Assembly: GCF_900176375.1 (NCBI RefSeq)
Contig: NZ_FWYF01000005.1
Coordinates: forward strand, 124,001 to 188,000
Direction of reading: 5' to 3'
DNA length: 64,000 nucleotides
From: Reichenbachiella faecimaris
GTDB lineage: Bacteria > Bacteroidota > Bacteroidia > Cytophagales > Cyclobacteriaceae
The notes beneath the pieces are model-generated. The model worked only from the letters and a program-made list of their open reading frames with translations. It made no database searches and was not told where the DNA came from. This document shows, in pieces, positions 1 through 64,000 of this stretch (its first letter is position 1; the number at the start of each line of letters is the position of its first letter). A program made the position numbers and the translations under genes.

Positions 1-328
1 CGGCATCGCCTTCCTCTGCACCTAAATCAAGGTTAGGAGCGATTGTTTTATCCTGAGCGCTTTCGATGTTAGGACTTGCAAATTCATCTCCGGCTCTAGA
101 CTGGGTGATTAAAAATTTAGTAGAAAGCGTCAAGCCGATCAAAGCAATAGCCAATCCCCAAGTCAATTTTTCTAGCAAGTCACCAGTTTTTTTAACACCC
201 ATAAGCTGAGAAGTACCTGATCCACCAAACTGGCTAGTCAATCCACCACCCTTTGAGTTTTGAGCCAATACGACCAATACAAGCACTACAGCTACAAAAA
301 CAATTAATACAACAATCGTAGTAAACAT
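1..328 (-). CDS. secG: Preprotein translocase subunit SecG (C-terminus beyond window)
   Basis: SecG is the small inner-membrane subunit that assists SecYE in protein export. The protein starts MFTTIVVLIVF with a first membrane helix at about residues 3-22, followed by the family loop QNSKGGGL and a glycine-rich stretch, then a second helix at about residues 53-72. The reading frame has no stop before the window edge, so the gene is partial; the visible 109 residues already cover the usual SecG core and run into an acidic, Asp/Glu/Ala-containing tail as in many Bacteroidota SecG proteins. In related genomes secG lies directly after the lptE/TPR genes; here a plus-strand signalling module sits between. 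Assignment is from the conserved topology and loop. Confidence 0.92.
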   Translation of the reverse strand, partial: MFTTIVVLIVFVAVVLVLVVLAQNSKGGGLTSQFGGSGTSQLMGVKKTGDLLEKLTWGLAIALIGLTLSTKFLITQSRAGDEFASPNIESAQDKTIAPNLDLGAEEGDA

Positions 329-714
329 CTATTTCTTATTTAATTTTTCAATTTGAGACGCAAAGTAAAGCTATTTTTCAGAATATTAAAAACTAATAAA
401 AGACGTCATGCTAGATATGATAAATCATTCGACGAATATTTTGAATATGTAATCGAGAAAACTGCCATTTTCATCCAACAAACTTCGTAAAATTGGACAA
501 TTAGTTTAAATTGATTGCTAAAGAGAAGCAAAATAGAACACGTTCTTAGCAGTATTAGTGTTCATGAGATAAATTAATGAAGCAAACCCATGTCTGTTCA
601 GAGTTCAATTCTGAGCATTACGGAGTCTATACTCATAGGTAGGCTTGCGCATAATTCGTTTCAAATAACCTTCTTGCAAGTATTGTAAATGCATTTAAGC
701 AATAGGTAGTGACT
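329..714. other. Divergent intergenic region, no gene seen
   Basis: This 386-base stretch separates secG (minus) from the SpoIIE module (plus). I find no convincing reading frame, RNA gene or repeat. It should carry the promoters of both transcripts; only the secG-side candidate is recognisable. Confidence 0.6.
361..392 (-). promoter_or_regulatory. Candidate secG promoter
   Basis: On the minus strand TTACTTTG (361-368) matches the Bacteroidota -7 element TAnnTTTG at seven of eight positions. A T-run (389-392) lies about 20 bases upstream, where the -33 TTTG/TTG is expected. Transcription would start some 25 bases before the secG ATG. The motif is short, so chance occurrence is possible. Confidence 0.35.
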
Positions 715-1083
715 ATGGATAAAATCGAACTTCAAAACGGACTCAAGGAATTTGAACGAGATAATAAGAGTTCAGGTATTTGTTACGTTAACACCAAGTC
801 TGGTCGTGTAGAAATGAAATTTGGTTCATCTCAGATCATGAAAAAAATGGAGAAGGTGATACTGAGGAACCAAGGTTATAAAAATATTAATTCGCAATTC
901 AATTCTCTGTTCTATAAGAGAGAAATTCCAGAGCTAATCCATGTAAAGACTAGGAGTGAAAGTAGATTCATAAAATTCATGGATTCCCATCATATAATTT
1001 TGGCAATAAGTGAAGCAGAGGAAATTAATTATGCTAAAATAAAAATTCAGTTATCTCAAATCTTATTTAACAAGGATGATTGA
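715..1083 (+). CDS. Small unknown protein, first gene of SpoIIE/roadblock module
   Basis: A 122-residue soluble protein without signal peptide. I do not recognise a named family. I chose ATG 715 over GTG 709 because AGG at 704-706 is well placed for 715. The C-terminal half (HHIILAIS followed by an amphipathic helix YAKIKIQLSQIL) resembles the last strand and helix of roadblock/LC7 folds, as does the third gene of the module, but this is a weak visual likeness. The stop codon overlaps the start of the SpoIIE-type phosphatase by eight bases, so the two are almost certainly co-transcribed and translationally coupled. A role as a partner or sensor for the phosphatase is inference from position only. 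Confidence 0.6.
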   Translation: MDKIELQNGLKEFERDNKSSGICYVNTKSGRVEMKFGSSQIMKKMEKVILRNQGYKNINSQFNSLFYKREIPELIHVKTRSESRFIKFMDSHHIILAISEAEEINYAKIKIQLSQILFNKDD

Positions 1084-2212
1084 ATCGTTAGTCAAAATAT
1101 CTCAAATCGGACCATATTTAGCAAGCTCATTTGAACGAATTGGTTTTGTGTCTGCCTATTCTAGCGGGAAGAGAGTTGCTGTGTATGAGAATAAAATCAA
1201 TGAAGAACTAAACCTAAAAGCTTTTGAAATCTATTGCATCAATTCGTTAGGGGAAGAAAGTATAGAAAAGGAAGATATAATCGTCGATTACGGCAGTAAG
1301 GGTTTTTTATCTTTTCATCAGATTAGCCCAGAGAATTGGCTAATAATTGTAGCAGATAAACAGCTATTCCCCACAGTGAAATCAGTAGTCAAAAAAATAA
1401 ATAAAGAAAAAATTTTATTCGACTTGGAAGACGCTGAAATACAAACACCGCCTGAAACAAAGGTGGAAAGGATAGTAGAGTCTAAGGAGGGTATAGAAGA
1501 GAAGCTAATGTCAACGCAGCGACTACAGCAGAGTATTTTACCAGACTTGTCAGTACTGGGAGTTTATTTTAATAAGTACTTTTCATATTACAGCCCTGAG
1601 GATGTATTGAGTGGTGATATTTATTGGTTGAAGGAAACTGAAGAATCCATATTTGTTGTAGTAGCGGATTGCAAAGGAAATAGTATGGAAGGTGCGTTGG
1701 CTACAATGACTGTCCATCTCATTTTGGATCAAATTACTGTTGCCGATCCAGTATCTTCTTTGAGATCTATATATGAGGATCTAGCAAAATCAAATAGTTT
1801 AAATGATGCTAGTTATTCGGTGAGTGTTGAAATGGCTATGTGCAAGTTTGATAAAAAAACTGGAAGGATCGAGATTGCTACATCTGGCGTACCTGTGTTG
1901 TATATTGAAGGAGATGACAATTCCAATCTGTTGAAAATTAAAGGAGCTCAAAATACTGATGCATCTAATGCCAAGCTAGAAAGTATAAAACTATATGCCA
2001 ACAAAGGGGATAAGTTGATTTTGTACACAGATGGATTAACCAATCAATCTGACAAAGAAGGCAAAAGTAAACTTGGTAATACAGGAATTAGAAAAATGTT
2101 TATGTCCATGAATGGGAGTTTTTCTGGGACATTGTTTGAGAATAAGTTTTCCGAATGGAAAGGAAACACAAAACAGAGAGGTGATATTACTGTATTAGCT
2201 CTCGAAATTTAA
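1076..2212 (+). CDS. SpoIIE/PP2C-type serine phosphatase with N-terminal sensory domain
   Basis: The C-terminal part (about 145-378) is a SpoIIE-type PP2C phosphatase. It begins with the linker QQSILP (151-156), then SGDIYW (D181), VADCKGN (D198), LYTDGL (D319) and RGDITVLAL (D370), which supply the metal-binding aspartates of the family. These enzymes remove phosphate from serine or threonine of partner proteins, often anti-sigma factor antagonists or roadblock/STAS-like regulators. The usual ADCTGHGVPGA signature is altered to ADCKGNSMEGA here, but the Asp is kept. The first 120 residues are not a recognised sensor; a segment WLIIVADKQLFPTVKSV could be roadblock-like. The start overlaps the previous gene, and a roadblock-like gene follows 46 bases downstream. 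The phosphatase call is firm; the substrate is unknown. Confidence 0.85.
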   Translation: MIESLVKISQIGPYLASSFERIGFVSAYSSGKRVAVYENKINEELNLKAFEIYCINSLGEESIEKEDIIVDYGSKGFLSFHQISPENWLIIVADKQLFPTVKSVVKKINKEKILFDLEDAEIQTPPETKVERIVESKEGIEEKLMSTQRLQQSILPDLSVLGVYFNKYFSYYSPEDVLSGDIYWLKETEESIFVVVADCKGNSMEGALATMTVHLILDQITVADPVSSLRSIYEDLAKSNSLNDASYSVSVEMAMCKFDKKTGRIEIATSGVPVLYIEGDDNSNLLKIKGAQNTDASNAKLESIKLYANKGDKLILYTDGLTNQSDKEGKSKLGNTGIRKMFMSMNGSFSGTLFENKFSEWKGNTKQRGDITVLALEI

Positions 2213-2258
2213 TCAGCCTAGCAGAGAATTATTATTAATTAATTTAAAGAAGAATGTA

Positions 2259-2624
2259 ATGGCAAAAAACAATGCAGTAAATGATTTTATCGAGTCAGTG
2301 AAATCAGGAACAGACGGATTAGTGGCAGTTTCTGTGGTAGAAGTTGCTTCGGGTATGACTTTAGGAGCATACTCTGATGGGTCGTTGGATCCTGATGTAG
2401 CAAGTGCTTACAATGTAGAGGTGGTTAAGGCTAAGCTCAAGGCAATAAAAGCACTTGGGCTCAAGGAATCAATTGATGATATTTTGATTACGCTTTCTAG
2501 TCAGTATCATTTGATCAATTTAAACGAAGATGGATCATATATGATTTACCTTGCAGCACATAAAGATAAGGCTAATTTGGCCATATTGAGAAATACCTTG
2601 AAGCAAGGGATGTCTACATTGTAG
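2259..2624 (+). CDS. Roadblock/LC7-like small protein
   Basis: A 121-residue soluble protein. The pattern (N-terminal helix, strand GLVAVSVVEVASGMTLG, then helix EVVKAKLKAIKAL, strands IDDILITLSSQYHLI and YMIYLAAHK, final helix ANLAILRNTLKQG) fits the roadblock/LC7 fold. Roadblock proteins form dimers that bind small GTPases or act as switch modules. It lies 46 bases after the SpoIIE-type phosphatase and ends just before a shared terminator, so it completes the operon. It may be the substrate or docking partner of that phosphatase; no sequence evidence proves this. No GTPase of the MglA type is in the window. Confidence 0.6.
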   Translation: MAKNNAVNDFIESVKSGTDGLVAVSVVEVASGMTLGAYSDGSLDPDVASAYNVEVVKAKLKAIKALGLKESIDDILITLSSQYHLINLNEDGSYMIYLAAHKDKANLAILRNTLKQGMSTL

Positions 2625-2670
2625 TACGACGACGGTCGTTTGTATTATATTGAGAGTACATATTAATAAC

Positions 2671-2706
2671 AAAAAAATGGACACTGTAAGTGTCTATTTT
2701 TTTGTT
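2671..2706. terminator. Bidirectional intrinsic terminator
   Basis: GACACT (2680-2685) and AGTGTC (2689-2694) form a six-base-pair stem, with an A-run before and a T-run after, so it works in both directions. It ends the roadblock gene on the plus strand and the TPR gene on the minus strand, whose stop codon (2694-2696) overlaps the right arm. Confidence 0.8.
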
Positions 2707-5003
2707 ATTTTCTTTATTTGGGCGGTATAATCAGCTTTTTTTGCTGGAACGATTAATATAAGCCTCTCAAGTATAGATATAGCTTTTTCATTGTTGCTGA
2801 GATATAGGTGGATATTAGCCATACTCTCCGTAATTAACTCATCAGCCATAGTGCTGACATCCTTGCTAAACTCTTCAACAACTTCAACTAACTCTTTCCA
2901 ATTGGATACAAGAATCGTAGGGTTTTCTTCTATGAAATCTGAAAGTAAAGCATTTTGCTTGTCATTGTCCTCTTGTTTTTCATTACTTTTTTGAGACTTG
3001 ATTCTATCGATTTCTTTCTGAAACTCTTTTTCTTTCTCAGGGTGTTTTAAAATAAGTTTATCGTAGACAGAGATGGCCAAATCAAATTTTCCCTGTTTTT
3101 CTAATATGTGAGTTAAATTTTCAGTAGCTGTATTACCTGGGAAGGTGTCAGATTCAGATGAGAGATCTGTCTCAGGGTCAGTATTTTTTTTGTTTACATT
3201 AATAGTTGGGTTTTCTTTTAAGAAAGTGTCAATAATTTTTGATTGACTTGATTTGCTTTTACTCTCAGATGCTGATTTTTCAGGGGCATCTAAATCTTTT
3301 GTTTTCTTTTTGGTTTTAGCACCTAATGTAGCTGACATCCTAAACTTAGGAGATGCCTTTTTGGCCGGTTCTTTTTTGGTGGATTCCTTTTTTGCTTTTG
3401 GATCTGCTTTAGTTCCAGTGGCCTTCTTAGTTGTTTTTGAAGTTGCAGACTTGGCTGTGGTTTTCTTTTCTGAATCAGTTGTTTTTGAAGGAGTGGCCTT
3501 TTTTGCAGCAGTAGATTTTTTAGCTGGAGTCTCCTTTTTAGTAGTGGTGACTTTGGTCTCTTTGGTACTGGTTTTTTTGCTGGTAGTCTCCTTTTTAGCT
3601 TCTGTCTTGGTGGGTGTTTCTTTTTTAACTGACTTCTTGGTGGCCGTTTTTTCTGTAGACTCAGCAGTAGGTTCTTCTTTTTTCTTGGCAGCTATTTTTT
3701 TAGTAGAGAGGCCTTTAGTAGATTTTTTTACTTTTTCTTTAGTGAATTTTGTACCTCTTTTTAATACGCCAAGTCTGAATTTCTTGCCTGTTGCAGAGCT
3801 TCCTGGTGTCAGTTTGAGCTCTTGTATTTCTTTGCCTATTTGGTCAAGTTCTTGCTCTGTCTCTTCAGTTGATTTGTCAGATGATGTGTCAATAGAAATA
3901 GCAAGGTCTATATCTACTTCCTGAGTTTCTTTATCTGCAGATTTTTCACTTACTTCTGCTTCTTTAGATTTTTCTTCCTGCTCACTGTTAGTTTCAACAG
4001 CCTCTGGTTCCTGAACTATTTCTTCTGCTTCATCAGCAACTTCCTGTATCTCATCCTTTGATACTATTGCCGACTCTGTAGTACTGGTCTCTGTTGTTAT
4101 GGATTCTTCAATGTCTTCTACAGCGCTGTTGTCGTCACTAGTAGATTCATCATCTTCCATTGACGATTCGGCATCCACAATCGCCGTTAATTCATCAGAT
4201 GAAATTCCAGAAGTGTCAGATTTAGGTTTTACTTTAAGGTCTTCTTCTTTGTTCTCTTCAATTTTTGGCTTTTCCTCTGTTTTCTTTTCGGCAATTTCAG
4301 AAAGAGCCTTTGAAATCGTTTTTTCTTCCGCCTCGATTTCTTCCGCTACTTGATTTTTTAATTTCTGTACTTCATCTATTTCGCTTTGCTCATCTGAAGA
4401 TTCAGCTTCTTTCACTTTAGTTTCTTCCGATACTTCTGGATCAGAAACTACATTTGCTTCTGGCGGCTTTTCAGAAGATATTTTTGGTGCTTCTTCAGTT
4501 GTGGTAGGTACTTCTTTGGACGCATGAGGGTCTTCTATTACAATCTCCTCAGGATGCTTTTTGTCATAATCCAGGTAATGCTCTCTGCTGGCTTTCCATT
4601 TTTCAAGATTCTCATAAATCTCTTTTACCAAAGCACTTTGTTCTTCATCTGTATTGTGAGATGGTGCTTTTCTGGGCGCACTGACTGGTGAGGGAGTGGT
4701 TTTCGGTTTTTCAACTGTTTTAGGAACAACTTCCTTTGTCGCAGATACTGATTGGGTTTTTGTGAACTTGACCTGTCCCAGAATATATTGTTTGAAGATG
4801 TTCCTATTTGTGGAATAGATGGCAGCTGTGCTCATTTTCTTTGACGAAGATGGCTTTTTTAATCCTCTGCTGGCATGGGCTAAAATGCAATGCCCGTTTT
4901 GGAAATAAGGATTTGCTTTGACTAGGGTCTCCAGTTCTACAAAATCTGCCTCTGAAATCTTTTCAGGGGCCTTCATCAACTCTAGAAATGTTTGCTTATT
5001 CAA
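2694..5003 (-). CDS. TPR protein with long acidic and lysine-rich blocks
   Basis: A 769-residue protein with three parts. Residues 1-77 form a conserved-looking start (MNKQTFLELMKAPEKI, then a Phe/Tyr-rich helix-loop). About 110-400 is a disordered, Glu/Ser-rich acidic block. About 405-580 is Lys/Thr/Ala-rich and resembles eukaryotic histone H1 tails. About 620-769 carries tetratricopeptide-like helices (ILEKQGKFDLAISVYDKLI; NNEKAISILERLI) and two copies of a FLKENPTI-like motif. No signal peptide is visible, so it is probably cytoplasmic. It is 42 bases downstream of lptE in a cluster with miaB and secG. Function is unknown; protein scaffolding or nucleoid association are both possible and unproven. 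Confidence 0.8.
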   Translation of the reverse strand: MNKQTFLELMKAPEKISEADFVELETLVKANPYFQNGHCILAHASRGLKKPSSSKKMSTAAIYSTNRNIFKQYILGQVKFTKTQSVSATKEVVPKTVEKPKTTPSPVSAPRKAPSHNTDEEQSALVKEIYENLEKWKASREHYLDYDKKHPEEIVIEDPHASKEVPTTTEEAPKISSEKPPEANVVSDPEVSEETKVKEAESSDEQSEIDEVQKLKNQVAEEIEAEEKTISKALSEIAEKKTEEKPKIEENKEEDLKVKPKSDTSGISSDELTAIVDAESSMEDDESTSDDNSAVEDIEESITTETSTTESAIVSKDEIQEVADEAEEIVQEPEAVETNSEQEEKSKEAEVSEKSADKETQEVDIDLAISIDTSSDKSTEETEQELDQIGKEIQELKLTPGSSATGKKFRLGVLKRGTKFTKEKVKKSTKGLSTKKIAAKKKEEPTAESTEKTATKKSVKKETPTKTEAKKETTSKKTSTKETKVTTTKKETPAKKSTAAKKATPSKTTDSEKKTTAKSATSKTTKKATGTKADPKAKKESTKKEPAKKASPKFRMSATLGAKTKKKTKDLDAPEKSASESKSKSSQSKIIDTFLKENPTINVNKKNTDPETDLSSESDTFPGNTATENLTHILEKQGKFDLAISVYDKLILKHPEKEKEFQKEIDRIKSQKSNEKQEDNDKQNALLSDFIEENPTILVSNWKELVEVVEEFSKDVSTMADELITESMANIHLYLSNNEKAISILERLILIVPAKKADYTAQIKKITKK

Positions 5004-5045
5004 GGATGGCTCTTAGTTTTGCGTAAGCGTTAAAGATAACAAAAT

Positions 5046-5573
5046 TTACCAATTGGCAACAGAAGAGTTGAAAATATCAAGAATGATTTGGTCGAAGATT
5101 TCATTTACAAATTCCTCTTCATTTGCGGATAAATCCTCTCTGTTTTGGTCAAAATCTTTGAAGAACGAGAACCTTTGATCAAAATCAAATTGATCGTCTT
5201 CTAGATTGGTATATGTGGCAGAAACGTAAATGGTAATGCGAGTTAAGCTAGTAAGGTCAACTTGGCTTGCGCTTTCTGATGCCGAAACAGCCACTGGCGT
5301 TAAGGTATAGTTGTCTATACTTCCTTCTAATTGGAGGTCACCTTCTCCATCTACCAAAGTTAAACTTGTGTTTCTCAAGTAATAATCTTTGATCTTTTCA
5401 GTGAAAAGAGGGCTCATATTGGATGGTCCTAAAGGAGAGTTGTTGTAGAAGGTCTGAATAGAAATAGTCTCAATATTAGGTGAAATGGACGCTCCAGTAA
5501 AGGAATACACTCCACATGATGTATTCATTAGGGCAAAAGACATCAATACTAAAAGGCTAGTCTTCCAATTCAT
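5046..5573 (-). CDS. lptE: LptE-like outer-membrane lipoprotein
   Basis: A 175-residue lipoprotein with a signal peptide and lipobox ending at C20 (ALMNTSC). The mature start GVYSFTGASI and the pattern of strands fit the Bacteroidota LptE family. LptE plugs the LptD barrel and helps insert lipopolysaccharide into the outer leaflet of the outer membrane. The start overlaps the end of the sigma-54 activator gene by 17 bases, so both are on one transcript, and the conserved order miaB / activator / lptE supports the call. No LptD is in the window. Confidence 0.8.
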   Translation of the reverse strand: MNWKTSLLVLMSFALMNTSCGVYSFTGASISPNIETISIQTFYNNSPLGPSNMSPLFTEKIKDYYLRNTSLTLVDGEGDLQLEGSIDNYTLTPVAVSASESASQVDLTSLTRITIYVSATYTNLEDDQFDFDQRFSFFKDFDQNREDLSANEEEFVNEIFDQIILDIFNSSVANW

Positions 5574-6834
5574 AGTGCTTAATTTTTCTATACAATGTTC
5601 GTTCAGAAATGCCTAAATCCTGTGCCGCGTACTTTCTTTTATTTCTGTTTTTTCTCAATGCTCGGATTATCAGCTCTTTTTCTTTTTTCTCGATTGATAA
5701 AGAATCGTCTTGTTCGGTCTCATGGGCTATATCCTCAACCTTATCTGCGTCAAAATCCTGATAATCATCCTGACTCAGAATTACGGGTGAGTTGATAGGA
5801 TCCTCACTGAATTCTGCAAATTGCTCATCTTTCAATTCCATATTGCTGAACAATTTTTTATGTTCTTTCATAATTTCAGCTCGATCCGAACTGTCACCTG
5901 CGTTTTGAAGAACTAATTTTTTGAGATCATTCATATCCTGCTTCATGTCGAAAAGGATTTTGTAGAGAATATCTCTTTCTGTAAACCCATCATTTGAGTT
6001 GCCTCCCTGAGCTTTTTTGTCTAGGAGGGCAGGTAGGTTGCTGGTGTTTTGGGGGAGATATTTTTTGAGCGTCTCTTCATCCAGTGTCCTGTTCATTTCC
6101 AGAACAGAAATTTGCTCTGCCAGATTTTTTAGCTGTCGAATGTTTCCAGGGAAACGGAACCTCATCAACGACTCTTTTGCCCCATCAGTCAGTTTGATTG
6201 GATCTACATGGTATTGCTCACCAAAATCGTATGCAAATTTCCTAAAGAGGAGTTCAACATCAGCCCCTCTTTCTCTAAGCGCAGGCACGTAGATAGGTAC
6301 AGTGTTTAGCCTATAGTATAAGTCTTCTCTAAACTTATTGTTTTCAACTGCTGTGATGAGGTTGACATTAGTTGCAGCCAATACGCGAACATTAGTCTTT
6401 TGAGTCTTGGAAGAACCTACTTTAATAAATTCTCCATTCTCAAGTACTCTTAGAAGTCTAGCTTGCGTGCTCATTGGCATCTCACCAATTTCATCCAAGA
6501 AGATGGTGCCACCATCAGTGACCTCGAAGTATCCTTTTCGAGCCTCGTGTGCCCCTGTAAAGGAGCCTTTTTCATGTCCAAATAATTCGGAATCTATGGT
6601 GCCTTCAGGAATTGCCCCACAGTTGATTGCAATGAATTGCCCATGTTTTCTCTTACTGAGTGAATGGATTATTTTGGAAAAGGACTCTTTACCACTACCA
6701 CTTTCACCAGTAATAAGAACGCTCATATCAGTAGGGGCAACTTGTGCGGCTACATTGATGGCCTGATTTAGCAATTGTGAATTGCCAATAATACCAAAGC
6801 GTTGTTTGATGGTTTGAATTTCCGATTCTTTCAC
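5557..6834 (-). CDS. Sigma-54-dependent transcriptional activator without receiver domain
   Basis: A 425-residue AAA+ enhancer-binding protein. The ATPase core starts almost at the N-terminus: Walker A GESGSGKE (43-50), sigma-54 contact loop GSFTGA (90-95, usually GAFTGA), Walker B IFLDEIGEM (111-119). A Fis-type helix-turn-helix lies at about 385-425 (AAQDLGISERTLYRKIK). There is no receiver, GAF or PAS domain in front, so activity must be set by its level or a partner rather than by phosphorylation. It hydrolyses ATP to open RNA polymerase-sigma-54 promoters. It follows miaB by 12 bases and overlaps lptE. I looked for TGGCAC-N5-TTGC promoters in the window and found none convincing. Confidence 0.9.
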   Translation of the reverse strand: MKESEIQTIKQRFGIIGNSQLLNQAINVAAQVAPTDMSVLITGESGSGKESFSKIIHSLSKRKHGQFIAINCGAIPEGTIDSELFGHEKGSFTGAHEARKGYFEVTDGGTIFLDEIGEMPMSTQARLLRVLENGEFIKVGSSKTQKTNVRVLAATNVNLITAVENNKFREDLYYRLNTVPIYVPALRERGADVELLFRKFAYDFGEQYHVDPIKLTDGAKESLMRFRFPGNIRQLKNLAEQISVLEMNRTLDEETLKKYLPQNTSNLPALLDKKAQGGNSNDGFTERDILYKILFDMKQDMNDLKKLVLQNAGDSSDRAEIMKEHKKLFSNMELKDEQFAEFSEDPINSPVILSQDDYQDFDADKVEDIAHETEQDDSLSIEKKEKELIIRALRKNRNKRKYAAQDLGISERTLYRKIKHYELED

Positions 6835-6846
6835 TAGGGATTAGGT

Positions 6847-8304
6847 TTAGTTATCAACTGCAGATGCTAGCAAGGTTCCAGTTGTCACGTCATTCACTAC
6901 CACATTTACATATTCACCTTTTTTGTGGTTGCCTGCATCAAATACTGCTACACGGTTGCAAGTGGTTCTGCCCTGTAGTTGGCTTTTTGATCTTTTCGAG
7001 AATCCTTCAATCAAGACTTTGTATGTCTTACCTATTGTCCTTTGGTTTCTTGCTATAGAAAGTTCTCTTTGAAGATTAATGACTTCAGTCAATCTTCTTT
7101 TTTTGACCTCCATTGGGATATCATCTTCATATTTCTTTTCTGCCAAAGTCCCTGGGCGTTCAGAATAAAAGAACATGTATGAATAGTCGTACTTTACATA
7201 CTCCATCAAAGACAAGGTATCTTTATGCTCTTCCTCTGTTTCGCCGCAGAAACCCGAGATCATATCACTAGAGATTGCGCATTCGTCACCCAAAATTTCC
7301 TTGATACGATCAATCTTGCTGATGTACCATTCTCTGTCATAGGTGCGGTTCATTCTTTCCAATATTCTGGAATTGCCACTCTGGGCAGGGAAGTGGATGT
7401 ATTTGCAGAGGTTGTCGTATTTTTTCATGGTGTACAGTACATCATCCGTAATGTCTTTGGGATGTGAAGTAGCAAAACGAACTCTCAACAATGGGCTTAC
7501 TTTGGCCACCATTTCTAATAGATTGGCAAAGTTGACAATCTCAGTTGATTCAATTTTTTCTAATCGCGCCTTGTTGTTTTGTTCGGCAGACCATTTGTAG
7601 GAGTCTACATTTTGCCCCAAAAGCGTAACTTCCCTATAACCTTTGTCAAAAAGATCTTGTGCTTCTTTTACTACAGAAAATGGGTCTCTACTTCTTTCAC
7701 GACCACGCGTAAATGGTACCACACAGAAAGAACACATATTATCACACCCCCTCATAATAGAGATAAATGCTGTCACACCATTGGAGTTCAACCTTACTGG
7801 AGTAATGTCGTCATAGGTTTCTTCTCTAGAAAGAAAGGTGTTGACTGCCTTTTGCCCAGTACTTACCTCATCCAGCATGTTGGGTAATTCTCTGTAAGCA
7901 TCAGGGCCTACGACCAGGTCAACAATTTTTTCTTCTTCCAGCAGTTTAGATTTTAGTCTTTCTGCCATGCAGCCTAGCACGCCTATTACCAACTCAGGAT
8001 TCTTCTTTTTGTATTGATTGATTTCGCTTAGACGATTTCTTACTGTGGTTTCTGCTTTTTCACGAATGGAGCAGGTATTGAGAAAAGTTACATCTGCTTC
8101 TTCTATAGAAGAGGTAGTGGTATATCCTTCTTTCTTCAAAATAGAAGACACAATTTCACTGTCTGAAAAATTCATTTGACAGCCGTAACTTTCAATGTAC
8201 AGTTTCTTCTGACCAATGTTGTTTTCCTCTTTTGTAATATTTACAACCTCACAACTTTCTTGTGTGTTGTCAATAATATCAATGTCGCCAATAATCTCTT
8301 TCAC
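6847..8304 (-). CDS. miaB: tRNA-2-methylthio-N6-dimethylallyladenosine synthase MiaB
   Basis: A 485-residue radical-SAM methylthiotransferase that adds the methylthio group to i6A37 of tRNAs reading U-starting codons. The N-terminal UPF0004 domain has cysteines C42 (GCQMN), C78 and C112 (GCMAER) for the auxiliary iron-sulfur cluster. The radical-SAM motif is C187-x3-C191-x2-C194 ([10 protein letters not shown]). A TRAM RNA-binding domain ends the protein. The first 35 residues are a variable extension. It is the first gene of a minus-strand operon with the sigma-54 activator and lptE. MiaE (58042-58626), which hydroxylates the same modification, is also in the window. Confidence 0.95.
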
Positions 8305-8485
8305 CTGTAGTACTTTTTTAAAGATTGCAAAGATAGAATAAACGCGACAAAATGTCAGGTCTTATTAATTCATAAATCAAATTTCTTTTGTGACAACCAT
8401 TTTGGCTCAAGAGACATTGATAATGAGGATCATTCCAACCTAATGAGAAAATTCAGGGTCTTAGAAAAGAATAAAAACATATATC

Positions 8486-8971
8486 ATGAAACATCTTCAA
8501 ATTATCTTACTTACCCTCGTTGTTTTATCCACTTCTTGTGACGAATCAGACACTGCTAAAGTCGTAGATGAGGAAGTTGGCCACCATGTAGTGACTGTGG
8601 ATCAGGTTAGTTTTGATCAGGCTTGGGCGCAGCTGCAAACCGATAATCCTTATTCTGACATGTTTCAGCTAAATGGACTAAGTAATGATAGTACCACGCT
8701 GATTATAGATGTAGCCTACAGTGGAGGCTGTGAGGAACATACTTTCGAGTTGATCTGGCCAGAGGTGATGACTATGATATATCCTCCTAGATATACGGTA
8801 ATCTTAAATCATGATGCCAATGACGATACATGTGAGGCATATCTGTCGACAACCTTGTATTTTGACTTAAGTCAATATGATTTAGGACTAACACCTGAAT
8901 TAATGGATGTGGTTGACTTAACCATTATCAATGGAAGTAATGGAGAAGAATTATTGAAGTTGAATAATTAG
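8486..8971 (+). CDS. Lipoprotein of unknown function
   Basis: A 161-residue protein with signal peptide and lipobox (VVLSTSC, C18). The mature part has a Cys/Glu-containing segment YSGGCEEHTFELIWPE and a second cysteine at DDTCEAY, so a disulfide is possible. I do not recognise the family; the pattern is seen in small periplasmic lipoproteins of Bacteroidota. It precedes the FtsX permease by 118 bases, separated by a hairpin, so co-transcription is uncertain. Confidence 0.7.
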   Translation: MKHLQIILLTLVVLSTSCDESDTAKVVDEEVGHHVVTVDQVSFDQAWAQLQTDNPYSDMFQLNGLSNDSTTLIIDVAYSGGCEEHTFELIWPEVMTMIYPPRYTVILNHDANDDTCEAYLSTTLYFDLSQYDLGLTPELMDVVDLTIINGSNGEELLKLNN

Positions 8972-9027
8972 TGTAAATGTTGTAACAGCTTGGGGTGTGG
9001 CGTAGTCTTATGAAAAATAATTAACTG

Positions 9028-9056
9028 GATGCAACCCTTTTTCAGGGAATTGCATC
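9028..9056 (+). promoter_or_regulatory. Hairpin before FtsX permease gene
   Basis: GATGCAA (9028-9034) pairs with TTGCATC (9050-9056), and CCC with GGG inside, with a T-rich loop and a two-base bulge. No T-run follows, so it is not a standard terminator. It lies 33 bases before the start codon and could be a leader structure or the end of the lipoprotein mRNA. Confidence 0.4.
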
Positions 9057-9089
9057 TTGGGAGTATTGTGAACTCAAAACTCAAAGACT

Positions 9090-11525
9090 ATGCTTAAAAA
9101 TTTTATCAACATTGCATTTAGAAACTTATTGAAACATAAGTTTTATTCCTTTCTCAACATCCTAGGTTTATCCATTGGCTTGTCCTGTTTTATGGTTATT
9201 TCACTTTTTGTGACAGATGAACTTTCATTTGATGCGTTTCATAAGGATTCTGAGAATATTTATCGAGTGGATTTTGCGGCAAAGTTAAATGGCTCGGATC
9301 ATATTGCTGGTAAAGTAGGTGCTCCTGCGGCTCAAGCCTTATTGAATGATTATCCCATTGTAAAAGATGCTATTCGAGTTTCTGCCACTGGCAATTGGTT
9401 CATAAAAGAAAAAGGCTTTGAAAAAACCTTTAAAGAAGAGCATGTACTCATGGCAGACTCTAATTTCTTTTCATTTTTCACAGTGCCAATGATTCATGGT
9501 AATCCAGAAACTGTTCTAGTAAGACCTAATACACTTGTAATGGATCAGACTACTGCAAGGAAAATGTTTGGCCAGGACAATCCAGTAGGAAAAACATTGG
9601 TACTGGACAATACCACTGATTATGAGGTTACTGGCGTATATGAGGACTTGCCTAAAAATTCTCATTTTCGACAGAACATCATTCTTTCAGTGGCTAGTTT
9701 TCCTAGAAGGGCTAAAAGTACGAATTGGGTCAATACCAGTTTTAACACTTATATAAAATTTCAAGATGGAATTGATTCGAAACAGTTAGAGGAAAATTTC
9801 CCTGAATTGATTGAAAAATATATTGGCCCATTGATTCAAAAATTTTTCGGCCAGTCCTTGGCTGAATTCAAAGAAGCTGGAAATAATGTAGGTTTTTCAT
9901 TATTTCCTATGGAAATGATTCACCTTCATTCTGATAAAGATGGCGAATTGGCTCCAAATAGTGACATCAGCTATATCTATATTTTTTCCGCGGTTGCTAT
10001 ATTTATTCTGCTACTGGCTTGCATCAATTTTATGAATCTGGCTACAGCAAGATCCGCAAGTAGAGCTAAAGAAGTGGGTGTAAGAAAGGTGATGGGCGCA
10101 CTCAAAAATCAGCTGATTTATCAGTTTATTTCTGAAGCTCTGGTCATTAGTTTTTTCTCTTTTTTGATCGCTTATTTATTAACTATAGTTTTCTTGCCGT
10201 CCTTCAATGAACTGGCGTCCAAGGAGCTTACAGTTGCTCAACTATTCAATGGTACCTATGTATTACTCATGGTTGTGATCATGCTCGTGGTGGGATTGTT
10301 TGCAGGGAGTTATCCCGCATTTTATCTGTCCAGATTTCAGCCTGCTGAAGTACTGAAAGGAAAAGTGAAATTGGGAATGAAAAGCGGAGCCTTGAGAAGT
10401 CTGCTTGTGATATTTCAGTTTAGCATTTCTATCGTGCTGATGATCGGAACAGCAGTAGTATTTGATCAACTCTCATTTATTCAGAACAAAAAACTGGGTT
10501 TTAATAAGGATCAAATTCTAATGGTGGAGGATGCTTGGATATTGGATAAAAAAGTAGAAACATTCAAGACCGAAGTTAAGAGAAATATAAATGTAGAAAA
10601 TGCGACTGTAGCTAGTTTCACTCCTGTTGGTGGAAATAATAACAGCGATCTCTTTTTCAAAAGTCCATCAGGGGAGGCTGATCAAAGTATGGTGATTGAT
10701 CTAGCAGAAGTAGATCATGACTTTATAGAAACACTCGGCATTGAGATGGCCAAAGGGAGATTTTTCTCTAAGGAATTTTTATCTGATAGTAATTCCGTGG
10801 TGATCAACAAAGCTGCAGTTAAAATGTTTGGCTATGAAAATCCTATTGGTGATAAAATATATACTTATGGTGGAAGTCAGGAGGAACCAGAGGTTTTAGA
10901 CTTTAAAATTATAGGAGTGATGGAGGACTTTCATTTCAAATCATTGCGAGATAATATTACCCCGTTGGTTTTCTTTCTTGGTAAGAGCACAGGCTTTGCA
11001 ATGTTTAAAATCAATACTGGAAATATTCAACAGACCATTGCTGACATAGAGCAAACATGGGCAGATATTGCACCAGGTCAACCATTTACCTATAGCTTCA
11101 TGGATCAGAAGTTTGATAGCATGTATGAAGCAGAACAGAAAATTGGAAAGATTTTCACTGTTTTTGCTATTCTGGGAATTTTGATCGCATGTCTTGGGTT
11201 GTTTGGATTGGCTTCATTTACGGCTGAACAGAAAACCAAAGAAATTGGTATTAGAAAGGCACTGGGAGCATCCAGCTCTGGCATTGTTTTTATGCTCTCC
11301 AAAAATTTCATCAAGCTAGTGGCAGTTGCTTTCGTTTTGGCGGTTCCGGCAGCCTATTTTGCCATGGGATATTGGTTAGAAGATTTTGCCTATAGAACAG
11401 AGATTAAACCAGTAACATTTATAGGAATAGGAATTTTGGCTTTTGCTATAGCCTGGTTGACAATGGGATTCCAATCATGGAAAGCTGCAAGGTTAAATCC
11501 AGTTCAATCCTTGAGAGAAGAATAA
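9090..11525 (+). CDS. MacB/FtsX-type ABC transporter permease (orphan)
   Basis: An 811-residue inner-membrane protein with the duplicated layout typical of Bacteroidota. Each half has a membrane helix, a MacB-type periplasmic domain and an FtsX membrane domain. The first half starts with MLKNFINIAFRNLLKHK and the helix FLNILGLSIGLSCF. FtsX helices with the motif ARSASRAKEVGVRKVMGA lie near 325-345, and a second copy EQKTKEIGIRKALGAS near 712-727. Such proteins couple to a separate ATPase to move lipoproteins, lipids or peptides or to signal mechanically; the ATPase is not encoded next to it. Ends at a strong terminator. Substrate is unknown. Confidence 0.9.
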   Translation: MLKNFINIAFRNLLKHKFYSFLNILGLSIGLSCFMVISLFVTDELSFDAFHKDSENIYRVDFAAKLNGSDHIAGKVGAPAAQALLNDYPIVKDAIRVSATGNWFIKEKGFEKTFKEEHVLMADSNFFSFFTVPMIHGNPETVLVRPNTLVMDQTTARKMFGQDNPVGKTLVLDNTTDYEVTGVYEDLPKNSHFRQNIILSVASFPRRAKSTNWVNTSFNTYIKFQDGIDSKQLEENFPELIEKYIGPLIQKFFGQSLAEFKEAGNNVGFSLFPMEMIHLHSDKDGELAPNSDISYIYIFSAVAIFILLLACINFMNLATARSASRAKEVGVRKVMGALKNQLIYQFISEALVISFFSFLIAYLLTIVFLPSFNELASKELTVAQLFNGTYVLLMVVIMLVVGLFAGSYPAFYLSRFQPAEVLKGKVKLGMKSGALRSLLVIFQFSISIVLMIGTAVVFDQLSFIQNKKLGFNKDQILMVEDAWILDKKVETFKTEVKRNINVENATVASFTPVGGNNNSDLFFKSPSGEADQSMVIDLAEVDHDFIETLGIEMAKGRFFSKEFLSDSNSVVINKAAVKMFGYENPIGDKIYTYGGSQEEPEVLDFKIIGVMEDFHFKSLRDNITPLVFFLGKSTGFAMFKINTGNIQQTIADIEQTWADIAPGQPFTYSFMDQKFDSMYEAEQKIGKIFTVFAILGILIACLGLFGLASFTAEQKTKEIGIRKALGASSSGIVFMLSKNFIKLVAVAFVLAVPAAYFAMGYWLEDFAYRTEIKPVTFIGIGILAFAIAWLTMGFQSWKAARLNPVQSLREE

Positions 11526-11549
11526 GCATTGATTTCAAGTTGAGTTTAG

Positions 11550-11577
11550 GCCGTGCCCTCAGGCACGGCTTTCTTTT
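11550..11577 (+). terminator. Strong intrinsic terminator after FtsX permease
   Basis: GCCGTGCC (11550-11557) and GGCACGGC (11562-11569) form a perfect eight-base stem with loop CTCA, followed by TTTCTTTTT. It terminates the plus-strand permease gene; the convergent gene has no T-run on its side. Confidence 0.93.
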
Positions 11578-12530
11578 TAGTTTGTTACGCCTATATGTAT
11601 CAACGCGTCGCCTCTGTTGATCACTGGATTGTTGTTGATAGCAATGGCATAGCCAGAAATGGGTGCTTTCATTTTATGTTCGAAATCTCCATAAGGCCCA
11701 GTGATTAGGCCAACTACTGTTCCTTTTTCAACAAATTCCCCTGTCCTAAAAAATGAGTGGTAAATTCCCGCTGATTTCGCTCTAACCCATGATGATTTTT
11801 TAATAAAAAAAGAATCTTCTTTGGAATCAGGTGCTTCATTTCTCATTTTCAGATGTTTCATCACGCGTAGCAATCCATCAACACCCACATCAATCGCATG
11901 TTTTCTCAGACGGAGTGATTCCCCACCTTCAAAAACCAAGATTGATTTACCAGATTTGGCGGCTTCCTTTCTGAACGATTTTTCCCTAAAGGGTGAATGA
12001 ATCATAAACTTGGGTGAAAAAGCTTTTGCTAATTCTAAGTTTTTTGGGTCATCAAGCTGCGCTCTGATTTGAGGGTAGTTATTGATTCGTGCACCTCCTG
12101 TGTGAAAATCTATACCATAATCTATTAGGGGCAATATGTCTTGAGTCAGACGATGGGCGAGCTGGCTGGCCAATGAGCCATTCCTTGTGCCAGGAAAGCT
12201 CCTATTCATGTCTTTGCCACCATCAGCAGTTTGTCTGGAAAATTGTATAAATCCATAAACATTAAGGATAGGAATACAAATCATACTGCCAATGAGTGGC
12301 CTATGATATTTTTTGGCAATTATTCTACGTACGATTTCAATGCCATTGATTTCGTCACCATGCATACCGCCAGTGATGAGCAGGGTAGGGCCTGGTTTTT
12401 TGGAGCGACTGACAATGATTGGGATATCAATGGGGGTTCGGCTAGGCAATTTGGCAATTTGAGCATCAATTTGCTTCTCCTCACCAGGTGCTATTGTAAT
12501 ACCTGCGATATTTATGTCCTGTAGCTCCAT
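11577..12530 (-). CDS. Succinylglutamate desuccinylase/aspartoacylase-family hydrolase
   Basis: A 317-residue zinc-dependent hydrolase of the AstE/AspA type. The zinc ligands are visible as GGMHGDE (H57, E60) and DFHTGG (H143). The C-terminal part (about 245-317) is a beta-barrel-like domain with GLITGPYGD. The family cleaves N-acyl amino acids or related amide bonds. It starts three bases after the rimK-like gene, as the last gene of an operon with RimK and a retropepsin-like protease. That context, common in Bacteroidota and Proteobacteria, suggests work on glutamate-modified proteins or peptides rather than arginine catabolism. The precise substrate is unknown. Confidence 0.88.
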   Translation of the reverse strand: MELQDINIAGITIAPGEEKQIDAQIAKLPSRTPIDIPIIVSRSKKPGPTLLITGGMHGDEINGIEIVRRIIAKKYHRPLIGSMICIPILNVYGFIQFSRQTADGGKDMNRSFPGTRNGSLASQLAHRLTQDILPLIDYGIDFHTGGARINNYPQIRAQLDDPKNLELAKAFSPKFMIHSPFREKSFRKEAAKSGKSILVFEGGESLRLRKHAIDVGVDGLLRVMKHLKMRNEAPDSKEDSFFIKKSSWVRAKSAGIYHSFFRTGEFVEKGTVVGLITGPYGDFEHKMKAPISGYAIAINNNPVINRGDALIHIGVTN

Positions 12531-12533
12531 TAA

Positions 12534-13433
12534 TCAGGCATCTACTTTTTTTCTTTTTTTCGACATTCCATTTTCAATATACTCAACTATTTTGCTGGCA
12601 ATGTCAACCCCTGTGGCCTTCTCTATGCCTTCCAATCCTGGAGAAGAATTGACCTCAAGGATTAATGGCCCCCTTTTGGACTGTAGCATGTCTACGCCAG
12701 CTATTTTTAGTCCCATGGCTTCTGCAGCTTTCAATGCAGCAGTTTTCTCCGCTCTTTTGAGTTTGATTATATTGGCACTGCCGCCTCTGTGAAGATTAGA
12801 CCGGAATTCACCTTCTTTTCCTTGTCTCTTCATAGCGCCCACAACCTCGCCATTTACAATAAAGGCTCGAATATCAGCTCCACCAGACTCTTCAATAAAT
12901 TCCTGAAGTATTACTCTGGCTTTTAAACCTTCAAAGGCTTCTACTACAGATTTGGCCGCCTTTTTGGATTCTGCGAGTACTACACCCAATCCTTGTGTCC
13001 CTTCTAATAGTTTAATGACCAAAGGTGCGTTACCCACATGATCTATGGTATTGTTTTCTTCTTTGGAAAAATTGGTGAATGCTGTCTTGGGCATACCTAT
13101 GCCAGATCTGGATAGTATCTGAAGACTTCTCAATTTGTCTCTCGATCTTGTAATGGCCAGGGAACTGACAGCAGAGAATACTTTCATCATTTCAAATTGT
13201 CTCACTACAGCAGTCCCATAGAATGTGACTGATGCGCCTATCCTAGGAATGATGGCATCCACATCCTCCAGTTTTTTACCTTGATAGTAAATGGACGGAC
13301 CACTTTCTTCGACAATGATGTCGCATTTGAGGTGATCAATGATTACACCTTCATGACCTCTATTTGTTATAGCTTCAAGTAATCTGCGAGTAGAGTATAG
13401 CTTAGGATTTCTTGATAGAATGCCTATTTTCAT
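12534..13433 (-). CDS. rimK: RimK-family alpha-L-glutamate ligase
   Basis: A 299-residue ATP-grasp enzyme. It has the pre-grasp domain ([36 protein letters not shown]), the glycine-rich ATP loop [15 protein letters not shown] and metal-binding [14 protein letters not shown] near residue 260-273. RimK adds glutamate residues to the C-terminus of ribosomal protein S6 in enterobacteria and can make short poly-glutamate; the target here is not shown. The start codon overlaps the stop of the preceding protease gene by four bases (ATGA). A short Lys/Arg tail ([10 protein letters not shown]) ends the protein. Confidence 0.92.
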
Positions 13434-13867
13434 TTTTGTGTGTTTTTTAATTTGAATGATAAATCTTTTAGTTGAACATCTACTTTAAAGTGTCCGACAA
13501 GTAATTTTCTGCCTAATAGAATGGGGTACTTCATTTCAGTCCGATCTGTTAGGGAAAAAGTTGTTTTGAAGCGTTTGTTGAAAAGTACCACGGTCGTTTT
13601 TATAATATAGCGTTCTTCTACGTGACCTGACGAGCTTTTAATTTTTTTCTTGAAAAAATCGGCACTGTGGAATGAGTTTTCTTCGCCACTTCCATCCAAA
13701 GGGATACTAAAAACAATGCTGTCTACCCCTTCAAAATCTTTGTGCTCTATTTTAGAACAATGGATGGAAGATCTATTGGCTCCTGTATCGATTTTAGCCT
13801 CTATGTTTTCTAATCCAAATTCTGGTAAATCAATTTTATCTATTCGTCCAATTGTAATTTTCTCCAT
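13430..13867 (-). CDS. Retropepsin-like protease (ATP-dependent zinc protease family)
   Basis: A 145-residue protein of the family known as putative ATP-dependent zinc protease (PF05618), which has a retropepsin-like fold. The catalytic-type triad DTG is at residues 27-29 ([13 protein letters not shown]). I chose ATG 13867 over the upstream TTG. There is no signal peptide, so it is cytoplasmic. In Pseudomonas a gene of this kind (rimB) sits with rimK and modulates glutamylation; here it leads the same operon and overlaps rimK by four bases. A role in trimming or regulating RimK products is inference from that context. Confidence 0.85.
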
Positions 13868-14098
13868 GGTCAAAAGCCAAGTTTAATAATCAACGTTCAG
13901 TTCTTTTTTTTTGGGACAAGTTAGTTTGCCTAAACGATTTGCAGCTCATACCCAAGGTTTTATTTTGATGAAATATTTAGTCGCAAAAAGTCGTCTTAAG
14001 GAAGAGTTTTAATTATTCGTCAATGGAAATAAAAATGCTATTTTGCATAAAACGATTGCGCACTAAAATAAGGAACCAACACGTCTAAGCATAAAAAA

Positions 14099-15307
14099 AT
14101 GACCACAGCCATTATAATCACATTTTGTTCTCTATTGTTAATTGCCTACTTGTTTAACCTGACCTCAGCTCGTACTAAAATTCCGTCTGTGATTTTATTA
14201 CTGGCACTGGGCTGGGCTCTTAAGCAAGGGACTGAATTTTTGGAGGTAAAAGTGCCTAATCTATCAGCTATTTTACCAGTACTTGCCACAGCTGGCTTGA
14301 TTTTGATCGTTTTGGAAGGGTCGTTGGAATTGAGGTTGAACAAATCAAAGTTGCCATTGATAAAGCAGTCATTTTTAGGTGCCTTGCTTTCTATGGTGAT
14401 CTTGTCTGTGATTCTGGCTTATGCATTTTCATTGTTGGGTGACTACTCTTTTTTGAGGTGTTTGACTAATGCAATTCCACTGTGTATCATCAGCAGTGCC
14501 ATTGCTGTACCAAGTGTCTCCAACCTTTCCGAATTTGACCGTGAGTTTGTGATTTATGAAAGTAGCCTTTCGGACATTTTGGGGGTTTTGTTTTTCAATT
14601 TTGTGCTGTTGTACGAAAGTATAGGTGTTTCCTCGTTTGGTCATTTTAGTATTCAATTGGTAGCCATTATCGTTATTTCCTTTGTTGCTACTATAGGCCT
14701 TTCTATGCTCATTAGCCGCATTGATCATCATATCAAATTCATACCTATCATTTTGTTGGTTATTTTGATTTATACAGTACTAAAGATTTATCACCTGCCT
14801 GCACTTATATTTATTCTGATTTTTGGCCTATTTATAGGGAATATTGATAGGCTCAGATGGTTTGCCTGGATAGATAAATTCAAACTCGAAGTATTGGAAG
14901 TGGAAAGTGAAAAATTTAAAGATCTAACCATAGAACTGGCTTTTTTAGTTCGAGCACTGTTTTTCATTCTTTTTGGTTTCCTTTTAGAAACTTCAGATAT
15001 CTTGAATTTACAAACACTGATTTGGTCCATTGGAATAGTTGCTTTTTTCGTTCTCGCACGAAGTTTGCAGTTGCGCATATCCAGACTAGCCTTTAAACCT
15101 TTGTTGTTTGTGGCTCCGCGAGGTTTGATTACTATTCTTCTTTTTTTGAGTATTGAGCCTGCTCAGCAAATTCCATTTGTAAACAATTCATTGATTATTC
15201 AAATCATATTATTAACGGCTGTGGTAATGGCAATTGGAATTATGATTACCTCTACAGAAGAGGTGAGTGAAATCGAAGCAGTTGATGGGCAAGAATGGGA
15301 TAAATAG
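14099..15307 (+). CDS. Cation:proton antiporter (CPA family)
   Basis: A 402-residue membrane protein with about 12-13 hydrophobic helices and no cytoplasmic regulatory domain. The N-terminus (SARTKIPSVILLLALGWAL) and helix LPVLATAGLILIVLEGSLEL fit sodium/proton exchangers of the CPA1/CPA2 group, as does the unwound-helix region ISSAIAVPSVSNL. It likely exchanges sodium or potassium for protons at the inner membrane. The gene is followed after 37 bases by the formylglycine-generating-enzyme-like gene, probably in one transcript. Ion specificity cannot be read from the sequence. Confidence 0.85.
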   Translation: MTTAIIITFCSLLLIAYLFNLTSARTKIPSVILLLALGWALKQGTEFLEVKVPNLSAILPVLATAGLILIVLEGSLELRLNKSKLPLIKQSFLGALLSMVILSVILAYAFSLLGDYSFLRCLTNAIPLCIISSAIAVPSVSNLSEFDREFVIYESSLSDILGVLFFNFVLLYESIGVSSFGHFSIQLVAIIVISFVATIGLSMLISRIDHHIKFIPIILLVILIYTVLKIYHLPALIFILIFGLFIGNIDRLRWFAWIDKFKLEVLEVESEKFKDLTIELAFLVRALFFILFGFLLETSDILNLQTLIWSIGIVAFFVLARSLQLRISRLAFKPLLFVAPRGLITILLFLSIEPAQQIPFVNNSLIIQIILLTAVVMAIGIMITSTEEVSEIEAVDGQEWDK

Positions 15308-15344
15308 TATAATTTAGAAATTTGAAATGCAGTCAAAAAACGGA

Positions 15345-16400
15345 ATGAAAAATTTCAATAGCATAGTAGTCATGTTGCTAAGTCTATGGGCTTGTACTTC
15401 AAAGCAATCAGCAACTGATCATCAGGCGAAAGCAAGTACTAAACAACCACCGCCTCCTGAAGGAATGGTTTATATTCCTGAAGGGGCTTTTGTGATGGGC
15501 AATGAAGGAGAGGAGGCCAGTACGGTAGAAGGACCTGAATTTGCAGTGGAGCTTTCTGGGTTTTATATGGACGTGACTGAGGTGACAAATGCGCAGTTTA
15601 GAGATTTTGTAAATGCTACTGGATACCAAACTATTGCAGAACGTCCTGTAGACTGGGAAGAACTGAAAAAACAACTACCTGAAGGAGTGGAGAGGCCTGC
15701 GGACTCACTTTTGATGCCAGGTTCTCTCATATTTGCTCCAATGCCTGAAGTAGCCAATTTGTATGATATTTCTCAATGGTGGGCTTGGCAGACCGGGTCA
15801 GACTGGTTGCATCCTTATGGTTCTCAGAGCAATATAGAAGGGAAAGAGAATCATCCAGTGGTTCATATTGCTTATGAGGATGCTGAAGCCTATGCTAAGT
15901 GGGCTGGTAAAAGATTGCCAACGGAAGCAGAGTGGGAATATGCGGCACGTGGTGGTTCTCAACAGTCCTTTGCTTGGGGGGAAGAGCTGACGCCTGATGG
16001 ACAGTATTTAGCCAATTTTTTCCAAGGGATCTTCCCAGGTGGTAACACCGTTCTGGATGGATTCGATAAAACAGCTCCAGTGAAAAGTTATCCTCCTAAT
16101 GGCTATGGTCTCTATGATATGATTGGTAATGTATGGGAGTGGACAGCTAATTGGTATCGACCAGACAGTCATCTGTTAACTAAAAATAAGTCCATAACAG
16201 TTTGCCGCAATCCAACAGGTCCAGAATCCAGCTTTGATCCTCAAGAGCCACAAGTCCCTAAACGAGTAATCAAGGGAGGATCATTTTTATGCAGTGATCA
16301 ATATTGTAGTAACTATAGACCCAGTGCCAGAATGGCCACAGCCATAGATTCAGGGCAAGAGCATCTTGGATTTAGATGTGTACGGGATGTGATTAATTGA
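15345..16400 (+). CDS. Formylglycine-generating-enzyme (SUMF1) family lipoprotein with intact active-site cysteines
   Basis: A 351-residue protein with a short signal peptide and lipobox-like LWAC (C17). I chose ATG 15345; ATG 15327 is the alternative. The FGE-sulfatase domain spans about 40-348: PEGAFVMG, NHPVVHIAYEDAEAYAKW, LPTEAEWEYAARGG, YGLYDMIGNVWEWT and GGSFLCSDQYCSNYRPSAR. The last motif keeps both copper-binding cysteines (C316 and C321) that define true formylglycine-generating enzymes, which convert a sulfatase Cys to formylglycine. GldJ/GldK-type relatives in Bacteroidota lack this pair. No sulfatase is in the window, so the substrate protein must be elsewhere. Exported FGE activity is inference. 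Confidence 0.88.
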   Translation: MKNFNSIVVMLLSLWACTSKQSATDHQAKASTKQPPPPEGMVYIPEGAFVMGNEGEEASTVEGPEFAVELSGFYMDVTEVTNAQFRDFVNATGYQTIAERPVDWEELKKQLPEGVERPADSLLMPGSLIFAPMPEVANLYDISQWWAWQTGSDWLHPYGSQSNIEGKENHPVVHIAYEDAEAYAKWAGKRLPTEAEWEYAARGGSQQSFAWGEELTPDGQYLANFFQGIFPGGNTVLDGFDKTAPVKSYPPNGYGLYDMIGNVWEWTANWYRPDSHLLTKNKSITVCRNPTGPESSFDPQEPQVPKRVIKGGSFLCSDQYCSNYRPSARMATAIDSGQEHLGFRCVRDVIN

Positions 16401-16498
16401 GCCTTTGGGGTATTGGTTTTCAGTTATTAACTCTATCAATTATTGGTAGAATTTATGATAACCTAGTTCAAGACAAGACATTGATTAGAATAGTCAAG

Positions 16499-16523
16499 TC
16501 TCTGGTCTTCAGGGATTTTTTTT
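16499..16523 (+). terminator. Intrinsic terminator after FGE-like gene
   Basis: TCTCTG (16499-16504) pairs with CAGGGA (16510-16515), with one G-U pair and loop GTCTT, followed directly by eight T (16516-16523). It would end the antiporter/FGE transcript about 100 bases after the stop. Confidence 0.7.
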
Positions 16524-16606
16524 GACTCGCCTATTAGTTTATGATTGGCAATATTTTATCTTCACGATTTAATAATTGATTAAAATTAAAGTTTAGCCAC
16601 AATAAA

Positions 16607-17215
16607 ATGAAGATACTCGCCATAGGAAGAAATTATGCAAAGCATATAGAGGAGCTAAACAATGAAAGACCAGACGAGCCACTAGTTTTTAGCAAGCCAG
16701 AGACTGCCATATTGAAAAATAATGCGGCGTTCTATTATCCGGATTTTTCTAAGGACATCCACCATGAAGTAGAGATTTTAGTCAAAATTTGCAAAGTAGG
16801 AAAAAACATTGATGAGAAATTTGCTCATAAGTATTACGAAGAGATTGGTATAGGAGTAGATTTTACAGCAAGAGACTTGCAAGCCAAGGCTAAGGCCAAA
16901 GGATTGCCCTGGGATTTGGCCAAAGGGTTTAACGGATCGGCTCCAATTTCTGAGTTTGTACCAAAATCTAAATTTGATTTATCCAATCTGAACTTCAGTC
17001 TAAAAAAGGAGGGTGAAAATGTGCAAGTAGGCAATACTTTCATGATGCTATTCAGTATAGATTATATCATTTCTTATGTGTCTAAATTTTTTATGTTGAA
17101 GAAAGGAGACATCATTTTCACAGGTACTCCAGAAGGGGTAGGGCCTGTGAAAATAGGACAAAGGCTAGAAGCATTTATTGAGGACGAAAAGATGATGGAT
17201 TTTGAAATTAAGTAA
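16607..17215 (+). CDS. Fumarylacetoacetate hydrolase-family protein
   Basis: A 202-residue protein of the FAH/acylpyruvase type. It has MKILAIGRNYAKH at the start, the metal and catalytic motif HHEVEILVKI near residue 46-55, GIGVDFTARDLQ and the end motif KGDIIFTGTPEGVGPV. Family members hydrolyse or decarboxylate acylpyruvates and similar diketo acids using magnesium. It is cytoplasmic. The next gene begins inside its last 14 bases, although that gene encodes an exported peptidase with no obvious metabolic link. Exact substrate unknown. Confidence 0.9.
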   Translation: MKILAIGRNYAKHIEELNNERPDEPLVFSKPETAILKNNAAFYYPDFSKDIHHEVEILVKICKVGKNIDEKFAHKYYEEIGIGVDFTARDLQAKAKAKGLPWDLAKGFNGSAPISEFVPKSKFDLSNLNFSLKKEGENVQVGNTFMMLFSIDYIISYVSKFFMLKKGDIIFTGTPEGVGPVKIGQRLEAFIEDEKMMDFEIK

Positions 17216-19085
17216 AATCCTTTTCCTTTTAATTATTTTAAGCTTTGAGGCTTTCACTCAAGTGGCTCCTCAGCGTGGTGATTTTATGTTTCCGGTTCGG
17301 CCGAAGCAAGAAAACTATCTGGCAGGTACCATGTCAGAACTTCGTTCCTCACATTTTCATAGTGGTTTGGATATTAAAACAAGTGGGATCACAGGCCTAC
17401 CTATCTATGCTGCAGCAGATGGTTATATCCAGAGAATCAGAGTGGCTACAGGAGGGTATGGCAATGCCCTCTATTTGGTTCATCCACAAAATGGTACCGT
17501 CACGGTATACGCTCATCTTAAATCATTCAATAATGACATAGCTGACTATGTGAGAACTCAGCAGTATGCTGAAGAATCTTTTCAAGTTGATCTCTATCCA
17601 ACTAAAAATCAATTTGTGTTCGAAAAGGGAGATCTAATTGCTCTTTCGGGTAATTCAGGATCTTCTTCAGGCCCTCATCTTCATTTTGAAGTAAGAAATC
17701 TTAGGCACCGTGCGTTGGATCCATTGGACTATGGATTTGACGAAATTGTTGACAGAACCCCACCAGTATTGGCATCAGTTGCCTTTATAACTATGGATGA
17801 ACATGCTCGAGTAAACGGCATGTGGGGACGGGTTGAGTTTGACGTAGTAACTGATGAAAGTGGAAATGCTTCTATCGAGGAGGGTGTCTCCTTGTTTGGC
17901 AATATTGGAGTTGAGATTTATGCCTATGATAAATTTGATGGTGCCAGAAATCGTAATGGTATACGATACCAAACAATGCTGTTTGACGGTAAGCCAACTT
18001 TTACCCAAAAAATTGATCAGTTGAACTTCAGTACTCAAAGAAATATTCTGGTGCATACCAATTACAAACGATCGAGAGAAGGGGGTAGAAGGTTTAATAA
18101 GCTATATCTGGATGATGGCAACAAACTCAAATTCTACGCTACCAATGATCGTTCAGGAATACTACGAATATTTGATCCCATGGAGCATCAGATTGATATC
18201 AGACTTGAAGATGCATATGGTAATATTAATCAGGTAAATATCAAGATTAATGACAATGGCTTTGAAAGGAGCCGTGAAGCCAAACATACGTATGGTTTGG
18301 ATACAAAAGGATTTGATGTTTGGGGCAATTGGCTTGAAATCGAAAGTAAAGAAGGGTACTGTGATGCAGTTTTCTATGTTTCTGGAAAACCGAAAAAGGT
18401 AGATATGGCCTACTACACAAACACAACTCATCACTTCTTATGGGATCTCCGTCACGGACTACCTGACTCAGCACAACTCTGTGAGGCAGCTTATAAATTC
18501 AATCTGGCAGGTATGGTTCCTTCTGATCAAAAGATAAAATGGGAAGGAGAGGATATTCGAGTTTCATTCCCTACTTATGCATTGTTTGATACGGCTTATA
18601 TTCACTATCAAAGGCTACAAAAGCCAAATGGTCTTGAAGTATTTGAACTGGATAACCCAACGACTCCTTTGCGTCAGTTTGTCACCGTTTACCTTAAGCC
18701 CCAAGGCGTTTATGATTTTGTACAATCGGGCGTGTATGCAATAAATGGTAGAGACGAACTGAGTTATGTAGGAGGTGAGTGGGAAGGTGATGAAATGGTA
18801 TTCAAAACAAGGGATTTAGTTCCTTTTACTATTGCAACTGATTCCGTTCCACCAGTCATTGTTGAAAAGTCTTCTCGTATGGGCAGAGTCAAGTTCAAGA
18901 TTGAGGATGAAATGTCGGGCATTCACTCTGTACGTGCTACGCTGAACGGCCGCTGGTTGTTAATGAATCATGATGCCAAAAGTGGCTATGTTTGGTCAGA
19001 CGAGACGGTTGTGGTTAAGGGGCAGTTTTCTTTAGCTGTCAAGGATAATGCGAATAATATCACACGATTTGAAGTCACCTATTAA
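17202..19085 (+). CDS. M23-family (LytM-type) metallopeptidase, TTG start
   Basis: A 627-residue exported protein. The signal peptide begins MKLSKILFLLIIL. The only possible start is TTG 17202, because a stop lies three codons upstream and no ATG or GTG precedes the signal peptide. The M23 domain (about 30-170) has the zinc ligands H53 and D57 (HSGLDIK) and H159/H161 (GPHLHFE). M23 enzymes cut peptidoglycan cross-bridges or act as non-cleaving activators; here the ligands are complete. The long C-terminal part (about 180-627) is beta-rich and unassigned, possibly a cell-wall or substrate-binding region. The gene overlaps the FAH gene by 14 bases. Confidence 0.9.
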   Translation: MKLSKILFLLIILSFEAFTQVAPQRGDFMFPVRPKQENYLAGTMSELRSSHFHSGLDIKTSGITGLPIYAAADGYIQRIRVATGGYGNALYLVHPQNGTVTVYAHLKSFNNDIADYVRTQQYAEESFQVDLYPTKNQFVFEKGDLIALSGNSGSSSGPHLHFEVRNLRHRALDPLDYGFDEIVDRTPPVLASVAFITMDEHARVNGMWGRVEFDVVTDESGNASIEEGVSLFGNIGVEIYAYDKFDGARNRNGIRYQTMLFDGKPTFTQKIDQLNFSTQRNILVHTNYKRSREGGRRFNKLYLDDGNKLKFYATNDRSGILRIFDPMEHQIDIRLEDAYGNINQVNIKINDNGFERSREAKHTYGLDTKGFDVWGNWLEIESKEGYCDAVFYVSGKPKKVDMAYYTNTTHHFLWDLRHGLPDSAQLCEAAYKFNLAGMVPSDQKIKWEGEDIRVSFPTYALFDTAYIHYQRLQKPNGLEVFELDNPTTPLRQFVTVYLKPQGVYDFVQSGVYAINGRDELSYVGGEWEGDEMVFKTRDLVPFTIATDSVPPVIVEKSSRMGRVKFKIEDEMSGIHSVRATLNGRWLLMNHDAKSGYVWSDETVVVKGQFSLAVKDNANNITRFEVTY

Positions 19086-19218
19086 ATTTTTGGCATAATC
19101 TCTGATATGTAAGCGTGAATCATAGCTAATTAAATTGTTGAGCGTGTTTTGATATTCGATGAATAGAGATTAATTTCATGCACTTATGACAAATCATAGG
19201 TTGATGAAAAATTCTCGA

Positions 19219-19253
19219 TTCTATTCGGGAATAGAAAACATCAAAATTTTGAT
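19219..19253. promoter_or_regulatory. Hairpin and perfect palindrome before PDZ protease gene
   Basis: TTCTATT (19219-19225) and AATAGAA (19230-19236) form a hairpin with loop CGGG. A perfect 14-base palindrome ATCAAAATTTTGAT follows at 19240-19253, 27 bases before the ATG. They may be protein-binding sites or leader structure; AT-rich palindromes also arise by chance. Confidence 0.35.
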
Positions 19254-19280
19254 TTGATCACTTCTAAAAACTATTAAATA

Positions 19281-20450
19281 ATGAAAAGAAAAATTGGAAT
19301 AGCAATAGCGGCAGTACTATATACTGGTGTAGCATTGGCCCAAAAGCCAGTGGCAAGTTTTCCTTTTGAACAATATGGCGATCATTCGTTCATAAAGGTG
19401 AAAGTCAATAATTCAGAAGAATTGGATTTTATTTTTGATACAGGAGATGGACTGACTGTTTTGAATATTGATAGAGCAAAAGAGTTAGGAATGACTTCTG
19501 GTTCGAATGCGACCACTACCAGTGCTGAAGGTACAATTAGTGGTAAGTTGGTCAAGCACAATGAACTGACAGTAGGAGGTGCTCCAGTACACAATATCAA
19601 GGTGTACGAAACATCTTTGAGTCATTTGGAGATCAGTATAGGAAGAAACATAGACGGAATTATCGGATACGATATTTTGAATAACTATGTGGTTTCCATG
19701 AACTTCGATACCAAAACAATTGAACTCTACAATCCGAAAAATTACAAATACAAAGGAACAGGGAAGTTGATGAGTATCAACCTCACTTCCTTTATTCCTC
19801 ATATTGCTGGTCAGGTTACTTTGAGTAACGGAGAACAAGTGAAAGGGGAGTTTTTCATTGATACAGGAGCAAAAGCCACTGTTGATTTTAACACACCTTT
19901 TGTAGAAACTAATGGACTGGCATCAAAGGTAGGTGATAGCTACATCTATTTGGTAGCAGGTCTTGGTGATACCGAATATGAGCATCACAGAGGTAGAGTA
20001 AAATCATTTCAGTTTGAAGGGTTTTCATTTGACAATATGCCAGTTGGATTGAGTCATGCCAAACATGGAATTCAGAATCACAAGAAGATATCTGGCATCA
20101 TTGGTGGCGGTTTATTGAGCAAATTCAACATTGTTTATAACTATGGTGAAAAGAAAATGTACTGGGAAGCAGCTAAGTCTTATGATGAACCGTTTCCTGT
20201 AAACGCTTCAGGTGTGGAGTTACAGCTAAGTAAGGATAAGTCTAAGGTTTTAGTGCATAAGGTATTTGATAACAGTCCTGCCTATGAGGCTGGCATCGAG
20301 GTTGACGCAAACATTGAGGCTGTAGATGGAGAAGATGCTGTAGGCCTTGGGTTAGCCAAATTGAGAGAGATATTTTCTCAAGACGGCGAAACAGTAATTG
20401 TCACTATAGACGGAGAAGAAATAGAAATGGAATTGAAAGCAATGCTATAA
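19281..20450 (+). CDS. Exported retropepsin-like aspartyl protease with PDZ domain
   Basis: A 389-residue protein with a signal peptide (MKRKIGIAIAAVLYTGVALAQ). Two pepsin-like half domains each carry the catalytic motif: IFDTGDG (D53) and FFIDTGAK (D194). This gives a single-chain enzyme with two DTG motifs. A PDZ domain follows at about 305-385 (SPAYEAGIEVDANIEAVDGE). The usual family role is periplasmic or surface proteolysis; no substrate is known. The gene stands alone behind its own 195-base upstream region and converges with an aminotransferase gene, ending 9 bases from it. Confidence 0.88.
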   Translation: MKRKIGIAIAAVLYTGVALAQKPVASFPFEQYGDHSFIKVKVNNSEELDFIFDTGDGLTVLNIDRAKELGMTSGSNATTTSAEGTISGKLVKHNELTVGGAPVHNIKVYETSLSHLEISIGRNIDGIIGYDILNNYVVSMNFDTKTIELYNPKNYKYKGTGKLMSINLTSFIPHIAGQVTLSNGEQVKGEFFIDTGAKATVDFNTPFVETNGLASKVGDSYIYLVAGLGDTEYEHHRGRVKSFQFEGFSFDNMPVGLSHAKHGIQNHKKISGIIGGGLLSKFNIVYNYGEKKMYWEAAKSYDEPFPVNASGVELQLSKDKSKVLVHKVFDNSPAYEAGIEVDANIEAVDGEDAVGLGLAKLREIFSQDGETVIVTIDGEEIEMELKAML

Positions 20451-20459
20451 GTAATCGAT

Positions 20460-21644
20460 TCAATCCAAGTGATCAATGGCTTGTAATATTTTATTACAAG
20501 CCATTTTTATTTCTTCAAATGTAATCGTAAGAGGTGGAGCAATTCGCATAGAGTTGTCACAAAATAAAAACCAATCTGTCAGTATGCCCTCTTTTAGTAA
20601 TTTGTGAATAAGCTGATCCAGATATTCAAATGACTCGAATTCGACAGCCATCATCAGTCCCATACTTCGAACCTCTTTTATCTTTTTATGTTTTAAAAGT
20701 GTCAGAAAGAGTTTTTCTTTTTCTTCTACAGTCTCTATAAGCTTTTCTTCTAGAAGTACTTTCACAGTAGCTAAAGATGCGGCAGCACTTACTGGATGAC
20801 CTCCAAACGTAGTAATATGTCCTAAAACAGGATCGTGCGTTAAATCATGCATGATAGACTTGGAGGAGACGAAACCACCAATGGGCATACCACCTCCCAT
20901 GCCTTTGGCACAAAGTAATATGTCAGGAGATACTCCATAATGCTCGAAAGCCCAGAATTTACCTGTTCGACCAAAACCACATTGAATTTCGTCCATGATC
21001 AACAAGGCTCCTGTTTCCGTACATTTAGCTCTTAAGGACTCAAAATACTCAGAACTAGCGTGCCTGACGCCAGCTTCTCCTTGCACGGTCTCAATAATAA
21101 CTGCAGCTGTATCCCTGTCAATGCAATCAATATCACTGGATTCACCAAATCGAATTTGGTGAATATCAGGCAATAGTGGTCGGAAGGGCTCCTTTAGTTT
21201 TTCGTCGCCAGCAATAGATAAAGCACCAGAAGTAGAACCATGATAGGCATTTTCAAATGAAACGATTTTACTCCTACCAGTATGTCTTTTGGCAAGTTTT
21301 AAGGCACCTTCAGTAGCCTCACTTCCTGAATTGACCAAGAAGATATTGTCAAGATGGTCAGGTAGCGTCTCAGATATGGCGTGTGCCAATTGTACCTGGG
21401 ATGCGGTAACAAACTCCCCATAGACCATCACGTGCAGATGCTTGTCTAGTTGCTCCTTGATTGCTTCAATAACCTTAGGATGTCTATGGCCAATTGAGCT
21501 TACGCCAATGCCTGAAATGAGGTCGAGATAGGCCTTGTTGTCTTTATCGTACATGTACAATCCTTCCGCCTTTTCAATTTCTAGCGAAAGTGGGAATTCT
21601 GACGTTTGACCAAGGTGTTTGAGGAATAGTTGTCTGTTGTTCAT
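20460..21644 (-). CDS. Class III pyridoxal-phosphate aminotransferase
   Basis: A 394-residue PLP enzyme of the acetylornithine/4-aminobutyrate aminotransferase type. Visible are NSGSEATEGALKLA (about 105-118), ENAYHG, LIMDEIQCGFGRTG (D218) and the PLP lysine K247 in LLCAKGMGGGMPIGG. It transfers an amino group from an omega-amino acid to 2-oxoglutarate or pyruvate. The substrate cannot be told from sequence, so I give no symbol. It lies 64 bases downstream of the split transketolase genes on the same strand; no arginine genes are near. Confidence 0.9.
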   Translation of the reverse strand: MNNRQLFLKHLGQTSEFPLSLEIEKAEGLYMYDKDNKAYLDLISGIGVSSIGHRHPKVIEAIKEQLDKHLHVMVYGEFVTASQVQLAHAISETLPDHLDNIFLVNSGSEATEGALKLAKRHTGRSKIVSFENAYHGSTSGALSIAGDEKLKEPFRPLLPDIHQIRFGESSDIDCIDRDTAAVIIETVQGEAGVRHASSEYFESLRAKCTETGALLIMDEIQCGFGRTGKFWAFEHYGVSPDILLCAKGMGGGMPIGGFVSSKSIMHDLTHDPVLGHITTFGGHPVSAAASLATVKVLLEEKLIETVEEKEKLFLTLLKHKKIKEVRSMGLMMAVEFESFEYLDQLIHKLLKEGILTDWFLFCDNSMRIAPPLTITFEEIKMACNKILQAIDHLD

Positions 21645-21708
21645 AAATAAAAAAGCTGCCTAAATTTAGTATAATTCAGGCAGCTCAGCGATGTTGTTAT
21701 TGTTTGTC

Positions 21709-22668
21709 TTATGCGTTCTTTCTTGCGATGGCTTTTTTAGCAGAGTCTACAATATTTTCTACACTTAAACCATATTTCGCCAAAAGTTCTACAGGCTTAC
21801 CACTTTCACCAAATGAATCATTGACGCCAACAATCTCTAATGGTTTAGGATTAGTTCTGGCAAGGAGGGAAGCAATGCTTTCTCCAAGTCCACCTGCAAT
21901 TTGGTGTTCTTCAGCTGAGACCGCACAACCCGTTTTTTCAACTGATTTTAGTATTGCCTCAGCATCTAAAGGTTTGATTGTGTGGATATTGATGATTTCT
22001 GCAGAAATGCCCTGTTCAGCCAATACTTCTTCAGCTTCTATCGCTAACCACAGCATGTGACCTGTCGCGAATATGGATACATCTGAACCTTCTACAAAAT
22101 TGATGGCTTTACCAATCTCAAATTTCTGTTTGGGATCAGTGAAGATTGGCCATGCCGGACGTCCAAATCTCAAGTAGGCGGGGCCTACATGATCGACAAG
22201 CGCCAAGGTAGCAGCTTTAGTTTGATTGTAATCACATGGGTTGATTACCGTCATGTTGGGCAACATTTTCATCATGCCAATGTCTTCTAGCACCTGATGG
22301 GTAGCGCCATCTTCTCCAAGAGTTAGCCCAGCATGAGATGCACATATTTTCACATTCTTTTCAGAATAAGCAATGGATTGTCTGATCTGGTCATAAACTC
22401 TACTGGTAGAGAAGTTGGCGAATGTTCCTGTAAATGGAATTTTACCACCAATGGTCATGCCGGCAGCAATGCCCATCATATTAGCTTCTGCAATCCCTAC
22501 CTGGACAAATCTTTCTGGAAATTCCTTAATGAAATCACCCATTTTCAATGAACCAATCAAGTCTGCACAAAGCGCGACTACATTTGGATTGTTTTTTCCT
22601 GCTTCTACTAGTCCAGCACCAAATCCTGATCTTGTGTCTTTTTTTTCTGTGTATGTATATTTAGTCAT
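21709..22668 (-). CDS. Transketolase, C-terminal subunit
   Basis: A 319-residue protein that corresponds to the pyrimidine-binding and C-terminal domains of transketolase. It has SRSGFGAGLVEAGK-like start, MKMGDFIKEFPERFVQVGIAEANM near the thiamine-pyrophosphate glutamate, and ATGHMLWLAIEAEEVL. It needs the N-terminal subunit encoded 13 bases upstream to form the thiamine diphosphate site. The pair moves two-carbon units between sugar phosphates in the pentose phosphate pathway. Confidence 0.93.
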   Translation of the reverse strand: MTKYTYTEKKDTRSGFGAGLVEAGKNNPNVVALCADLIGSLKMGDFIKEFPERFVQVGIAEANMMGIAAGMTIGGKIPFTGTFANFSTSRVYDQIRQSIAYSEKNVKICASHAGLTLGEDGATHQVLEDIGMMKMLPNMTVINPCDYNQTKAATLALVDHVGPAYLRFGRPAWPIFTDPKQKFEIGKAINFVEGSDVSIFATGHMLWLAIEAEEVLAEQGISAEIINIHTIKPLDAEAILKSVEKTGCAVSAEEHQIAGGLGESIASLLARTNPKPLEIVGVNDSFGESGKPVELLAKYGLSVENIVDSAKKAIARKNA

Positions 22669-22681
22669 CTTCAGTCAAGAT

Positions 22682-23533
22682 TTAGTAATCACCCAAGGTT
22701 TCTTCCAATTGTCCCAAGGCATTTTGTAAGTCTTCGTCATTAGGAGCAATACCGTGCCATTTATGCGTGCCTTCCATAAAGTCTACACCAGCGCCCATTT
22801 CTGTTTTCATAAGGATCAGAATGGGCTTCTCTTTTTTAGAAAGTGACTTGGCTAATTTTAGGTTAGAAACAATGTCTTCCATTTCGTTGCCATTGGCCTC
22901 GATTACTGTCCATCCAAACGCTTCCCATTTGGCTTTCAAATCACCCATGTCATTTACTTCCGAAGTAGGGCCGTCGATCTGCTGACCATTAAAGTCCACT
23001 GCAGCTATTAGGTTGTCCACCTTATTACTTGCAGCAAACATGGCTGCTTCCCAGATTTGACCCTCTTGCAATTCACCATCTCCCATGAGTGTGAATACTG
23101 TGGATTTATCTCCGTTGATTTTCTTGGTCAGTGCAGCGCCAATAGATACAGATAAGCCTTGTCCCAAAGACCCAGAAGCGATTCTGATTCCTGGAAGACC
23201 TTCTTCTGTTGCAGGATGTCCTTGAAGGCGAGCGTTAAGCTTTCTGAATGTTGCCAATTCTTTTACATCAAAGTATCCACTACGTGCCAATACACTGTAA
23301 AATACAGGTGATATATGGCCATTCGACAAGAAGAACAAATCTTCATCTTGAGCATCTGGATTGAACCCTTTGTCATGATTCATGATGTGAAAATACAAGG
23401 CGACCAGATAATCAGTACAGCCTAAAGAACCACCCGGATGACCGGATTGTGCGCCATGGACCATACGTACGATATCACGTCGGACTTGGCTTGCGATTGA
23501 TTTTAATTTTTCTATGTCTGGATACTTATCCAT
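22682..23533 (-). CDS. Transketolase, N-terminal subunit
   Basis: A 283-residue protein that matches the thiamine-pyrophosphate-binding half of transketolase: SGHPGGSLGCTDYLVAL, NGHISPVFYSVLA, SLGQGLSVSIGAAL and the pyrophosphate motif MGDGELQEGQIWEAA. I chose the ATG at 23533 (MDKYPDIEKLKS) because the 42 upstream codons of the open frame are hydrophobic and unlike the family. The partner half follows after 13 bases. A split transketolase is normal in Bacteroidota and some archaea. Confidence 0.93.
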   Translation of the reverse strand: MDKYPDIEKLKSIASQVRRDIVRMVHGAQSGHPGGSLGCTDYLVALYFHIMNHDKGFNPDAQDEDLFFLSNGHISPVFYSVLARSGYFDVKELATFRKLNARLQGHPATEEGLPGIRIASGSLGQGLSVSIGAALTKKINGDKSTVFTLMGDGELQEGQIWEAAMFAASNKVDNLIAAVDFNGQQIDGPTSEVNDMGDLKAKWEAFGWTVIEANGNEMEDIVSNLKLAKSLSKKEKPILILMKTEMGAGVDFMEGTHKWHGIAPNDEDLQNALGQLEETLGDY

Positions 23534-23733
23534 GAGGAAAGAGATTTTTGACGCGAAGATATAATAGAAAGCAGTGACATGCCAGATGAAATGAAAAGAT
23601 ATCCCTAAGTTTCTGATAATCTTGACTGACCGCCTAAATAAAATGATGACAAAACACACCTCTATGTCAGTTTATATCGTTGATATAGCCCATATTTACC
23701 TTCTATTGGAGGTTAAGAAAAATTGAATTTAAT

Positions 23734-25776
23734 ATGAATTTGAAGGAATTGAAGAAGTTAGTTATTGTTGGTTTGTTGGGACTGGTTGCCTTTTCGTCGC
23801 AGGCATTTATACTCAAGGATTCAGTCACTGTATTGCAACCCGCTCAAAAGCACGCGATGGAAATTGGGTTGACCATGGATATTTTGAATAGATATCATTA
23901 TCTCAAAATCGACATGAACGATTCCTTGTCGGCTGTCATTTTTGAGAATTTCTTGGCTTCCCTAGATGATAATAAAGCTTACTTTACCAAAGCTGATATA
24001 GACTATTTCACTAAATATAAATATCAGTTGGACGATGATCTTAAGGCTCGAAATGTAGATGTTGCTTTTCAGATTTTTAGAATATTTAGAGAAAGAGCTG
24101 ATGCACGAATCACATACATTCAAACCTTGATAGACGAAGGTTTCGACTTTACAAAAGAAGAGTCTATAGCACTTGATAATGAAAATTTGGCCTGGGCCAC
24201 ATCAGATACAGAAATCAACGAACGATGGAGAAAGATCATAAAAAGCCAGGCACTGAGTTTGAAGTTGTCAGGAAAGGATGATGATGGAGTCAAAGAAACT
24301 TTAACCAAAAGGTATCAACGCTATCAAAAAGGCATCAATCAATACAATTCTGATGATGTATTTCAATTTTTCATGAATGCAGTTGCGGAGACTTATGATC
24401 CGCATACCAATTATTTTTCGCCCATTTCATCAGAAAACTTTAATATCAATATGAACCTTTCTTTAGAAGGAATAGGCGCGCGATTGACACAAAGTATGGA
24501 TTATACAGTAATCAATGAAGTGATTGCAGGTGGGCCAGCTTACAAATCCAAGCAATTACAAAAGGATGATAAAATTATAGGCGTAGCCCAGGGCGATGAA
24601 GATTATGTAGATGTGATAGGGTGGAGACTTCAAGACGTCGTTCAGCTTATTCGTGGACCCAAAGGAAGTACAGTAAGGCTCCAATACTTAAAAAGAGGAG
24701 AGGAAGCTTTGATCAATGAAGTGATCTTGATTAGAGAAAAGATTAATCTGGAAGACGAATCTGCCAAAGCTGAGATGATTCCAATATCTAAAGGAAATAG
24801 AGTGTACAACTTGGGTGTGATCACCATTCCTAATTTTTATATGAACTTTGAAGATGCAAGAAATGGCGTGCCCGATTATCGTAGTGTATCTCGTGATGTG
24901 GAAAAATTGATCAAAGACCTGCAATCCCAAAATGTAGATGGTATCATGATTGATCTCAGATATAATGGTGGAGGGGCATTGCCTGAAGCTATAAATCTAA
25001 CGGGTTTGTTTATCGACCAGGGCCCTGTAGTACAGGTAAAACATAGCAACAATCAAATTGAAGTTCAAAAGAACAGCAATGGTGGTGTTGTTTATGATGG
25101 CCCTTTGGCGGTATTGGTTAATCGTTTCTCAGCATCTGCTTCAGAGATTTTCAGTGCTGCTATTCAGGATTATGAACGAGGTGTGATTATTGGCGAAACT
25201 ACCTTTGGTAAGGGGACTGTGCAGCAGATGGCTGGGTTCAACAGGTATTACCCGAATTACCCGGAAAAAATGGGCAACCTGAAATTCACTTTATCAAAGT
25301 ACTACAGAGTATCTGGTAGCAGTACGCAAAATATAGGTGTAACCCCTGATATAGAATTTCCTTCGGCATTTGATGCTGAGGAGTTTGGCGAGAGCTCAAG
25401 ACCCAATGCCTTGAAATGGGATCAGATTCCAACTTCGTACTACAAACCGACTCATTCGATTTCAGCACAAATCATTGACAATCTCAGGACGCTATACAAT
25501 GAGGATTTGAAGACAGATATAGATTTGAAAAACCTGACAGAGGATATTGCTAAAATGAAAGCTAATCAAGAACGAAATGAACTTTCTTTAAATCTAGATG
25601 AGAGACAAAACGAGCAAAATAAAAACGAGGAGGAAAGCGACATACAGAAAAAACTTTCTGAGTCTGCGGGTAAAATCTATCAGGAATACTCCACATCTGA
25701 GGAGGATCAAAAGAAGCTTCGTGAAGACCCCTATCTGAAAGAAGGTCTTCGTTTGTTAGCAGAGTTGATTAAATAA
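23734..25776 (+). CDS. Carboxy-terminal processing protease (tail-specific, S41A)
   Basis: A 680-residue exported serine protease with signal peptide (VGLLGLVAFSSQAF). An N-terminal helical domain (about 35-215) is followed by a PDZ domain (about 235-330), the S41 catalytic domain with the nucleophile region RFSASASEIF near 466-475 and the lysine in FGKGTVQQM near 490, and a C-terminal region. It cleaves proteins from their C-terminus in the periplasm, as Prc/Tsp does. A charged Glu/Asn/Gln-rich segment occurs at about 605-645. It is followed after 11 bases by an alpha/beta hydrolase gene, likely in one transcript. Confidence 0.93.
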   Translation: MNLKELKKLVIVGLLGLVAFSSQAFILKDSVTVLQPAQKHAMEIGLTMDILNRYHYLKIDMNDSLSAVIFENFLASLDDNKAYFTKADIDYFTKYKYQLDDDLKARNVDVAFQIFRIFRERADARITYIQTLIDEGFDFTKEESIALDNENLAWATSDTEINERWRKIIKSQALSLKLSGKDDDGVKETLTKRYQRYQKGINQYNSDDVFQFFMNAVAETYDPHTNYFSPISSENFNINMNLSLEGIGARLTQSMDYTVINEVIAGGPAYKSKQLQKDDKIIGVAQGDEDYVDVIGWRLQDVVQLIRGPKGSTVRLQYLKRGEEALINEVILIREKINLEDESAKAEMIPISKGNRVYNLGVITIPNFYMNFEDARNGVPDYRSVSRDVEKLIKDLQSQNVDGIMIDLRYNGGGALPEAINLTGLFIDQGPVVQVKHSNNQIEVQKNSNGGVVYDGPLAVLVNRFSASASEIFSAAIQDYERGVIIGETTFGKGTVQQMAGFNRYYPNYPEKMGNLKFTLSKYYRVSGSSTQNIGVTPDIEFPSAFDAEEFGESSRPNALKWDQIPTSYYKPTHSISAQIIDNLRTLYNEDLKTDIDLKNLTEDIAKMKANQERNELSLNLDERQNEQNKNEEESDIQKKLSESAGKIYQEYSTSEEDQKKLREDPYLKEGLRLLAELIK

Positions 25777-25787
25777 TATCTAAATCA

Positions 25788-26591
25788 GTGAGTTCTACGT
25801 CTCTTTGGATTGGATTGGCCGCTTTGCTTGGCCTGTATTTATTGTACAATATCTTCTTCGTCCTCCTACATGAAAAAATACTTTTTCAAAGTGACGAGGT
25901 GTCGGATGATTACGAGTTTTCCTTTACTTTTCAGCATGAAGAAATTTTATTAAGCCCAAGTGAAAACGTTCGCCTTCATGGTCTGCTTCTGAAAAGTGAT
26001 TCGTCTAATGGCTTGGTACTTTATTTTCATGGCAACAGAGGCCATTTGGGAAGATGGGGACGAATTGCTGATGAAATCAGAACACGTCATGGATATGACG
26101 TGCTGGCCATGGACTATCGTGGATATGGTAAAAGTAGAGGAGAACGAAGTGAACCACTACTATATCAGGATGCTGAATTGGTCTATGACTATGCTCAAGA
26201 ACTTGGTTACGACCATATAATAATCTATGGAAGATCCCTAGGAACAGCTATTGCTACTCACTTGGCTGCAAAACGTAAGGCCTCTCACTTGATTTTGGAA
26301 ACACCAATGACGACTCTTCGAGAAGTAATACCAACGCTAAATTTCCTTTTGTTATACAAATCAGGGCTGAAGTATGAATTCAATTCACTCTCACGAATAG
26401 ATCGAATTTCTTGTCCAATAACCATATTTCATGGCATGGAGGATGCCGTGGTGCCTTACGAATTGGGACATAAGCTATATGTCGAAGCGAGTCATTCAGA
26501 TAAAAAAATAATCACCATAAAAGAAGGTAAACACAATAATTTGGATACTTTTGACATTTATCAGCAAGCTATGGAACGAATTTTGAATTAA
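25788..26591 (+). CDS. Membrane-anchored alpha/beta hydrolase, GTG start
   Basis: A 267-residue protein with an N-terminal membrane helix (LWIGLAALLGLYLLYNIFFVLL) and an alpha/beta-hydrolase domain of the Bem46/ABHD13 type. The oxyanion motif is YFHGNRGHLG, the nucleophile is in YGRSLGTA (about residue 149), the acid is in GMEDAVVPY and the histidine in EGKHNNLD. Start GTG 25788 follows the protease stop by 11 bases. A serine hydrolase acting on a membrane or envelope ester is likely; no substrate is indicated. Confidence 0.87.
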   Translation: MSSTSLWIGLAALLGLYLLYNIFFVLLHEKILFQSDEVSDDYEFSFTFQHEEILLSPSENVRLHGLLLKSDSSNGLVLYFHGNRGHLGRWGRIADEIRTRHGYDVLAMDYRGYGKSRGERSEPLLYQDAELVYDYAQELGYDHIIIYGRSLGTAIATHLAAKRKASHLILETPMTTLREVIPTLNFLLLYKSGLKYEFNSLSRIDRISCPITIFHGMEDAVVPYELGHKLYVEASHSDKKIITIKEGKHNNLDTFDIYQQAMERILN

Positions 26592-26622
26592 TGCCAAAAG
26601 GTTTCATTGGCTCTTGCTTAGA

Positions 26623-27072
26623 ATGAATATACGAATAGTAGTGCTTCTTTTTTTGATGACAGTGAGCTTTAGACTAAAAGCTCAGGATGTTACAGTTTAC
26701 AACAGCCCACACAATTTAGACAATACCATTTCAAAACTTTATTTCAGTATTGATAAGAACGGGTTCTCCTATGTCAATACCCAAGAATACAAATCCAATC
26801 CCAGAGGTTTGGAAGATGGATTTAAAGGTCGAATTCAGGTCATCAGCTTTGAGACAGATGATGTGGTGAGGTTAGCTGCTTGCGAACCCGCAGCACTGCT
26901 TGATGTTCCATTCAAAATTTTAGTTTGGGAAGAGGGAGATGATACCTTTATCGCCTTTACAAATGCAATGAACCTGAAACACAGGTATGTGATTCGCAAT
27001 TGTGACGAGGTGATTCATGAGATCAACAAGGCACTCATTCGAATTGTGAATGATGCGATTCGCACACATTGA
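26623..27072 (+). CDS. Exported DUF302 protein
   Basis: A 149-residue protein with signal peptide (MNIRIVVLLFLMTVSFRLKAQ). I chose ATG 26623 instead of an upstream TTG. The mature part follows the DUF302 pattern: HNLDNTISKLYFSIDKNGF, then AACEPAALLDVPFKILVWEE and a short C-terminal helix. DUF302 proteins form a small alpha-beta dimer; their role is unknown, though some sit near thiol or redox genes. It lies 31 bases behind the hydrolase gene. Confidence 0.78.
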   Translation: MNIRIVVLLFLMTVSFRLKAQDVTVYNSPHNLDNTISKLYFSIDKNGFSYVNTQEYKSNPRGLEDGFKGRIQVISFETDDVVRLAACEPAALLDVPFKILVWEEGDDTFIAFTNAMNLKHRYVIRNCDEVIHEINKALIRIVNDAIRTH

Positions 27073-27182
27073 TCAACCCTTTGTGTTTCCCAATCTATTT
27101 TCTCAAACTGAAGTCGAAATGCTGCACATTGTCTGATTAATTTCATTTATTTGCCAAGTCAGTATTTAATCAAAAAAGAAGC

Positions 27183-28205
27183 GTGGCCGTTACCTATCAG
27201 GACATCCTCAATAATCTCAAGAACAACCAATATGCTCCTGTTTACTTTTTGCAGGGTGAGGAGTCTTTTTTTATAGATGAGGTGATCAAACATATCGAAA
27301 AACACGCCATGGAAGAGAGCTTACGTAGCTTTAATCAGGTAGTCGTGTATGGTAAAGATGCAGATATTCCAAACATACTAAATCATGCCAAAGGCTTCCC
27401 AATGATGGCCGAAAGAAAGGTTGTGATTGTGAAGGAAGCTCAAGAGATCGCCGGGTTTAGTAAAGAGGAGAATGAAAAGATGCTGCTCCACTATATGGAA
27501 AACCCTCAGCCTTCTACTGTATTGGTATTTGGCTACAAGTACAAAACACTTGATAAGAGAAAAAAACTAGGCAAGACCATAGATCAGAAAGCAGTTTTAA
27601 TGACCGCTACTAAGTTCTATGATAATCAAATTCCTTCCTGGGTAGAATCATTTGTCAAATCCAGAAACAGACAGATCGACCAGAAGGCACTACAGCTTAT
27701 CGTAGAGCATATTGGTAACAACTTGACTAGAATTGCCAATGAAATAGACAAAATGTTGATCAACATTGGGGAAGAGCCAAAAATTATGGCTGAGCATGTC
27801 TATAAAAACATTGGCATCAGCAAAGAGTACAATGTTTTTGAATTACAAAAAGCATTGTCATTCAGAAATGTAATGAAGGCTAATGAGATCATTACTTACT
27901 TCAAGTCTGACCCAAAGTCAAATCCTATCATTCCGATAGTCGCCAATTTGTTTTCCTTTTTCAATAAATTATTGTTGCTGCATCATGCGAAAGACAAGTC
28001 TGAAAAGCATTTGGCGTCGTTGTTGGGAGTGCATCCTTTTTTTGTCAAAGAATATATAATGGCAGCCAAGAATTACCCGTTAGCTAAAGTAGTTTCTAAT
28101 GTAAGACATCTGAAAATTGCTGATATGAAATCTAAAGGGATTGATTATCCAAGTCAGCCTGAAGGAGAGATCCTGAAGGAATTGATTTTTAATCTGATCC
28201 ATTGA
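27183..28205 (+). CDS. holA: DNA polymerase III subunit delta
   Basis: A 340-residue clamp-loader subunit. The N-terminal domain begins YAPVYFLQGEESFFIDEVIKH, with VVVYGKDADIPNIL and FPMMAERKVVIVKEA that are typical of HolA. The C-terminal collar region includes KEYNVFELQKAL and the short helix AKNYPLAK. It binds the beta clamp and opens it for loading by DnaX and HolB. The start is GTG 27183, which gives the normal N-terminus. It has its own 110-base upstream region. Confidence 0.95.
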   Translation: MAVTYQDILNNLKNNQYAPVYFLQGEESFFIDEVIKHIEKHAMEESLRSFNQVVVYGKDADIPNILNHAKGFPMMAERKVVIVKEAQEIAGFSKEENEKMLLHYMENPQPSTVLVFGYKYKTLDKRKKLGKTIDQKAVLMTATKFYDNQIPSWVESFVKSRNRQIDQKALQLIVEHIGNNLTRIANEIDKMLINIGEEPKIMAEHVYKNIGISKEYNVFELQKALSFRNVMKANEIITYFKSDPKSNPIIPIVANLFSFFNKLLLLHHAKDKSEKHLASLLGVHPFFVKEYIMAAKNYPLAKVVSNVRHLKIADMKSKGIDYPSQPEGEILKELIFNLIH

Positions 28206-28287
28206 AGACATTGAATTAATTTTAATACTTCCATCTTTTAGACGTTATACCTAAATCCACCTGTTAAAAGAACTAAAAAATTCCATT

Positions 28288-31260
28288 TTGAATTCATCTA
28301 ATCTTCAGCGACTCCATTTCGGTTTTTTCTTCGCATGTACAATATTTTTGTTAGGGGCAGTTGAATCAGTAGCTCAGCCCGTTTTGAATCTACAGGCTCG
28401 ATTTAATCACGCCAGAGACCTCTATGAAAGAGGTGCTTACAAGGCCGCCAGAGCTGAATTTTCAAATACATTAGAGGATCCCTACTTGGCTGAGTCCAAT
28501 TATTTCATGGCATCTTGTGCTATTCGTGCCGAACAGACGGATGGTGAGCAGTTGATGACCCAATTTGTGGATGCTTATCCTTATCATGTTTATGCACAAA
28601 GTGCCTATCTGGATATGGCTGATTTCTATTTTGGCAAAGGAAGATATAAGGAAGCACTTGATAACTATAATAAATCTGATGGCTACCTGAGTCCAGCAAT
28701 CATTTTCAACAAGGGCTATTGCCAGTTTCATTTGGATCAAAATGAAAAAGCGCTGGAGACTTTTAAAAAACTGGATGGGAGTTTTTCCCCTTATCAAAAT
28801 GATGCGGCCTACTTCAGGGGATATATCTACCATAGTCGTGAGGATTTCGAGACTTCATATACTTATTTGAAAGAGGCATTTGAATCTGAAAGGTATCGCA
28901 AACCTGCTATGGAACTGTTTGTCAGCACACTTTATCAAAATGGTGAATATCAGGAGGTGATCAACTTAGTTGAGACCGAATTGACTCCAGTAGACAATGG
29001 AGTGGTGTTGAATTTTTTGGCTGATTCACAGTATGCATTAGAAAAGTATAGATCTGCTGCTAGTAGCTACAAGGATTTATTCAAATCGTATGGTAAGCAC
29101 AGGAATGAAAGAAATTATTTTAGAGCAGGCTATAGCAGTTTCAAAATTGAAAACAAGGATGATGCGATTGAGTATCTGAAAAGGTCTGCTGTAGCTGACG
29201 ATAGCGTGGGGGCCTATGCCTCGTATTACCTAGGGGTGATTTACACTGAGCATAAGAATTGGCCATTTGCCATTACATCATTTGAGAATACGGCCAAGTA
29301 TCCTACAGTCATTAGAGAAGATGCTTTATATCATCAGGCTCGTAGCCAAATGGAAGTGCCTAATTATCAGCGATCGATCGAAATATTGAATGAATACATG
29401 ACGAGTTATAAAGCAGGTAGATTTTATACTGAAGTAAAGGAAATGTTGGGTGCCGCTTATGCACAGACCAACAACTATGATTTAGCGATCAGACATATAG
29501 AAGAGCTTGATCGATTGACTCCTCAGCTGAAGGAAACCTATCAAAGAGTGTCCTTTCTCAAAGGAGTGGCCTTGTTTAATGATAAGAAGTTCAATTTGGC
29601 GTCGGAGGTTTTTCAAAAGTCATTGATTCATGACGTAGATGCCGGAATCACTCAACAAACATATTATTGGGTTGGAGAAGCCAAATCATTGCTTGACCAG
29701 CATGATGAAGCCCTATTTTATTACAAAAGTGTAAACCGTGTGCCTAGCATTGAGGTTTATCTAAAAGCTATTTATGGTAAAGCCTATGCACAGTACAATC
29801 TCAAAGATTACGTGAATGCAGCACAGTCTTTCAAGCAATTTGAATCCCAGTATTCGTCTGATTTGAATAAAAAGTACCTGGCGGATGCTTTGCTAAGAAT
29901 GGGAGATTGCCAGTTTGCATTGAAAGAATACCAGAAAGGAATTGATTATTATGCGAAAGCAGAAAAAGCAGGGAATAAAAACAAAGACCACATCTACTTT
30001 CAAATAGGCTTGCTCAACAGATATTTGGATAAGGATGCCATGGCTAAGCAATATTTCAATCGATTGATCAAAGAATTGCCAGAATCACAAAAGGCGGATC
30101 ACGCTTATTTTCAAATCGCTCAAATCGATTTTGAAGAAGGAAAAAGCAAGCAGTCAATGGAGGCTTATCGAATGTTTATAATCAAATACCCATCTAGTAG
30201 CTTCATTCCATTTGCTTTGCTGAATCAGGCAGTTGCCTTTGACAATGAGGGGCAATCTGAGTCAAGCATTTCAAACTACAAGGAAATTTTAGATCGATTC
30301 CCAAGACATCAAACGGCCAATAGCGCACTGTTGGGTCTGCAGGATAAGAATGCGAATGGACAATTTGATGAGTTTGACGAATACTTGCGTAAATACAAGC
30401 AAGCCAATCCGAATAGTGAAGCATTGGAAAATATAGAATTCGAATCTGCAAGAGCAAATTATTATAGCCAAAAGTATGAATTGGCCATTCGCGCCTTGGA
30501 AGATTTTGTTCTGTCCTATCCTAAGAGTAGTTTGATCCAGGAATCTCAGTATTTAATAGCAGATGCCTATTTTAGGCAAGGTCATTTAGATAAATCATTG
30601 CAGTATTTTAGAAAAGTAGAAAATGATCAGGATTTTTCGAAGTACTCGAAAGTTCTGTATCGACTGGCTGATATAGAGAGTATGGAAGGTAATCTGGAGA
30701 AAAGTAATGCTTATTACTATCAACTGGCTCAGGTGTCACGTTCATCCAGAAATGTGATCAATGTCCATACAGGACTAATGGAAAATTACTTTAAGGACGC
30801 TCAATACGACTCTGCCATTCATCATGGTAATGCATTGTTGGATAACCCTCGGACAGGTGTACTGGCAAGTGCTCAGGCCAATTTGATTATAGGCAAATCG
30901 CTATACGAAAACGATAAGTTGGAATCTGCACTACAGAACTTACTGCCATTGGTGAGTAACTCACCAGATGAAAGAGGAGCAGAGGCTTATTATTACATCA
31001 GTAAAATTTATTATGATCAGGCCAAATATGACCGTGCGCTAGAAAGTCTTTTTGTGTTGACAAATAATTTTCAGAATTATGACCTTTGGTTGAATCAGGC
31101 ATATCTACTCATGGCGGATATTTATATAGAAACCAACGAGTTGTTTCAGGCCAAGGCAACACTCAACTCACTGATTGATAATTCTTCTTTGGATGAAGTA
31201 GTGGCAGTGGCCAAAATGAAACTGAAGCAAATAGAAGAGACCGTTGACTCAAATGAATAA
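28288..31260 (+). CDS. Exported tetratricopeptide-repeat protein
   Basis: A 990-residue protein with a signal peptide (residues about 1-29, ending ESVAQP) and TPR-like helical pairs over its whole length, for example ARDLYERGAYKAARAEF, AIIFNKGYCQFHLDQNEKAL, YYLGVIYTEHKNWPFAI and YYYISKIYYDQAKYDRALE. The start is TTG 28288. The stop overlaps the start of an outer-membrane barrel gene, so the two are translationally coupled. The most likely role is as a periplasmic scaffold working with that barrel; such a pair is common in Bacteroidota, but the pathway is not known. Confidence 0.88.
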   Translation: MNSSNLQRLHFGFFFACTIFLLGAVESVAQPVLNLQARFNHARDLYERGAYKAARAEFSNTLEDPYLAESNYFMASCAIRAEQTDGEQLMTQFVDAYPYHVYAQSAYLDMADFYFGKGRYKEALDNYNKSDGYLSPAIIFNKGYCQFHLDQNEKALETFKKLDGSFSPYQNDAAYFRGYIYHSREDFETSYTYLKEAFESERYRKPAMELFVSTLYQNGEYQEVINLVETELTPVDNGVVLNFLADSQYALEKYRSAASSYKDLFKSYGKHRNERNYFRAGYSSFKIENKDDAIEYLKRSAVADDSVGAYASYYLGVIYTEHKNWPFAITSFENTAKYPTVIREDALYHQARSQMEVPNYQRSIEILNEYMTSYKAGRFYTEVKEMLGAAYAQTNNYDLAIRHIEELDRLTPQLKETYQRVSFLKGVALFNDKKFNLASEVFQKSLIHDVDAGITQQTYYWVGEAKSLLDQHDEALFYYKSVNRVPSIEVYLKAIYGKAYAQYNLKDYVNAAQSFKQFESQYSSDLNKKYLADALLRMGDCQFALKEYQKGIDYYAKAEKAGNKNKDHIYFQIGLLNRYLDKDAMAKQYFNRLIKELPESQKADHAYFQIAQIDFEEGKSKQSMEAYRMFIIKYPSSSFIPFALLNQAVAFDNEGQSESSISNYKEILDRFPRHQTANSALLGLQDKNANGQFDEFDEYLRKYKQANPNSEALENIEFESARANYYSQKYELAIRALEDFVLSYPKSSLIQESQYLIADAYFRQGHLDKSLQYFRKVENDQDFSKYSKVLYRLADIESMEGNLEKSNAYYYQLAQVSRSSRNVINVHTGLMENYFKDAQYDSAIHHGNALLDNPRTGVLASAQANLIIGKSLYENDKLESALQNLLPLVSNSPDERGAEAYYYISKIYYDQAKYDRALESLFVLTNNFQNYDLWLNQAYLLMADIYIETNELFQAKATLNSLIDNSSLDEVVAVAKMKLKQIEETVDSNE

Positions 31261-32923
31261 GAAAAGAAAAATGAAAATTGGACTTCGAAATGTGGTAGTT
31301 GTTTGGGGAATGCTTTTGCTTGGTTTTTCAGCACTGGCACAAACAGACTATAATGTAGACGGTGAGGTACAAGACGCTGAGATTATTATCGAAAAGGAAC
31401 GAAAGATAGAACTCAATAAAGAGTACAAATTGTATGAGTTTATAAAATGGAAACCAGAACGAACCACACCAGCAAGCAAGCCCAGTGAGTTTAAGTGGTA
31501 TGTTTATGATGTCGCCAATGAACCCATGCAATTCGAGCCTGCAAAAGCCACAATTAAGCAAAAGGACAGGAGCTATCAGCACTATGGGAAGGCTGGGTTC
31601 GGTAATTATGCTTCACCCATCTTAGACGTGAGTTTGACATCAGTTGATGATCCCAATCAAATGGTAGGGATAAACATCAAGCATGAATCATTTGAGACAG
31701 GAGCTGTGGATGATGATAATAGTGGAGCAGCTGCTACAGAAGTGAATTTATATGGTGTCCTGCTACGTGAAACAATCAAACTAGAGTCAGCTCTGAACTA
31801 TAGTTTGGAGAAGAATTATTATTACGGTTATCCTGCTGGCACTGCTGTGAATAAAGGAGACATCAAGCATAGTGGGAATTTTTTGAATTTCAATCTTGAA
31901 GGTTCTGACAGTAGGCTTGATGATGTATGGGGAGTCAAAGCAGGCTTCAATTTCCGTCATTACAGTGATAACTTTAATGCCAATGAAAATACTTTCTCTT
32001 TTGATATAAGCGGAAGCTATACCGAAAACATTTTTTTGGAAACAGAAGTAAGACTCTCGCAATACAAGGATACAGGAATTGACGAGTCCAGATCTTACTT
32101 CAGACTCAATCCATACTATAGATTGCGCATTGATGAGTTGAAGTTAGATGTCGGGTTGTCTTTTAGTATTCAGAATGATGACTTGCCTGATCTAAGCTCT
32201 AACAAAATATTCCCTTACGCAAGAGCAAGTTATCCACTCACGCCAGATTATACAGTTTTTGCCCAGCTGGACGGAGGGTATACTTTCAATTCGCTGTATG
32301 ACTTTGCTTCAGAAGTTGGTGTGCTGAATCAATCTGTAGGTGTGGCTAATTCAGAACGGTTATTTGATCTGTCAGGAGGAATTGCTGGTAATCCAATGGA
32401 AAAACTCAGTTTAGAAGCTTGTGTTAGTTTTCAGTCCGTAAAATATTTGCCAATTATGGTGAATAGCATTGCAGATCTATCAAGAATAGACATGTCATTT
32501 GAGCAGGAAGTATCTAATATTCTCACATTTGGTGCAACTGGCCAGTATGAAATCAATGAATCTCACGAGGTTTCTGTAGGATTAAATCTATACAGTTATC
32601 ATTCTAAGGGATATGATCAAATATATCATCGTCCAACATCAGTAATCCAGATTTCGGGTGATCATCAATTTGTCCCAAAACTAAACGTAAATTGGAATTT
32701 TACTTTTATGCGTGGAATTGTAGGATTGGATCAAAATTTGACTGATTTTGATGTGAAATTGGATGCTATTTCAAAATTAGATGTATCACTGCATTATCAA
32801 CTGAAGGAAGCTTGGGGGATATTCTTATCTGGTGAGAATCTGATCAACAAAAACTATTCGAGATATCTCTACTATCCTCAGCGTGGGATTCAGATCAAAG
32901 CAGGGGTAACTTTCAGACTCTGA
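31253..32923 (+). CDS. Outer-membrane beta-barrel protein (TonB-receptor-like, no plug)
   Basis: A 556-residue protein with signal peptide (about 1-30, GMLLLGFSALAQ). The mature part is a series of alternating hydrophobic strands, for example LDVSLTSVDDP, VWGVKAGFNFRHY and SVGLNLYSYHS, and ends RGIQIKAGVTFRL. That end is a barrel-closing strand with Arg-Leu instead of a final Phe. No plug domain is visible, so it is a barrel-only relative of TonB-dependent receptors. I chose ATG 31253, which overlaps the stop of the TPR gene; ATG 31271 is the alternative. Function with the TPR protein is unknown. Confidence 0.8.
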   Translation: MNKKRKMKIGLRNVVVVWGMLLLGFSALAQTDYNVDGEVQDAEIIIEKERKIELNKEYKLYEFIKWKPERTTPASKPSEFKWYVYDVANEPMQFEPAKATIKQKDRSYQHYGKAGFGNYASPILDVSLTSVDDPNQMVGINIKHESFETGAVDDDNSGAAATEVNLYGVLLRETIKLESALNYSLEKNYYYGYPAGTAVNKGDIKHSGNFLNFNLEGSDSRLDDVWGVKAGFNFRHYSDNFNANENTFSFDISGSYTENIFLETEVRLSQYKDTGIDESRSYFRLNPYYRLRIDELKLDVGLSFSIQNDDLPDLSSNKIFPYARASYPLTPDYTVFAQLDGGYTFNSLYDFASEVGVLNQSVGVANSERLFDLSGGIAGNPMEKLSLEACVSFQSVKYLPIMVNSIADLSRIDMSFEQEVSNILTFGATGQYEINESHEVSVGLNLYSYHSKGYDQIYHRPTSVIQISGDHQFVPKLNVNWNFTFMRGIVGLDQNLTDFDVKLDAISKLDVSLHYQLKEAWGIFLSGENLINKNYSRYLYYPQRGIQIKAGVTFRL

Positions 32924-32953
32924 TTTTTAGCAGGTTCTTAGCTGCTCTTTTGC

Positions 32954-32985
32954 TTGACTTTTGCTAGCTTTTTTAGTTAATTGTG
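32954..32985 (+). promoter_or_regulatory. Candidate promoter of exported small protein
   Basis: TTG (32954-32956) is followed after 21 bases by TAATTGTG (32978-32985), seven of eight matches to TAnnTTTG. The start of transcription would lie about 16 bases before ATG 33008. Tentative. Confidence 0.3.
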
Positions 32986-33007
32986 TCATCAGCAATTAGG
33001 GAAAGTT

Positions 33008-33547
33008 ATGAAAAAAGGGTTATTCACTATAGTGAACTGTTTCATTGGGCTTGTACTTTTTGCCCAAGACTTCACTGATAACGGTAAAAATCTTAGTACC
33101 GTTTGTCCTGCAGAATCTTGTATTCACATTTCATTTAATTCTACTATCTATTTTCCTTTTGAAGAAGACAGAGTATGGGAAATCAGGAATATGGAAGTAG
33201 CCACTAAATTCAATGGGAATTTCTTGGCTACAGGTGATTTGTATGTTTATGGTAAAGATACAGCTGCTATTCTTAGTTTAGATTTAGTTTTCTATGCTGA
33301 TGACGATTCAGAAGTGTATCGCATGTCCAAATCGGATTTTGAATTTTATAATGAACCCGCATCTGCAGAGCCCATCATTTTTGTTGGCAAGATGAGCCAA
33401 GAAGAGGCAGAGCTCGTAAGGTATGTAGATTTGGAAATCAAGGATAGTAAAAGATTGCCATATTATGAGATAGATTCAGATTGCTACCATGCCTGTAAGG
33501 AGCATAAACTGAAAGAAGCCATTAAGGATTTTAAAAAATCTAAATAA
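33008..33547 (+). CDS. Exported protein of unknown function
   Basis: A 179-residue protein with signal peptide (MKKGLFTIVNCFIGLVLFAQ). I chose ATG 33008 because AGGGAAAG precedes it; an earlier GTG would disrupt the signal peptide. The mature part has two cysteines early (CPAESC) and two near the end (CYHAC), which may form disulfides. A strand-rich centre (VWEIRNMEVATKF, LDLVFYADDDSEVYRM) and a lysine-rich tail follow. I do not recognise the family. It ends one base before the convergent ABC exporter gene. Confidence 0.7.
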   Translation: MKKGLFTIVNCFIGLVLFAQDFTDNGKNLSTVCPAESCIHISFNSTIYFPFEEDRVWEIRNMEVATKFNGNFLATGDLYVYGKDTAAILSLDLVFYADDDSEVYRMSKSDFEFYNEPASAEPIIFVGKMSQEEAELVRYVDLEIKDSKRLPYYEIDSDCYHACKEHKLKEAIKDFKKSK

Positions 33548-33548
33548 G

Positions 33549-35285
33549 TTAGATTCTAGCCTGATAGGTATAGAGATCATAGTATCTGCCTTCTTTTGCA
33601 ATCAATTTATCATGGGTTCCAGATTCGGCAATCTGACCTTGCTCTATTACTAAGATTTGATCTGCTTGTTTGATCGTACTCAATCTGTGAGCGATTACAA
33701 ATGTGGTTCTTCCTTTCATTAATGTTTTTAAACTTTCTTGAATGAAGGACTCGCTTTCAGTATCCAAATTGGAAGTGGCTTCATCCAGTATCAATACCCT
33801 TGGGTCAGCAAGTACTGCTCTGGCTATCGCAATTCTTTGACGCTGACCACCTGATAACTTGACTCCGCGCTCACCAATCAAAGTATCTAACCCATCTTCA
33901 AATCGATCAGTAAATTCCTGTACATGTGCGGCTTTGACGGCTTGTAGCAATTGTTCTTCTGTGGCGTCAGGGCGAGGGAATAATATATTCTGACGAATGG
34001 TTCCTTCAAACAAAAAATCATCTTGAAGTACAACACCGAGTTGGTTTCTATAGCTGTTGAGTGTGACTGTAGATAAGTCTACATCATCGACCAGGATTTT
34101 TCCAGACTGTGGACTGATGAAGGAGGCCACTAGCCCGGCAATAGTCGATTTTCCAGACCCAGATGTGCCAACTAGCGCTGTCACCGAGCCTGGCTCAGCT
34201 TTGAAGGATATTTCTTTGATTACATTTTTTTCTTCATCATAAGCGAAACTTACTTGGTCAAAAGTAACAGAACCATTAATTCTTTCCATTTCACTCACGC
34301 GATTTGGGTTTTCGGATTCAGTCGCCATGGACATGATTTCCTCTGTACGGTCTAGTCCGGCAAATGCCTCTGTCATTTGACTGCCTATGTTACTCATCTG
34401 CACAATTGGAGCGATCATAAATCCCAGGTATAGAGTGAAAGATAAAAATTCTCCAAAAGTCAAATCATCATTGATAATCATGTATCCACCAATACCCATA
34501 ATACCCGCAGTTGCCAATCCTAAAAGGAAGGTGGCCGAACTTGTCACTAAGGCAGTAGATGTCAAGCTCTTTTTTACATTTTCGTATAAACGAAGCGCAC
34601 CTGATTCAAAGGTCTCTATTTCCTGCTCTTCTGCATTGAAGCCTTTGATGACTCTAATACCGTTCAGTGTCTCAGTGAGACGGCCTGTTACTTCAGCATT
34701 GATTTTACCTCGGTTTCTGAATATGGGTCGGATATAGCCAAACGCCTTCAGGGAGATCACACCAAAAATGATCACAGGTACTAAAACATAGAGTGTCATC
34801 AATGGACTAATTCTTATTAATAGTATTAAAGACAAAATAGCTGCCAGAGAGCCACCAAACAATTGTACCAGACCAGTACCAACCAAATTCCGAACACCTT
34901 CCACATCACTCATGATTCGAGAGACCAGCGATCCGCTCTTGTTTTCATCAAAGAAGTTGATCGGAAGCTGAATGATTTGTTTTTGGACCTTTACCCGTAA
35001 TTGAGCAATCAAGTGCTGAGCTTCTACACTGAGAAGTCTGGTCAAAGCAAAACTGGTAGTAGCTTGTATGACAATGGCTCCAACAACTACGGCGAGCAAG
35101 GTTTTGAGCATTTCAAAATCCTTGTTGCTGATGACATCATCTATAAGAATCTGACTGGCCCAAGGTAATACCAAACTAGCCAGTCTGCTTACAATGATTA
35201 ATACCAGACCAATTAGTAATAAATTTTTCCTTGGAAGAACAATGGTTTTGAAAACGTGGCCTAAAGAGGCTTTAGATTTACTCAT
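33549..35285 (-). CDS. ABC exporter, fused membrane and ATPase domains (MsbA-like)
   Basis: A 578-residue half-transporter that works as a homodimer. The membrane domain (about 1-320) has six helices, from LLLIGLVLIIVSRLA onwards. The ATPase domain has Walker A GTSGSGKS, the Q-loop LGVVLQDDFLFEG, signature LSGGQRQRIA and Walker B VLILDEATSNLD. ATG 35285 fits the family N-terminus; a TTG four codons earlier is also open. MsbA-like exporters move lipids, LPS or drugs; the substrate is not shown. Upstream lies a 45-base palindrome followed by a T-run, which may control expression. Confidence 0.92.
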   Translation of the reverse strand: MSKSKASLGHVFKTIVLPRKNLLLIGLVLIIVSRLASLVLPWASQILIDDVISNKDFEMLKTLLAVVVGAIVIQATTSFALTRLLSVEAQHLIAQLRVKVQKQIIQLPINFFDENKSGSLVSRIMSDVEGVRNLVGTGLVQLFGGSLAAILSLILLIRISPLMTLYVLVPVIIFGVISLKAFGYIRPIFRNRGKINAEVTGRLTETLNGIRVIKGFNAEEQEIETFESGALRLYENVKKSLTSTALVTSSATFLLGLATAGIMGIGGYMIINDDLTFGEFLSFTLYLGFMIAPIVQMSNIGSQMTEAFAGLDRTEEIMSMATESENPNRVSEMERINGSVTFDQVSFAYDEEKNVIKEISFKAEPGSVTALVGTSGSGKSTIAGLVASFISPQSGKILVDDVDLSTVTLNSYRNQLGVVLQDDFLFEGTIRQNILFPRPDATEEQLLQAVKAAHVQEFTDRFEDGLDTLIGERGVKLSGGQRQRIAIARAVLADPRVLILDEATSNLDTESESFIQESLKTLMKGRTTFVIAHRLSTIKQADQILVIEQGQIAESGTHDKLIAKEGRYYDLYTYQARI

Positions 35286-35302
35286 AAGATGGGGCAATAA
35301 AA

Positions 35303-35347
35303 ATATTCTAATCTATTACGGCAATTTGCCAAAATAGATTAGAATAT
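35303..35347 (-). promoter_or_regulatory. 45-base palindrome with T-run in ABC exporter leader
   Basis: Positions 35303-35317 and 35333-35347 are perfect 15-base inverted repeats. After two mismatched pairs the inner bases 35320-35324 and 35326-35330 pair again around one central base. On the minus strand a run of T (TTTTTATT) follows, so RNA would form a long hairpin like an intrinsic terminator only 18 bases before the ABC exporter ATG. It is the end of the upstream transcript, an attenuator, or a repressor site. Confidence 0.75.
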
Positions 35348-35364
35348 CTGAGTAAGTCTGTTAG

Positions 35365-35392
35365 AAAATTTAATTCATGAGCATGAGTCCAA
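35365..35392 (-). promoter_or_regulatory. Candidate promoter of ABC exporter
   Basis: On the minus strand TTG (35390-35392) is followed after 17 bases by TAAATTTT (35365-35372), seven of eight matches to TAnnTTTG. If real, transcription starts just before the 45-base hairpin, which would then be in the leader. Confidence 0.3.
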
Positions 35393-35476
35393 CTGAAGCA
35401 TTGATCGTTTGACTGATAAGTTTTCGCCTCATAAAATTAGTCATGGATACTAGTAGGAGGTAAGTATCAGTGTTCT

Positions 35477-36349
35477 TTATTCTTCTATGACCACAGCCAT
35501 CCATTTTGAGTCTGGACTGATGGAAAGGCGCGAAGCTTCCGATAAGTTGAACGAATCCATGTTTGCAACTAGTTTCCAGCTTTGATCTGTCGTAGGGTTG
35601 AACTTGTAGATTTTTTGTTTGTTGCTTATAAATGCAGTACCATCTGGTGACCAGGTCATATCTTCAGCTTCCTTTATGCATTCAGTAATGTAGGTCACTT
35701 TGTCCGTAGAGGGATCGTAGCTGTTTACATACCAAATGTCATCTGACTCCTTATGGATAAAACTGATCGTTTTTTGGTTTGGTATTCGACTGAGTGATCT
35801 GCCTGGGTTCATCATGATGATTTTAAACTGAGCATTTCGTGTATTCCATTCCTGTAGGGAAGGGGGTGAGCCTAAAACGAATGAGAACACGGTTTTCTTA
35901 TCATACCAGCAGTAGTAGCCAATTTTTTGTTTAGAAGGGATGATTTTGGGTTCGCCACCTTTTAGTGGGTATTTAGCTAATACCTGACTTCCATCTTTAG
36001 CCAGAATTATAGCGGAAATATACTTGCCATCTGGTGTTGGTTTTGGAGAGAATTCACTGCCTGGAGTATTAGTTAGTCTTACTTTTTCTTTGGTAACAAA
36101 ATTGAACTTCACTATATCTGTTTGATTGTCAAACGTAGCGGCATACACCATCTCTTCACTATTTAGAAATGCAGGTTGATTGTCATAGCCTGGATTACTG
36201 GATATATTCGTTGGATTGGCTAGTTTGTATAAGCCATTTTCTTGTGAGAGTTCAAACAAATAGACCTCAGATGCTGACTGTGCTGATCCAGCTGAAAATT
36301 TGGCTAAAAGCATGATTACCAATAGTCTGGTGGCAATAATTCTACTCAT
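35477..36349 (-). CDS. Exported TolB-like beta-propeller protein
   Basis: A 290-residue protein with signal peptide (LLVIMLLAKFSAGSAQS). It contains WD40-like/PD40 blades: NTPGSEFSPKPTPDGKYISA, DMTWSPDGTAFIS and RLSISPDSKWMAVV, as in the TolB propeller. Such proteins bind partners or small ligands in the periplasm. No catalytic residues are visible. Its stop lies 192 bases before the ABC exporter gene, so it may belong to a separate transcript. Confidence 0.78.
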   Translation of the reverse strand: MSRIIATRLLVIMLLAKFSAGSAQSASEVYLFELSQENGLYKLANPTNISSNPGYDNQPAFLNSEEMVYAATFDNQTDIVKFNFVTKEKVRLTNTPGSEFSPKPTPDGKYISAIILAKDGSQVLAKYPLKGGEPKIIPSKQKIGYYCWYDKKTVFSFVLGSPPSLQEWNTRNAQFKIIMMNPGRSLSRIPNQKTISFIHKESDDIWYVNSYDPSTDKVTYITECIKEAEDMTWSPDGTAFISNKQKIYKFNPTTDQSWKLVANMDSFNLSEASRLSISPDSKWMAVVIEE

Positions 36350-36385
36350 AGATTAAAAGTACAAATATTATTTTGTTTTCAAATG

Positions 36386-37294
36386 CTATTTGGATTTAAC
36401 TGCTAAAATTGCGCCCGTTAGGACAGCAAATGCGCTTATAAATCCAGGGATAGAAAGCACATCCGCCGCTATCCAGCCAACCTCCAAATAGGCTAATGCA
36501 GTCATTACAAAAATTGTAATCAGAGGATTCAACGTAATTATAATTCCCACTTTGTTTGCATCAGCATACTTAAATGCCTCACCCAAAAAGCTATAGGCTA
36601 AGAGCGTATTCAGACCTAAAAACAACATCAGACACCACATCCCTATACTCATTTGAAAAATACTTTGGTAATCAACCAAAGGAGCCAAAGCAAATGCGGA
36701 AAAAAGGAAAAGAATAAAATTAATTGCTCTCACAGGATACGAGCGAACAAGTACTTTTTGGCAGACCGCATAAACTACCCAGCAAAGTGCAGCAAGCAAG
36801 ACGTAGAACGAACCGCTGTTATACATAGATTTCCCACTGGCAGAAGTATGGTCTAATTGATTGAGATAGAAAAAATAAAAACCAATAAGTGCGACGACAA
36901 TACCGACCAGCTGGCGTTTGGTAATCTTTTCTTTAAAAAACACAATACCAATAATCCCTAATAGAAGGGGAGCCGACTGAATGATGATCTGAGCATTGTT
37001 AGGTCCAGTGAGTTGGATGCCAGTGATATAGCCAATGTAATTGAGAGAGAGACCAGTTGCAGCTACTAGAGCCAGCCAGGGAAACTTTTTGAGCGTGGAA
37101 AATTCCTCTGGTTTTTTCATTTTGATGAAACCAAATATTATGATACTGGCGAACGAAAATCTAAACCAAGATACTGTGATAGGATCGATTTGGGTAACTG
37201 CTACCTTGAGAGCTATGGCCAAAAAACCCCACAACAAGGCTGTAAGGCAGGCGAAAATAAGTCCCCTTTTCTGATTATTGGATGAATCTGACAT
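36386..37294 (-). CDS. EamA/DMT-family transporter
   Basis: A 302-residue membrane protein with ten predicted helices in two EamA repeats. The first has GLIFACLTALLWGFLAIALK, ending with FFKEKITKRQLVGIVVALIG; the second has LLAALCWVVYAVCQKVL and LLAYSFLGEAFKYADANKVG. DMT exporters carry amino acids, nucleotides or small metabolites; the substrate cannot be inferred. It is separated by 36 bases from the propeller gene and by 27 bases from the MarR-GNAT gene, all on the minus strand. Confidence 0.9.
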   Translation of the reverse strand: MSDSSNNQKRGLIFACLTALLWGFLAIALKVAVTQIDPITVSWFRFSFASIIIFGFIKMKKPEEFSTLKKFPWLALVAATGLSLNYIGYITGIQLTGPNNAQIIIQSAPLLLGIIGIVFFKEKITKRQLVGIVVALIGFYFFYLNQLDHTSASGKSMYNSGSFYVLLAALCWVVYAVCQKVLVRSYPVRAINFILFLFSAFALAPLVDYQSIFQMSIGMWCLMLFLGLNTLLAYSFLGEAFKYADANKVGIIITLNPLITIFVMTALAYLEVGWIAADVLSIPGFISAFAVLTGAILAVKSK

Positions 37295-37321
37295 GTAAAT
37301 AATTGATTGGGCAAGATACGA

Positions 37322-38272
37322 TTATATCATGATTTCCATTTCTATATCACATCTTTCATAAACAGATTTTTCGCCAAAATGTTGACCAGATTTAAAACCC
37401 AGACTTTTATACAAATTGATAGCTGGCGATAGTTTTTTATTGGACTCCAAAATAACCTTTGCAGCACCCAGTTCTTTTGCTTTTTCTAAAACCGAAAGGC
37501 CTAATTTTTTCCCGATTTGTAATCCTTGACATTTCTCTGTGACAGCCATTTTGACCAATTCATACACCTCTTCGCTAATTTTCATCAATGCACTTGTGCC
37601 AACAATTTCGTCTTTGTATTTCGCTAATTTGATGGCTCCACCCGATTTTATAATATACTTATCTGGGTCTTCTAGTGTTCTTCTGTCTTCATCTTCCAGC
37701 TTAAAGTATTTTTCAATCCACTCCACATTAAGCCTAAGAAAATCTTTGGCGTACTTGGGCTCATAATCTATGATTTCAATCTGACTCATCAGTCGTGCCT
37801 TGCGATGTGCTTGTACTCTTTCAAGCATAGGTGTTTGTTCAAAATCATCCTCGCACTGTTCTAGTGCGCAGAGGATGTTGTGAGTGTGTTGGTTGATCAT
37901 TTCGTTTAATGCATTGGATATATCAGACCAAATAGATTCTATTCCAGGAAGCAAATTCCTACCTTTTTTTGAAAGTTTTAGATTTCTTTTCCGAGCATCC
38001 TTGGTGCTGGCGATACTTTCTATCAAACCATTCTTTTCAAGCTCTTTCACCAGTTGACTTACTGATGGGTGTTTGAATCCAATGGCGTCAGCTATGTCCG
38101 TGACTGTGATCGAGGTGGCTTGAGAGATGGTGTAGTACACTGGAAACCACTTGGGTTCGAAATCTATTTTGTTGGCGGCATATATCTTTTTGCCATCCTT
38201 CATGATTTCATCACTGAGCCTTTTCAGACGACTGCCTAGGGCTAATTCTCCAAGTTGCTTAACTGTATCCAT
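37322..38272 (-). CDS. MarR-type regulator fused to GNAT acetyltransferase
   Basis: A 316-residue two-domain protein. Residues about 1-150 are a winged helix-turn-helix of the MarR family (ITVTDIADAIGFKHPSVSQLVKELEKNG). Residues about 165-316 are a GNAT fold with the acetyl-CoA loop CQGLQIGKKLG and LYKSLGFKSG. Such bifunctional proteins bind DNA and probably acetylate a small molecule or protein. A 16-base perfect palindrome lies 19 bases upstream of the start, a likely self-operator. Confidence 0.88.
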   Translation of the reverse strand: MDTVKQLGELALGSRLKRLSDEIMKDGKKIYAANKIDFEPKWFPVYYTISQATSITVTDIADAIGFKHPSVSQLVKELEKNGLIESIASTKDARKRNLKLSKKGRNLLPGIESIWSDISNALNEMINQHTHNILCALEQCEDDFEQTPMLERVQAHRKARLMSQIEIIDYEPKYAKDFLRLNVEWIEKYFKLEDEDRRTLEDPDKYIIKSGGAIKLAKYKDEIVGTSALMKISEEVYELVKMAVTEKCQGLQIGKKLGLSVLEKAKELGAAKVILESNKKLSPAINLYKSLGFKSGQHFGEKSVYERCDIEMEIMI

Positions 38273-38290
38273 AATTAAAAGTAAATAAAA

Positions 38291-38306
38291 ACGTAGTTAA
38301 CTACGT
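38291..38306. promoter_or_regulatory. 16-base perfect palindrome, likely MarR-type operator
   Basis: ACGTAGTTAACTACGT is a perfect palindrome centred on GTTAAC, 19 bases upstream of the MarR-GNAT start codon. On the minus strand TACGTTTT inside and beside it matches TAnnTTTG at seven of eight positions, so binding would block the promoter. MarR proteins bind palindromes of this length. Confidence 0.7.
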
Positions 38307-38352
38307 AAAATAAAATATTTAAGTTTTAAAACGAGGGATTTTTAAAAGGACT

Positions 38353-38862
38353 TTAGAAATTTAATTCAAAATAATCGACGTCTGTATTATAGTAAAAGGC
38401 TTGATTTAGGAATTTGAACCCACTTTTAAGTAAAACTTTTTTTGAGGCTTCGTTTTCTAAATCAGTCACAGCAACTAATTGTTGAATACCAAGTTTTTCG
38501 CGAGCGTAACTAACGACTGCTTTAGTAATTTCCGTTGCAAGTCCCATTCCCCAATAGGGTTTGTCAAAGCGGTAACCCACTTCGATTTTTGAAGTTTCGT
38601 CTAGAAATTTAAGTCCTGCCCAGCCAATGAATTCATCACTTTCTTTAAGGTAAACTGGCATCAGGCCAAATCCGTTCTTTTTATACTCAACACGTCTCTT
38701 TGTTATCCATTCTTCAGATTCTTGAGCAGACCGCGGTTTCCCTTTTGTAATGTATCGCATGATTTCTGGATCGGAGTCCAACTTCCTTATTTGATGAAAT
38801 TCAAGCGTATCAGGCGTACTTAGATAAGTTCTTTCAGTTGTAATTATTGAGTTATGAATCAT
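38353..38862 (-). CDS. GNAT acetyltransferase (RimJ/RimL-like)
   Basis: A 169-residue enzyme of the ribosomal-protein N-acetyltransferase-like GNAT branch: IITTERTYLSTPD at the start, FIGWAGLKFLDE, the acetyl-CoA loop YWGMGLATEITKAVV and VLLKSGFKFL. It transfers acetyl to an amine of an unknown substrate. It lies 80 bases upstream of the MarR-GNAT gene on the same strand, beyond the operator, so it is likely a separate transcript. Confidence 0.87.
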   Translation of the reverse strand: MIHNSIITTERTYLSTPDTLEFHQIRKLDSDPEIMRYITKGKPRSAQESEEWITKRRVEYKKNGFGLMPVYLKESDEFIGWAGLKFLDETSKIEVGYRFDKPYWGMGLATEITKAVVSYAREKLGIQQLVAVTDLENEASKKVLLKSGFKFLNQAFYYNTDVDYFELNF

Positions 38863-38901
38863 AATGAGATATAATTATCTTAGTCGGAAAAATAGACCAA
38901 A

Positions 38902-39282
38902 ATGAGAAACGTTTTTATGCTTTCGTTGTTACTTTTTCTTAGTGTGTCCTGTACAGCGCAGCGTGTGGATCAATTGACTCCTGAGCAGTTTAAAGCTCAA
39001 ATAAACAATGAAACCAGCCCTTTCAAAATACTTGATTTAAGAACAGATGATGAAGTGGCTCAAGGCAAAATCCCAGGCGCTGAACCGCTCGATTTTTATG
39101 GAGAGAAATTTGAAGAGAAATTAGGAGAACTTAATAAGGAGACGACCTATTATATCTACTGTAGATCTGGTGGAAGGAGCGGGAAAACACTTGCTAAAAT
39201 GAAAGCACTCAATTTCGAGCGAATATATGAAATGGATGGGGGTATGAATGCCTGGAAAGCAGCTGGGTTAGAAATAGAATAA
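38902..39282 (+). CDS. Rhodanese-domain lipoprotein
   Basis: A 126-residue single-domain rhodanese. The signal peptide ends in the lipobox LSVSC (C17). The active-site loop is CRSGGRSGK, with the cysteine that carries persulfide, and the domain has the usual FKILDLRTDDEVAQGKIPGA and MDGGMNAWKAAG. It probably handles sulfur or thiol groups at the periplasmic side of the inner or outer membrane. Single gene, ends 8 bases before the convergent DUF1343 gene. Confidence 0.9.
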   Translation: MRNVFMLSLLLFLSVSCTAQRVDQLTPEQFKAQINNETSPFKILDLRTDDEVAQGKIPGAEPLDFYGEKFEEKLGELNKETTYYIYCRSGGRSGKTLAKMKALNFERIYEMDGGMNAWKAAGLEIE

Positions 39283-39290
39283 GTGCCTAT

Positions 39291-40466
39291 TTATTCATAA
39301 ATCAGATATTGCTGTCTTTTTTCTTTAAAATGATTCAAGTCATCCTGCCAGGAAGTTCTAATCTCCTCTTCTGACCATCCTTCCTCTATTTGTTTTCTAA
39401 GTTTTTTGGTGCCTGATAGGTTTGTAAAAAAGGCATTGAAATAATTCGCTTTGTTTTTTGATAATTGATAGTATTTGATCAAATAGGAAAGATCTATTCG
39501 ATTGGGTGGATTCACTGTTCTGAGGTCATCACCATAGCAAGTTTTGTTTTTGTGTGGAGGGTACTTAGATACGCCTTCAATTCGCCTAGGGGTGAATTGA
39601 AATTCGCCGAAGACTGAATCAGGATATCCGACCGCCTGAAAAGGAAAATCAGTGCCTCTGCCCATACTAATGTCAGTGCCTTCAAAGAGGCACAGAGATG
39701 GATAGAGTGCAATGGATTGGCGGTTAGGGAGGTTTGGAGAAGGGGAAATGGGTAGCTCGTAAGTGCTGGTATGTGTCCAATTCTTTAATTCTACTATGGT
39801 CAAATCAAGAGCTTCTGATTCATTGATCCAACTTTCTCCTTTGACCATTTGGGCCAATTCGCCAGTAGTCATGCCGTAGACGATTGGGATAGGGTGAACC
39901 CCAACAAAGGAAGCATGAGCCTTTTCAAGTACAGGACCGTCTATATAATGTGCATTGGGATTGGGACGATCTAACAGCATAAAAGTAATGCCATTTTTAG
40001 CACAGGCCTCCATCATGTGATGCATGGAACTGATATAAGTGTAGAATCTGGCACCTACATCCTGAATATCATAAATCACCACATCTATTCCGTTGAGCTG
40101 CTCTGATGATGGTTTTTTGTTTTTACCATATAAAGACACCAAGGGCAATCCAGTCTTTTGATCACGATCATCGTGCACCTGCTCACCATTTGCCAAGTTG
40201 CCCCTAAAGCCGTGCTCTGGAGCAAATATCTTGACTACATCAACGCCACTTGAGAGCAGGGTGTCCAATAAATGTACACCACCAATTAGGGATGTGTGGT
40301 TAACAAGTAGTGCCACAGATTTACCCTCTAGTTTTGGTATGTATAGATTTACTTGTTCGGCTCCTGTTAATATGACTGGGTCTTCAGCTTTGTCCGCCTG
40401 GCAACTGAACACCACAAAGCAAATCAAAACCGATAAAACGAGATTAAAGTATTTGACTAGGATCAA
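39291..40466 (-). CDS. DUF1343 exported enzyme (GH171, exo-beta-N-acetylmuramidase family)
   Basis: A 391-residue protein with lipoprotein-like signal (LICFVVFSC, C22). The DUF1343 hallmarks are visible: VALLVNHTSLIGGVHLLD, FAPEHGFRG, LVSLYGKNKKP, VVIYDIQDVGARFYTYISS and LLDRPNP. The family includes NamZ, which removes N-acetylmuramic acid from the non-reducing end of peptidoglycan fragments during cell-wall recycling. The start must be TTG 40466, because an in-frame stop lies six codons upstream and no ATG or GTG is available. A role in cell-wall turnover is from the family. Confidence 0.9.
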   Translation of the reverse strand: MILVKYFNLVLSVLICFVVFSCQADKAEDPVILTGAEQVNLYIPKLEGKSVALLVNHTSLIGGVHLLDTLLSSGVDVVKIFAPEHGFRGNLANGEQVHDDRDQKTGLPLVSLYGKNKKPSSEQLNGIDVVIYDIQDVGARFYTYISSMHHMMEACAKNGITFMLLDRPNPNAHYIDGPVLEKAHASFVGVHPIPIVYGMTTGELAQMVKGESWINESEALDLTIVELKNWTHTSTYELPISPSPNLPNRQSIALYPSLCLFEGTDISMGRGTDFPFQAVGYPDSVFGEFQFTPRRIEGVSKYPPHKNKTCYGDDLRTVNPPNRIDLSYLIKYYQLSKNKANYFNAFFTNLSGTKKLRKQIEEGWSEEEIRTSWQDDLNHFKEKRQQYLIYE

Positions 40467-40533
40467 AAGAATTGTTCTGATTTAATTATTTTACACCCCA
40501 TTTTGGAGTCCACAACGAATGTAATTGTAAAAT

Positions 40534-41751
40534 TTGAATTTTCCTTATTTCATATCTAAACGTATTACGACCGAAGCCAATTCGTCCTTTTCATCTATCA
40601 TTTCTAAATTGGCTATTATTAGCATCAGTGTAGGGTTGGCAGCTATGATTTTGGCTTTTTTTATTTTGGGTGGCTTTCAGCAGACCATCAAGGAAAAGAT
40701 ATACAATTTCAAAGGACATCTGGAAATCACAAAGTATAACATGGGTAACGCCCTGGATGAAAAATCCATCAGTTTTGATTCAGATTTTTATAAGCAAAAA
40801 AATCAATTTGATTTTATTGATCATGTGCAAGCATTTGCTTTCAAGCCAGGACTAATCAAAACAAAAGAAGAGGTAGAAGGTGTGGTATTCAAAGGGGTGG
40901 ACAAGCAATTTGATTCAATCCGTTTTGATGTAAATATGGTAGAAGGCCATTTTATTCAATATCCTGAAGAGGGTTATTCTAATGAAGTGGTGCTTAGTAA
41001 GCACATCACGAATAAACTAAGAATGCAGTTAGGTGATCAGTTTATGATCCATTTTGTACAAAACCCACCTCGATTTAGGCTTTTGAAATTAGTAGGTATC
41101 TACGAGACAGGATTAGAAGAATTTGACAAAAGTGTGATTATTGGTGATTTAGGAATGATCCAGAGACTCAATGAATGGAATGAAGATCAGGTGGGTGGGT
41201 TTGAGGTTTTTGTCAAGGATAAATCTCAGATAGATGAGGCTGAGAATGTGTTGTTCCATGCCATAGATGCAGATTTGTATGTCGACAAGGTAAGTGATAA
41301 GTACAATCAGATTTTTGACTGGTTGGGACTGTTGAATCAAAACGTCACTGTTTTTCTAGGTTTGATTTTGATAGTTGCTTGCTTCAATATGATCTCCATT
41401 TTACTGATACTCATTTTGGAACGCACCTATATGATTGGCGTGTTACAGGCCCTGGGCGCGAGCAAAGGACAAGTCAAACGAATCTTTCTTTTCAAAGGCA
41501 TGTTATTGGTTTCAAAGGGATTGATTTATGGGAATTTGATAGCATTAGTTATCGCCTTTTTGCAAGACCAATTTCAAATCGTACCTCTTGATGCTGCTAA
41601 TTACTACATGTACTACGTGCCCATTTCCTGGGACTATGAATCCCTGATAGGGCTCAATCTTTTAACTTTTTTAGTGGTGTCTCTGGCGCTTGGCATACCC
41701 ATGACTGTAGTGTCCCGAATCAAACCTATAGCGGCCATTCGCTTCAATTAA
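40534..41751 (+). CDS. LolC/LolE-like ABC permease, TTG start
   Basis: A 405-residue inner-membrane protein with the LolC/LolE layout: N-terminal helix (LAIISISVGLAAMILAFFILGG), a periplasmic MacB-type domain (about 50-265), then three helices near 270-300, 317-345 and 375-395 with VLQALGASKGQVKRIFLFKG. It should extract lipoproteins from the inner membrane together with a LolD-type ATPase encoded elsewhere. TTG 40534 gives the family start. It diverges from the DUF1343 gene with 67 bases between. Confidence 0.88.
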   Translation: MNFPYFISKRITTEANSSFSSIISKLAIISISVGLAAMILAFFILGGFQQTIKEKIYNFKGHLEITKYNMGNALDEKSISFDSDFYKQKNQFDFIDHVQAFAFKPGLIKTKEEVEGVVFKGVDKQFDSIRFDVNMVEGHFIQYPEEGYSNEVVLSKHITNKLRMQLGDQFMIHFVQNPPRFRLLKLVGIYETGLEEFDKSVIIGDLGMIQRLNEWNEDQVGGFEVFVKDKSQIDEAENVLFHAIDADLYVDKVSDKYNQIFDWLGLLNQNVTVFLGLILIVACFNMISILLILILERTYMIGVLQALGASKGQVKRIFLFKGMLLVSKGLIYGNLIALVIAFLQDQFQIVPLDAANYYMYYVPISWDYESLIGLNLLTFLVVSLALGIPMTVVSRIKPIAAIRFN

Positions 41752-41852
41752 CCTTATCATTACTATCGATTTCAAGATCGAATCTTCCTATCATTTGCGT
41801 TGTAGGTAAGTGCATATTTCCCGTTTCTTGCCATATATAAAACCTAAGTCAA

Positions 41853-42374
41853 ATGGCAATAAAAGAAATGCGCATACTATCCTTGATTGGTAGCTCACAT
41901 CAGAATGGAAATACAAGTCTAGTAACCAAACGGTTTGCCGAAATTTCAGGTAGTCACGTAGTAGATCTTGGTCAGAAGGATATTTCATATTATGATTATG
42001 GGCATAAAAACTTTGAGGACGACTTTCTGCCTTTGATCAAAGATTTTCTACAAAACTATGACACCCTTGTGCTGGTGACACCCATCTACTGGTATACCAT
42101 GAGCGCTGAAGTGAAGACTTTTTTGGATAGAATTTCTGATTTGCTAACTATCGAAAAGGATTTGGGTAGGCAATTAAGGGGCAAGTCTATGGCTTTGATT
42201 AGTCAGACTGAAGGGGATTTTTATCACGAGTGGTTTGCTGAACCCATTCGATTGACTGCAAAGTATTTAGGGATGGAATTCAAGGGACATGTTCATGTCT
42301 CGATCGAGAAGAAGGGGATAAGCAAAAGTTATAAAAAGAAATTGGAAGCGTTCGCTAAACTATTAGCTCTATAG
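41853..42374 (+). CDS. Flavodoxin-fold NAD(P)H-dependent oxidoreductase
   Basis: A 173-residue cytoplasmic FMN protein. The phosphate-binding loop is SLIGSSHQNGNTS near residue 10-22, followed by VLVTPIYWYTMSAEVKTFLDR, which contacts the flavin. The family transfers electrons from NAD(P)H to quinones, nitro or iron-containing compounds. No partner gene is near. Its stop is followed within about ten bases by the remains of a CHAT-domain gene in the same frame. Confidence 0.88.
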   Translation: MAIKEMRILSLIGSSHQNGNTSLVTKRFAEISGSHVVDLGQKDISYYDYGHKNFEDDFLPLIKDFLQNYDTLVLVTPIYWYTMSAEVKTFLDRISDLLTIEKDLGRQLRGKSMALISQTEGDFYHEWFAEPIRLTAKYLGMEFKGHVHVSIEKKGISKSYKKKLEAFAKLLAL

Positions 42375-42383
42375 GACTTGTCA

Positions 42384-42623
42384 GTTTGAAGTAAGAGGTT
42401 TAGAAGATGTTTTTTCCTTGATATAGGTGGAGCTTAGCATCTACTGACGGGTTTATGGAAGGTAGATGACCGGACAACTACAAAACTGATGCGTAATTTT
42501 TATAAGAATGGGTTGGTTGGAGAGGAAATCAAAACTGTCTTCAATCAGGTTCAAAAAGCTGTTAAACAATAATATGAAGACTCTTATTATTGGGCTATAT
42601 TCCTAATGGTCAGTAATGAATGA
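42384..42623 (+). pseudogene. Remnant of a CHAT-domain protease gene (C-terminal part)
   Basis: One reading frame from about 42390 to the TGA at 42621 encodes the typical end of a CHAT (caspase HetF-associated with TPRs) domain: RRCFFLDIGGA, TGLWKVDDRTTTKLMRNFYK and, near the end, YYWAIFLMVS. Intact family members have AGAKS..SLWKVDD..T..LM..FY and HPYYWAPFVLIG in this order. Two stop codons interrupt it: TAG at 42435-42437 and TAA at 42570-42572, each one base from a Lys or Gln codon. The catalytic His/Cys half is absent. The gene has been lost except for about 75 codons. Confidence 0.75.
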
Positions 42624-42695
42624 AATCTTATAATATAATGGCAAAAAAACCATGCTGTAATTTCATGGAGTCAATTAATCCTGACAATTTTGACT

Positions 42696-43610
42696 ATGGA
42701 TTATCAGAAAATACTTCAAGAAATAGAGGTAGAAATTAATGCTTTGCCTGACGATGGTACAGTGGCCAACTACATTCCTGAATTGGCTAAGGTTAGCCCT
42801 GATCGTTTTGGTATGCATCTTACAACTGTAAGGAACGAACATTATGCTGTAGGAGATAGTGAGGTGAAGTTTTCCATTCAAAGTATCTCTAAAGTTTTTA
42901 GTTTGGCTATGGCCTTTTCTCTGTTGGGCGAAAAGCTTTGGAAACGTGTAGGTGTGGAGCCATCAGGAAATCCATTCAACTCCATTGTTCAACTGGAATA
43001 CGAAAATGGTATTCCAAGAAACCCTTTTGTGAATGCTGGAGCCCTCGTAGTGGTTGATGTTCTGCTTTCTGAACTGAAAGATCCAGAAGCAGACCTATTT
43101 GCATTTGTTCGATCTTCGACGGGATCAAATGATGTATCATACAATTCAGTAGTCGCGCAGTCTGAAAAGGAAACTGGCCATCTCAACACTGCTTTTGTTC
43201 ATATGATGAAGGCAAAGGGTAATATCGTAAATGAAGCAGATGAAATTTTGGATTTCTATTATAAGCAGTGTTCTATAGAAATGACTTGTAGAGAGTTGGC
43301 AGAGGCTTTTCTGCACTTTGGAGATAATGGTCTAGCTTATAATCATGCTGGCTTTAGCTTAACTACCAGTCAGGTCAAACGTTTGAATGCTTTAATGCTT
43401 TCTTGCGGGTTTTACGACGAATCAGGTCAGTTTGCGTTCAAGGTAGGGCTGGCAGGAAAGAGTGGAGTAGGGGGCGGGATAGCTGCTGTCTATCCAGAAG
43501 AATTTGCAGTGGCAGTTTGGAGCCCTAAATTAAATGAGAAGGGCAATTCGGTTCGTGGTTTTCATAGCCTCGAATTATTGACGACCAAAACTGAGTCGTC
43601 AATATTCTGA
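42696..43610 (+). CDS. glsA: Glutaminase
   Basis: A 304-residue glutaminase of the serine-dependent beta-lactamase-like fold. Visible are the catalytic motif FSIQSISKVFSLAMA (Ser-x-x-Lys), NAGALVV, and the C-terminal GKSGVGGGIAAVYP. It hydrolyses glutamine to glutamate and ammonia. ATG 42696 is preferred over the TTG two codons earlier. The gene ends at an intrinsic terminator. Upstream lies the CHAT remnant. Confidence 0.95.
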   Translation: MDYQKILQEIEVEINALPDDGTVANYIPELAKVSPDRFGMHLTTVRNEHYAVGDSEVKFSIQSISKVFSLAMAFSLLGEKLWKRVGVEPSGNPFNSIVQLEYENGIPRNPFVNAGALVVVDVLLSELKDPEADLFAFVRSSTGSNDVSYNSVVAQSEKETGHLNTAFVHMMKAKGNIVNEADEILDFYYKQCSIEMTCRELAEAFLHFGDNGLAYNHAGFSLTTSQVKRLNALMLSCGFYDESGQFAFKVGLAGKSGVGGGIAAVYPEEFAVAVWSPKLNEKGNSVRGFHSLELLTTKTESSIF

Positions 43611-43635
43611 CTATCTCTCTCTATAGCTAATAAAA

Positions 43636-43660
43636 AAGACCTTGCGGTCTTCAATTTCTT
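43636..43660 (+). terminator. Intrinsic terminator after glutaminase gene
   Basis: AAGACC (43636-43641) and GGTCTT (43646-43651) form a stem with loop TTGC, after an A-run and before a weak T-rich tract (CAATTTCTT). It lies 26 bases after the stop codon. Confidence 0.7.
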
Positions 43661-44067
43661 ATGCTCAAACTAGGATCAAGTACAACGCTAGTGGAATCGC
43701 TTTCATCAAGAGTGTACCTACAATAATTGATCTTCTGACTAAGTTCATGACTGTTCTTATTTAAGTATCTGTTACAAATATGGGATATTAGTTGCATAAT
43801 AGTAATTCGTATATTTACCTAAATAATTTATTAGGTAAAATTCCTAATTTGTATTATACTAAGAAATGGTTGTGATAAATGATATTAAATTGTATAATAC
43901 TAATATAAATTTTCAGAATCAGTCCGTAATGTGTTGTAGAATTTAGTGGTTTAAATTGTACTATAACAAGTTTGGGTATAATGTCAATAAGCAATTGCAC
44001 TATATTTATAATTGCTAATTTTATTAAATACTTAATATGCAAAAACGCCAAGAATTATTTTATAGAC
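43661..44067. other. AT-rich intergenic region with inverted repeat
   Basis: No gene is visible between the glutaminase terminator and the convergent C1 peptidase. The sequence is very AT-rich. A perfect 9-base inverted repeat, TTTACCTAA and TTAGGTAAA with an 8-base spacer, lies at 43814-43839. The short open frame on the minus strand (43854-44051) looks like chance in AT-rich DNA. Confidence 0.6.
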
Positions 44068-45189
44068 TTATTTCAATCCTAGTTTTTTAGCAATGTCTTT
44101 TGGGATAGCATCCTTATGTACTGTGATGCTTATAGTTTTCAATCTCATATAGGATTCACTCATATTGATGAATCCATCATTGCCAATTCTATCTGAATTA
44201 TTGCCCCAGCTGTTTTTTACTTTGTAATATTTGTTGCCCTTCTGATCATTAACCAATCCCATAATGTGCATCAGGTGATCATCAGTGGTAGTGAAATTTT
44301 CAAACTCATCCTGACGAAATTGTTGGCTTACAGCTAGTTCAGGATATAGCCCCTCCAAAGCTACTTTGTTGTTTTGAGCATCTTCTGGGATTATCGCCAA
44401 TCCATGTTTAGCTGAAAAAGTAGGTTCGCTCACATCACAGTCGAACTCCACAGAGTAGCCATTCTCCAAAGAGTTGTCTAGCGTTCTGATAAACTCATCA
44501 AGTGGGAGGTTGTAAAAACTGCCATTGCTAAAGTTGTCAGGGATATTCAGGATAAATGATGAATAAAAATCAGCGTGATTAAATGAAGTGATTGAGACGT
44601 AATCATCTGGGTTGATTTGTGTCATTTTCAAAAAGGACTGGGGTGTGTAGGTCTTTCCTTCGTAAGCAAATGTTTCTGGCGCTTTACCTAGATATACATC
44701 CAAAACAGCACTTACAGCTGGCCTCCATTTCTTACTCAATTTTTCACCTGGATTGTCTGCGTAGGTTTTGACCATAGACTCCAATACAGCTACCATTTCT
44801 GCGTGATTGTGATAATTGCTTCCTTCGTCCAATCCATTATAGGCTTCGTTAGGTACTAATCCATTGGCCTTGATGGAATTGAGTACATCATGTGCCAAAC
44901 CACCTTCGCTAAAGTTGGCTAACCCCTGACGCATGACGTAATTTTCTGCTTTGTCCATATAGGTCTGGCGCACCGTGTACATTTCTGAGAGGTTAATCAT
45001 TTTACCTGTAAGACGAATGATCTCAGATTCAATAAATGACGAAGCCGAAAAACTCCAGCATGTACCTGTTCTGCCTTGGCTGATGATAGGAGTGGCTTCT
45101 AAGTCAATGACGGTAGTAAATTGATAAGAGTCCTGTGCATGTAAGGACAGGGTTGTCAATAATGCGACCAGAGTAGCTAATTTTCTCAT
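44068..45189 (-). CDS. Exported C1-family cysteine peptidase (bleomycin hydrolase-like)
   Basis: A 373-residue papain-fold enzyme with signal peptide (MRKLATLVALLTTLSLHAQ). The catalytic residues are visible: Gln38 and Cys44 (SQGRTGTCWSFSAS), His308 (LMHIMG) and Asn326 (KVKNSWGNN). The layout resembles bleomycin hydrolase/aminopeptidase C. These enzymes are usually cytoplasmic; here the signal peptide puts it in the periplasm or outside, where it may remove residues from peptides. It is a single gene with 102 bases to the next one on the same strand. Confidence 0.9.
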   Translation of the reverse strand: MRKLATLVALLTTLSLHAQDSYQFTTVIDLEATPIISQGRTGTCWSFSASSFIESEIIRLTGKMINLSEMYTVRQTYMDKAENYVMRQGLANFSEGGLAHDVLNSIKANGLVPNEAYNGLDEGSNYHNHAEMVAVLESMVKTYADNPGEKLSKKWRPAVSAVLDVYLGKAPETFAYEGKTYTPQSFLKMTQINPDDYVSITSFNHADFYSSFILNIPDNFSNGSFYNLPLDEFIRTLDNSLENGYSVEFDCDVSEPTFSAKHGLAIIPEDAQNNKVALEGLYPELAVSQQFRQDEFENFTTTDDHLMHIMGLVNDQKGNKYYKVKNSWGNNSDRIGNDGFINMSESYMRLKTISITVHKDAIPKDIAKKLGLK

Positions 45190-45291
45190 GTTGGAGTGAA
45201 TTTATGAATTGCTGATTATTTCAAATTCGAAGATATAAAATTTAAGAAAGATCAAATCTGAAATTGACGCGAGTTTGATAAGCGGCAAATA

Positions 45292-45957
45292 TTAGCTAAG
45301 CTTCAGTAAATATTCGTCTATAAATTCCTGTTTTCTTTTGAGACGATATTGCATGACCCAACGAGGGTGAGGTACAGGGATAATTTCTTCGAAGAAATCA
45401 TATTTGTCATTTAATTGCTTCAGGAATTTCAGGTTTTGGCCTTGTCCAATACTATAAGCAATTGAAGTATCAATGTTAAACGTTAATTGTTCTTTGATCC
45501 AATTGATCATATCCTTCTCAAAGATCTTTTTCCAATCTTTTAGATCGTAATAGTTCAGATTCTTCCCATCCATGACAAATCCCAAAGGCGACATTCCAGT
45601 AATGTAGAATTTACTATAAAAAGCCTTTGGCCCTCCATAGTTTTCTATCATTTCATATATAAACCTAGAACTCAGTTCTGCTCTTTTGTTGAAAGTGTTC
45701 TTGATCTCACAAACTTCTTCTAGAAGCAAAGGGTCTGTAAAAGGAACGCCTGTGATACCACCACCAAACCTTCCAGGGTTGATGCCAAAAAGCATTCTTC
45801 GCGAGTTGTTGTCTGCGTAATACTTCTGGTAGAATTGTGCAGTAGCCTCCCAGCCAGCATCAGACTGATAGGGATTAAGTGTTTCTACTTTTTTAGGAAG
45901 TTTGCTAGGAGGTGTTAGTGATTGATAAAACTCTAGAATACGATCTGATACCAGCAT
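45292..45957 (-). CDS. SMUG2-like uracil-DNA glycosylase family protein
   Basis: A 221-residue protein of the uracil-DNA glycosylase superfamily. The active-site loop is FGINPGRFGGGITGVPFTDP near residue 57-76 and the leucine-loop-like motif is PVPHPRWVMQYR near 195-206, both typical of SMUG2. It removes damaged or deaminated bases from DNA. It is cytoplasmic and lies 30 bases downstream of the bifunctional nuclease gene, which may place it in the etf transcript. Confidence 0.87.
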   Translation of the reverse strand: MLVSDRILEFYQSLTPPSKLPKKVETLNPYQSDAGWEATAQFYQKYYADNNSRRMLFGINPGRFGGGITGVPFTDPLLLEEVCEIKNTFNKRAELSSRFIYEMIENYGGPKAFYSKFYITGMSPLGFVMDGKNLNYYDLKDWKKIFEKDMINWIKEQLTFNIDTSIAYSIGQGQNLKFLKQLNDKYDFFEEIIPVPHPRWVMQYRLKRKQEFIDEYLLKLS

Positions 45958-45987
45958 TTAATGCCAATTTTAAACTTTTTGCTCTAG

Positions 45988-46587
45988 TTAATTTCTGCGA
46001 TTCAACTCATCACGCAGTTGAGCTGCCTTCTCATAATCTTCTTCTGCCAATGCTTTGTCCAATAGACGATTGAGTTCTTCAACCGAGTGCTTTTTTATGC
46101 CTTTGCTCTTTTTAGACTCTTCTTTTGATTCTTCTTCAGGCGATGAAAGCGTATCCAGTTCCTCTTCAAACTCATCTGTAACCACAATCCCAGCTTCTTC
46201 CATCACGGCGGGGTTGGTGTAGATTTCAGCATCGAATCGAATACCAATAGCTATGGCATCTGAAGGACGTGCATCAATCTCCACTTTTTTGCCATTGCTG
46301 TCCACACATACGATTTTGGCAAAGAAAACACCTTCCTTGAGGTCGGAAATAATGATTTCTTTGATGTCAATCTCGAAATGGCCAGCAAATGATTTGAACA
46401 AATCATGAGTCATAGGCCGGTTAGGCGTAATCTTCTCAATCTCTATGGCAATGGCTTGCGCCTCGAACATGCCAATGATAATAGGTAGCCTTCGACCACC
46501 TTCCGATTCGCCTAACACAAGCGCAAATGAGCCCGACTGTGCATGACTGGAGGATAATCCTATAATGTCTAGTTTTATTTTCTCCAA
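45988..46587 (-). CDS. Bifunctional nuclease-family protein with UVR motif
   Basis: A 199-residue protein. Residues 1-135 form a DUF151 bifunctional nuclease domain (SGSFALVLGESEGGRRLPIIIGMFEAQAI, split here as SGSFALVLGE and RRLPIIIGMFEAQAI; DARPSDAIAIGIRF). A charged linker follows, and residues about 165-199 are a UVR motif (LDKALAEEDYEKAAQLRDEL), as in UvrB/UvrC interaction. The family has been reported to cut both DNA and RNA in plants; the bacterial role is not established. The start is TTG 46587, seven bases after etfA. Confidence 0.87.
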   Translation of the reverse strand: MEKIKLDIIGLSSSHAQSGSFALVLGESEGGRRLPIIIGMFEAQAIAIEIEKITPNRPMTHDLFKSFAGHFEIDIKEIIISDLKEGVFFAKIVCVDSNGKKVEIDARPSDAIAIGIRFDAEIYTNPAVMEEAGIVVTDEFEEELDTLSSPEEESKEESKKSKGIKKHSVEELNRLLDKALAEEDYEKAAQLRDELNRRN

Positions 46588-46594
46588 CTGTCTA

Positions 46595-47551
46595 TTAATT
46601 GTTTAGTGCCTTGATAGCTTCTGTTAATTTTGGAACTACTTCAAATGCGTCGCCTACGATCCCGTAATCTGCCGCTTTGAAAAAAGGTGCTTCCGGATCT
46701 TTGTTGATGACGACGATAAATTTGGAAGAGTTGACCCCAGCCAAATGCTGAATGGCACCAGAGATACCTACAGCAATATAAAGCGTAGGGGCTACTTTAA
46801 TTCCAGTTTGTCCTACGTGTTCATGATGGGGTCTCCAATCCATGTCAGATACTGGCTTACTACATCCTGTTGCGGCTCCAAGTGCCTTGGCCAAATCCTC
46901 AATCATTCCCCAGTTTTCAGGTCCTTTCAAGCCTCTTCCTCCAGATACTACCAAATCAGCTTCTGGAAGTAAAATCTCACCAGTCGCTTTCTCCTGAGAA
47001 GTAACCGTTACTTTGAAATCCGCATCGTCTGCGCTTACGCTAAATGCTTCTACAGCTGCGTCACCTCCATCTTCTTTGATGATTGCTGCATTCTTTTTGA
47101 TACCTATGATTCTTTTGCCTTCTGTCAGATCAACATTGGCGAAAGCCTTACCTGTGTAGATACTTCTCTTTACAGTGAATCCGTTCGAAGTGTCAGGCAA
47201 CTCAGTCACGTTAGTGGCTAAGGAAGCGCCTATCTTGATTGCCAATCTTGCAGAAACAGGGTCGCCTAAAGATGATTTGGCTAATACCACAGTTTCAGCA
47301 CCTGTGCTTTCTACAGCTGCAGCCAAGGCTGAAGCGTACGCTTGAATATTTCCTTGTTTGTATTTCTCGTCTGCTATATGCAGTACTTTGGTTGCGCCAG
47401 CTTTTCCAGCAGATGCTAGCGCTTCATTGCTGGCTTCGCCAAAGGCAATGGCAGTGACATCACCTCCTATGCCAGCTGCATAGCTTACTGCTTCCAATGA
47501 CGATTTTTTGATCTCGCCTTCTGATATTTCTATGAATACTAATATGGATAT
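46595..47551 (-). CDS. etfA: Electron transfer flavoprotein subunit alpha, non-ATG start
   Basis: EtfA with EtfB forms an FAD/AMP heterodimer that passes electrons from acyl-CoA dehydrogenases to the quinone pool. The FAD-binding C-terminal domain is clear: LVVSGGRGLKGPENW, CSKPVSDMDWRPHHEHVGQTG, YIAVGISGAIQHLAG and FIVVINKDPEAPFF. The normal N-terminus SILVFIEISEGEIKKSSLEA is encoded, but the codon in front is ATA (47549-47551), and no ATG, GTG or TTG exists in frame between an upstream stop and Leu17. Start at ATA, or ATT 47558-47560, gives the usual length of about 318 residues; a TTG at 47497 would remove the first strand. It starts 25 bases after etfB. Confidence 0.9.
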   Translation of the reverse strand: MSILVFIEISEGEIKKSSLEAVSYAAGIGGDVTAIAFGEASNEALASAGKAGATKVLHIADEKYKQGNIQAYASALAAAVESTGAETVVLAKSSLGDPVSARLAIKIGASLATNVTELPDTSNGFTVKRSIYTGKAFANVDLTEGKRIIGIKKNAAIIKEDGGDAAVEAFSVSADDADFKVTVTSQEKATGEILLPEADLVVSGGRGLKGPENWGMIEDLAKALGAATGCSKPVSDMDWRPHHEHVGQTGIKVAPTLYIAVGISGAIQHLAGVNSSKFIVVINKDPEAPFFKAADYGIVGDAFEVVPKLTEAIKALNN

Positions 47552-47576
47552 TTCTATAATTTTTTGGGCTTGATAA

Positions 47577-48314
47577 TTAGAGTACTTTGGCTTCGTTTTT
47601 CAACAAATCAACCAATTCAGATACGTTGTCCGCATCAATCATTTTTACTGCTCCTTTAGCAGGAGGCATTTCGTAAGTACTCAGTTGAGTTCTCACCGTG
47701 TCATCTGCAGGTTCTACTACATTCAAAGGTTTGGTTCTTGCTGTCATGATGCCTCTCATGTTTGGAATTTTCCATTCAGCAATTGGCTCCTGACAACCCA
47801 ATACCAATGGTAAGTCAGCCTCTAAGTACTCTTTGCCGCCTTCAATCTCTCTGGTCATTTTGGCTTTGTTGCCCTCAATATCCAAAGTCATCACTGGTGA
47901 AAGGGAAGGCATGCCTAGCAATTCGCCCACCATACTGTGTACTACGCCGCTATTAAAGTCAATAGATTCTCTACCCATCAAGATCAGGTCATATCCGCCT
48001 TCTTTGGCTGCATTAGCTATTTGATTGGCCACAAAAAACGAATCCTTAGGGAATGCATTCACTCGTATGGCGTCATCTGCGCCAATGGCTAGTGCTTTTC
48101 TCAAAGTGGGTTCAGTTTCGGCTTCTCCTACGTTCAATACAGTGATACTTCCACCAGATTGCTCCTTCAGCTCTACGGCTCTAGCCAAAGCATAATCATC
48201 ATAGGGGCCAATGATATATTGAACACCCGTCTGATCAAACTTGGTATTGCCGTCAGTAAAGGCAATTTTGGAAGTCGTGTCTGGAACATGCGTAATACAA
48301 ACAAGAATCTTCAT
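47577..48314 (-). CDS. etfB: Electron transfer flavoprotein subunit beta
   Basis: A 245-residue protein that starts MKILVCITHVPDTTSKIAF and has the AMP-binding motifs GPYDDYALARAVELKE, LNVGEAETEPTLRKALAIGADD and LPLVLGCQEPIAEWKIPNMRGI. It binds AMP and pairs with EtfA, encoded directly downstream. The operon continues with the bifunctional nuclease and perhaps the SMUG2-like gene. A short hairpin GGCTC/GAGCC (48397-48409) lies upstream of the start. Confidence 0.95.
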   Translation of the reverse strand: MKILVCITHVPDTTSKIAFTDGNTKFDQTGVQYIIGPYDDYALARAVELKEQSGGSITVLNVGEAETEPTLRKALAIGADDAIRVNAFPKDSFFVANQIANAAKEGGYDLILMGRESIDFNSGVVHSMVGELLGMPSLSPVMTLDIEGNKAKMTREIEGGKEYLEADLPLVLGCQEPIAEWKIPNMRGIMTARTKPLNVVEPADDTVRTQLSTYEMPPAKGAVKMIDADNVSELVDLLKNEAKVL

Positions 48315-48520
48315 GTGCTTATTTATTAATTAATGTTGCTATTTAATCTATTAAATTTTGAACCCAATTGCGAATTATTAGCTGACTAAAATCCAAGGCT
48401 CAACGAGCCACGAATATAGCAAAAACAGGTTCAAGATCACGGTAGACCCGAAATATTAATTGAGGAATTGAAAAGGAGGGGAGAATTTACAGAAGGTTAA
48501 TGTCGAATTGATAAAAACAA

Positions 48521-48612
48521 AACGTCATTCCCCTATTTATTCGGGGAAACTGTATGGGATACAGTCTGTACCTTTCGAACAGAGGCCCTGGAAGCCGCCG
48601 GGGCATGACGTT
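48521..48612. repeat. 92-base structured intergenic element (REPIN-like)
   Basis: The element is bounded by AACGTCATTCCCC (48521-48533) and GGGGCATGACGTT (48600-48612), inverted repeats matching at 12 of 13 positions. Inside, CCCC pairs with GGGG over a nine-base loop and CTGTAT/ATACAG form a hairpin with loop GGG. This head-to-head hairpin design resembles REP/REPIN elements. Its GC content differs from the surrounding AT-rich spacer (48315-48620), which otherwise holds only the etf upstream region. Only one copy is in the window. Confidence 0.65.
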
Positions 48613-48620
48613 CAATAATA

Positions 48621-49154
48621 TTACTTTATCGTCTTTTTCACCACACCACATTTCAGCATCTTATCGCCAAAGTACGGGTTTTTGATTTCCTTGGTGGTGC
48701 TAAACCAGGAAGCGCCTTCATTGTCAAGAGCCATTGGACAGAAGCATTTGTTGATTTCACCTGATTCTATAGCTCCTTCAAATACACTTTCCATGGAGTT
48801 GTTTAATTCTGAGAACACGGCACGGGCAGTTTCGATTTCTCCAGCATTCATGATGCCATCCGCCATGCTGGCTTGCTGCCAGGTGCTTTCGTCTGCTTTT
48901 AGAGCTTCACTTAAGTCTTTGGCAAACGTTTTGGCTGTTTCGTAGTCTGTGGCTACCAAAGCATCTCTTAGTTTCTCATAGGCACTGTAGATGGTTTGGA
49001 TGCCTTTGCTTTTGAACTTGACACCTTCCATAGAGTCAGCTGTTTCGACAATGGCTTCTTCAGTTGGTTCTGAAGTGGCCTCTGGCGCAGACTTAGGATT
49101 GCTGTTGCAGGCAGATATAAATAGACCTGCTATGATTAGATAAGAATATTTCAT
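48621..49154 (-). CDS. DUF3347-type lipoprotein
   Basis: A 177-residue lipoprotein with lipobox GLFISAC (C16). An Ala/Glu-rich linker (to about 45) precedes a domain of the DUF3347 type: YSAYEKLRDALVATDYETAK, then CFCPMALDNEGASWFS and NPYFGDKMLKCG. DUF3347 domains are found on heavy-metal efflux membrane-fusion proteins and are thought to bind copper or a similar ion through the Cys/Met residues. No efflux system is adjacent; metal binding is inference from the family. Confidence 0.8.
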   Translation of the reverse strand: MKYSYLIIAGLFISACNSNPKSAPEATSEPTEEAIVETADSMEGVKFKSKGIQTIYSAYEKLRDALVATDYETAKTFAKDLSEALKADESTWQQASMADGIMNAGEIETARAVFSELNNSMESVFEGAIESGEINKCFCPMALDNEGASWFSTTKEIKNPYFGDKMLKCGVVKKTIK

Positions 49155-49319
49155 TTGTGCTGATTTAGTTATGGTCTTAATGTGAAGCTAAAATTAGATC
49201 ATATCCATTCAATTTTATAATCAGAAATAAATAATTTGCGAGTTGCAAGAAAGGACGACAATAACGCGTCCCAGTCAGAGTTACTCAAAGGGAACTCTGA
49301 GGACTACTTATGAGATTTC

Positions 49320-49556
49320 ATGTTTGGATTATTCAAAAAGAAGAAAAAAGAAAAGCAAGCCCCACAGCTATTGGATATCAATGGTGAACTCCTGACAGAA
49401 GGAGACAAGGTGGAAGCGCTCAGGTATGATCTAGGAGAGTGTAGACTTACCCTAGAAGGTTTGCACTATTATTATGAATCAGCTTCTGGCAAAAAAGTCA
49501 GCTACGCCAAGATGATTGATGCCAGCACGGAGCAGCAGAAGGTGAGGAAGGTTTGA
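49320..49556 (+). CDS. Small conserved-looking protein of unknown function
   Basis: A 78-residue protein with a very basic start (MFGLFKKKKKEK) and a compact beta-rich remainder (LDINGELLTEGDKVEALRYDLGE, split here as LDINGELLTEGDKV and EALRYDLGE). The lysine stretch could bind membrane lipids or nucleic acid. There is no signal peptide. I do not recognise the family. It has a normal codon pattern and is followed by the hicAB region. Confidence 0.65.
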   Translation: MFGLFKKKKKEKQAPQLLDINGELLTEGDKVEALRYDLGECRLTLEGLHYYYESASGKKVSYAKMIDASTEQQKVRKV

Positions 49557-49630
49557 TAAATAGCATGTTTCAATAAGTTTAATGTTTCAGTTTTTTTTAT
49601 CAGGTGAGTAAATAATTATTGACAAAAGCC

Positions 49631-49661
49631 TTGTTAAAAAGTAAATAATAATTTACCTTTG
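49631..49661 (+). promoter_or_regulatory. Distal promoter candidate with exact -7 element
   Basis: TTG (49631-49633) is followed after 20 bases by TACCTTTG (49654-49661), a perfect TAnnTTTG match. GTAAAT-AATA-ATTTAC lies in the spacer and could be an operator. It is about 257 bases before hicA, so its target is uncertain. Confidence 0.45.
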
Positions 49662-49868
49662 AGCTGGCTTTGTAATTTTCTGAATCTATAAAATAAATCA
49701 TAAGCCTATGTCTAACATTTAAAGGACTAAGTGTTAGGTTTAATTTAGATAATTCAAGAAAGACTCGAACCTTTTTTGAACTATCGCTGGGAATAAATAT
49801 TAGGATTGGAACTTTTCCAGAACATTTACTGTGATTCTACTCTGAGCACTTTTTGCTTAATATTTTAA

Positions 49869-49897
49869 TTGACACAATTTAATGTTCCATTCCTTTG
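49869..49897 (+). promoter_or_regulatory. Likely hicAB promoter
   Basis: TTG (49869-49871) and TTCCTTTG (49890-49897) are spaced by 18 bases and match the Bacteroidota consensus at all but one position. Transcription would begin about 15 bases before the hicA ATG (49918). Confidence 0.55.
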
Positions 49898-49917
49898 GTT
49901 GATTAAAATTTAATAAA

Positions 49918-50109
49918 ATGGCAAAATGTAGCGAAATCCTTAGGGTGTTAGAAAAGGCAGGATGGTATGTTAAATCTCAAAAAGGTTCTCATAAAAAAAT
50001 GATTCACAAAGACTTTGGTTATTCAATTATTTTTCCAGATCATGGGTCAAAAGAAATGGCGACAGGAACAATGAATAATATACTAAAGGCTGCAGGATTG
50101 AAGAAGTAA
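49918..50109 (+). CDS. hicA: HicA-type toxin (mRNA interferase)
   Basis: A 63-residue protein with the HicA double-stranded RNA-binding-like fold: ILRVLEKAGWYVKSQKGSHKKMIHK, split here as ILRVLEKAGWYV and KGSHKKMIHK, then IIFPDHGSKEMATGTMNNILKAAG. The histidine in KGSHKK (about residue 24) is the catalytic residue known in HicA toxins, which cut mRNA when free of antitoxin. It stands first in a two-gene operon; hicB starts three bases later. Confidence 0.9.
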   Translation: MAKCSEILRVLEKAGWYVKSQKGSHKKMIHKDFGYSIIFPDHGSKEMATGTMNNILKAAGLKK

Positions 50110-50112
50110 AAG

Positions 50113-50496
50113 ATGAAAAAGAAGTTTACTGCTAATGTTGAGAAAACCGACACTGGATTTTCTGCTTATGTTGATGGATTGAATGTGTTTTCAACTGGGT
50201 CAACTATGACTGAATTGGCTATGAATTTAGTCGAAGCCTTAGAGTTGAATTTTGATGACTCTAAGGATGTAATTAATGAAAACGATATTGATCTCGTTAT
50301 TGACCTTCAGCAATTTTTTAAATATTATCGTGTTTTGAATGCAAAATATTTAGCAGATAGAATCGGTATGAATCCTACATTGCTTTCACAATATGTTCAA
50401 GGAAAAAAGAAAGTCTCTAGGAAACAAACAGATAAAATATTGACTGGAGTTCAGGAGATTGGTAAAGAATTGGCTGAATTAAATTTCACTTCATAG
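50113..50496 (+). CDS. hicB: HicB-type antitoxin with helix-turn-helix
   Basis: A 127-residue protein. The N-terminal half is the partly degraded RNase H-like HicB fold that covers HicA (NVEKTDTGFSAYVDGLNVF, TMTELAMNLVEALEL). The C-terminal part (about 75-115) is an XRE-like helix-turn-helix (NAKYLADRIGMNPTLLSQYVQG), which should bind the operon's promoter and repress it. The gene follows hicA by three bases. An REPIN-like element lies 14 bases after the stop. Confidence 0.88.
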   Translation: MKKKFTANVEKTDTGFSAYVDGLNVFSTGSTMTELAMNLVEALELNFDDSKDVINENDIDLVIDLQQFFKYYRVLNAKYLADRIGMNPTLLSQYVQGKKKVSRKQTDKILTGVQEIGKELAELNFTS

Positions 50497-50509
50497 TTTA
50501 CCTCTACTA

Positions 50510-50571
50510 GCGCGGAAGTTACTTCCGTGTGTTTGCAGTTCCATAGCCTATCACGAAACTAAGTTTCGCGC
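50510..50571. repeat. 62-base REPIN-like pair of inverted hairpins
   Basis: Two 20-base hairpin units face each other: GCGCGGAAGTTACTTCCGTG (50510-50529) and, inverted at 50552-50571, GCGCGAAACTTAGTTTCGTG when read on the minus strand. They agree at 16 of 20 positions, and the four differences are two compensatory base-pair changes in the stem, so both fold the same way. This is the structure of REP doublets mobilised by REP-associated transposases. No such transposase is in the window. Confidence 0.75.
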
Positions 50572-50585
50572 CAGCTATTTTACTA

Positions 50586-51245
50586 TTACTTCTCCAAAAT
50601 CACCTGATCTTCAAACAAGGCATTCACTACTACGAGGGCGTAATTGTCGATTTCCATGGCTTCTTTGATTTTGAGTTCGAGGTCGTATTTGAAGTGAGAG
50701 ATCCAGACCAGGCCACTGCCGTCATATTCATTGTAGTCTTGCAGATAATAAAAGTTGGCTTCCAGTACAGAGTACTTGTGATGACTGTGATCAATGTCAG
50801 TTTGCAGATGATCATATCGGGCTTCAAAGTATTGCCCAAACTTGTACAAACCTTCAGCGTGGTCGGCCAGTTCTTTATCAGAAATGTCTTCGTCATCTTT
50901 AGAGATATTTTCTATCGTAGAGGCTGTCAGTACACCATCAAACCCTTGAGCAAACAATTCTTGTTTGATGTCTGATCTATTGACTTGGTCAGCATCAGGC
51001 TCGTGCTCGTATAGGGTGTAACCAGCTACAGCAGGAACTCCTTTGCTCTTGAGGTATTTCACAGCATCGTTTTCAAATTCCTTTTTTTCTTTGAAATTTT
51101 TGGTCAGCCCAAATACAGCTACTTTTTTATAAGTCCGAGGTTCGTAGGTGGTGTTTTCCCAGGCTGCATCCAGCATCAAAGGATGGGTGGCAGCACAGGC
51201 TGAAAGTATGAATAGTAGAAGAATAAAAAAAGAAGGTTGACGCAT
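50586..51245 (-). CDS. Lipoprotein of unknown function, last gene of SatD operon
   Basis: A 219-residue lipoprotein. I chose ATG 51245 because the lipobox FILSAC (C17) follows a proper signal there; the open frame begins 63 bases earlier. The mature part starts with a mixed alpha-beta fold (KKVAVFGLTKNFKEKKEFEND, split as KKVAVFGLTKN and FENDAVKYLKSKG). Its strand-loop-helix KVAVFGL pattern resembles proteins of the GNA1162/CsgG-type lipoprotein group, but I cannot assign a family. It follows the DUF3307 gene on the same strand with 63 bases between. Confidence 0.7.
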   Translation of the reverse strand: MRQPSFFILLLFILSACAATHPLMLDAAWENTTYEPRTYKKVAVFGLTKNFKEKKEFENDAVKYLKSKGVPAVAGYTLYEHEPDADQVNRSDIKQELFAQGFDGVLTASTIENISKDDEDISDKELADHAEGLYKFGQYFEARYDHLQTDIDHSHHKYSVLEANFYYLQDYNEYDGSGLVWISHFKYDLELKIKEAMEIDNYALVVVNALFEDQVILEK

Positions 51246-51308
51246 AGGTAAAATGGTTTTTTGTATAGCTAAACTAATCAAATTCAGGTAAGAGAATGCC
51301 TTTGTCAT

Positions 51309-52031
51309 TTAATGATCAATGACTTGTTTGAAATGGCTGTATCCTAATCCATACAGGATGGCAAAACCAAAACTTAACAAAGTGCCAATCAGGATATATT
51401 CTGTCAGCTTTCTGTCTTTGGCTTTTGATAAATCACCAAATCTGAAAACGGATTTTGCTGCGAGTAGAAACCCAATGGCTTGCCATTGATCAAGGACGAT
51501 AAATCCAAAAACAAAAAGACGCTCTAGCATGCCAATGTATTTGCCAGCGTGCTCCAGTGAAGCACTGTTGATGTCTTCTTCCAGTTCCCACTTGGTGATG
51601 ATCACTTTCATGAAAATAGAAGAGACAACAGTTGTGGTGAGTAGAGCTATGACAAACAATAGTATTTGATTGTCCATCAGATTTGAAAAGGCAAGGGTGT
51701 AGGGTTCATATAAGTACACTACCCATGCGATCACAAGGAGATGAGCCAATTGATCTGCAAAAAAGAGGAGCCGTTTGTTTAATCTATGTTGTAGATTGAT
51801 TTTGACCAGATCAATAATAAAGTGAGAGACCATAATAACAAGCACACCCTTCCAATAACTCAGGTCAAATTGTAAAAGCAGGAGAGTAGCTAGTGCATGA
51901 ATAAGCAGATGAGCCCACAGATACTTTGATTTATGTTTCTTCTCTTCTTTGTCTTTGATCCAGTGGTCGGGTTGGATCAGAAAGTCTCCAATGAGGTGTG
52001 CCAAAAGAAGTTGTAGTGTCAGAGTAATCAT
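51309..52031 (-). CDS. DUF3307 membrane protein
   Basis: A 240-residue integral membrane protein with about six to seven helices. The DUF3307 hallmark HLIGDFLIQPDHWIKDKEEKK is at the N-terminus (H12, D16, Q20), followed by KYLWAHLLIHAL and MVSHFIIDLVK. Conserved His/Asp residues near membrane faces suggest an active site or metal site, but no activity is known to me. The start overlaps the stop of the SatD-type gene by four bases, so both are made together. Confidence 0.85.
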   Translation of the reverse strand: MITLTLQLLLAHLIGDFLIQPDHWIKDKEEKKHKSKYLWAHLLIHALATLLLLQFDLSYWKGVLVIMVSHFIIDLVKINLQHRLNKRLLFFADQLAHLLVIAWVVYLYEPYTLAFSNLMDNQILLFVIALLTTTVVSSIFMKVIITKWELEEDINSASLEHAGKYIGMLERLFVFGFIVLDQWQAIGFLLAAKSVFRFGDLSKAKDRKLTEYILIGTLLSFGFAILYGLGYSHFKQVIDH

Positions 52032-52630
52032 AGGTTGGCTATTAATTCACGGTATCTTTTTTCGAGTCGCATGATGTCGTCAAACCCCGCGCGGTTGAGG
52101 CTTTGACTGATCGTGCCCTGGCTTTTGCCGAGATGGTTGGCTAACTGTTGCTGCTTCCAGTCTATGTGTTCCAGGGAAGCCTGAATGTACTGAGAAGCAT
52201 TTACTGGCCAGTTGTTCATCGTGAGCAGTGCGAGATCCAGTGCCAGTTCCATTTGCTCATTGATGCTGGCCCAGGGAGTAACAAGCGCTATGGTTCTTTT
52301 ATTGTTCAGTTGGTCGAAGGCCTGACCAGAATTGACAAAGGCTTCTCCGTTAGCCTCGGTAATTTTAGATGTGGCCTGATCTTTATTGCCAATACCAATT
52401 CCCAATCGAATATCCAATAATGACATTTGTTTGATGGTCGCTTTGAGATGGATGACAGCTTTTAGAGCGTGTGCTGGTTCTACCTCCAGCTGAAAACTGT
52501 CTCCGCGATAGATCTCCCAAACTTTGGGGGTGGTGCCGTATGTCTTGAGCGTACCTTTGAGTATGGGAAGCCAAATCTTGCTGTCTACTTGTCTTGAATT
52601 GATAATATCGCCTGTGATGATGCTTGTCAT
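52028..52630 (-). CDS. SatD-family regulator, nucleotide-cyclase-like domain plus helix-turn-helix
   Basis: A 200-residue cytoplasmic protein. ATG 52630 gives the N-terminus MTSIITGDIINSRQV typical of SatD proteins; the open frame begins 57 bases earlier. Residues 1-115 have TGDIINSR (D8), YRGDSFQLEV (D44), RLGIGIGN (75-82) and ANGEAFVNSGQAFD. Residues about 160-200 have a helix-turn-helix (QLANHLGKSQGTISQSL). The first part looks like a class III cyclase or GGDEF palm domain with its two metal-binding Asp residues in place. SatD function is unknown. It heads an operon with the DUF3307 gene and lies behind three 28-base-spaced repeats. Confidence 0.8.
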   Translation of the reverse strand: MTSIITGDIINSRQVDSKIWLPILKGTLKTYGTTPKVWEIYRGDSFQLEVEPAHALKAVIHLKATIKQMSLLDIRLGIGIGNKDQATSKITEANGEAFVNSGQAFDQLNNKRTIALVTPWASINEQMELALDLALLTMNNWPVNASQYIQASLEHIDWKQQQLANHLGKSQGTISQSLNRAGFDDIMRLEKRYRELIANL

Positions 52631-52651
52631 GATTGTGTAAATATCGGCTTT

Positions 52652-52717
52652 ATTGCCAATAATTGCAAATATTGGCTTTATTACCAATAATCATTCATAT
52701 TGATATCATTGCCAATA
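52652..52717. promoter_or_regulatory. Three 28-base-phased iterons, likely operator of SatD operon
   Basis: ATTRCCAATA occurs at 52652-52661, 52680-52689 and 52708-52717, exactly 28 bases apart. The first two lie in an 18-base near-identical repeat (GGCTTTATTRCCAATAAT at 52646 and 52674). TATTGGC at 52670-52676 adds inverted symmetry with the first copy. They fill the region between the recQ stop and the SatD start codon, where the promoter must be. Repeated sites at fixed spacing suggest cooperative binding of one regulator, probably the operon's own helix-turn-helix protein. Confidence 0.75.
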
Positions 52718-52723
52718 TGAATA

Positions 52724-54889
52724 TCACTTCGTTTCAATTTTTGTTTGCCTTTTATACACAGCCATGGCGAGCCTGAGTTGATCGTATGGAATTTGCTCCT
52801 CGAAAAACTCAAACAGTGGCTTGAGTTGCTCGGTTTGTCCTATTTGTCTGATGCCTGTGATGATCTTTTTCAAACTCTCATCAGTAATGAATTGAGACAG
52901 ATCAACATCTCGCCCTTGCTCATAGAGTGTGGCCAAATGTGAAAAAATGGTGACCTTATTGAGATTACGCTTGGTAGCAATTTCTTCAGGGGTTAGCCCC
53001 TCCTTCAGCAGCTCGTAGGTCACTAGATGAGTAGCACCTTTTATTTTCTCTCCTTCCATTGTTTTTTCTTTGATGAAAGTCACAATTTCATGAATGAATT
53101 CACGGCCATACTGATCAGCTTTGCGCTGACCAATTCCAGAAATGTTAAGCAGCTCATCATCTGTGGTAGGTCTGTGCATGGACAACTCTTGAAGTGTAGA
53201 GTCACTAAATACGACGTATGCGGGTACACCTTGCGATTCAGCTATTTGCTTTCTTAATACTCTTAGACGTTCGAATAGTGCATTGGTCTGCTGCACTTTT
53301 TTGGTGGGTTGTGGAGGAGTCAGTCTTTGTTTTCTTTCTTCCTGCGATTCGGGTTTGCTGATTTTGACTTCTATTTCGCTATAAAGCGCCTTTTTACCTA
53401 GTTCTGTGATCCTTAATGCATTATGCTGATCAAAGGCTATTTCTAGTAAACCTAGGTTAAGAAACTGTCCGATATAATGTTGCCAATCCACATAGCTATG
53501 ATCTTTGCCTACGCCATAGGTTTTAATATTTTGATAGCCTAACTGGAACAGGTCGTTTCTCCCAGATCCACGAAGTACATCTATGAGCATCCGTGTACCA
53601 ATTTTTTGTTGTGTGCGTGCTACTGCTGATAGTGCCATTTGGGCCAGTTTGAGGCCATCCATAAATGCTGGTGGATTGCGACAGATGTCACAGTTGCCAC
53701 AATCCTTTTCTAGTTGCTCACCAAAATAACTGAGTAGAAGTTTGCGGCGGCAAGAAGTAGCTTCAGCAAATTGTTGCATGCGCTGAAGTTTTGCTTCCAA
53801 CAGCTCTTTTTGTTCTCCTGTCTCAATGAACTGTTTGAGTTGCATCACATCACTATAACTATAGAAAAGCAAAGTTTTGGAGGCTAGGCCATCGCGCCCA
53901 GCACGGCCGATCTCCTGATAGTAGCTTTCCAGATTTTTAGGCAGATTATGATGAATCACCCAGCGGACATTGGATTTGTCTATACCCATGCCAAAGGCGA
54001 TCGTGGCGCAAACGATTTTTAAATCATCTCTGATGAACCTTTCTTGTACCTTGTCCTTAACCTGAGGATCCATGCCCGCATGATAAAAATCAGCGTCTAT
54101 TCCCTGTTTTTGTAATTTTATGGCTAGAGTTTCTGTGCTTTTTCTGGATAAGCAATAGATGATACCTGATTCCTCAGGTTGATTTTTGACCCAATCAATA
54201 ATGGCTTCCACTCTTTTTTGGGCTGGCCTTACTGCCAAGCTGAGATTGGGACGGTCGAATGAGGAAAGAAAGGTTTTGGCTTGAGTTATATTCAGTTGAC
54301 TCAAAATGTCATTTCTCGTGGCCTTGTCTGCAGTAGCAGTCAGCGCCATAATAGGCGTAGAGGGAAATTGCTCTTTGAGAAATTTCAGCTTGGTATATTC
54401 TGGTCTGAAGTCATGTCCCCACTGAGAGATGCAGTGAGCTTCATCCACTGCAATCAAGTTCAGGGTGCTAGCTTTCATGACATTGAAAAAGTCACGTGTC
54501 ATAAGTTTCTCAGGAGAGACATAAAGCAGTTTGATCTGTCCTGCCATGAAATCTTCCTCCACTTGTTGCTGCTGTACAGCAGTAATGGAGCTATTCAAAA
54601 ACGCGGCAGAAACCCCATTTTGTTTTAATGCCTCCACTTGGTCCTTCATCAAAGAGATCAGTGGGGAGATGACCAAACAAGCACCACCTTGGACAAGTGC
54701 TGGAATTTGAAAACACAGGGACTTTCCACCTCCCGTGGGCATGATCACCAAGGCATCCTTACCATCCAGAGCAGAAGATATGACCTGCTCTTGCTGAAGT
54801 CTGAACTGGTCGTAGCCAAAGGTGTTTTTTAACGTGGAATAGGCTTCTGCAAAGGGGGAGGGGGTGTTGGAGGTTGGGTTTGTCATCAT
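52724..54889 (-). CDS. recQ: ATP-dependent DNA helicase RecQ
   Basis: A 721-residue 3'-5' helicase. It has Walker A MPTGGGKSLCFQIP, motif II AVDEAHCISQWGHDFRPEY and motif VI QEIGRAGRDG. The RQC domain has the zinc cluster CRRKLLLSYFGE and CGNCDIC, followed by a winged helix. An HRDC domain (about 530-600) and a C-terminal helix-turn-helix tail (LLKEGLTPEEIATKRNL) complete the layout. It repairs recombination and stalled replication forks. ATG 54889 is the start; a TTG two codons earlier is unlikely. It lies 60 bases downstream of tRNA-Thr. Confidence 0.95.
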   Translation of the reverse strand: MMTNPTSNTPSPFAEAYSTLKNTFGYDQFRLQQEQVISSALDGKDALVIMPTGGGKSLCFQIPALVQGGACLVISPLISLMKDQVEALKQNGVSAAFLNSSITAVQQQQVEEDFMAGQIKLLYVSPEKLMTRDFFNVMKASTLNLIAVDEAHCISQWGHDFRPEYTKLKFLKEQFPSTPIMALTATADKATRNDILSQLNITQAKTFLSSFDRPNLSLAVRPAQKRVEAIIDWVKNQPEESGIIYCLSRKSTETLAIKLQKQGIDADFYHAGMDPQVKDKVQERFIRDDLKIVCATIAFGMGIDKSNVRWVIHHNLPKNLESYYQEIGRAGRDGLASKTLLFYSYSDVMQLKQFIETGEQKELLEAKLQRMQQFAEATSCRRKLLLSYFGEQLEKDCGNCDICRNPPAFMDGLKLAQMALSAVARTQQKIGTRMLIDVLRGSGRNDLFQLGYQNIKTYGVGKDHSYVDWQHYIGQFLNLGLLEIAFDQHNALRITELGKKALYSEIEVKISKPESQEERKQRLTPPQPTKKVQQTNALFERLRVLRKQIAESQGVPAYVVFSDSTLQELSMHRPTTDDELLNISGIGQRKADQYGREFIHEIVTFIKEKTMEGEKIKGATHLVTYELLKEGLTPEEIATKRNLNKVTIFSHLATLYEQGRDVDLSQFITDESLKKIITGIRQIGQTEQLKPLFEFFEEQIPYDQLRLAMAVYKRQTKIETK

Positions 54890-54948
54890 TTTCAAAAAAA
54901 ATAAAACATAAAAAAAGCAGCAACTTTTTCAAGTGCTGCTTCACTAAG

Positions 54949-55022
54949 AGCCCCCAGTCGGATTCGAACCAACGACCTACTGATTACAAGTCAGTTGCTC
55001 TGGCCAACTGAGCTATGGAGGC
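54949..55022 (-). tRNA. tRNA-Thr (anticodon TGT)
   Basis: The minus-strand sequence folds as a 74-base cloverleaf. The acceptor stem is GCCTCCA with TGGGGGC (one G-T pair). The D-arm is AGCTCAGTTGG, the anticodon stem ACTGA/TCAGT encloses CTTGTAA with anticodon TGT, and the T-arm has GGTTCGAATCC. Anticodon TGT reads ACA and other Thr codons. The discriminator base is T and CCA is not encoded. Confidence 0.93.
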
Positions 55023-55054
55023 AAAATATTTTGCGGCCACTCTTCTTTAGAAGA

Positions 55055-55111
55055 GATTCCAAATCAGTTGCTCTGGTCGAATCGTCGAACCGCAACTAAG
55101 CGATGGAAGGC
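55055..55111 (-). pseudogene. Decayed tandem copy of the tRNA-Thr gene
   Basis: Bases 55055-55076 match 54982-55003 of the tRNA at 20 of 22 positions, 73 bases away. The 5' end GCCTTCCATCGCTTAGTTG at 55093-55111 resembles the tRNA start GCCTCCATAGCTCAGTTGG. About 16 inserted bases (CGGTTCGACGATTCGA-like) lie between, and the 3' acceptor and T-arm are not recognisable, so the copy cannot fold as a tRNA. It fits a duplicated tRNA that has decayed. Confidence 0.7.
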
Positions 55112-55231
55112 AATAATTTCTAAAATTTGCTGACCCTTTTGGTCATTTGCGTGTGCAAAAGTAAGGTAGAATTTTTCTTCTGCAAGCTTCTCTATAATTT
55201 AATTTTAAAGTTTTTTTTAAGACACTGATTA

Positions 55232-57409
55232 TCAATGTTCCGCATAGGTAATCAGCTTTAACTCCTCCTTAAGCTCCTCCAATTCTGCTTCTGCTTTTTT
55301 GATTTTCTCTTCAAAATCTTTTAGCATTTCATTGGCAGTTTTTGAATTGGCAAAGAAGCTCAAATTGTTTTTCCATGTGGATACATCCTTCTCTAGCGTT
55401 TGAATTTTTCTTTTGATAGAATGCTCCTTGCGTTGCAACTTATGATCGCCATGAGGGCCAGACTTGATTTTATTGATTCTTACCAAAGATTTTAATTCTG
55501 TAAGTTCTTCCTCGTCAAAATCTTTTGCTTGTGCAATGATTTTGTTCAACGCCTCTTGATATCTGTTTTGTATGGCTTTGATCGTTTTCTTAGGTACGAA
55601 TCCGATGGCATTGAAGGCATCTTGCAATTCATAGACTTGTTCTGGATGTAAATCTTCTGCTCCTGCCAGTGCTTCCAAAGACGAACAGATATCTTCCTTC
55701 TTTTTCAGATTGTCGTCGTAGGAAGATTCCATTTCTTTATTGTGACCGCGCTTTTTATTAAAAAATTCGTCACAAGCGGCTTTAAATTTTTTGTAAATCT
55801 TCTCACGTTCTTTGCCAGGTACAGGGCCTACTTCTTTCCATTCTCGCTGCAATGCTTTGTAGGTATTGGCCGTTTCTTCCCAGTCTTCATTGGCTTGCAA
55901 GGAGATGGCTTTGTCAACTAATTCTTGCTTTTTCTTTAGGTTTTCTTCGCGCTGGGAATCGAGCGTTTTGAAAAAGGCCGATTTGTTGTGGAAGAAGGAC
56001 TTGAAGTCTCCCCAGAATTTTTTGTTAACGGCCTTCGCCTGATCCTTTGGCATGGCACCAATGGCCTCCCATTCTTTTTGGATGGCTAAGAGTTCTTTGG
56101 TTTTGGTATTCCATTCTCCAATGTTGTCAGAGGTGAATTTGGCATATTCCGAGATTTTTTCCGCTACTTTAATCTTCTTTTCATAGTTTTCTCCTAATTC
56201 TTCTTTGAGGTGAGAAACGTAGTCCTTGCGCTTCGCATAGACCAAATCGGAGGCAGCTTTAAATCTTTGCCAGGTCTCTTCTTGTACTTCTTTTGGGATA
56301 GGGCCAATGTGCTTATATTCTTCATGAAGCTCATTCAATCTTTTGATGGCTTCATTCAGATTTTCTAAGGCATCTAATGCTTCAGCTTGTTTACACAAGT
56401 CCAGCTTAGCTTCTAGGTTTTTCTTTCTGTCTAATTCCTTTAGCTCAAAGTAAATACTTCTATGATCGTAATAACGATCCATGAGTGCATTGTAATTGGC
56501 CCAAAGGGTTCTGTTGTGCTGATGATGAACAGGGCCAATGGCTTTCCATTCTTCCTGCATTTTTTTCAAAGCATTTATACTGGAAGTATTTTCATCATCA
56601 TCAACAAAAATTCTAAGTCTTTCTAATAAAGCATTCTTTAGCTCAAGATTTTTCTCCTTTTGCTTTTCCTGCTCCTTGGCATTTTTTGATTTCTTCTCTC
56701 TGAGAATTTTATGGTAGGCTTCAAACTTGATAGAAAATTCGTCCAGTTTGTATTGGAAGTCATCCTTAGATCCACCTTCAGCTTCAAATTTTTCTAATGC
56801 TTCACTTCTTTCGCCTTGAAAGATAACGTCGTATGCCTTTTTGATATGGCTAATCTTTTTGCCTTTTTTGAACCCATCTTCTTGGTTGGACAAGTCAGCC
56901 AGTGCAGTAGTCAACTCTTCCTTACTAAAGGCAGTATAGTCAATTTCTTCTTCTACCTCTTCTTCGTCTTCATCCTTGTTTGCGTCCTTAGGTTCACTGT
57001 CACTAGACTTCTCTGCATCAGCCTCCACTGTAGGTGCGGTTTCCTCAGTTATTGATTCCTCTTTTTGAGGAGTGGCTTCTGTAGTATCCTTACTATCAGG
57101 GGTGGCCTCTTGAGCTTCTTCCGCAGATGTCTCTACTACAGGAGAAGTCTCTTGCACTTTGGGTAGTTCTTTTTGAGGCGTCTCAGCAATTGGTGCCTGC
57201 TCTACTGCTACTTCCTCTGACGGCTCTTCATTTGTTTGTAGCCCCTCAGTCTCAGTAGTTATTTCTTGTGGTACTTCACTTTCAGTAGAATCGGAGGTGG
57301 AATTCGTAGTATTGTCATTCTCGTTTGTTAATTCAGGGTTTTCCTGAACAGCCCCCGGATTCTTTGATTTGTCATCAGTTGATCCAGTCATTTCATTCTC
57401 GTTAATCAT
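55232..57409 (-). CDS. DUF349 repeat protein
   Basis: A 725-residue cytoplasmic protein with an acidic, Glu/Thr-rich disordered N-terminus (about 1-155), then about five DUF349 helical repeats, each with a W/x-K-E/AIGPV core: MQEEWKAIGPVHHQ, LHEEYKHIGPIPKE, IQKEWEAIGAMPKD, LQREWKEVGPVPGK and LQDAFNAIGFVPKK. A coiled-coil end (KIKKAEAELEELKEELKL) follows. DUF349 proteins are widespread in Bacteroidota; the function is not established. It is transcribed alone, behind the tRNA region. Confidence 0.9.
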   Translation of the reverse strand: MINENEMTGSTDDKSKNPGAVQENPELTNENDNTTNSTSDSTESEVPQEITTETEGLQTNEEPSEEVAVEQAPIAETPQKELPKVQETSPVVETSAEEAQEATPDSKDTTEATPQKEESITEETAPTVEADAEKSSDSEPKDANKDEDEEEVEEEIDYTAFSKEELTTALADLSNQEDGFKKGKKISHIKKAYDVIFQGERSEALEKFEAEGGSKDDFQYKLDEFSIKFEAYHKILREKKSKNAKEQEKQKEKNLELKNALLERLRIFVDDDENTSSINALKKMQEEWKAIGPVHHQHNRTLWANYNALMDRYYDHRSIYFELKELDRKKNLEAKLDLCKQAEALDALENLNEAIKRLNELHEEYKHIGPIPKEVQEETWQRFKAASDLVYAKRKDYVSHLKEELGENYEKKIKVAEKISEYAKFTSDNIGEWNTKTKELLAIQKEWEAIGAMPKDQAKAVNKKFWGDFKSFFHNKSAFFKTLDSQREENLKKKQELVDKAISLQANEDWEETANTYKALQREWKEVGPVPGKEREKIYKKFKAACDEFFNKKRGHNKEMESSYDDNLKKKEDICSSLEALAGAEDLHPEQVYELQDAFNAIGFVPKKTIKAIQNRYQEALNKIIAQAKDFDEEELTELKSLVRINKIKSGPHGDHKLQRKEHSIKRKIQTLEKDVSTWKNNLSFFANSKTANEMLKDFEEKIKKAEAELEELKEELKLITYAEH

Positions 57410-57452
57410 AATTCTTTTTCTCTACCATGCAATTTATGTAATTTTTATGGCA

Positions 57453-58031
57453 TTAGTTCATATTGGGATCAGCAGGGTAGTTGGCAAACATTTTGAACTT
57501 TCCACCCAGACTCTCCAGTATGTCTTTCCACAATAAGCTTTCGTCCACATCAAAAACACGACTGGCAGAGATGCCTTTGCAGACAATCCAGGATTTGGCT
57601 TCTAATTCTTCTTCCAACTGTCCAGCCGCCCAGCCAGAATAGCCAAGTATAAATCTATAATTGCTAGGATTGATTTGTTTGAGGTCGATCATGGATAACA
57701 GCTGATCATAGTCGCCACCCCAGTAAATGCCGCCGCCCACTGGTTTGCCAGTAGGCATAGACTCAGGATCGCGATGGATAAAGTGCAGCGTGTCTTGCTG
57801 CACTGGCCCACCAATGAACAACTTTTCTTTAAAATCTGAGATTTGTTCAACCACCTCTTCAACTAGCGCATTGGATGGTTTATTCAAAACATAGCCAAAA
57901 GTCCCATTTTCGTCGTGCTCGCATATAAGCACAACGGTACGTTCAAAATTCGGGTCTGGCAGATAAGGTTCGGAGATCAGTACATCTCCTTTTTCAGGGT
58001 TGAATTTCTGTTTTGAATGAAAGTAATCCAT
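57453..58031 (-). CDS. YqgE/AlgH-family protein
   Basis: A 192-residue protein of the YqgE/AlgH family: GDVLISEPYLPDPNFERTVVLI, split here as GDVLISEPYLPDPNF and RTVVLICEHDENG, then GYVLNKPSN, LFIGGPVQQDTLHFIH and FILGYSGWAAGQLEEEL. The family has an alpha-beta fold; its molecular role is not established, though it is linked to transcriptional effects on alginate in Pseudomonas. It lies 10 bases after miaE on the same strand. Confidence 0.92.
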   Translation of the reverse strand: MDYFHSKQKFNPEKGDVLISEPYLPDPNFERTVVLICEHDENGTFGYVLNKPSNALVEEVVEQISDFKEKLFIGGPVQQDTLHFIHRDPESMPTGKPVGGGIYWGGDYDQLLSMIDLKQINPSNYRFILGYSGWAAGQLEEELEAKSWIVCKGISASRVFDVDESLLWKDILESLGGKFKMFANYPADPNMN

Positions 58032-58041
58032 AGGCTCATTT

Positions 58042-58626
58042 TTAATGTAATCGTGGAGACAGTGGCATGGCTTCCATAATTTTGCCCTCTATCTCGTTCA
58101 TTTCTTTTACTCTTTTATATACATCATCTTCGTCAAAATAGATCAAGGCCATTTTCACAAACACCTCGCCATGCTTGGCTTCAGAAGCCCATAGGTCTTG
58201 ATAAAATTCTTTGAGCTTACCTGATGGTAAATTTTCATATACCAATCGAAAACGCTCAGCTCCTCTGTTTTCCACAATGGAAGCCAGGAGCAAACGATCC
58301 ATAAACCTTTCTTCACGCCCACTTCTACACGACTGAATTAATTGCTTGACGTATTTGTCTTCGCGGATTTCGTGATTCAGTTTGATGCCTTTTTCTTGCA
58401 TAATTTGATAGACTGAGCGAAAATGCTCCAGTTCTTCCACTGCTGTATCAATGAGTTCAGGGATAATCTCCAAACGGTCAGGAAATTTGGCAACAAAGCT
58501 CATGGCCATAGAAGAGGCTTTGCGTTCGCAGTCGGCATGGTCTTGCAAAAAAGAATCGAAATCGTTCATCACAGTTTCAACCCATTCGGGTGAACTGTCG
58601 TAGCAAAGGGGAACTCGTAGCTGCAT
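58042..58626 (-). CDS. miaE: tRNA-(ms2io6A)-hydroxylase MiaE
   Basis: A 194-residue ferritin-like diiron enzyme. The iron ligands lie in the ExxH motifs AVEELEHFRSVY and EAKHGEVF, with DHADCERKASS and ENRGAERFRLVY typical of MiaE. It hydroxylates ms2i6A at position 37 of tRNA, the product of MiaA and MiaB; MiaB is encoded at 6847-8304. The next gene on the strand is YqgE-type. The upstream region holds short direct repeats. Confidence 0.93.
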   Translation of the reverse strand: MQLRVPLCYDSSPEWVETVMNDFDSFLQDHADCERKASSMAMSFVAKFPDRLEIIPELIDTAVEELEHFRSVYQIMQEKGIKLNHEIREDKYVKQLIQSCRSGREERFMDRLLLASIVENRGAERFRLVYENLPSGKLKEFYQDLWASEAKHGEVFVKMALIYFDEDDVYKRVKEMNEIEGKIMEAMPLSPRLH

Positions 58627-58629
58627 ATT

Positions 58630-58715
58630 TTAAGTTAATGAATTAAGTTTAAAGTCGAAAGTTTCAAGTTTAACATCTAAAGTCTAAAATCTATCATCTA
58701 AAGTCGAACATTTAG
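58630..58715. repeat. Degenerate short repeat tract between miaE and pdxH
   Basis: AAAGTCGAAA, AAAGTCTAAA and AAAGTCGAAC recur within 86 bases together with TCAAGTTTAA and ATCTAAAGTC. The tract fills the divergent spacer. It may be slipped-strand simple sequence and is of low complexity. Confidence 0.5.
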
Positions 58716-58754
58716 TCATATTTGTAACACATACGATAAATATTAACTGTAAGA

Positions 58755-59402
58755 ATGGCGAAAGAATTTTTACCCGGGATGAGAAAGGATTATGGAAAGG
58801 ACTCTTTGACGAAGGAGAGTGTGCACCCAGACCCCATGATGCAATTTGAAGAGTGGTTTAAAGCTGCGATGAAGTCTGATGGTGACGAAGCCAATGTGCT
58901 GACACTATCCACCTTAGGTGAAGACCAAATCCCGGAAGGACGAATTGTTTTGCTCAAATTCTATGCTGAGGATGGCTTTACTTTCTATACCAATTATAGT
59001 AGCAACAAAGCCAGGCAACTCGAAAGACACCCTTATGCTTCAATGACCTTTCATTGGAAATCGCAAGAGCGCCAGGTCAGAATCAAAGGCAGTATTTCTA
59101 AAGTACCTACAGAAATATCTGACGCCTATTTCAACGAAAGACCACTTGGTAGCCGAATAGGTGCTTGGGCGTCACCCCAAAGTCAGGAAATCCCAGATCG
59201 TGAATTTTTGGATGATCGGGTAGAAGAGATTCAGGAGAAGTTTGAAAACCAAAATAACATTCCTCGCCCAGATTTTTGGGGAGGCTATTTACTCACACCT
59301 GTGAAAATAGAATTTTGGCAAGGGCGCCCCAGCCGCTTGCATGATCGAATTGTGTATGATTTGGTGGATGGTCAATGGGCGACTAAAAGATTGGCACCTT
59401 AA
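58755..59402 (+). CDS. pdxH: Pyridoxamine 5'-phosphate oxidase
   Basis: A 215-residue FMN enzyme that makes pyridoxal phosphate. Motifs are EWFKAAMKSDGDEANVLTLS, split here as EWFKAAMKS and NVLTLSTLG, then GRIVLLKFYAEDGFTFYTNY, SRIGAWASPQSQEI and FWQGRPSRLHDRI. It works as a homodimer in the cytoplasm. On the upstream side CATATTTG (58717-58724) matches TAnnTTTG at seven of eight positions. The glycosyltransferase gene starts three bases after its stop. Confidence 0.95.
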   Translation: MAKEFLPGMRKDYGKDSLTKESVHPDPMMQFEEWFKAAMKSDGDEANVLTLSTLGEDQIPEGRIVLLKFYAEDGFTFYTNYSSNKARQLERHPYASMTFHWKSQERQVRIKGSISKVPTEISDAYFNERPLGSRIGAWASPQSQEIPDREFLDDRVEEIQEKFENQNNIPRPDFWGGYLLTPVKIEFWQGRPSRLHDRIVYDLVDGQWATKRLAP

Positions 59403-59405
59403 GTT

Positions 59406-60650
59406 TTGTCCAATATTTACCTTGAACGATACGCTTATCAACAGACCTATGTCAATCCTGTTGAGTATGGTCAGCCAGACGTGATTGTAGTACTGCCGTG
59501 CCACAATGAGCCAGATTTGCTAACTTCGCTAAACGCTCTTGAAACTTGTGATTCACCAAATGGACGAGTATCCATATTGGTGGTGATCAATGCCTCAGCC
59601 GTTAGCCTGACAGAGATCAAAGCCCATAATCAACAGACGCTAAAAGACTGCCAAACCTGGTTGTCCAAATCCCCTAAGAAATACAACTATCATTTCATAT
59701 TACAAAACGAACTGCCTAAGAAACACGCAGGAGTAGGGCTGGCGCGTAAGATCGGAATGGACGAAGCGGTTCGAATGTTTGAAGTGCAGCAGAAGGATGG
59801 AGTGATTCTATGTTTTGATGCCGACAGTATATGTGAGCCTAATCTATTGGTGGAAGTAGAAAAGCTTTTCAACAATCACCCCAAAGCCCCTGGCTGCTCC
59901 ATCCATTTTGAGCATCCATTGGAAGGTGATCTGACACCAGAGGTCTATGAAGGCATACTCAATTACGAACTGCATCTTCGTTACTATGTCGACGGACTGA
60001 AATATGCTGGTTTTCCCCATGCCTTCCAAACTATTGGCTCAAGCATGGCCGTGCGATCATCCGCTTATCAGAAACAAGGCGGAATGAATCGCAGGAAAGC
60101 AGGAGAGGACTTTTACTTCTTGCATAAGATTATCCCTTTGGGAAACTTCAAAGAACTGAACACAACCAAAGTCATCCCGTCCCCACGACGATCAGATCGC
60201 GTGCCATTCGGTACAGGACGCGCTATAGGTACTTGGCTGGATGAATCCAAATCTGAGTTACTGAGCTACGATTCACGGATCTTCGAGGAACTCAAAGTAT
60301 TTTTTTCAGGAGTAGATCAGTTATATCAAACGACAGCGCCAGAAATCCAATGGAGTAATTTTCCCCAATCCATCCAGCAGTTTGTTTTACAAGAAGAATT
60401 CATCGCTCAAATCAACGAATTTAATTCTCAAGCCAATTCGTTAACCACCTTCCAAAAACGCTTTTATCAATGGTTTGATGGCTTCAAAGCCTTAAAATTT
60501 GTTCATTTCGCAAGAGATACGTTTTATCCAAACGTGCCTATTGCTGACGGGGTGGACTGGTTGTTCGCCACCTTTGGAATAGATTCCAAGTCCTGGCATT
60601 TGAGAAGGAAGTTGGAGGAGTTGAGAAGGGTTAATCAAAGGGAGTCTTAA
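59406..60650 (+). CDS. Family 2 glycosyltransferase, TTG start
   Basis: A 414-residue enzyme with a GT-A fold: DVIVVLPCHNEPDLLTSLNAL at the start, FDADSICEPNLL with the DxD-like motif, and SMAVRSSAYQKQGGMNRRKAGEDF with the ED pair of inverting enzymes (near residue 230-236). It is soluble or peripheral and lacks a membrane helix. The start is TTG 59406, three bases after pdxH, so both share a transcript. The sugar and acceptor are unknown; I see no polysaccharide cluster around it. Confidence 0.85.
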   Translation: MSNIYLERYAYQQTYVNPVEYGQPDVIVVLPCHNEPDLLTSLNALETCDSPNGRVSILVVINASAVSLTEIKAHNQQTLKDCQTWLSKSPKKYNYHFILQNELPKKHAGVGLARKIGMDEAVRMFEVQQKDGVILCFDADSICEPNLLVEVEKLFNNHPKAPGCSIHFEHPLEGDLTPEVYEGILNYELHLRYYVDGLKYAGFPHAFQTIGSSMAVRSSAYQKQGGMNRRKAGEDFYFLHKIIPLGNFKELNTTKVIPSPRRSDRVPFGTGRAIGTWLDESKSELLSYDSRIFEELKVFFSGVDQLYQTTAPEIQWSNFPQSIQQFVLQEEFIAQINEFNSQANSLTTFQKRFYQWFDGFKALKFVHFARDTFYPNVPIADGVDWLFATFGIDSKSWHLRRKLEELRRVNQRES

Positions 60651-60759
60651 ACAGGATGCTAGGACTAAGTGGAGGAAATGTTCTGCTATTTCACCATGGT
60701 ATTATCGTCTCATTTATTCCGCATGCCATTATACCAAGTTTAGTTTATCAAAACATAAT

Positions 60760-62415
60760 TTAAGACCCCATCACATCCAGAACAGTCACATAAAAGTTTG
60801 GATCCACTTTGATTGTGGTAACGTCAGACGCATCAAGGAACTGCCAATCTGTTTTGGGTTCTAGCCATTTTTCTTCTTTGCCTATTAATACTTTTAGTGG
60901 CAGATCAAAGCCTTCAACAACACCAGACCAGCGATAACCAATCTGATTTTCTCGGATTACATATTCAAAAGTTGGCAAACTGCTATTTCTCAAGTATTGA
61001 TTAAATACAAATTGAAAATCCCGTCCCGCTTGTTCACTGATGTAGTTTTCAATTTGTTGAGTAGTCACCGTTTGATGATAGAAGGTTTTATTTAGCCCTC
61101 GTAATATACCTCTCCATTTTTCGTCGTCATTGATTGCTTGCCTCAAGGTGTGCAAAATATTACTCCCTTTTGAATACACATTTCCATGATCATCTGAATT
61201 CACACCATAGTCACCAATGATGGGTTTAATATTTTTAATACCCGCTCTTTGTCCTTTGATATAGGCTGCACCAGCTTCTTTGCCAAAGAAATATTCAGTA
61301 TACAATCCTTCAGAATAGCAGGTAAAACTTTCGTGAATCCACATATCTGCCATGTCTTTATAGGTGATATTGTTGGCAAACCATTCATGTCCTGTTTCAT
61401 GAGTGATGATATAATCCCATTTCAATCCCCAGCCTGTGCCAGACAAGTCCGTGCCACGATAGCCATACTGGTAGCCATTACCATAGGTGACAGAACTTTG
61501 ATGTTCCATTCCTAAATAAGGTGCTTCCACGAGCTTATAACCATCCTCATAGAAAGGGTATGGTCCGAACCAGTGCTCTAAGGCTTCCAATGTTTTAGGT
61601 GCTAGCTTAAAATGCTTTTTGGCTTTTTTGAGATTATCTCTAAGTACATAGTAGTCCATATCTAGTTCGCCATTTTCGCCATCATATTTTTCACTGAAAG
61701 ACACATAATCACCAATATTGATATTCACTCCATAGTTGTTAATGGGATTGTTCACGAACCAGTGATAAGTTTTGGTTCCATCCTTGTTGTCTTCCACTCC
61801 GCGAGAGCTGCCGTTAGATACATTTATCAGATGTTTGGGAACTGTAATGCTCATGAGCATGCTGTCCACCTCGTCGTACATGTGATCTTTGCAGGGCCAC
61901 CACAAGCTGGCGCCAATGCCCTGACAGGAGGAAGCCACAAAGTCATTGCCATTGTCATCTTTTACCCAAGTAATTCCACCATCCCATGGGGCATTTTCGG
62001 CTTCTAATGGCTGACCACTATAGGAAAGCATCAGACTATAAATACTCCCAATCTTTTGTCTATCTCTGAGTGTGATGAAGTGTGCTGGACCTTCTTTGAT
62101 GAATTCAAGGGTTTGACCGTTTTGCGTAGCACTGTTGAGCACCATGGGTTCTTGCAGGTCAATTTGGATGACTTGATTTTCAGTCAAAACTTTATAATCC
62201 ACTCTGTTCGTTCCAGAGATTGTTTTAGTTGCAGGGTCTACACCAATATCTAAATGATAATAAGTCAAATCCCACCATTCACGTTCGGGTGTGATGGATC
62301 CTCTCAAGCTGTCCAGTCTTGTGTATTTAGGGTCATGAGATATATCTTCTTTCGAAGAATGTAAAATCACGAATGATGACAACGTGGTGAAGAGAATGAT
62401 AGCCGCTCGTTTCAT
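60760..62415 (-). CDS. M1-family metallopeptidase
   Basis: A 551-residue exported enzyme with an N-terminal signal (AAIILFTTLSSFVILHS). The zinc motif is HETGHEWFANN (about residues 338-348), with the third ligand E 19 residues later in WIHESFTCYSE. The substrate motif is GMEHQSSVTYG instead of the usual GAMEN. An N-terminal beta domain and a C-terminal helical part flank the catalytic domain. It removes N-terminal amino acids from peptides in the periplasm or outside. Single gene. Confidence 0.93.
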   Translation of the reverse strand: MKRAAIILFTTLSSFVILHSSKEDISHDPKYTRLDSLRGSITPEREWWDLTYYHLDIGVDPATKTISGTNRVDYKVLTENQVIQIDLQEPMVLNSATQNGQTLEFIKEGPAHFITLRDRQKIGSIYSLMLSYSGQPLEAENAPWDGGITWVKDDNGNDFVASSCQGIGASLWWPCKDHMYDEVDSMLMSITVPKHLINVSNGSSRGVEDNKDGTKTYHWFVNNPINNYGVNINIGDYVSFSEKYDGENGELDMDYYVLRDNLKKAKKHFKLAPKTLEALEHWFGPYPFYEDGYKLVEAPYLGMEHQSSVTYGNGYQYGYRGTDLSGTGWGLKWDYIITHETGHEWFANNITYKDMADMWIHESFTCYSEGLYTEYFFGKEAGAAYIKGQRAGIKNIKPIIGDYGVNSDDHGNVYSKGSNILHTLRQAINDDEKWRGILRGLNKTFYHQTVTTQQIENYISEQAGRDFQFVFNQYLRNSSLPTFEYVIRENQIGYRWSGVVEGFDLPLKVLIGKEEKWLEPKTDWQFLDASDVTTIKVDPNFYVTVLDVMGS

Positions 62416-62551
62416 AAAGTAATTCTTATTTCGAAAGTAAAACTAGATAGAATTGTTTGGGGGAAAGTCATATATATGATGAATGATTTCAATGAACATT
62501 TTTTCTGTTTAGGTGGAACAATGAATGGATAATTGGTTTGAAAAAACATCG

Positions 62552-62580
62552 TTTCTCATTCGTAAATTTTGATAACTTTG
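62552..62580 (+). promoter_or_regulatory. Likely promoter of alpha/beta hydrolase
   Basis: TAACTTTG (62573-62580) is a perfect TAnnTTTG match. TTTC (62552-62555), close to TTTG, precedes it by 17 bases. Transcription would start near 62587, about 48 bases before the ATG. Confidence 0.55.
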
Positions 62581-62634
62581 GATTCAATTATATCTAATAA
62601 AATCAAGCCTAACATTATAAAGTAACCAGATCAC

Positions 62635-63429
62635 ATGCCAGCTATTAAAATCAATGGTGCAGAAATTTACTACGAAATTTATGGAATAGGTCCAGAGACC
62701 ATTGTCTTCAGTCATGGCCTGCTCATGAGTGGTAAGATGTTCAAGGCACAAGTGGATTATTTTAAAGCGCGCTATCGTTGTGTGATTTATGATCATAGAG
62801 GGCAAGGCAGGAGCGAGGTGACTGAGGACGGCTATGACATAGAGGGTCTGACCTCAGATGCGATTGGACTGATCAAAGAACTTAACCTTGGGCCTTGTCA
62901 TATGGTTGGACTTTCAATGGGCGGATTTGTGACTATGCGATTGGCGGCTCGTCATCGTGAGCTGCTCAAATCCATTATTTTGATCGAGACTTCTGCTGAA
63001 GTAGAGCCCAACAAGTTTAAGTATAACGTACTCAATACAATTGTCAAATTGTTTGGCGTAAAGGCTGTTATCAACAAAGTCATGCCGATTATGTTTGGTC
63101 AAACTTTCTTGAACGATCCCAATCGTCAGGACGAAGTGAACTATTGGAGAGGGGAGATTCTGAACAATCAAAAGACCATTACTAAATCGGTCACTGGAGT
63201 AATCCAAAGAGACGCCGTAAGTAAGGAATTAGGAAAAGTTTCAGTGCCAACATTAGTAATAGCAGGAGATGAAGATGTAGCCACTACTTTAGAGAAAGCT
63301 AGAAATATCAAACTCAAAATTCCCCAAGCACATCTAGCTGTCATCAAACGAGCGGGTCATTCATCCACCATAGAAGAGCCCCGTCAAGTCATTGAAGCCA
63401 TAGAGGTATTCTTGAATGGTGTGCATTGA
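62635..63429 (+). CDS. Alpha/beta hydrolase
   Basis: A 264-residue cytoplasmic serine hydrolase. The nucleophile is in GLSMGGF (about residue 98), the acid is in VIAGDEDVAT and the histidine in RAGHSSTIEEP; the oxyanion motif is FSHGLLMSG and the cap follows. The layout fits the 3-oxoadipate enol-lactonase/haloperoxidase-like group. The substrate is unknown. A good promoter lies upstream and the gene has no close neighbour on its strand. Confidence 0.9.
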   Translation: MPAIKINGAEIYYEIYGIGPETIVFSHGLLMSGKMFKAQVDYFKARYRCVIYDHRGQGRSEVTEDGYDIEGLTSDAIGLIKELNLGPCHMVGLSMGGFVTMRLAARHRELLKSIILIETSAEVEPNKFKYNVLNTIVKLFGVKAVINKVMPIMFGQTFLNDPNRQDEVNYWRGEILNNQKTITKSVTGVIQRDAVSKELGKVSVPTLVIAGDEDVATTLEKARNIKLKIPQAHLAVIKRAGHSSTIEEPRQVIEAIEVFLNGVH

Positions 63430-63544
63430 TCGTTTACCATAAATATTTGTCCTTTCAAACGTATGTGAGAAATCTTGTTATCCACAGGAAGAAAAGTTTA
63501 GATTTCTCCACGTGTAGAAATTGACCAAAAAGGACGATTGTTCT

Positions 63545-64000
63545 CTACTTCCCTGGTGGCGTAATCATAATATGTGCGGCATGTGTCCCTGGAAACATCA
63601 ACCAGGGTCCACCTGGTACCATGGGTTTCAAAGGTAAGCCACTAGTCTCCTGAGTGGCCCATGGCGTATAAACCACATATCTGAGATTGGCATTTTCGAC
63701 TAGGCCTGTTTCTGTATTGTAGACGGCTTCTTTTCCGTACAATACATGTAGTGTTGCTGGCTTCTTTGGCATTAGGAGTGTACCAGCTTTGGCTTCAGCC
63801 TCGCGGATGTCAGATATTTCTTGTCTGGACTTACCTTCCGCCTTCAAAGCTCTTCCTCTGGCCATAAAGTCTGCCAGGCTCGAATGATAGCAGGCAGCGT
63901 TAAAACCAGCTTTGTTGGGATCGTCAGCCAGACATATCAATTGATTGGTGCCTTTTCTAAGCTCAACCAATTGTCCGCCCATGTTGTAGCCAAGAACTGT
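63545..64000 (-). CDS. Unknown protein, N-terminus beyond window
   Basis: The frame is open to the window edge, so the gene probably starts outside; the ATG at 63982 is preceded in frame by codons for TVLGYN and lies inside a likely domain. The visible 151 residues have LRKGTNQLICLADDP with a cysteine, AACYHSSLADFMARGRALKAEG, split here as AACYHSSLADFM and RGRALKAEG, and end with MVPGGPWLMFPGTHAAHIM and PPGK. I do not recognise a named family; an exported small-molecule-binding or unknown enzyme is possible. Confidence 0.6.
   Translation of the reverse strand, partial: TVLGYNMGGQLVELRKGTNQLICLADDPNKAGFNAACYHSSLADFMARGRALKAEGKSRQEISDIREAEAKAGTLLMPKKPATLHVLYGKEAVYNTETGLVENANLRYVVYTPWATQETSGLPLKPMVPGGPWLMFPGTHAAHIMITPPGK

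Follow-up and report, generated by a model that had tools for sequence, protein, structure and literature searches.

A terminator-like hairpin conserved directly ahead of an ABC exporter gene in Reichenbachiella

The palindrome and its genomic setting

The window analysed here is a stretch of 64,000 nucleotides from Reichenbachiella faecimaris (assembly GCF_900176375.1, contig NZ_FWYF01000005.1, positions 124,001 to 188,000), and positions without a locus name refer to it. On its minus strand, an EamA gene and a PD40 propeller gene precede an ABC exporter gene, and a 45-base palindrome occupies the junction between propeller and exporter (Table 1). The best NCBIfam match of the exporter is MsbA_lipidA with a score of 455.9, which lies below the curated cut-off of 602, so that "MsbA-like" is used as a description and not as a statement of membership.

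Table 1 Features at the junction between the propeller and exporter genes.
Feature	Position	Strand	Remarks
MsbA-like ABC exporter, 578 aa, ATG 35285	33549..35285	-	Pfam ABC_membrane + ABC_tran
T-rich tail TTTTATT	35296..35302	-	Exporter strand only; T-rich in 7/7 species
Putative RNA hairpin	35303..35347	-	15-bp outer stem, 2x2 mismatch, 5-bp inner stem; 7/7 exporter-bearing genus members; covariation
5' flank AGACTTACTCAG	35348..35359	-	Within 61-nt exact match 35299-35359 to congener G005
Possible remnant: end of lost outer-membrane-protein gene + spacer	35348..35397	-	Local alignments to G002, G005
Beta-propeller (PD40 / TolB-like) gene	35477..36349	-	Upstream of hairpin by about 130 nt, same strand

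The near-perfect symmetry reported in a preliminary description of this DNA was confirmed: the two outer arms (35303-35317 and 35333-35347), 15 bases each, complement each other perfectly and share a single centre at 35325 with an inner 5-bp stem (35320-35324 and 35326-35330), the 2x2 mismatch separating the two stems in the minus-strand RNA. Taken as a single repeat, the palindrome has 22-nt arms with a complementarity of 91%. The outer arms are AT-rich (G+C 0.13) and the inner stem holds three G-C pairs. The minus-strand T residues and nearby ATG of the same description were likewise found, as an interrupted T-run directly 3' of the stem and a gap of 17 nt between stem and start codon; no T tail is present on the opposite (plus) strand.

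The palindrome is real and far above chance. It is the only perfect inverted repeat in the window with arms of at least 15 bases and a loop of at most 30, none occurred in 20 of 20 first-order Markov copies, and five such repeats, the exporter palindrome among them, turned up in the 464 kb that were scanned out of 4.71 Mb of genome. The fold of the minus-strand RNA from 35276 to 35380 reached z = -6.3, with none of 200 shuffles equally good. While a terminator scan with loops of 3-8 does not list the exporter hairpin, separate terminator scans tolerating one mismatch picked it up. The search for further copies proposed in the preliminary description returned the palindrome itself alone; with one copy in the genome, and not the several expected of a dispersed palindromic repeat of the REP or MITE type, the repeat-family reading was ruled out.

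Conservation and covariation within the genus

Close exporter orthologs (69-100% identity) are present in 29 of 59 genomes searched, namely the window's own, six congeners and 22 from other genera, the best named ortholog being that of Marinoscillum pacificum (78%). The congener G006 contains merely a 36% relative. In all seven exporter-bearing members of the genus, the window's genome included, the hairpin precedes the orthologous exporter. Covariation was computed on an alignment of these seven sequences (A2), in which the 15-bp outer stem is paired in 98.1% of 104 cells and, as a control with the partner moved by 1-3 columns, in 32-47%, a comparison that flatters the stem because the structure was derived from the same sequences. 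Changes on both sides of a pair were found in 12 cells of four pairs; 12 cells were reached by none of 500 shuffles, and the same holds for the covariation score (0.337 vs 0.171). The number of both-sided pairs is not above the shuffle control (four were reached by 314 of 500), and few events may lie behind the stem changes. One-sided changes affect three cells, and all are U-A to U-G in the exporter-strand RNA, which would be C-A mismatches if the opposite strand were transcribed.

The covariation, the direction of the U-G wobbles and the T tail on the exporter strand together argue for an RNA hairpin transcribed toward the exporter. The terminator-like hairpin that the preliminary description had placed before this gene is supported by the same three observations, and the sequences point to a palindrome acting as a terminator-like RNA hairpin in the exporter direction rather than as a DNA operator.

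Pairing is not the only property that has been retained. Eight of the 15 stem pairs are invariant and the left-arm sequence TAATCTATT is unchanged in all seven species, a sequence constraint beyond pairing that exceeds the needs of termination; the loop shows no conservation in the same alignment. Fourfold synonymous sites of the exporter gene are saturated relative to G005 (identity 0.284, n = 222, composition expectation 0.269), and the 61 nt around the hairpin are identical between the two genomes. When the 85 orthologous gaps in a stretch of 184 kb are ranked by exact match (median 19 nt), this one comes sixth; a tRNA and a leader region are among those with longer matches. Searches of the 59 genomes with model R1 gave matches at E <=1 in 18, with strong matches (E 3.3e-10 or better) at the seven exporter sites only. 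Among the 13 weakly matching loci inspected, several contain T-runs like ordinary terminators and two (L146, L163) do not. Outside the genus, 80 named loci yielded one weak match (E 0.37).

History of the upstream genes

In all six hairpin-bearing congeners, a lipoprotein gene and then an outer-membrane-protein gene lie ahead of the hairpin on the same strand. The stem begins about 20-35 nt after the stop codon of the outer-membrane-protein gene in each of them, a usual place for terminators, and the exporter ATG follows close after. Of the copies in G002, the lipoprotein belongs to DUF4136 and the outer-membrane protein has no match in Pfam. Each of the two genes is present in six of eight genus genomes, and neither was found in the window's genome (97% complete) or anywhere in the genome of G006, which is also the only one of the genus to lack a close ortholog of the exporter. 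In G002 and G005 the propeller comes first, then the lipoprotein, the outer-membrane protein, the hairpin and the exporter; in the window's genome the hairpin comes next after the propeller.

The sequence bordering the hairpin on its upstream side (35348-35397) aligns locally with the end of the outer-membrane-protein gene of G002 with a score of 49 (shuffle maximum 40, none of 300 as high) and with that of G005 with a score of 42 (one of 300 as high); alignments to the other four congeners were not above shuffles. When the 21 nt adjoining the hairpin (35348-35368) were removed, the likeness was no longer above shuffles (99 of 300 for G002, 48 of 300 for G005). That the last part of the lost gene survives here as a remnant is likely but not secure. 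Most likely, the gene pair was deleted in the lineage of the window and the hairpin was retained. The loss of the two genes represents a natural experiment on whether the hairpin is tied to the preceding or to the following gene.

Promoters at the junction

The promoter candidate directly upstream, also part of the preliminary description, was not supported. The sole minus-strand sigma-70-like site at this spot (35332-35305) lies inside the hairpin, and it was dropped because such sites occur at chance frequency in the scanned stretch (10 found, 10.9 expected). The motif TAnnTTTG is described as the -7 box of the phylum (PMC7366714), and its strict form is missing within 400 nt upstream of the exporter ATG in all seven species. 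In the 120 nt before 154 genes, only 24 such boxes were counted, and in four of six congeners the lipoprotein gene has none upstream either, so that the absence of the box before the exporter says little. Only the window's genome and G005 have a loose TATTTTG, located where the left arm borders the loop.

Since the 17 nt between stem and ATG are too few for a promoter of the usual size, exporter RNA must be produced by read-through or start within or before the hairpin. Reported median 5' UTR lengths are 24 nt in F. psychrophilum, with a leaderless share of 5.5% (PMC9723704), and 32 nt in B. thetaiotaomicron (PMC7366714).

Hairpins abutting start codons elsewhere

In two stretches with 196 orthologous gaps, 51 terminator-like hairpins were found, of which 38 with an upstream gene on the same strand were kept. 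The eight hairpins lying at most 40 nt from a co-directional start show identities of 0.89-1.00, compared to 0.21-0.97 for the other 30 (p = 2.7e-5), where the 40-nt threshold was set after a first, smaller hairpin set, one of the eight is weak (-8.9 kcal/mol) and the 30 include both strand readings of some palindromes. With the exporter hairpin left out the difference persists (p = 1.1e-4), as it does when the comparison is restricted to the 14 co-directional hairpins beyond 40 nt (p = 0.004). Proximity to a start was controlled for with 83 co-directional gaps, in which the last 53 nt ahead of the start reach a median identity of 0.79 (exporter 0.98, tied third); sequence before starts is thus already conserved, and the effect partly reflects position and not the hairpin. 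As a group, start-abutting hairpins are better conserved than other terminator-like ones, in part for positional reasons.

Of 106 terminator-like hairpins detected in 464 kb, 49 lie within ORFs and 57 are intergenic, and eight of the latter are at most 40 nt from a co-directional start, with ORFs of at least 100 aa taken from the first ATG and start positions therefore approximate. The window itself contains another T-run hairpin (21645-21708), 8 nt ahead of a class-III aminotransferase gene, that is near identical in the window's genome, G005 and G002 and was not seen in the other five of eight genus genomes. Its presence in three of eight indicates that start-abutting hairpins can come and go, and that the exporter hairpin is better kept. 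Two further arrangements were observed in loci outside the junction. At L126:17910-17981 (G000 C6), a short hairpin with T-run lies 23 nt ahead of the next start and has TAAATTTG immediately upstream, a candidate for a promoter overlapping a terminator. At L115:11073-11125, a perfect palindrome with 24-base arms, an A-run and a T-run lies between convergent genes and is probably a two-way terminator.

Beyond the genus, a looser scan for hairpins within 100 nt upstream of the exporter gave 12 of 80 named loci and one of 22 unnamed other-genus loci, several of them without a true T-run. In Pontibacter, four of 18 loci (L098, L101, L103, L107) have a strong hairpin with T-run 20-21 nt ahead of the exporter start codon; TTTGTCGTA follows the T-run in each of them, and their sequences show no relation to the hairpin of the window. 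About 25 nt ahead of an exporter ortholog from another family, a very long inverted repeat of about 30 pairs was found (L014; the 110 nt before position 1501 fold with -50.4 kcal/mol). The start-abutting arrangement is not special to the exporter gene or to the genus. No title on start-abutting terminators in Bacteroidota was met in a literature search, by which absence in print is not proven. The 5' UTRs of E. coli have been described as enriched in inverted repeats at about 20-45 bp ahead of the start codon, with fewer of them in the small region before start codons (PMC6060812).

Comparison with known systems

A G+C-rich stem is typical of intrinsic (Rho-independent) terminators without strictly defining them. 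The exporter hairpin resembles this class in its long and stable stem (z = -6.3, covariation in seven species), in the T-rich tract directly 3' of the stem on the same strand and in its distance from the preceding stop codon in the congeners. It differs in the AT-rich outer stem, the interrupted T-run, the unusually conserved sequence and the immediate vicinity of the next start codon. Based on this comparison, the hairpin would work like an intrinsic terminator with an atypical G+C content, membership being not proven, and the AT-rich outer stem together with the interrupted T-run suggests that terminator strength may be modest.

The F. psychrophilum transcriptome offers two further points of reference (PMC9723704). 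Partial terminators between genes, described there as class [3'-PT], likewise have a terminator-like hairpin with transcription expected beyond it; a difference is that the gene after the exporter hairpin begins 17 nt past its stem. Leader-peptide attenuators of flavobacterial amino-acid operons also place a terminator-type hairpin just before a start codon, but no leader peptide or conserved alternative fold was found ahead of the exporter. An arrangement that looks like a cysteine leader-peptide attenuator was observed in the window's genome but outside the window itself (L116:7673-7817, G000 C5). Translated by eye, its short ORF, MMACCCCCAPNWCLWESYNL, contains a run of five Cys codons; a terminator-like hairpin comes next, and about 27 nt beyond it starts a gene of the PALP family (PF00291), to which cysteine synthases belong. 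Of this gap, 126 nt are identical to G005.

A partial terminator and its alternatives

The explanation we favour, with somewhat better than even confidence, is that the hairpin is a fixed partial terminator in the exporter direction and that read-through feeds the exporter. Placed where an upstream transcription unit borders on the exporter gene, it would be met by polymerases that have come through the lipoprotein and outer-membrane-protein genes in the ancestral state and through the EamA and propeller genes here. The stem would fold, polymerase would pause at the T-rich tail and the majority of transcripts would stop, while a minority of polymerases would cross the 17-nt gap into the exporter. 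The hairpin would thereby both insulate the exporter and fix a low exporter-to-upstream ratio. We infer termination at the hairpin and read-through as the source of exporter RNA, with no dedicated sensor involved.

As the main rival, and with a probability that is low but appreciable, a promoter could be embedded in the terminator. Transcription of the exporter would then start in the loop or right arm, and without a left arm its RNA would not be terminated. Such a second signal could account for the identity to G005 next to saturated fourfold sites, for the unchanged TAATCTATT and for the stronger conservation of start-abutting hairpins as a group, and the hairpin of the same genome directly preceded by TAAATTTG (L126:17928-17935) offers a possible parallel; on the other hand, the strict box occurs in none of the seven species and the loose one in two, the loop is unconserved and conservation near starts is partly a matter of position. 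Regulated attenuation, likewise raised in the preliminary description, is possible, as the exporter could hardly have a promoter of its own downstream of the stem, yet improbable. An unspecified signal would toggle the hairpin, or the 5' flank would pair with the start codon. The survival of the hairpin after the loss of two upstream genes fits such a switch, as does the like geometry of the apparent attenuator before the PALP-family gene. Pairing of flank and start reaches -9.6 kcal/mol in the window's genome (1.1% of shuffles as good) and is matched by 3.5% of shuffles in G005, but in the other five of seven species it does not surpass 95% of shuffles, and sequestration of the start codon by the flank was rejected as a shared mechanism on these grounds. 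The start codon is predicted to be partly paired in most species, with differing partners and in folds without a shuffle control. A sensor in the form of a leader peptide (sought by eye only), an aptamer or a conserved alternative pairing was not recognised, and an Rfam search of the hairpin gave two matches (E 0.2 and 0.95) that are far below gathering scores and were rejected.

The other suggestion of the preliminary description, a large DNA operator through which a regulator would control the exporter, is disfavoured and very unlikely. The inner arms are symmetric and conserved in sequence and the palindrome stands as a single copy beside one gene, but one-sided changes that are RNA-type wobbles on one strand, the T tail, a 45-bp span with an unconserved middle and a paired core without a second copy in the genome all argue against binding by a protein. 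Least probable, and hardly to be expected, is a hairpin that stabilises or processes the mRNA between cistrons of one transcript without termination; it would suit the position between co-directional genes in seven species, but the T-rich tail after the stem in all seven would be superfluous for stabilisation.

Implications

The exporter hairpin is a real terminator-type junction and an ordinary kind of element, with an unproven regulatory role, and it illustrates a gene placed immediately behind a terminator. Start-abutting hairpins that are nearly frozen while other terminator-like hairpins drift form a wider pattern. Perhaps, although this is rather doubtful, they are in this genus a class in which the hairpin bears a second signal at the sequence level, a promoter for the downstream gene within the hairpin itself. 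If so, transcripts from upstream would fold and stop, while the gene's own transcripts would start past the left arm and escape, and the exporter hairpin, kept after the loss of its original upstream genes, would be the clearest case.
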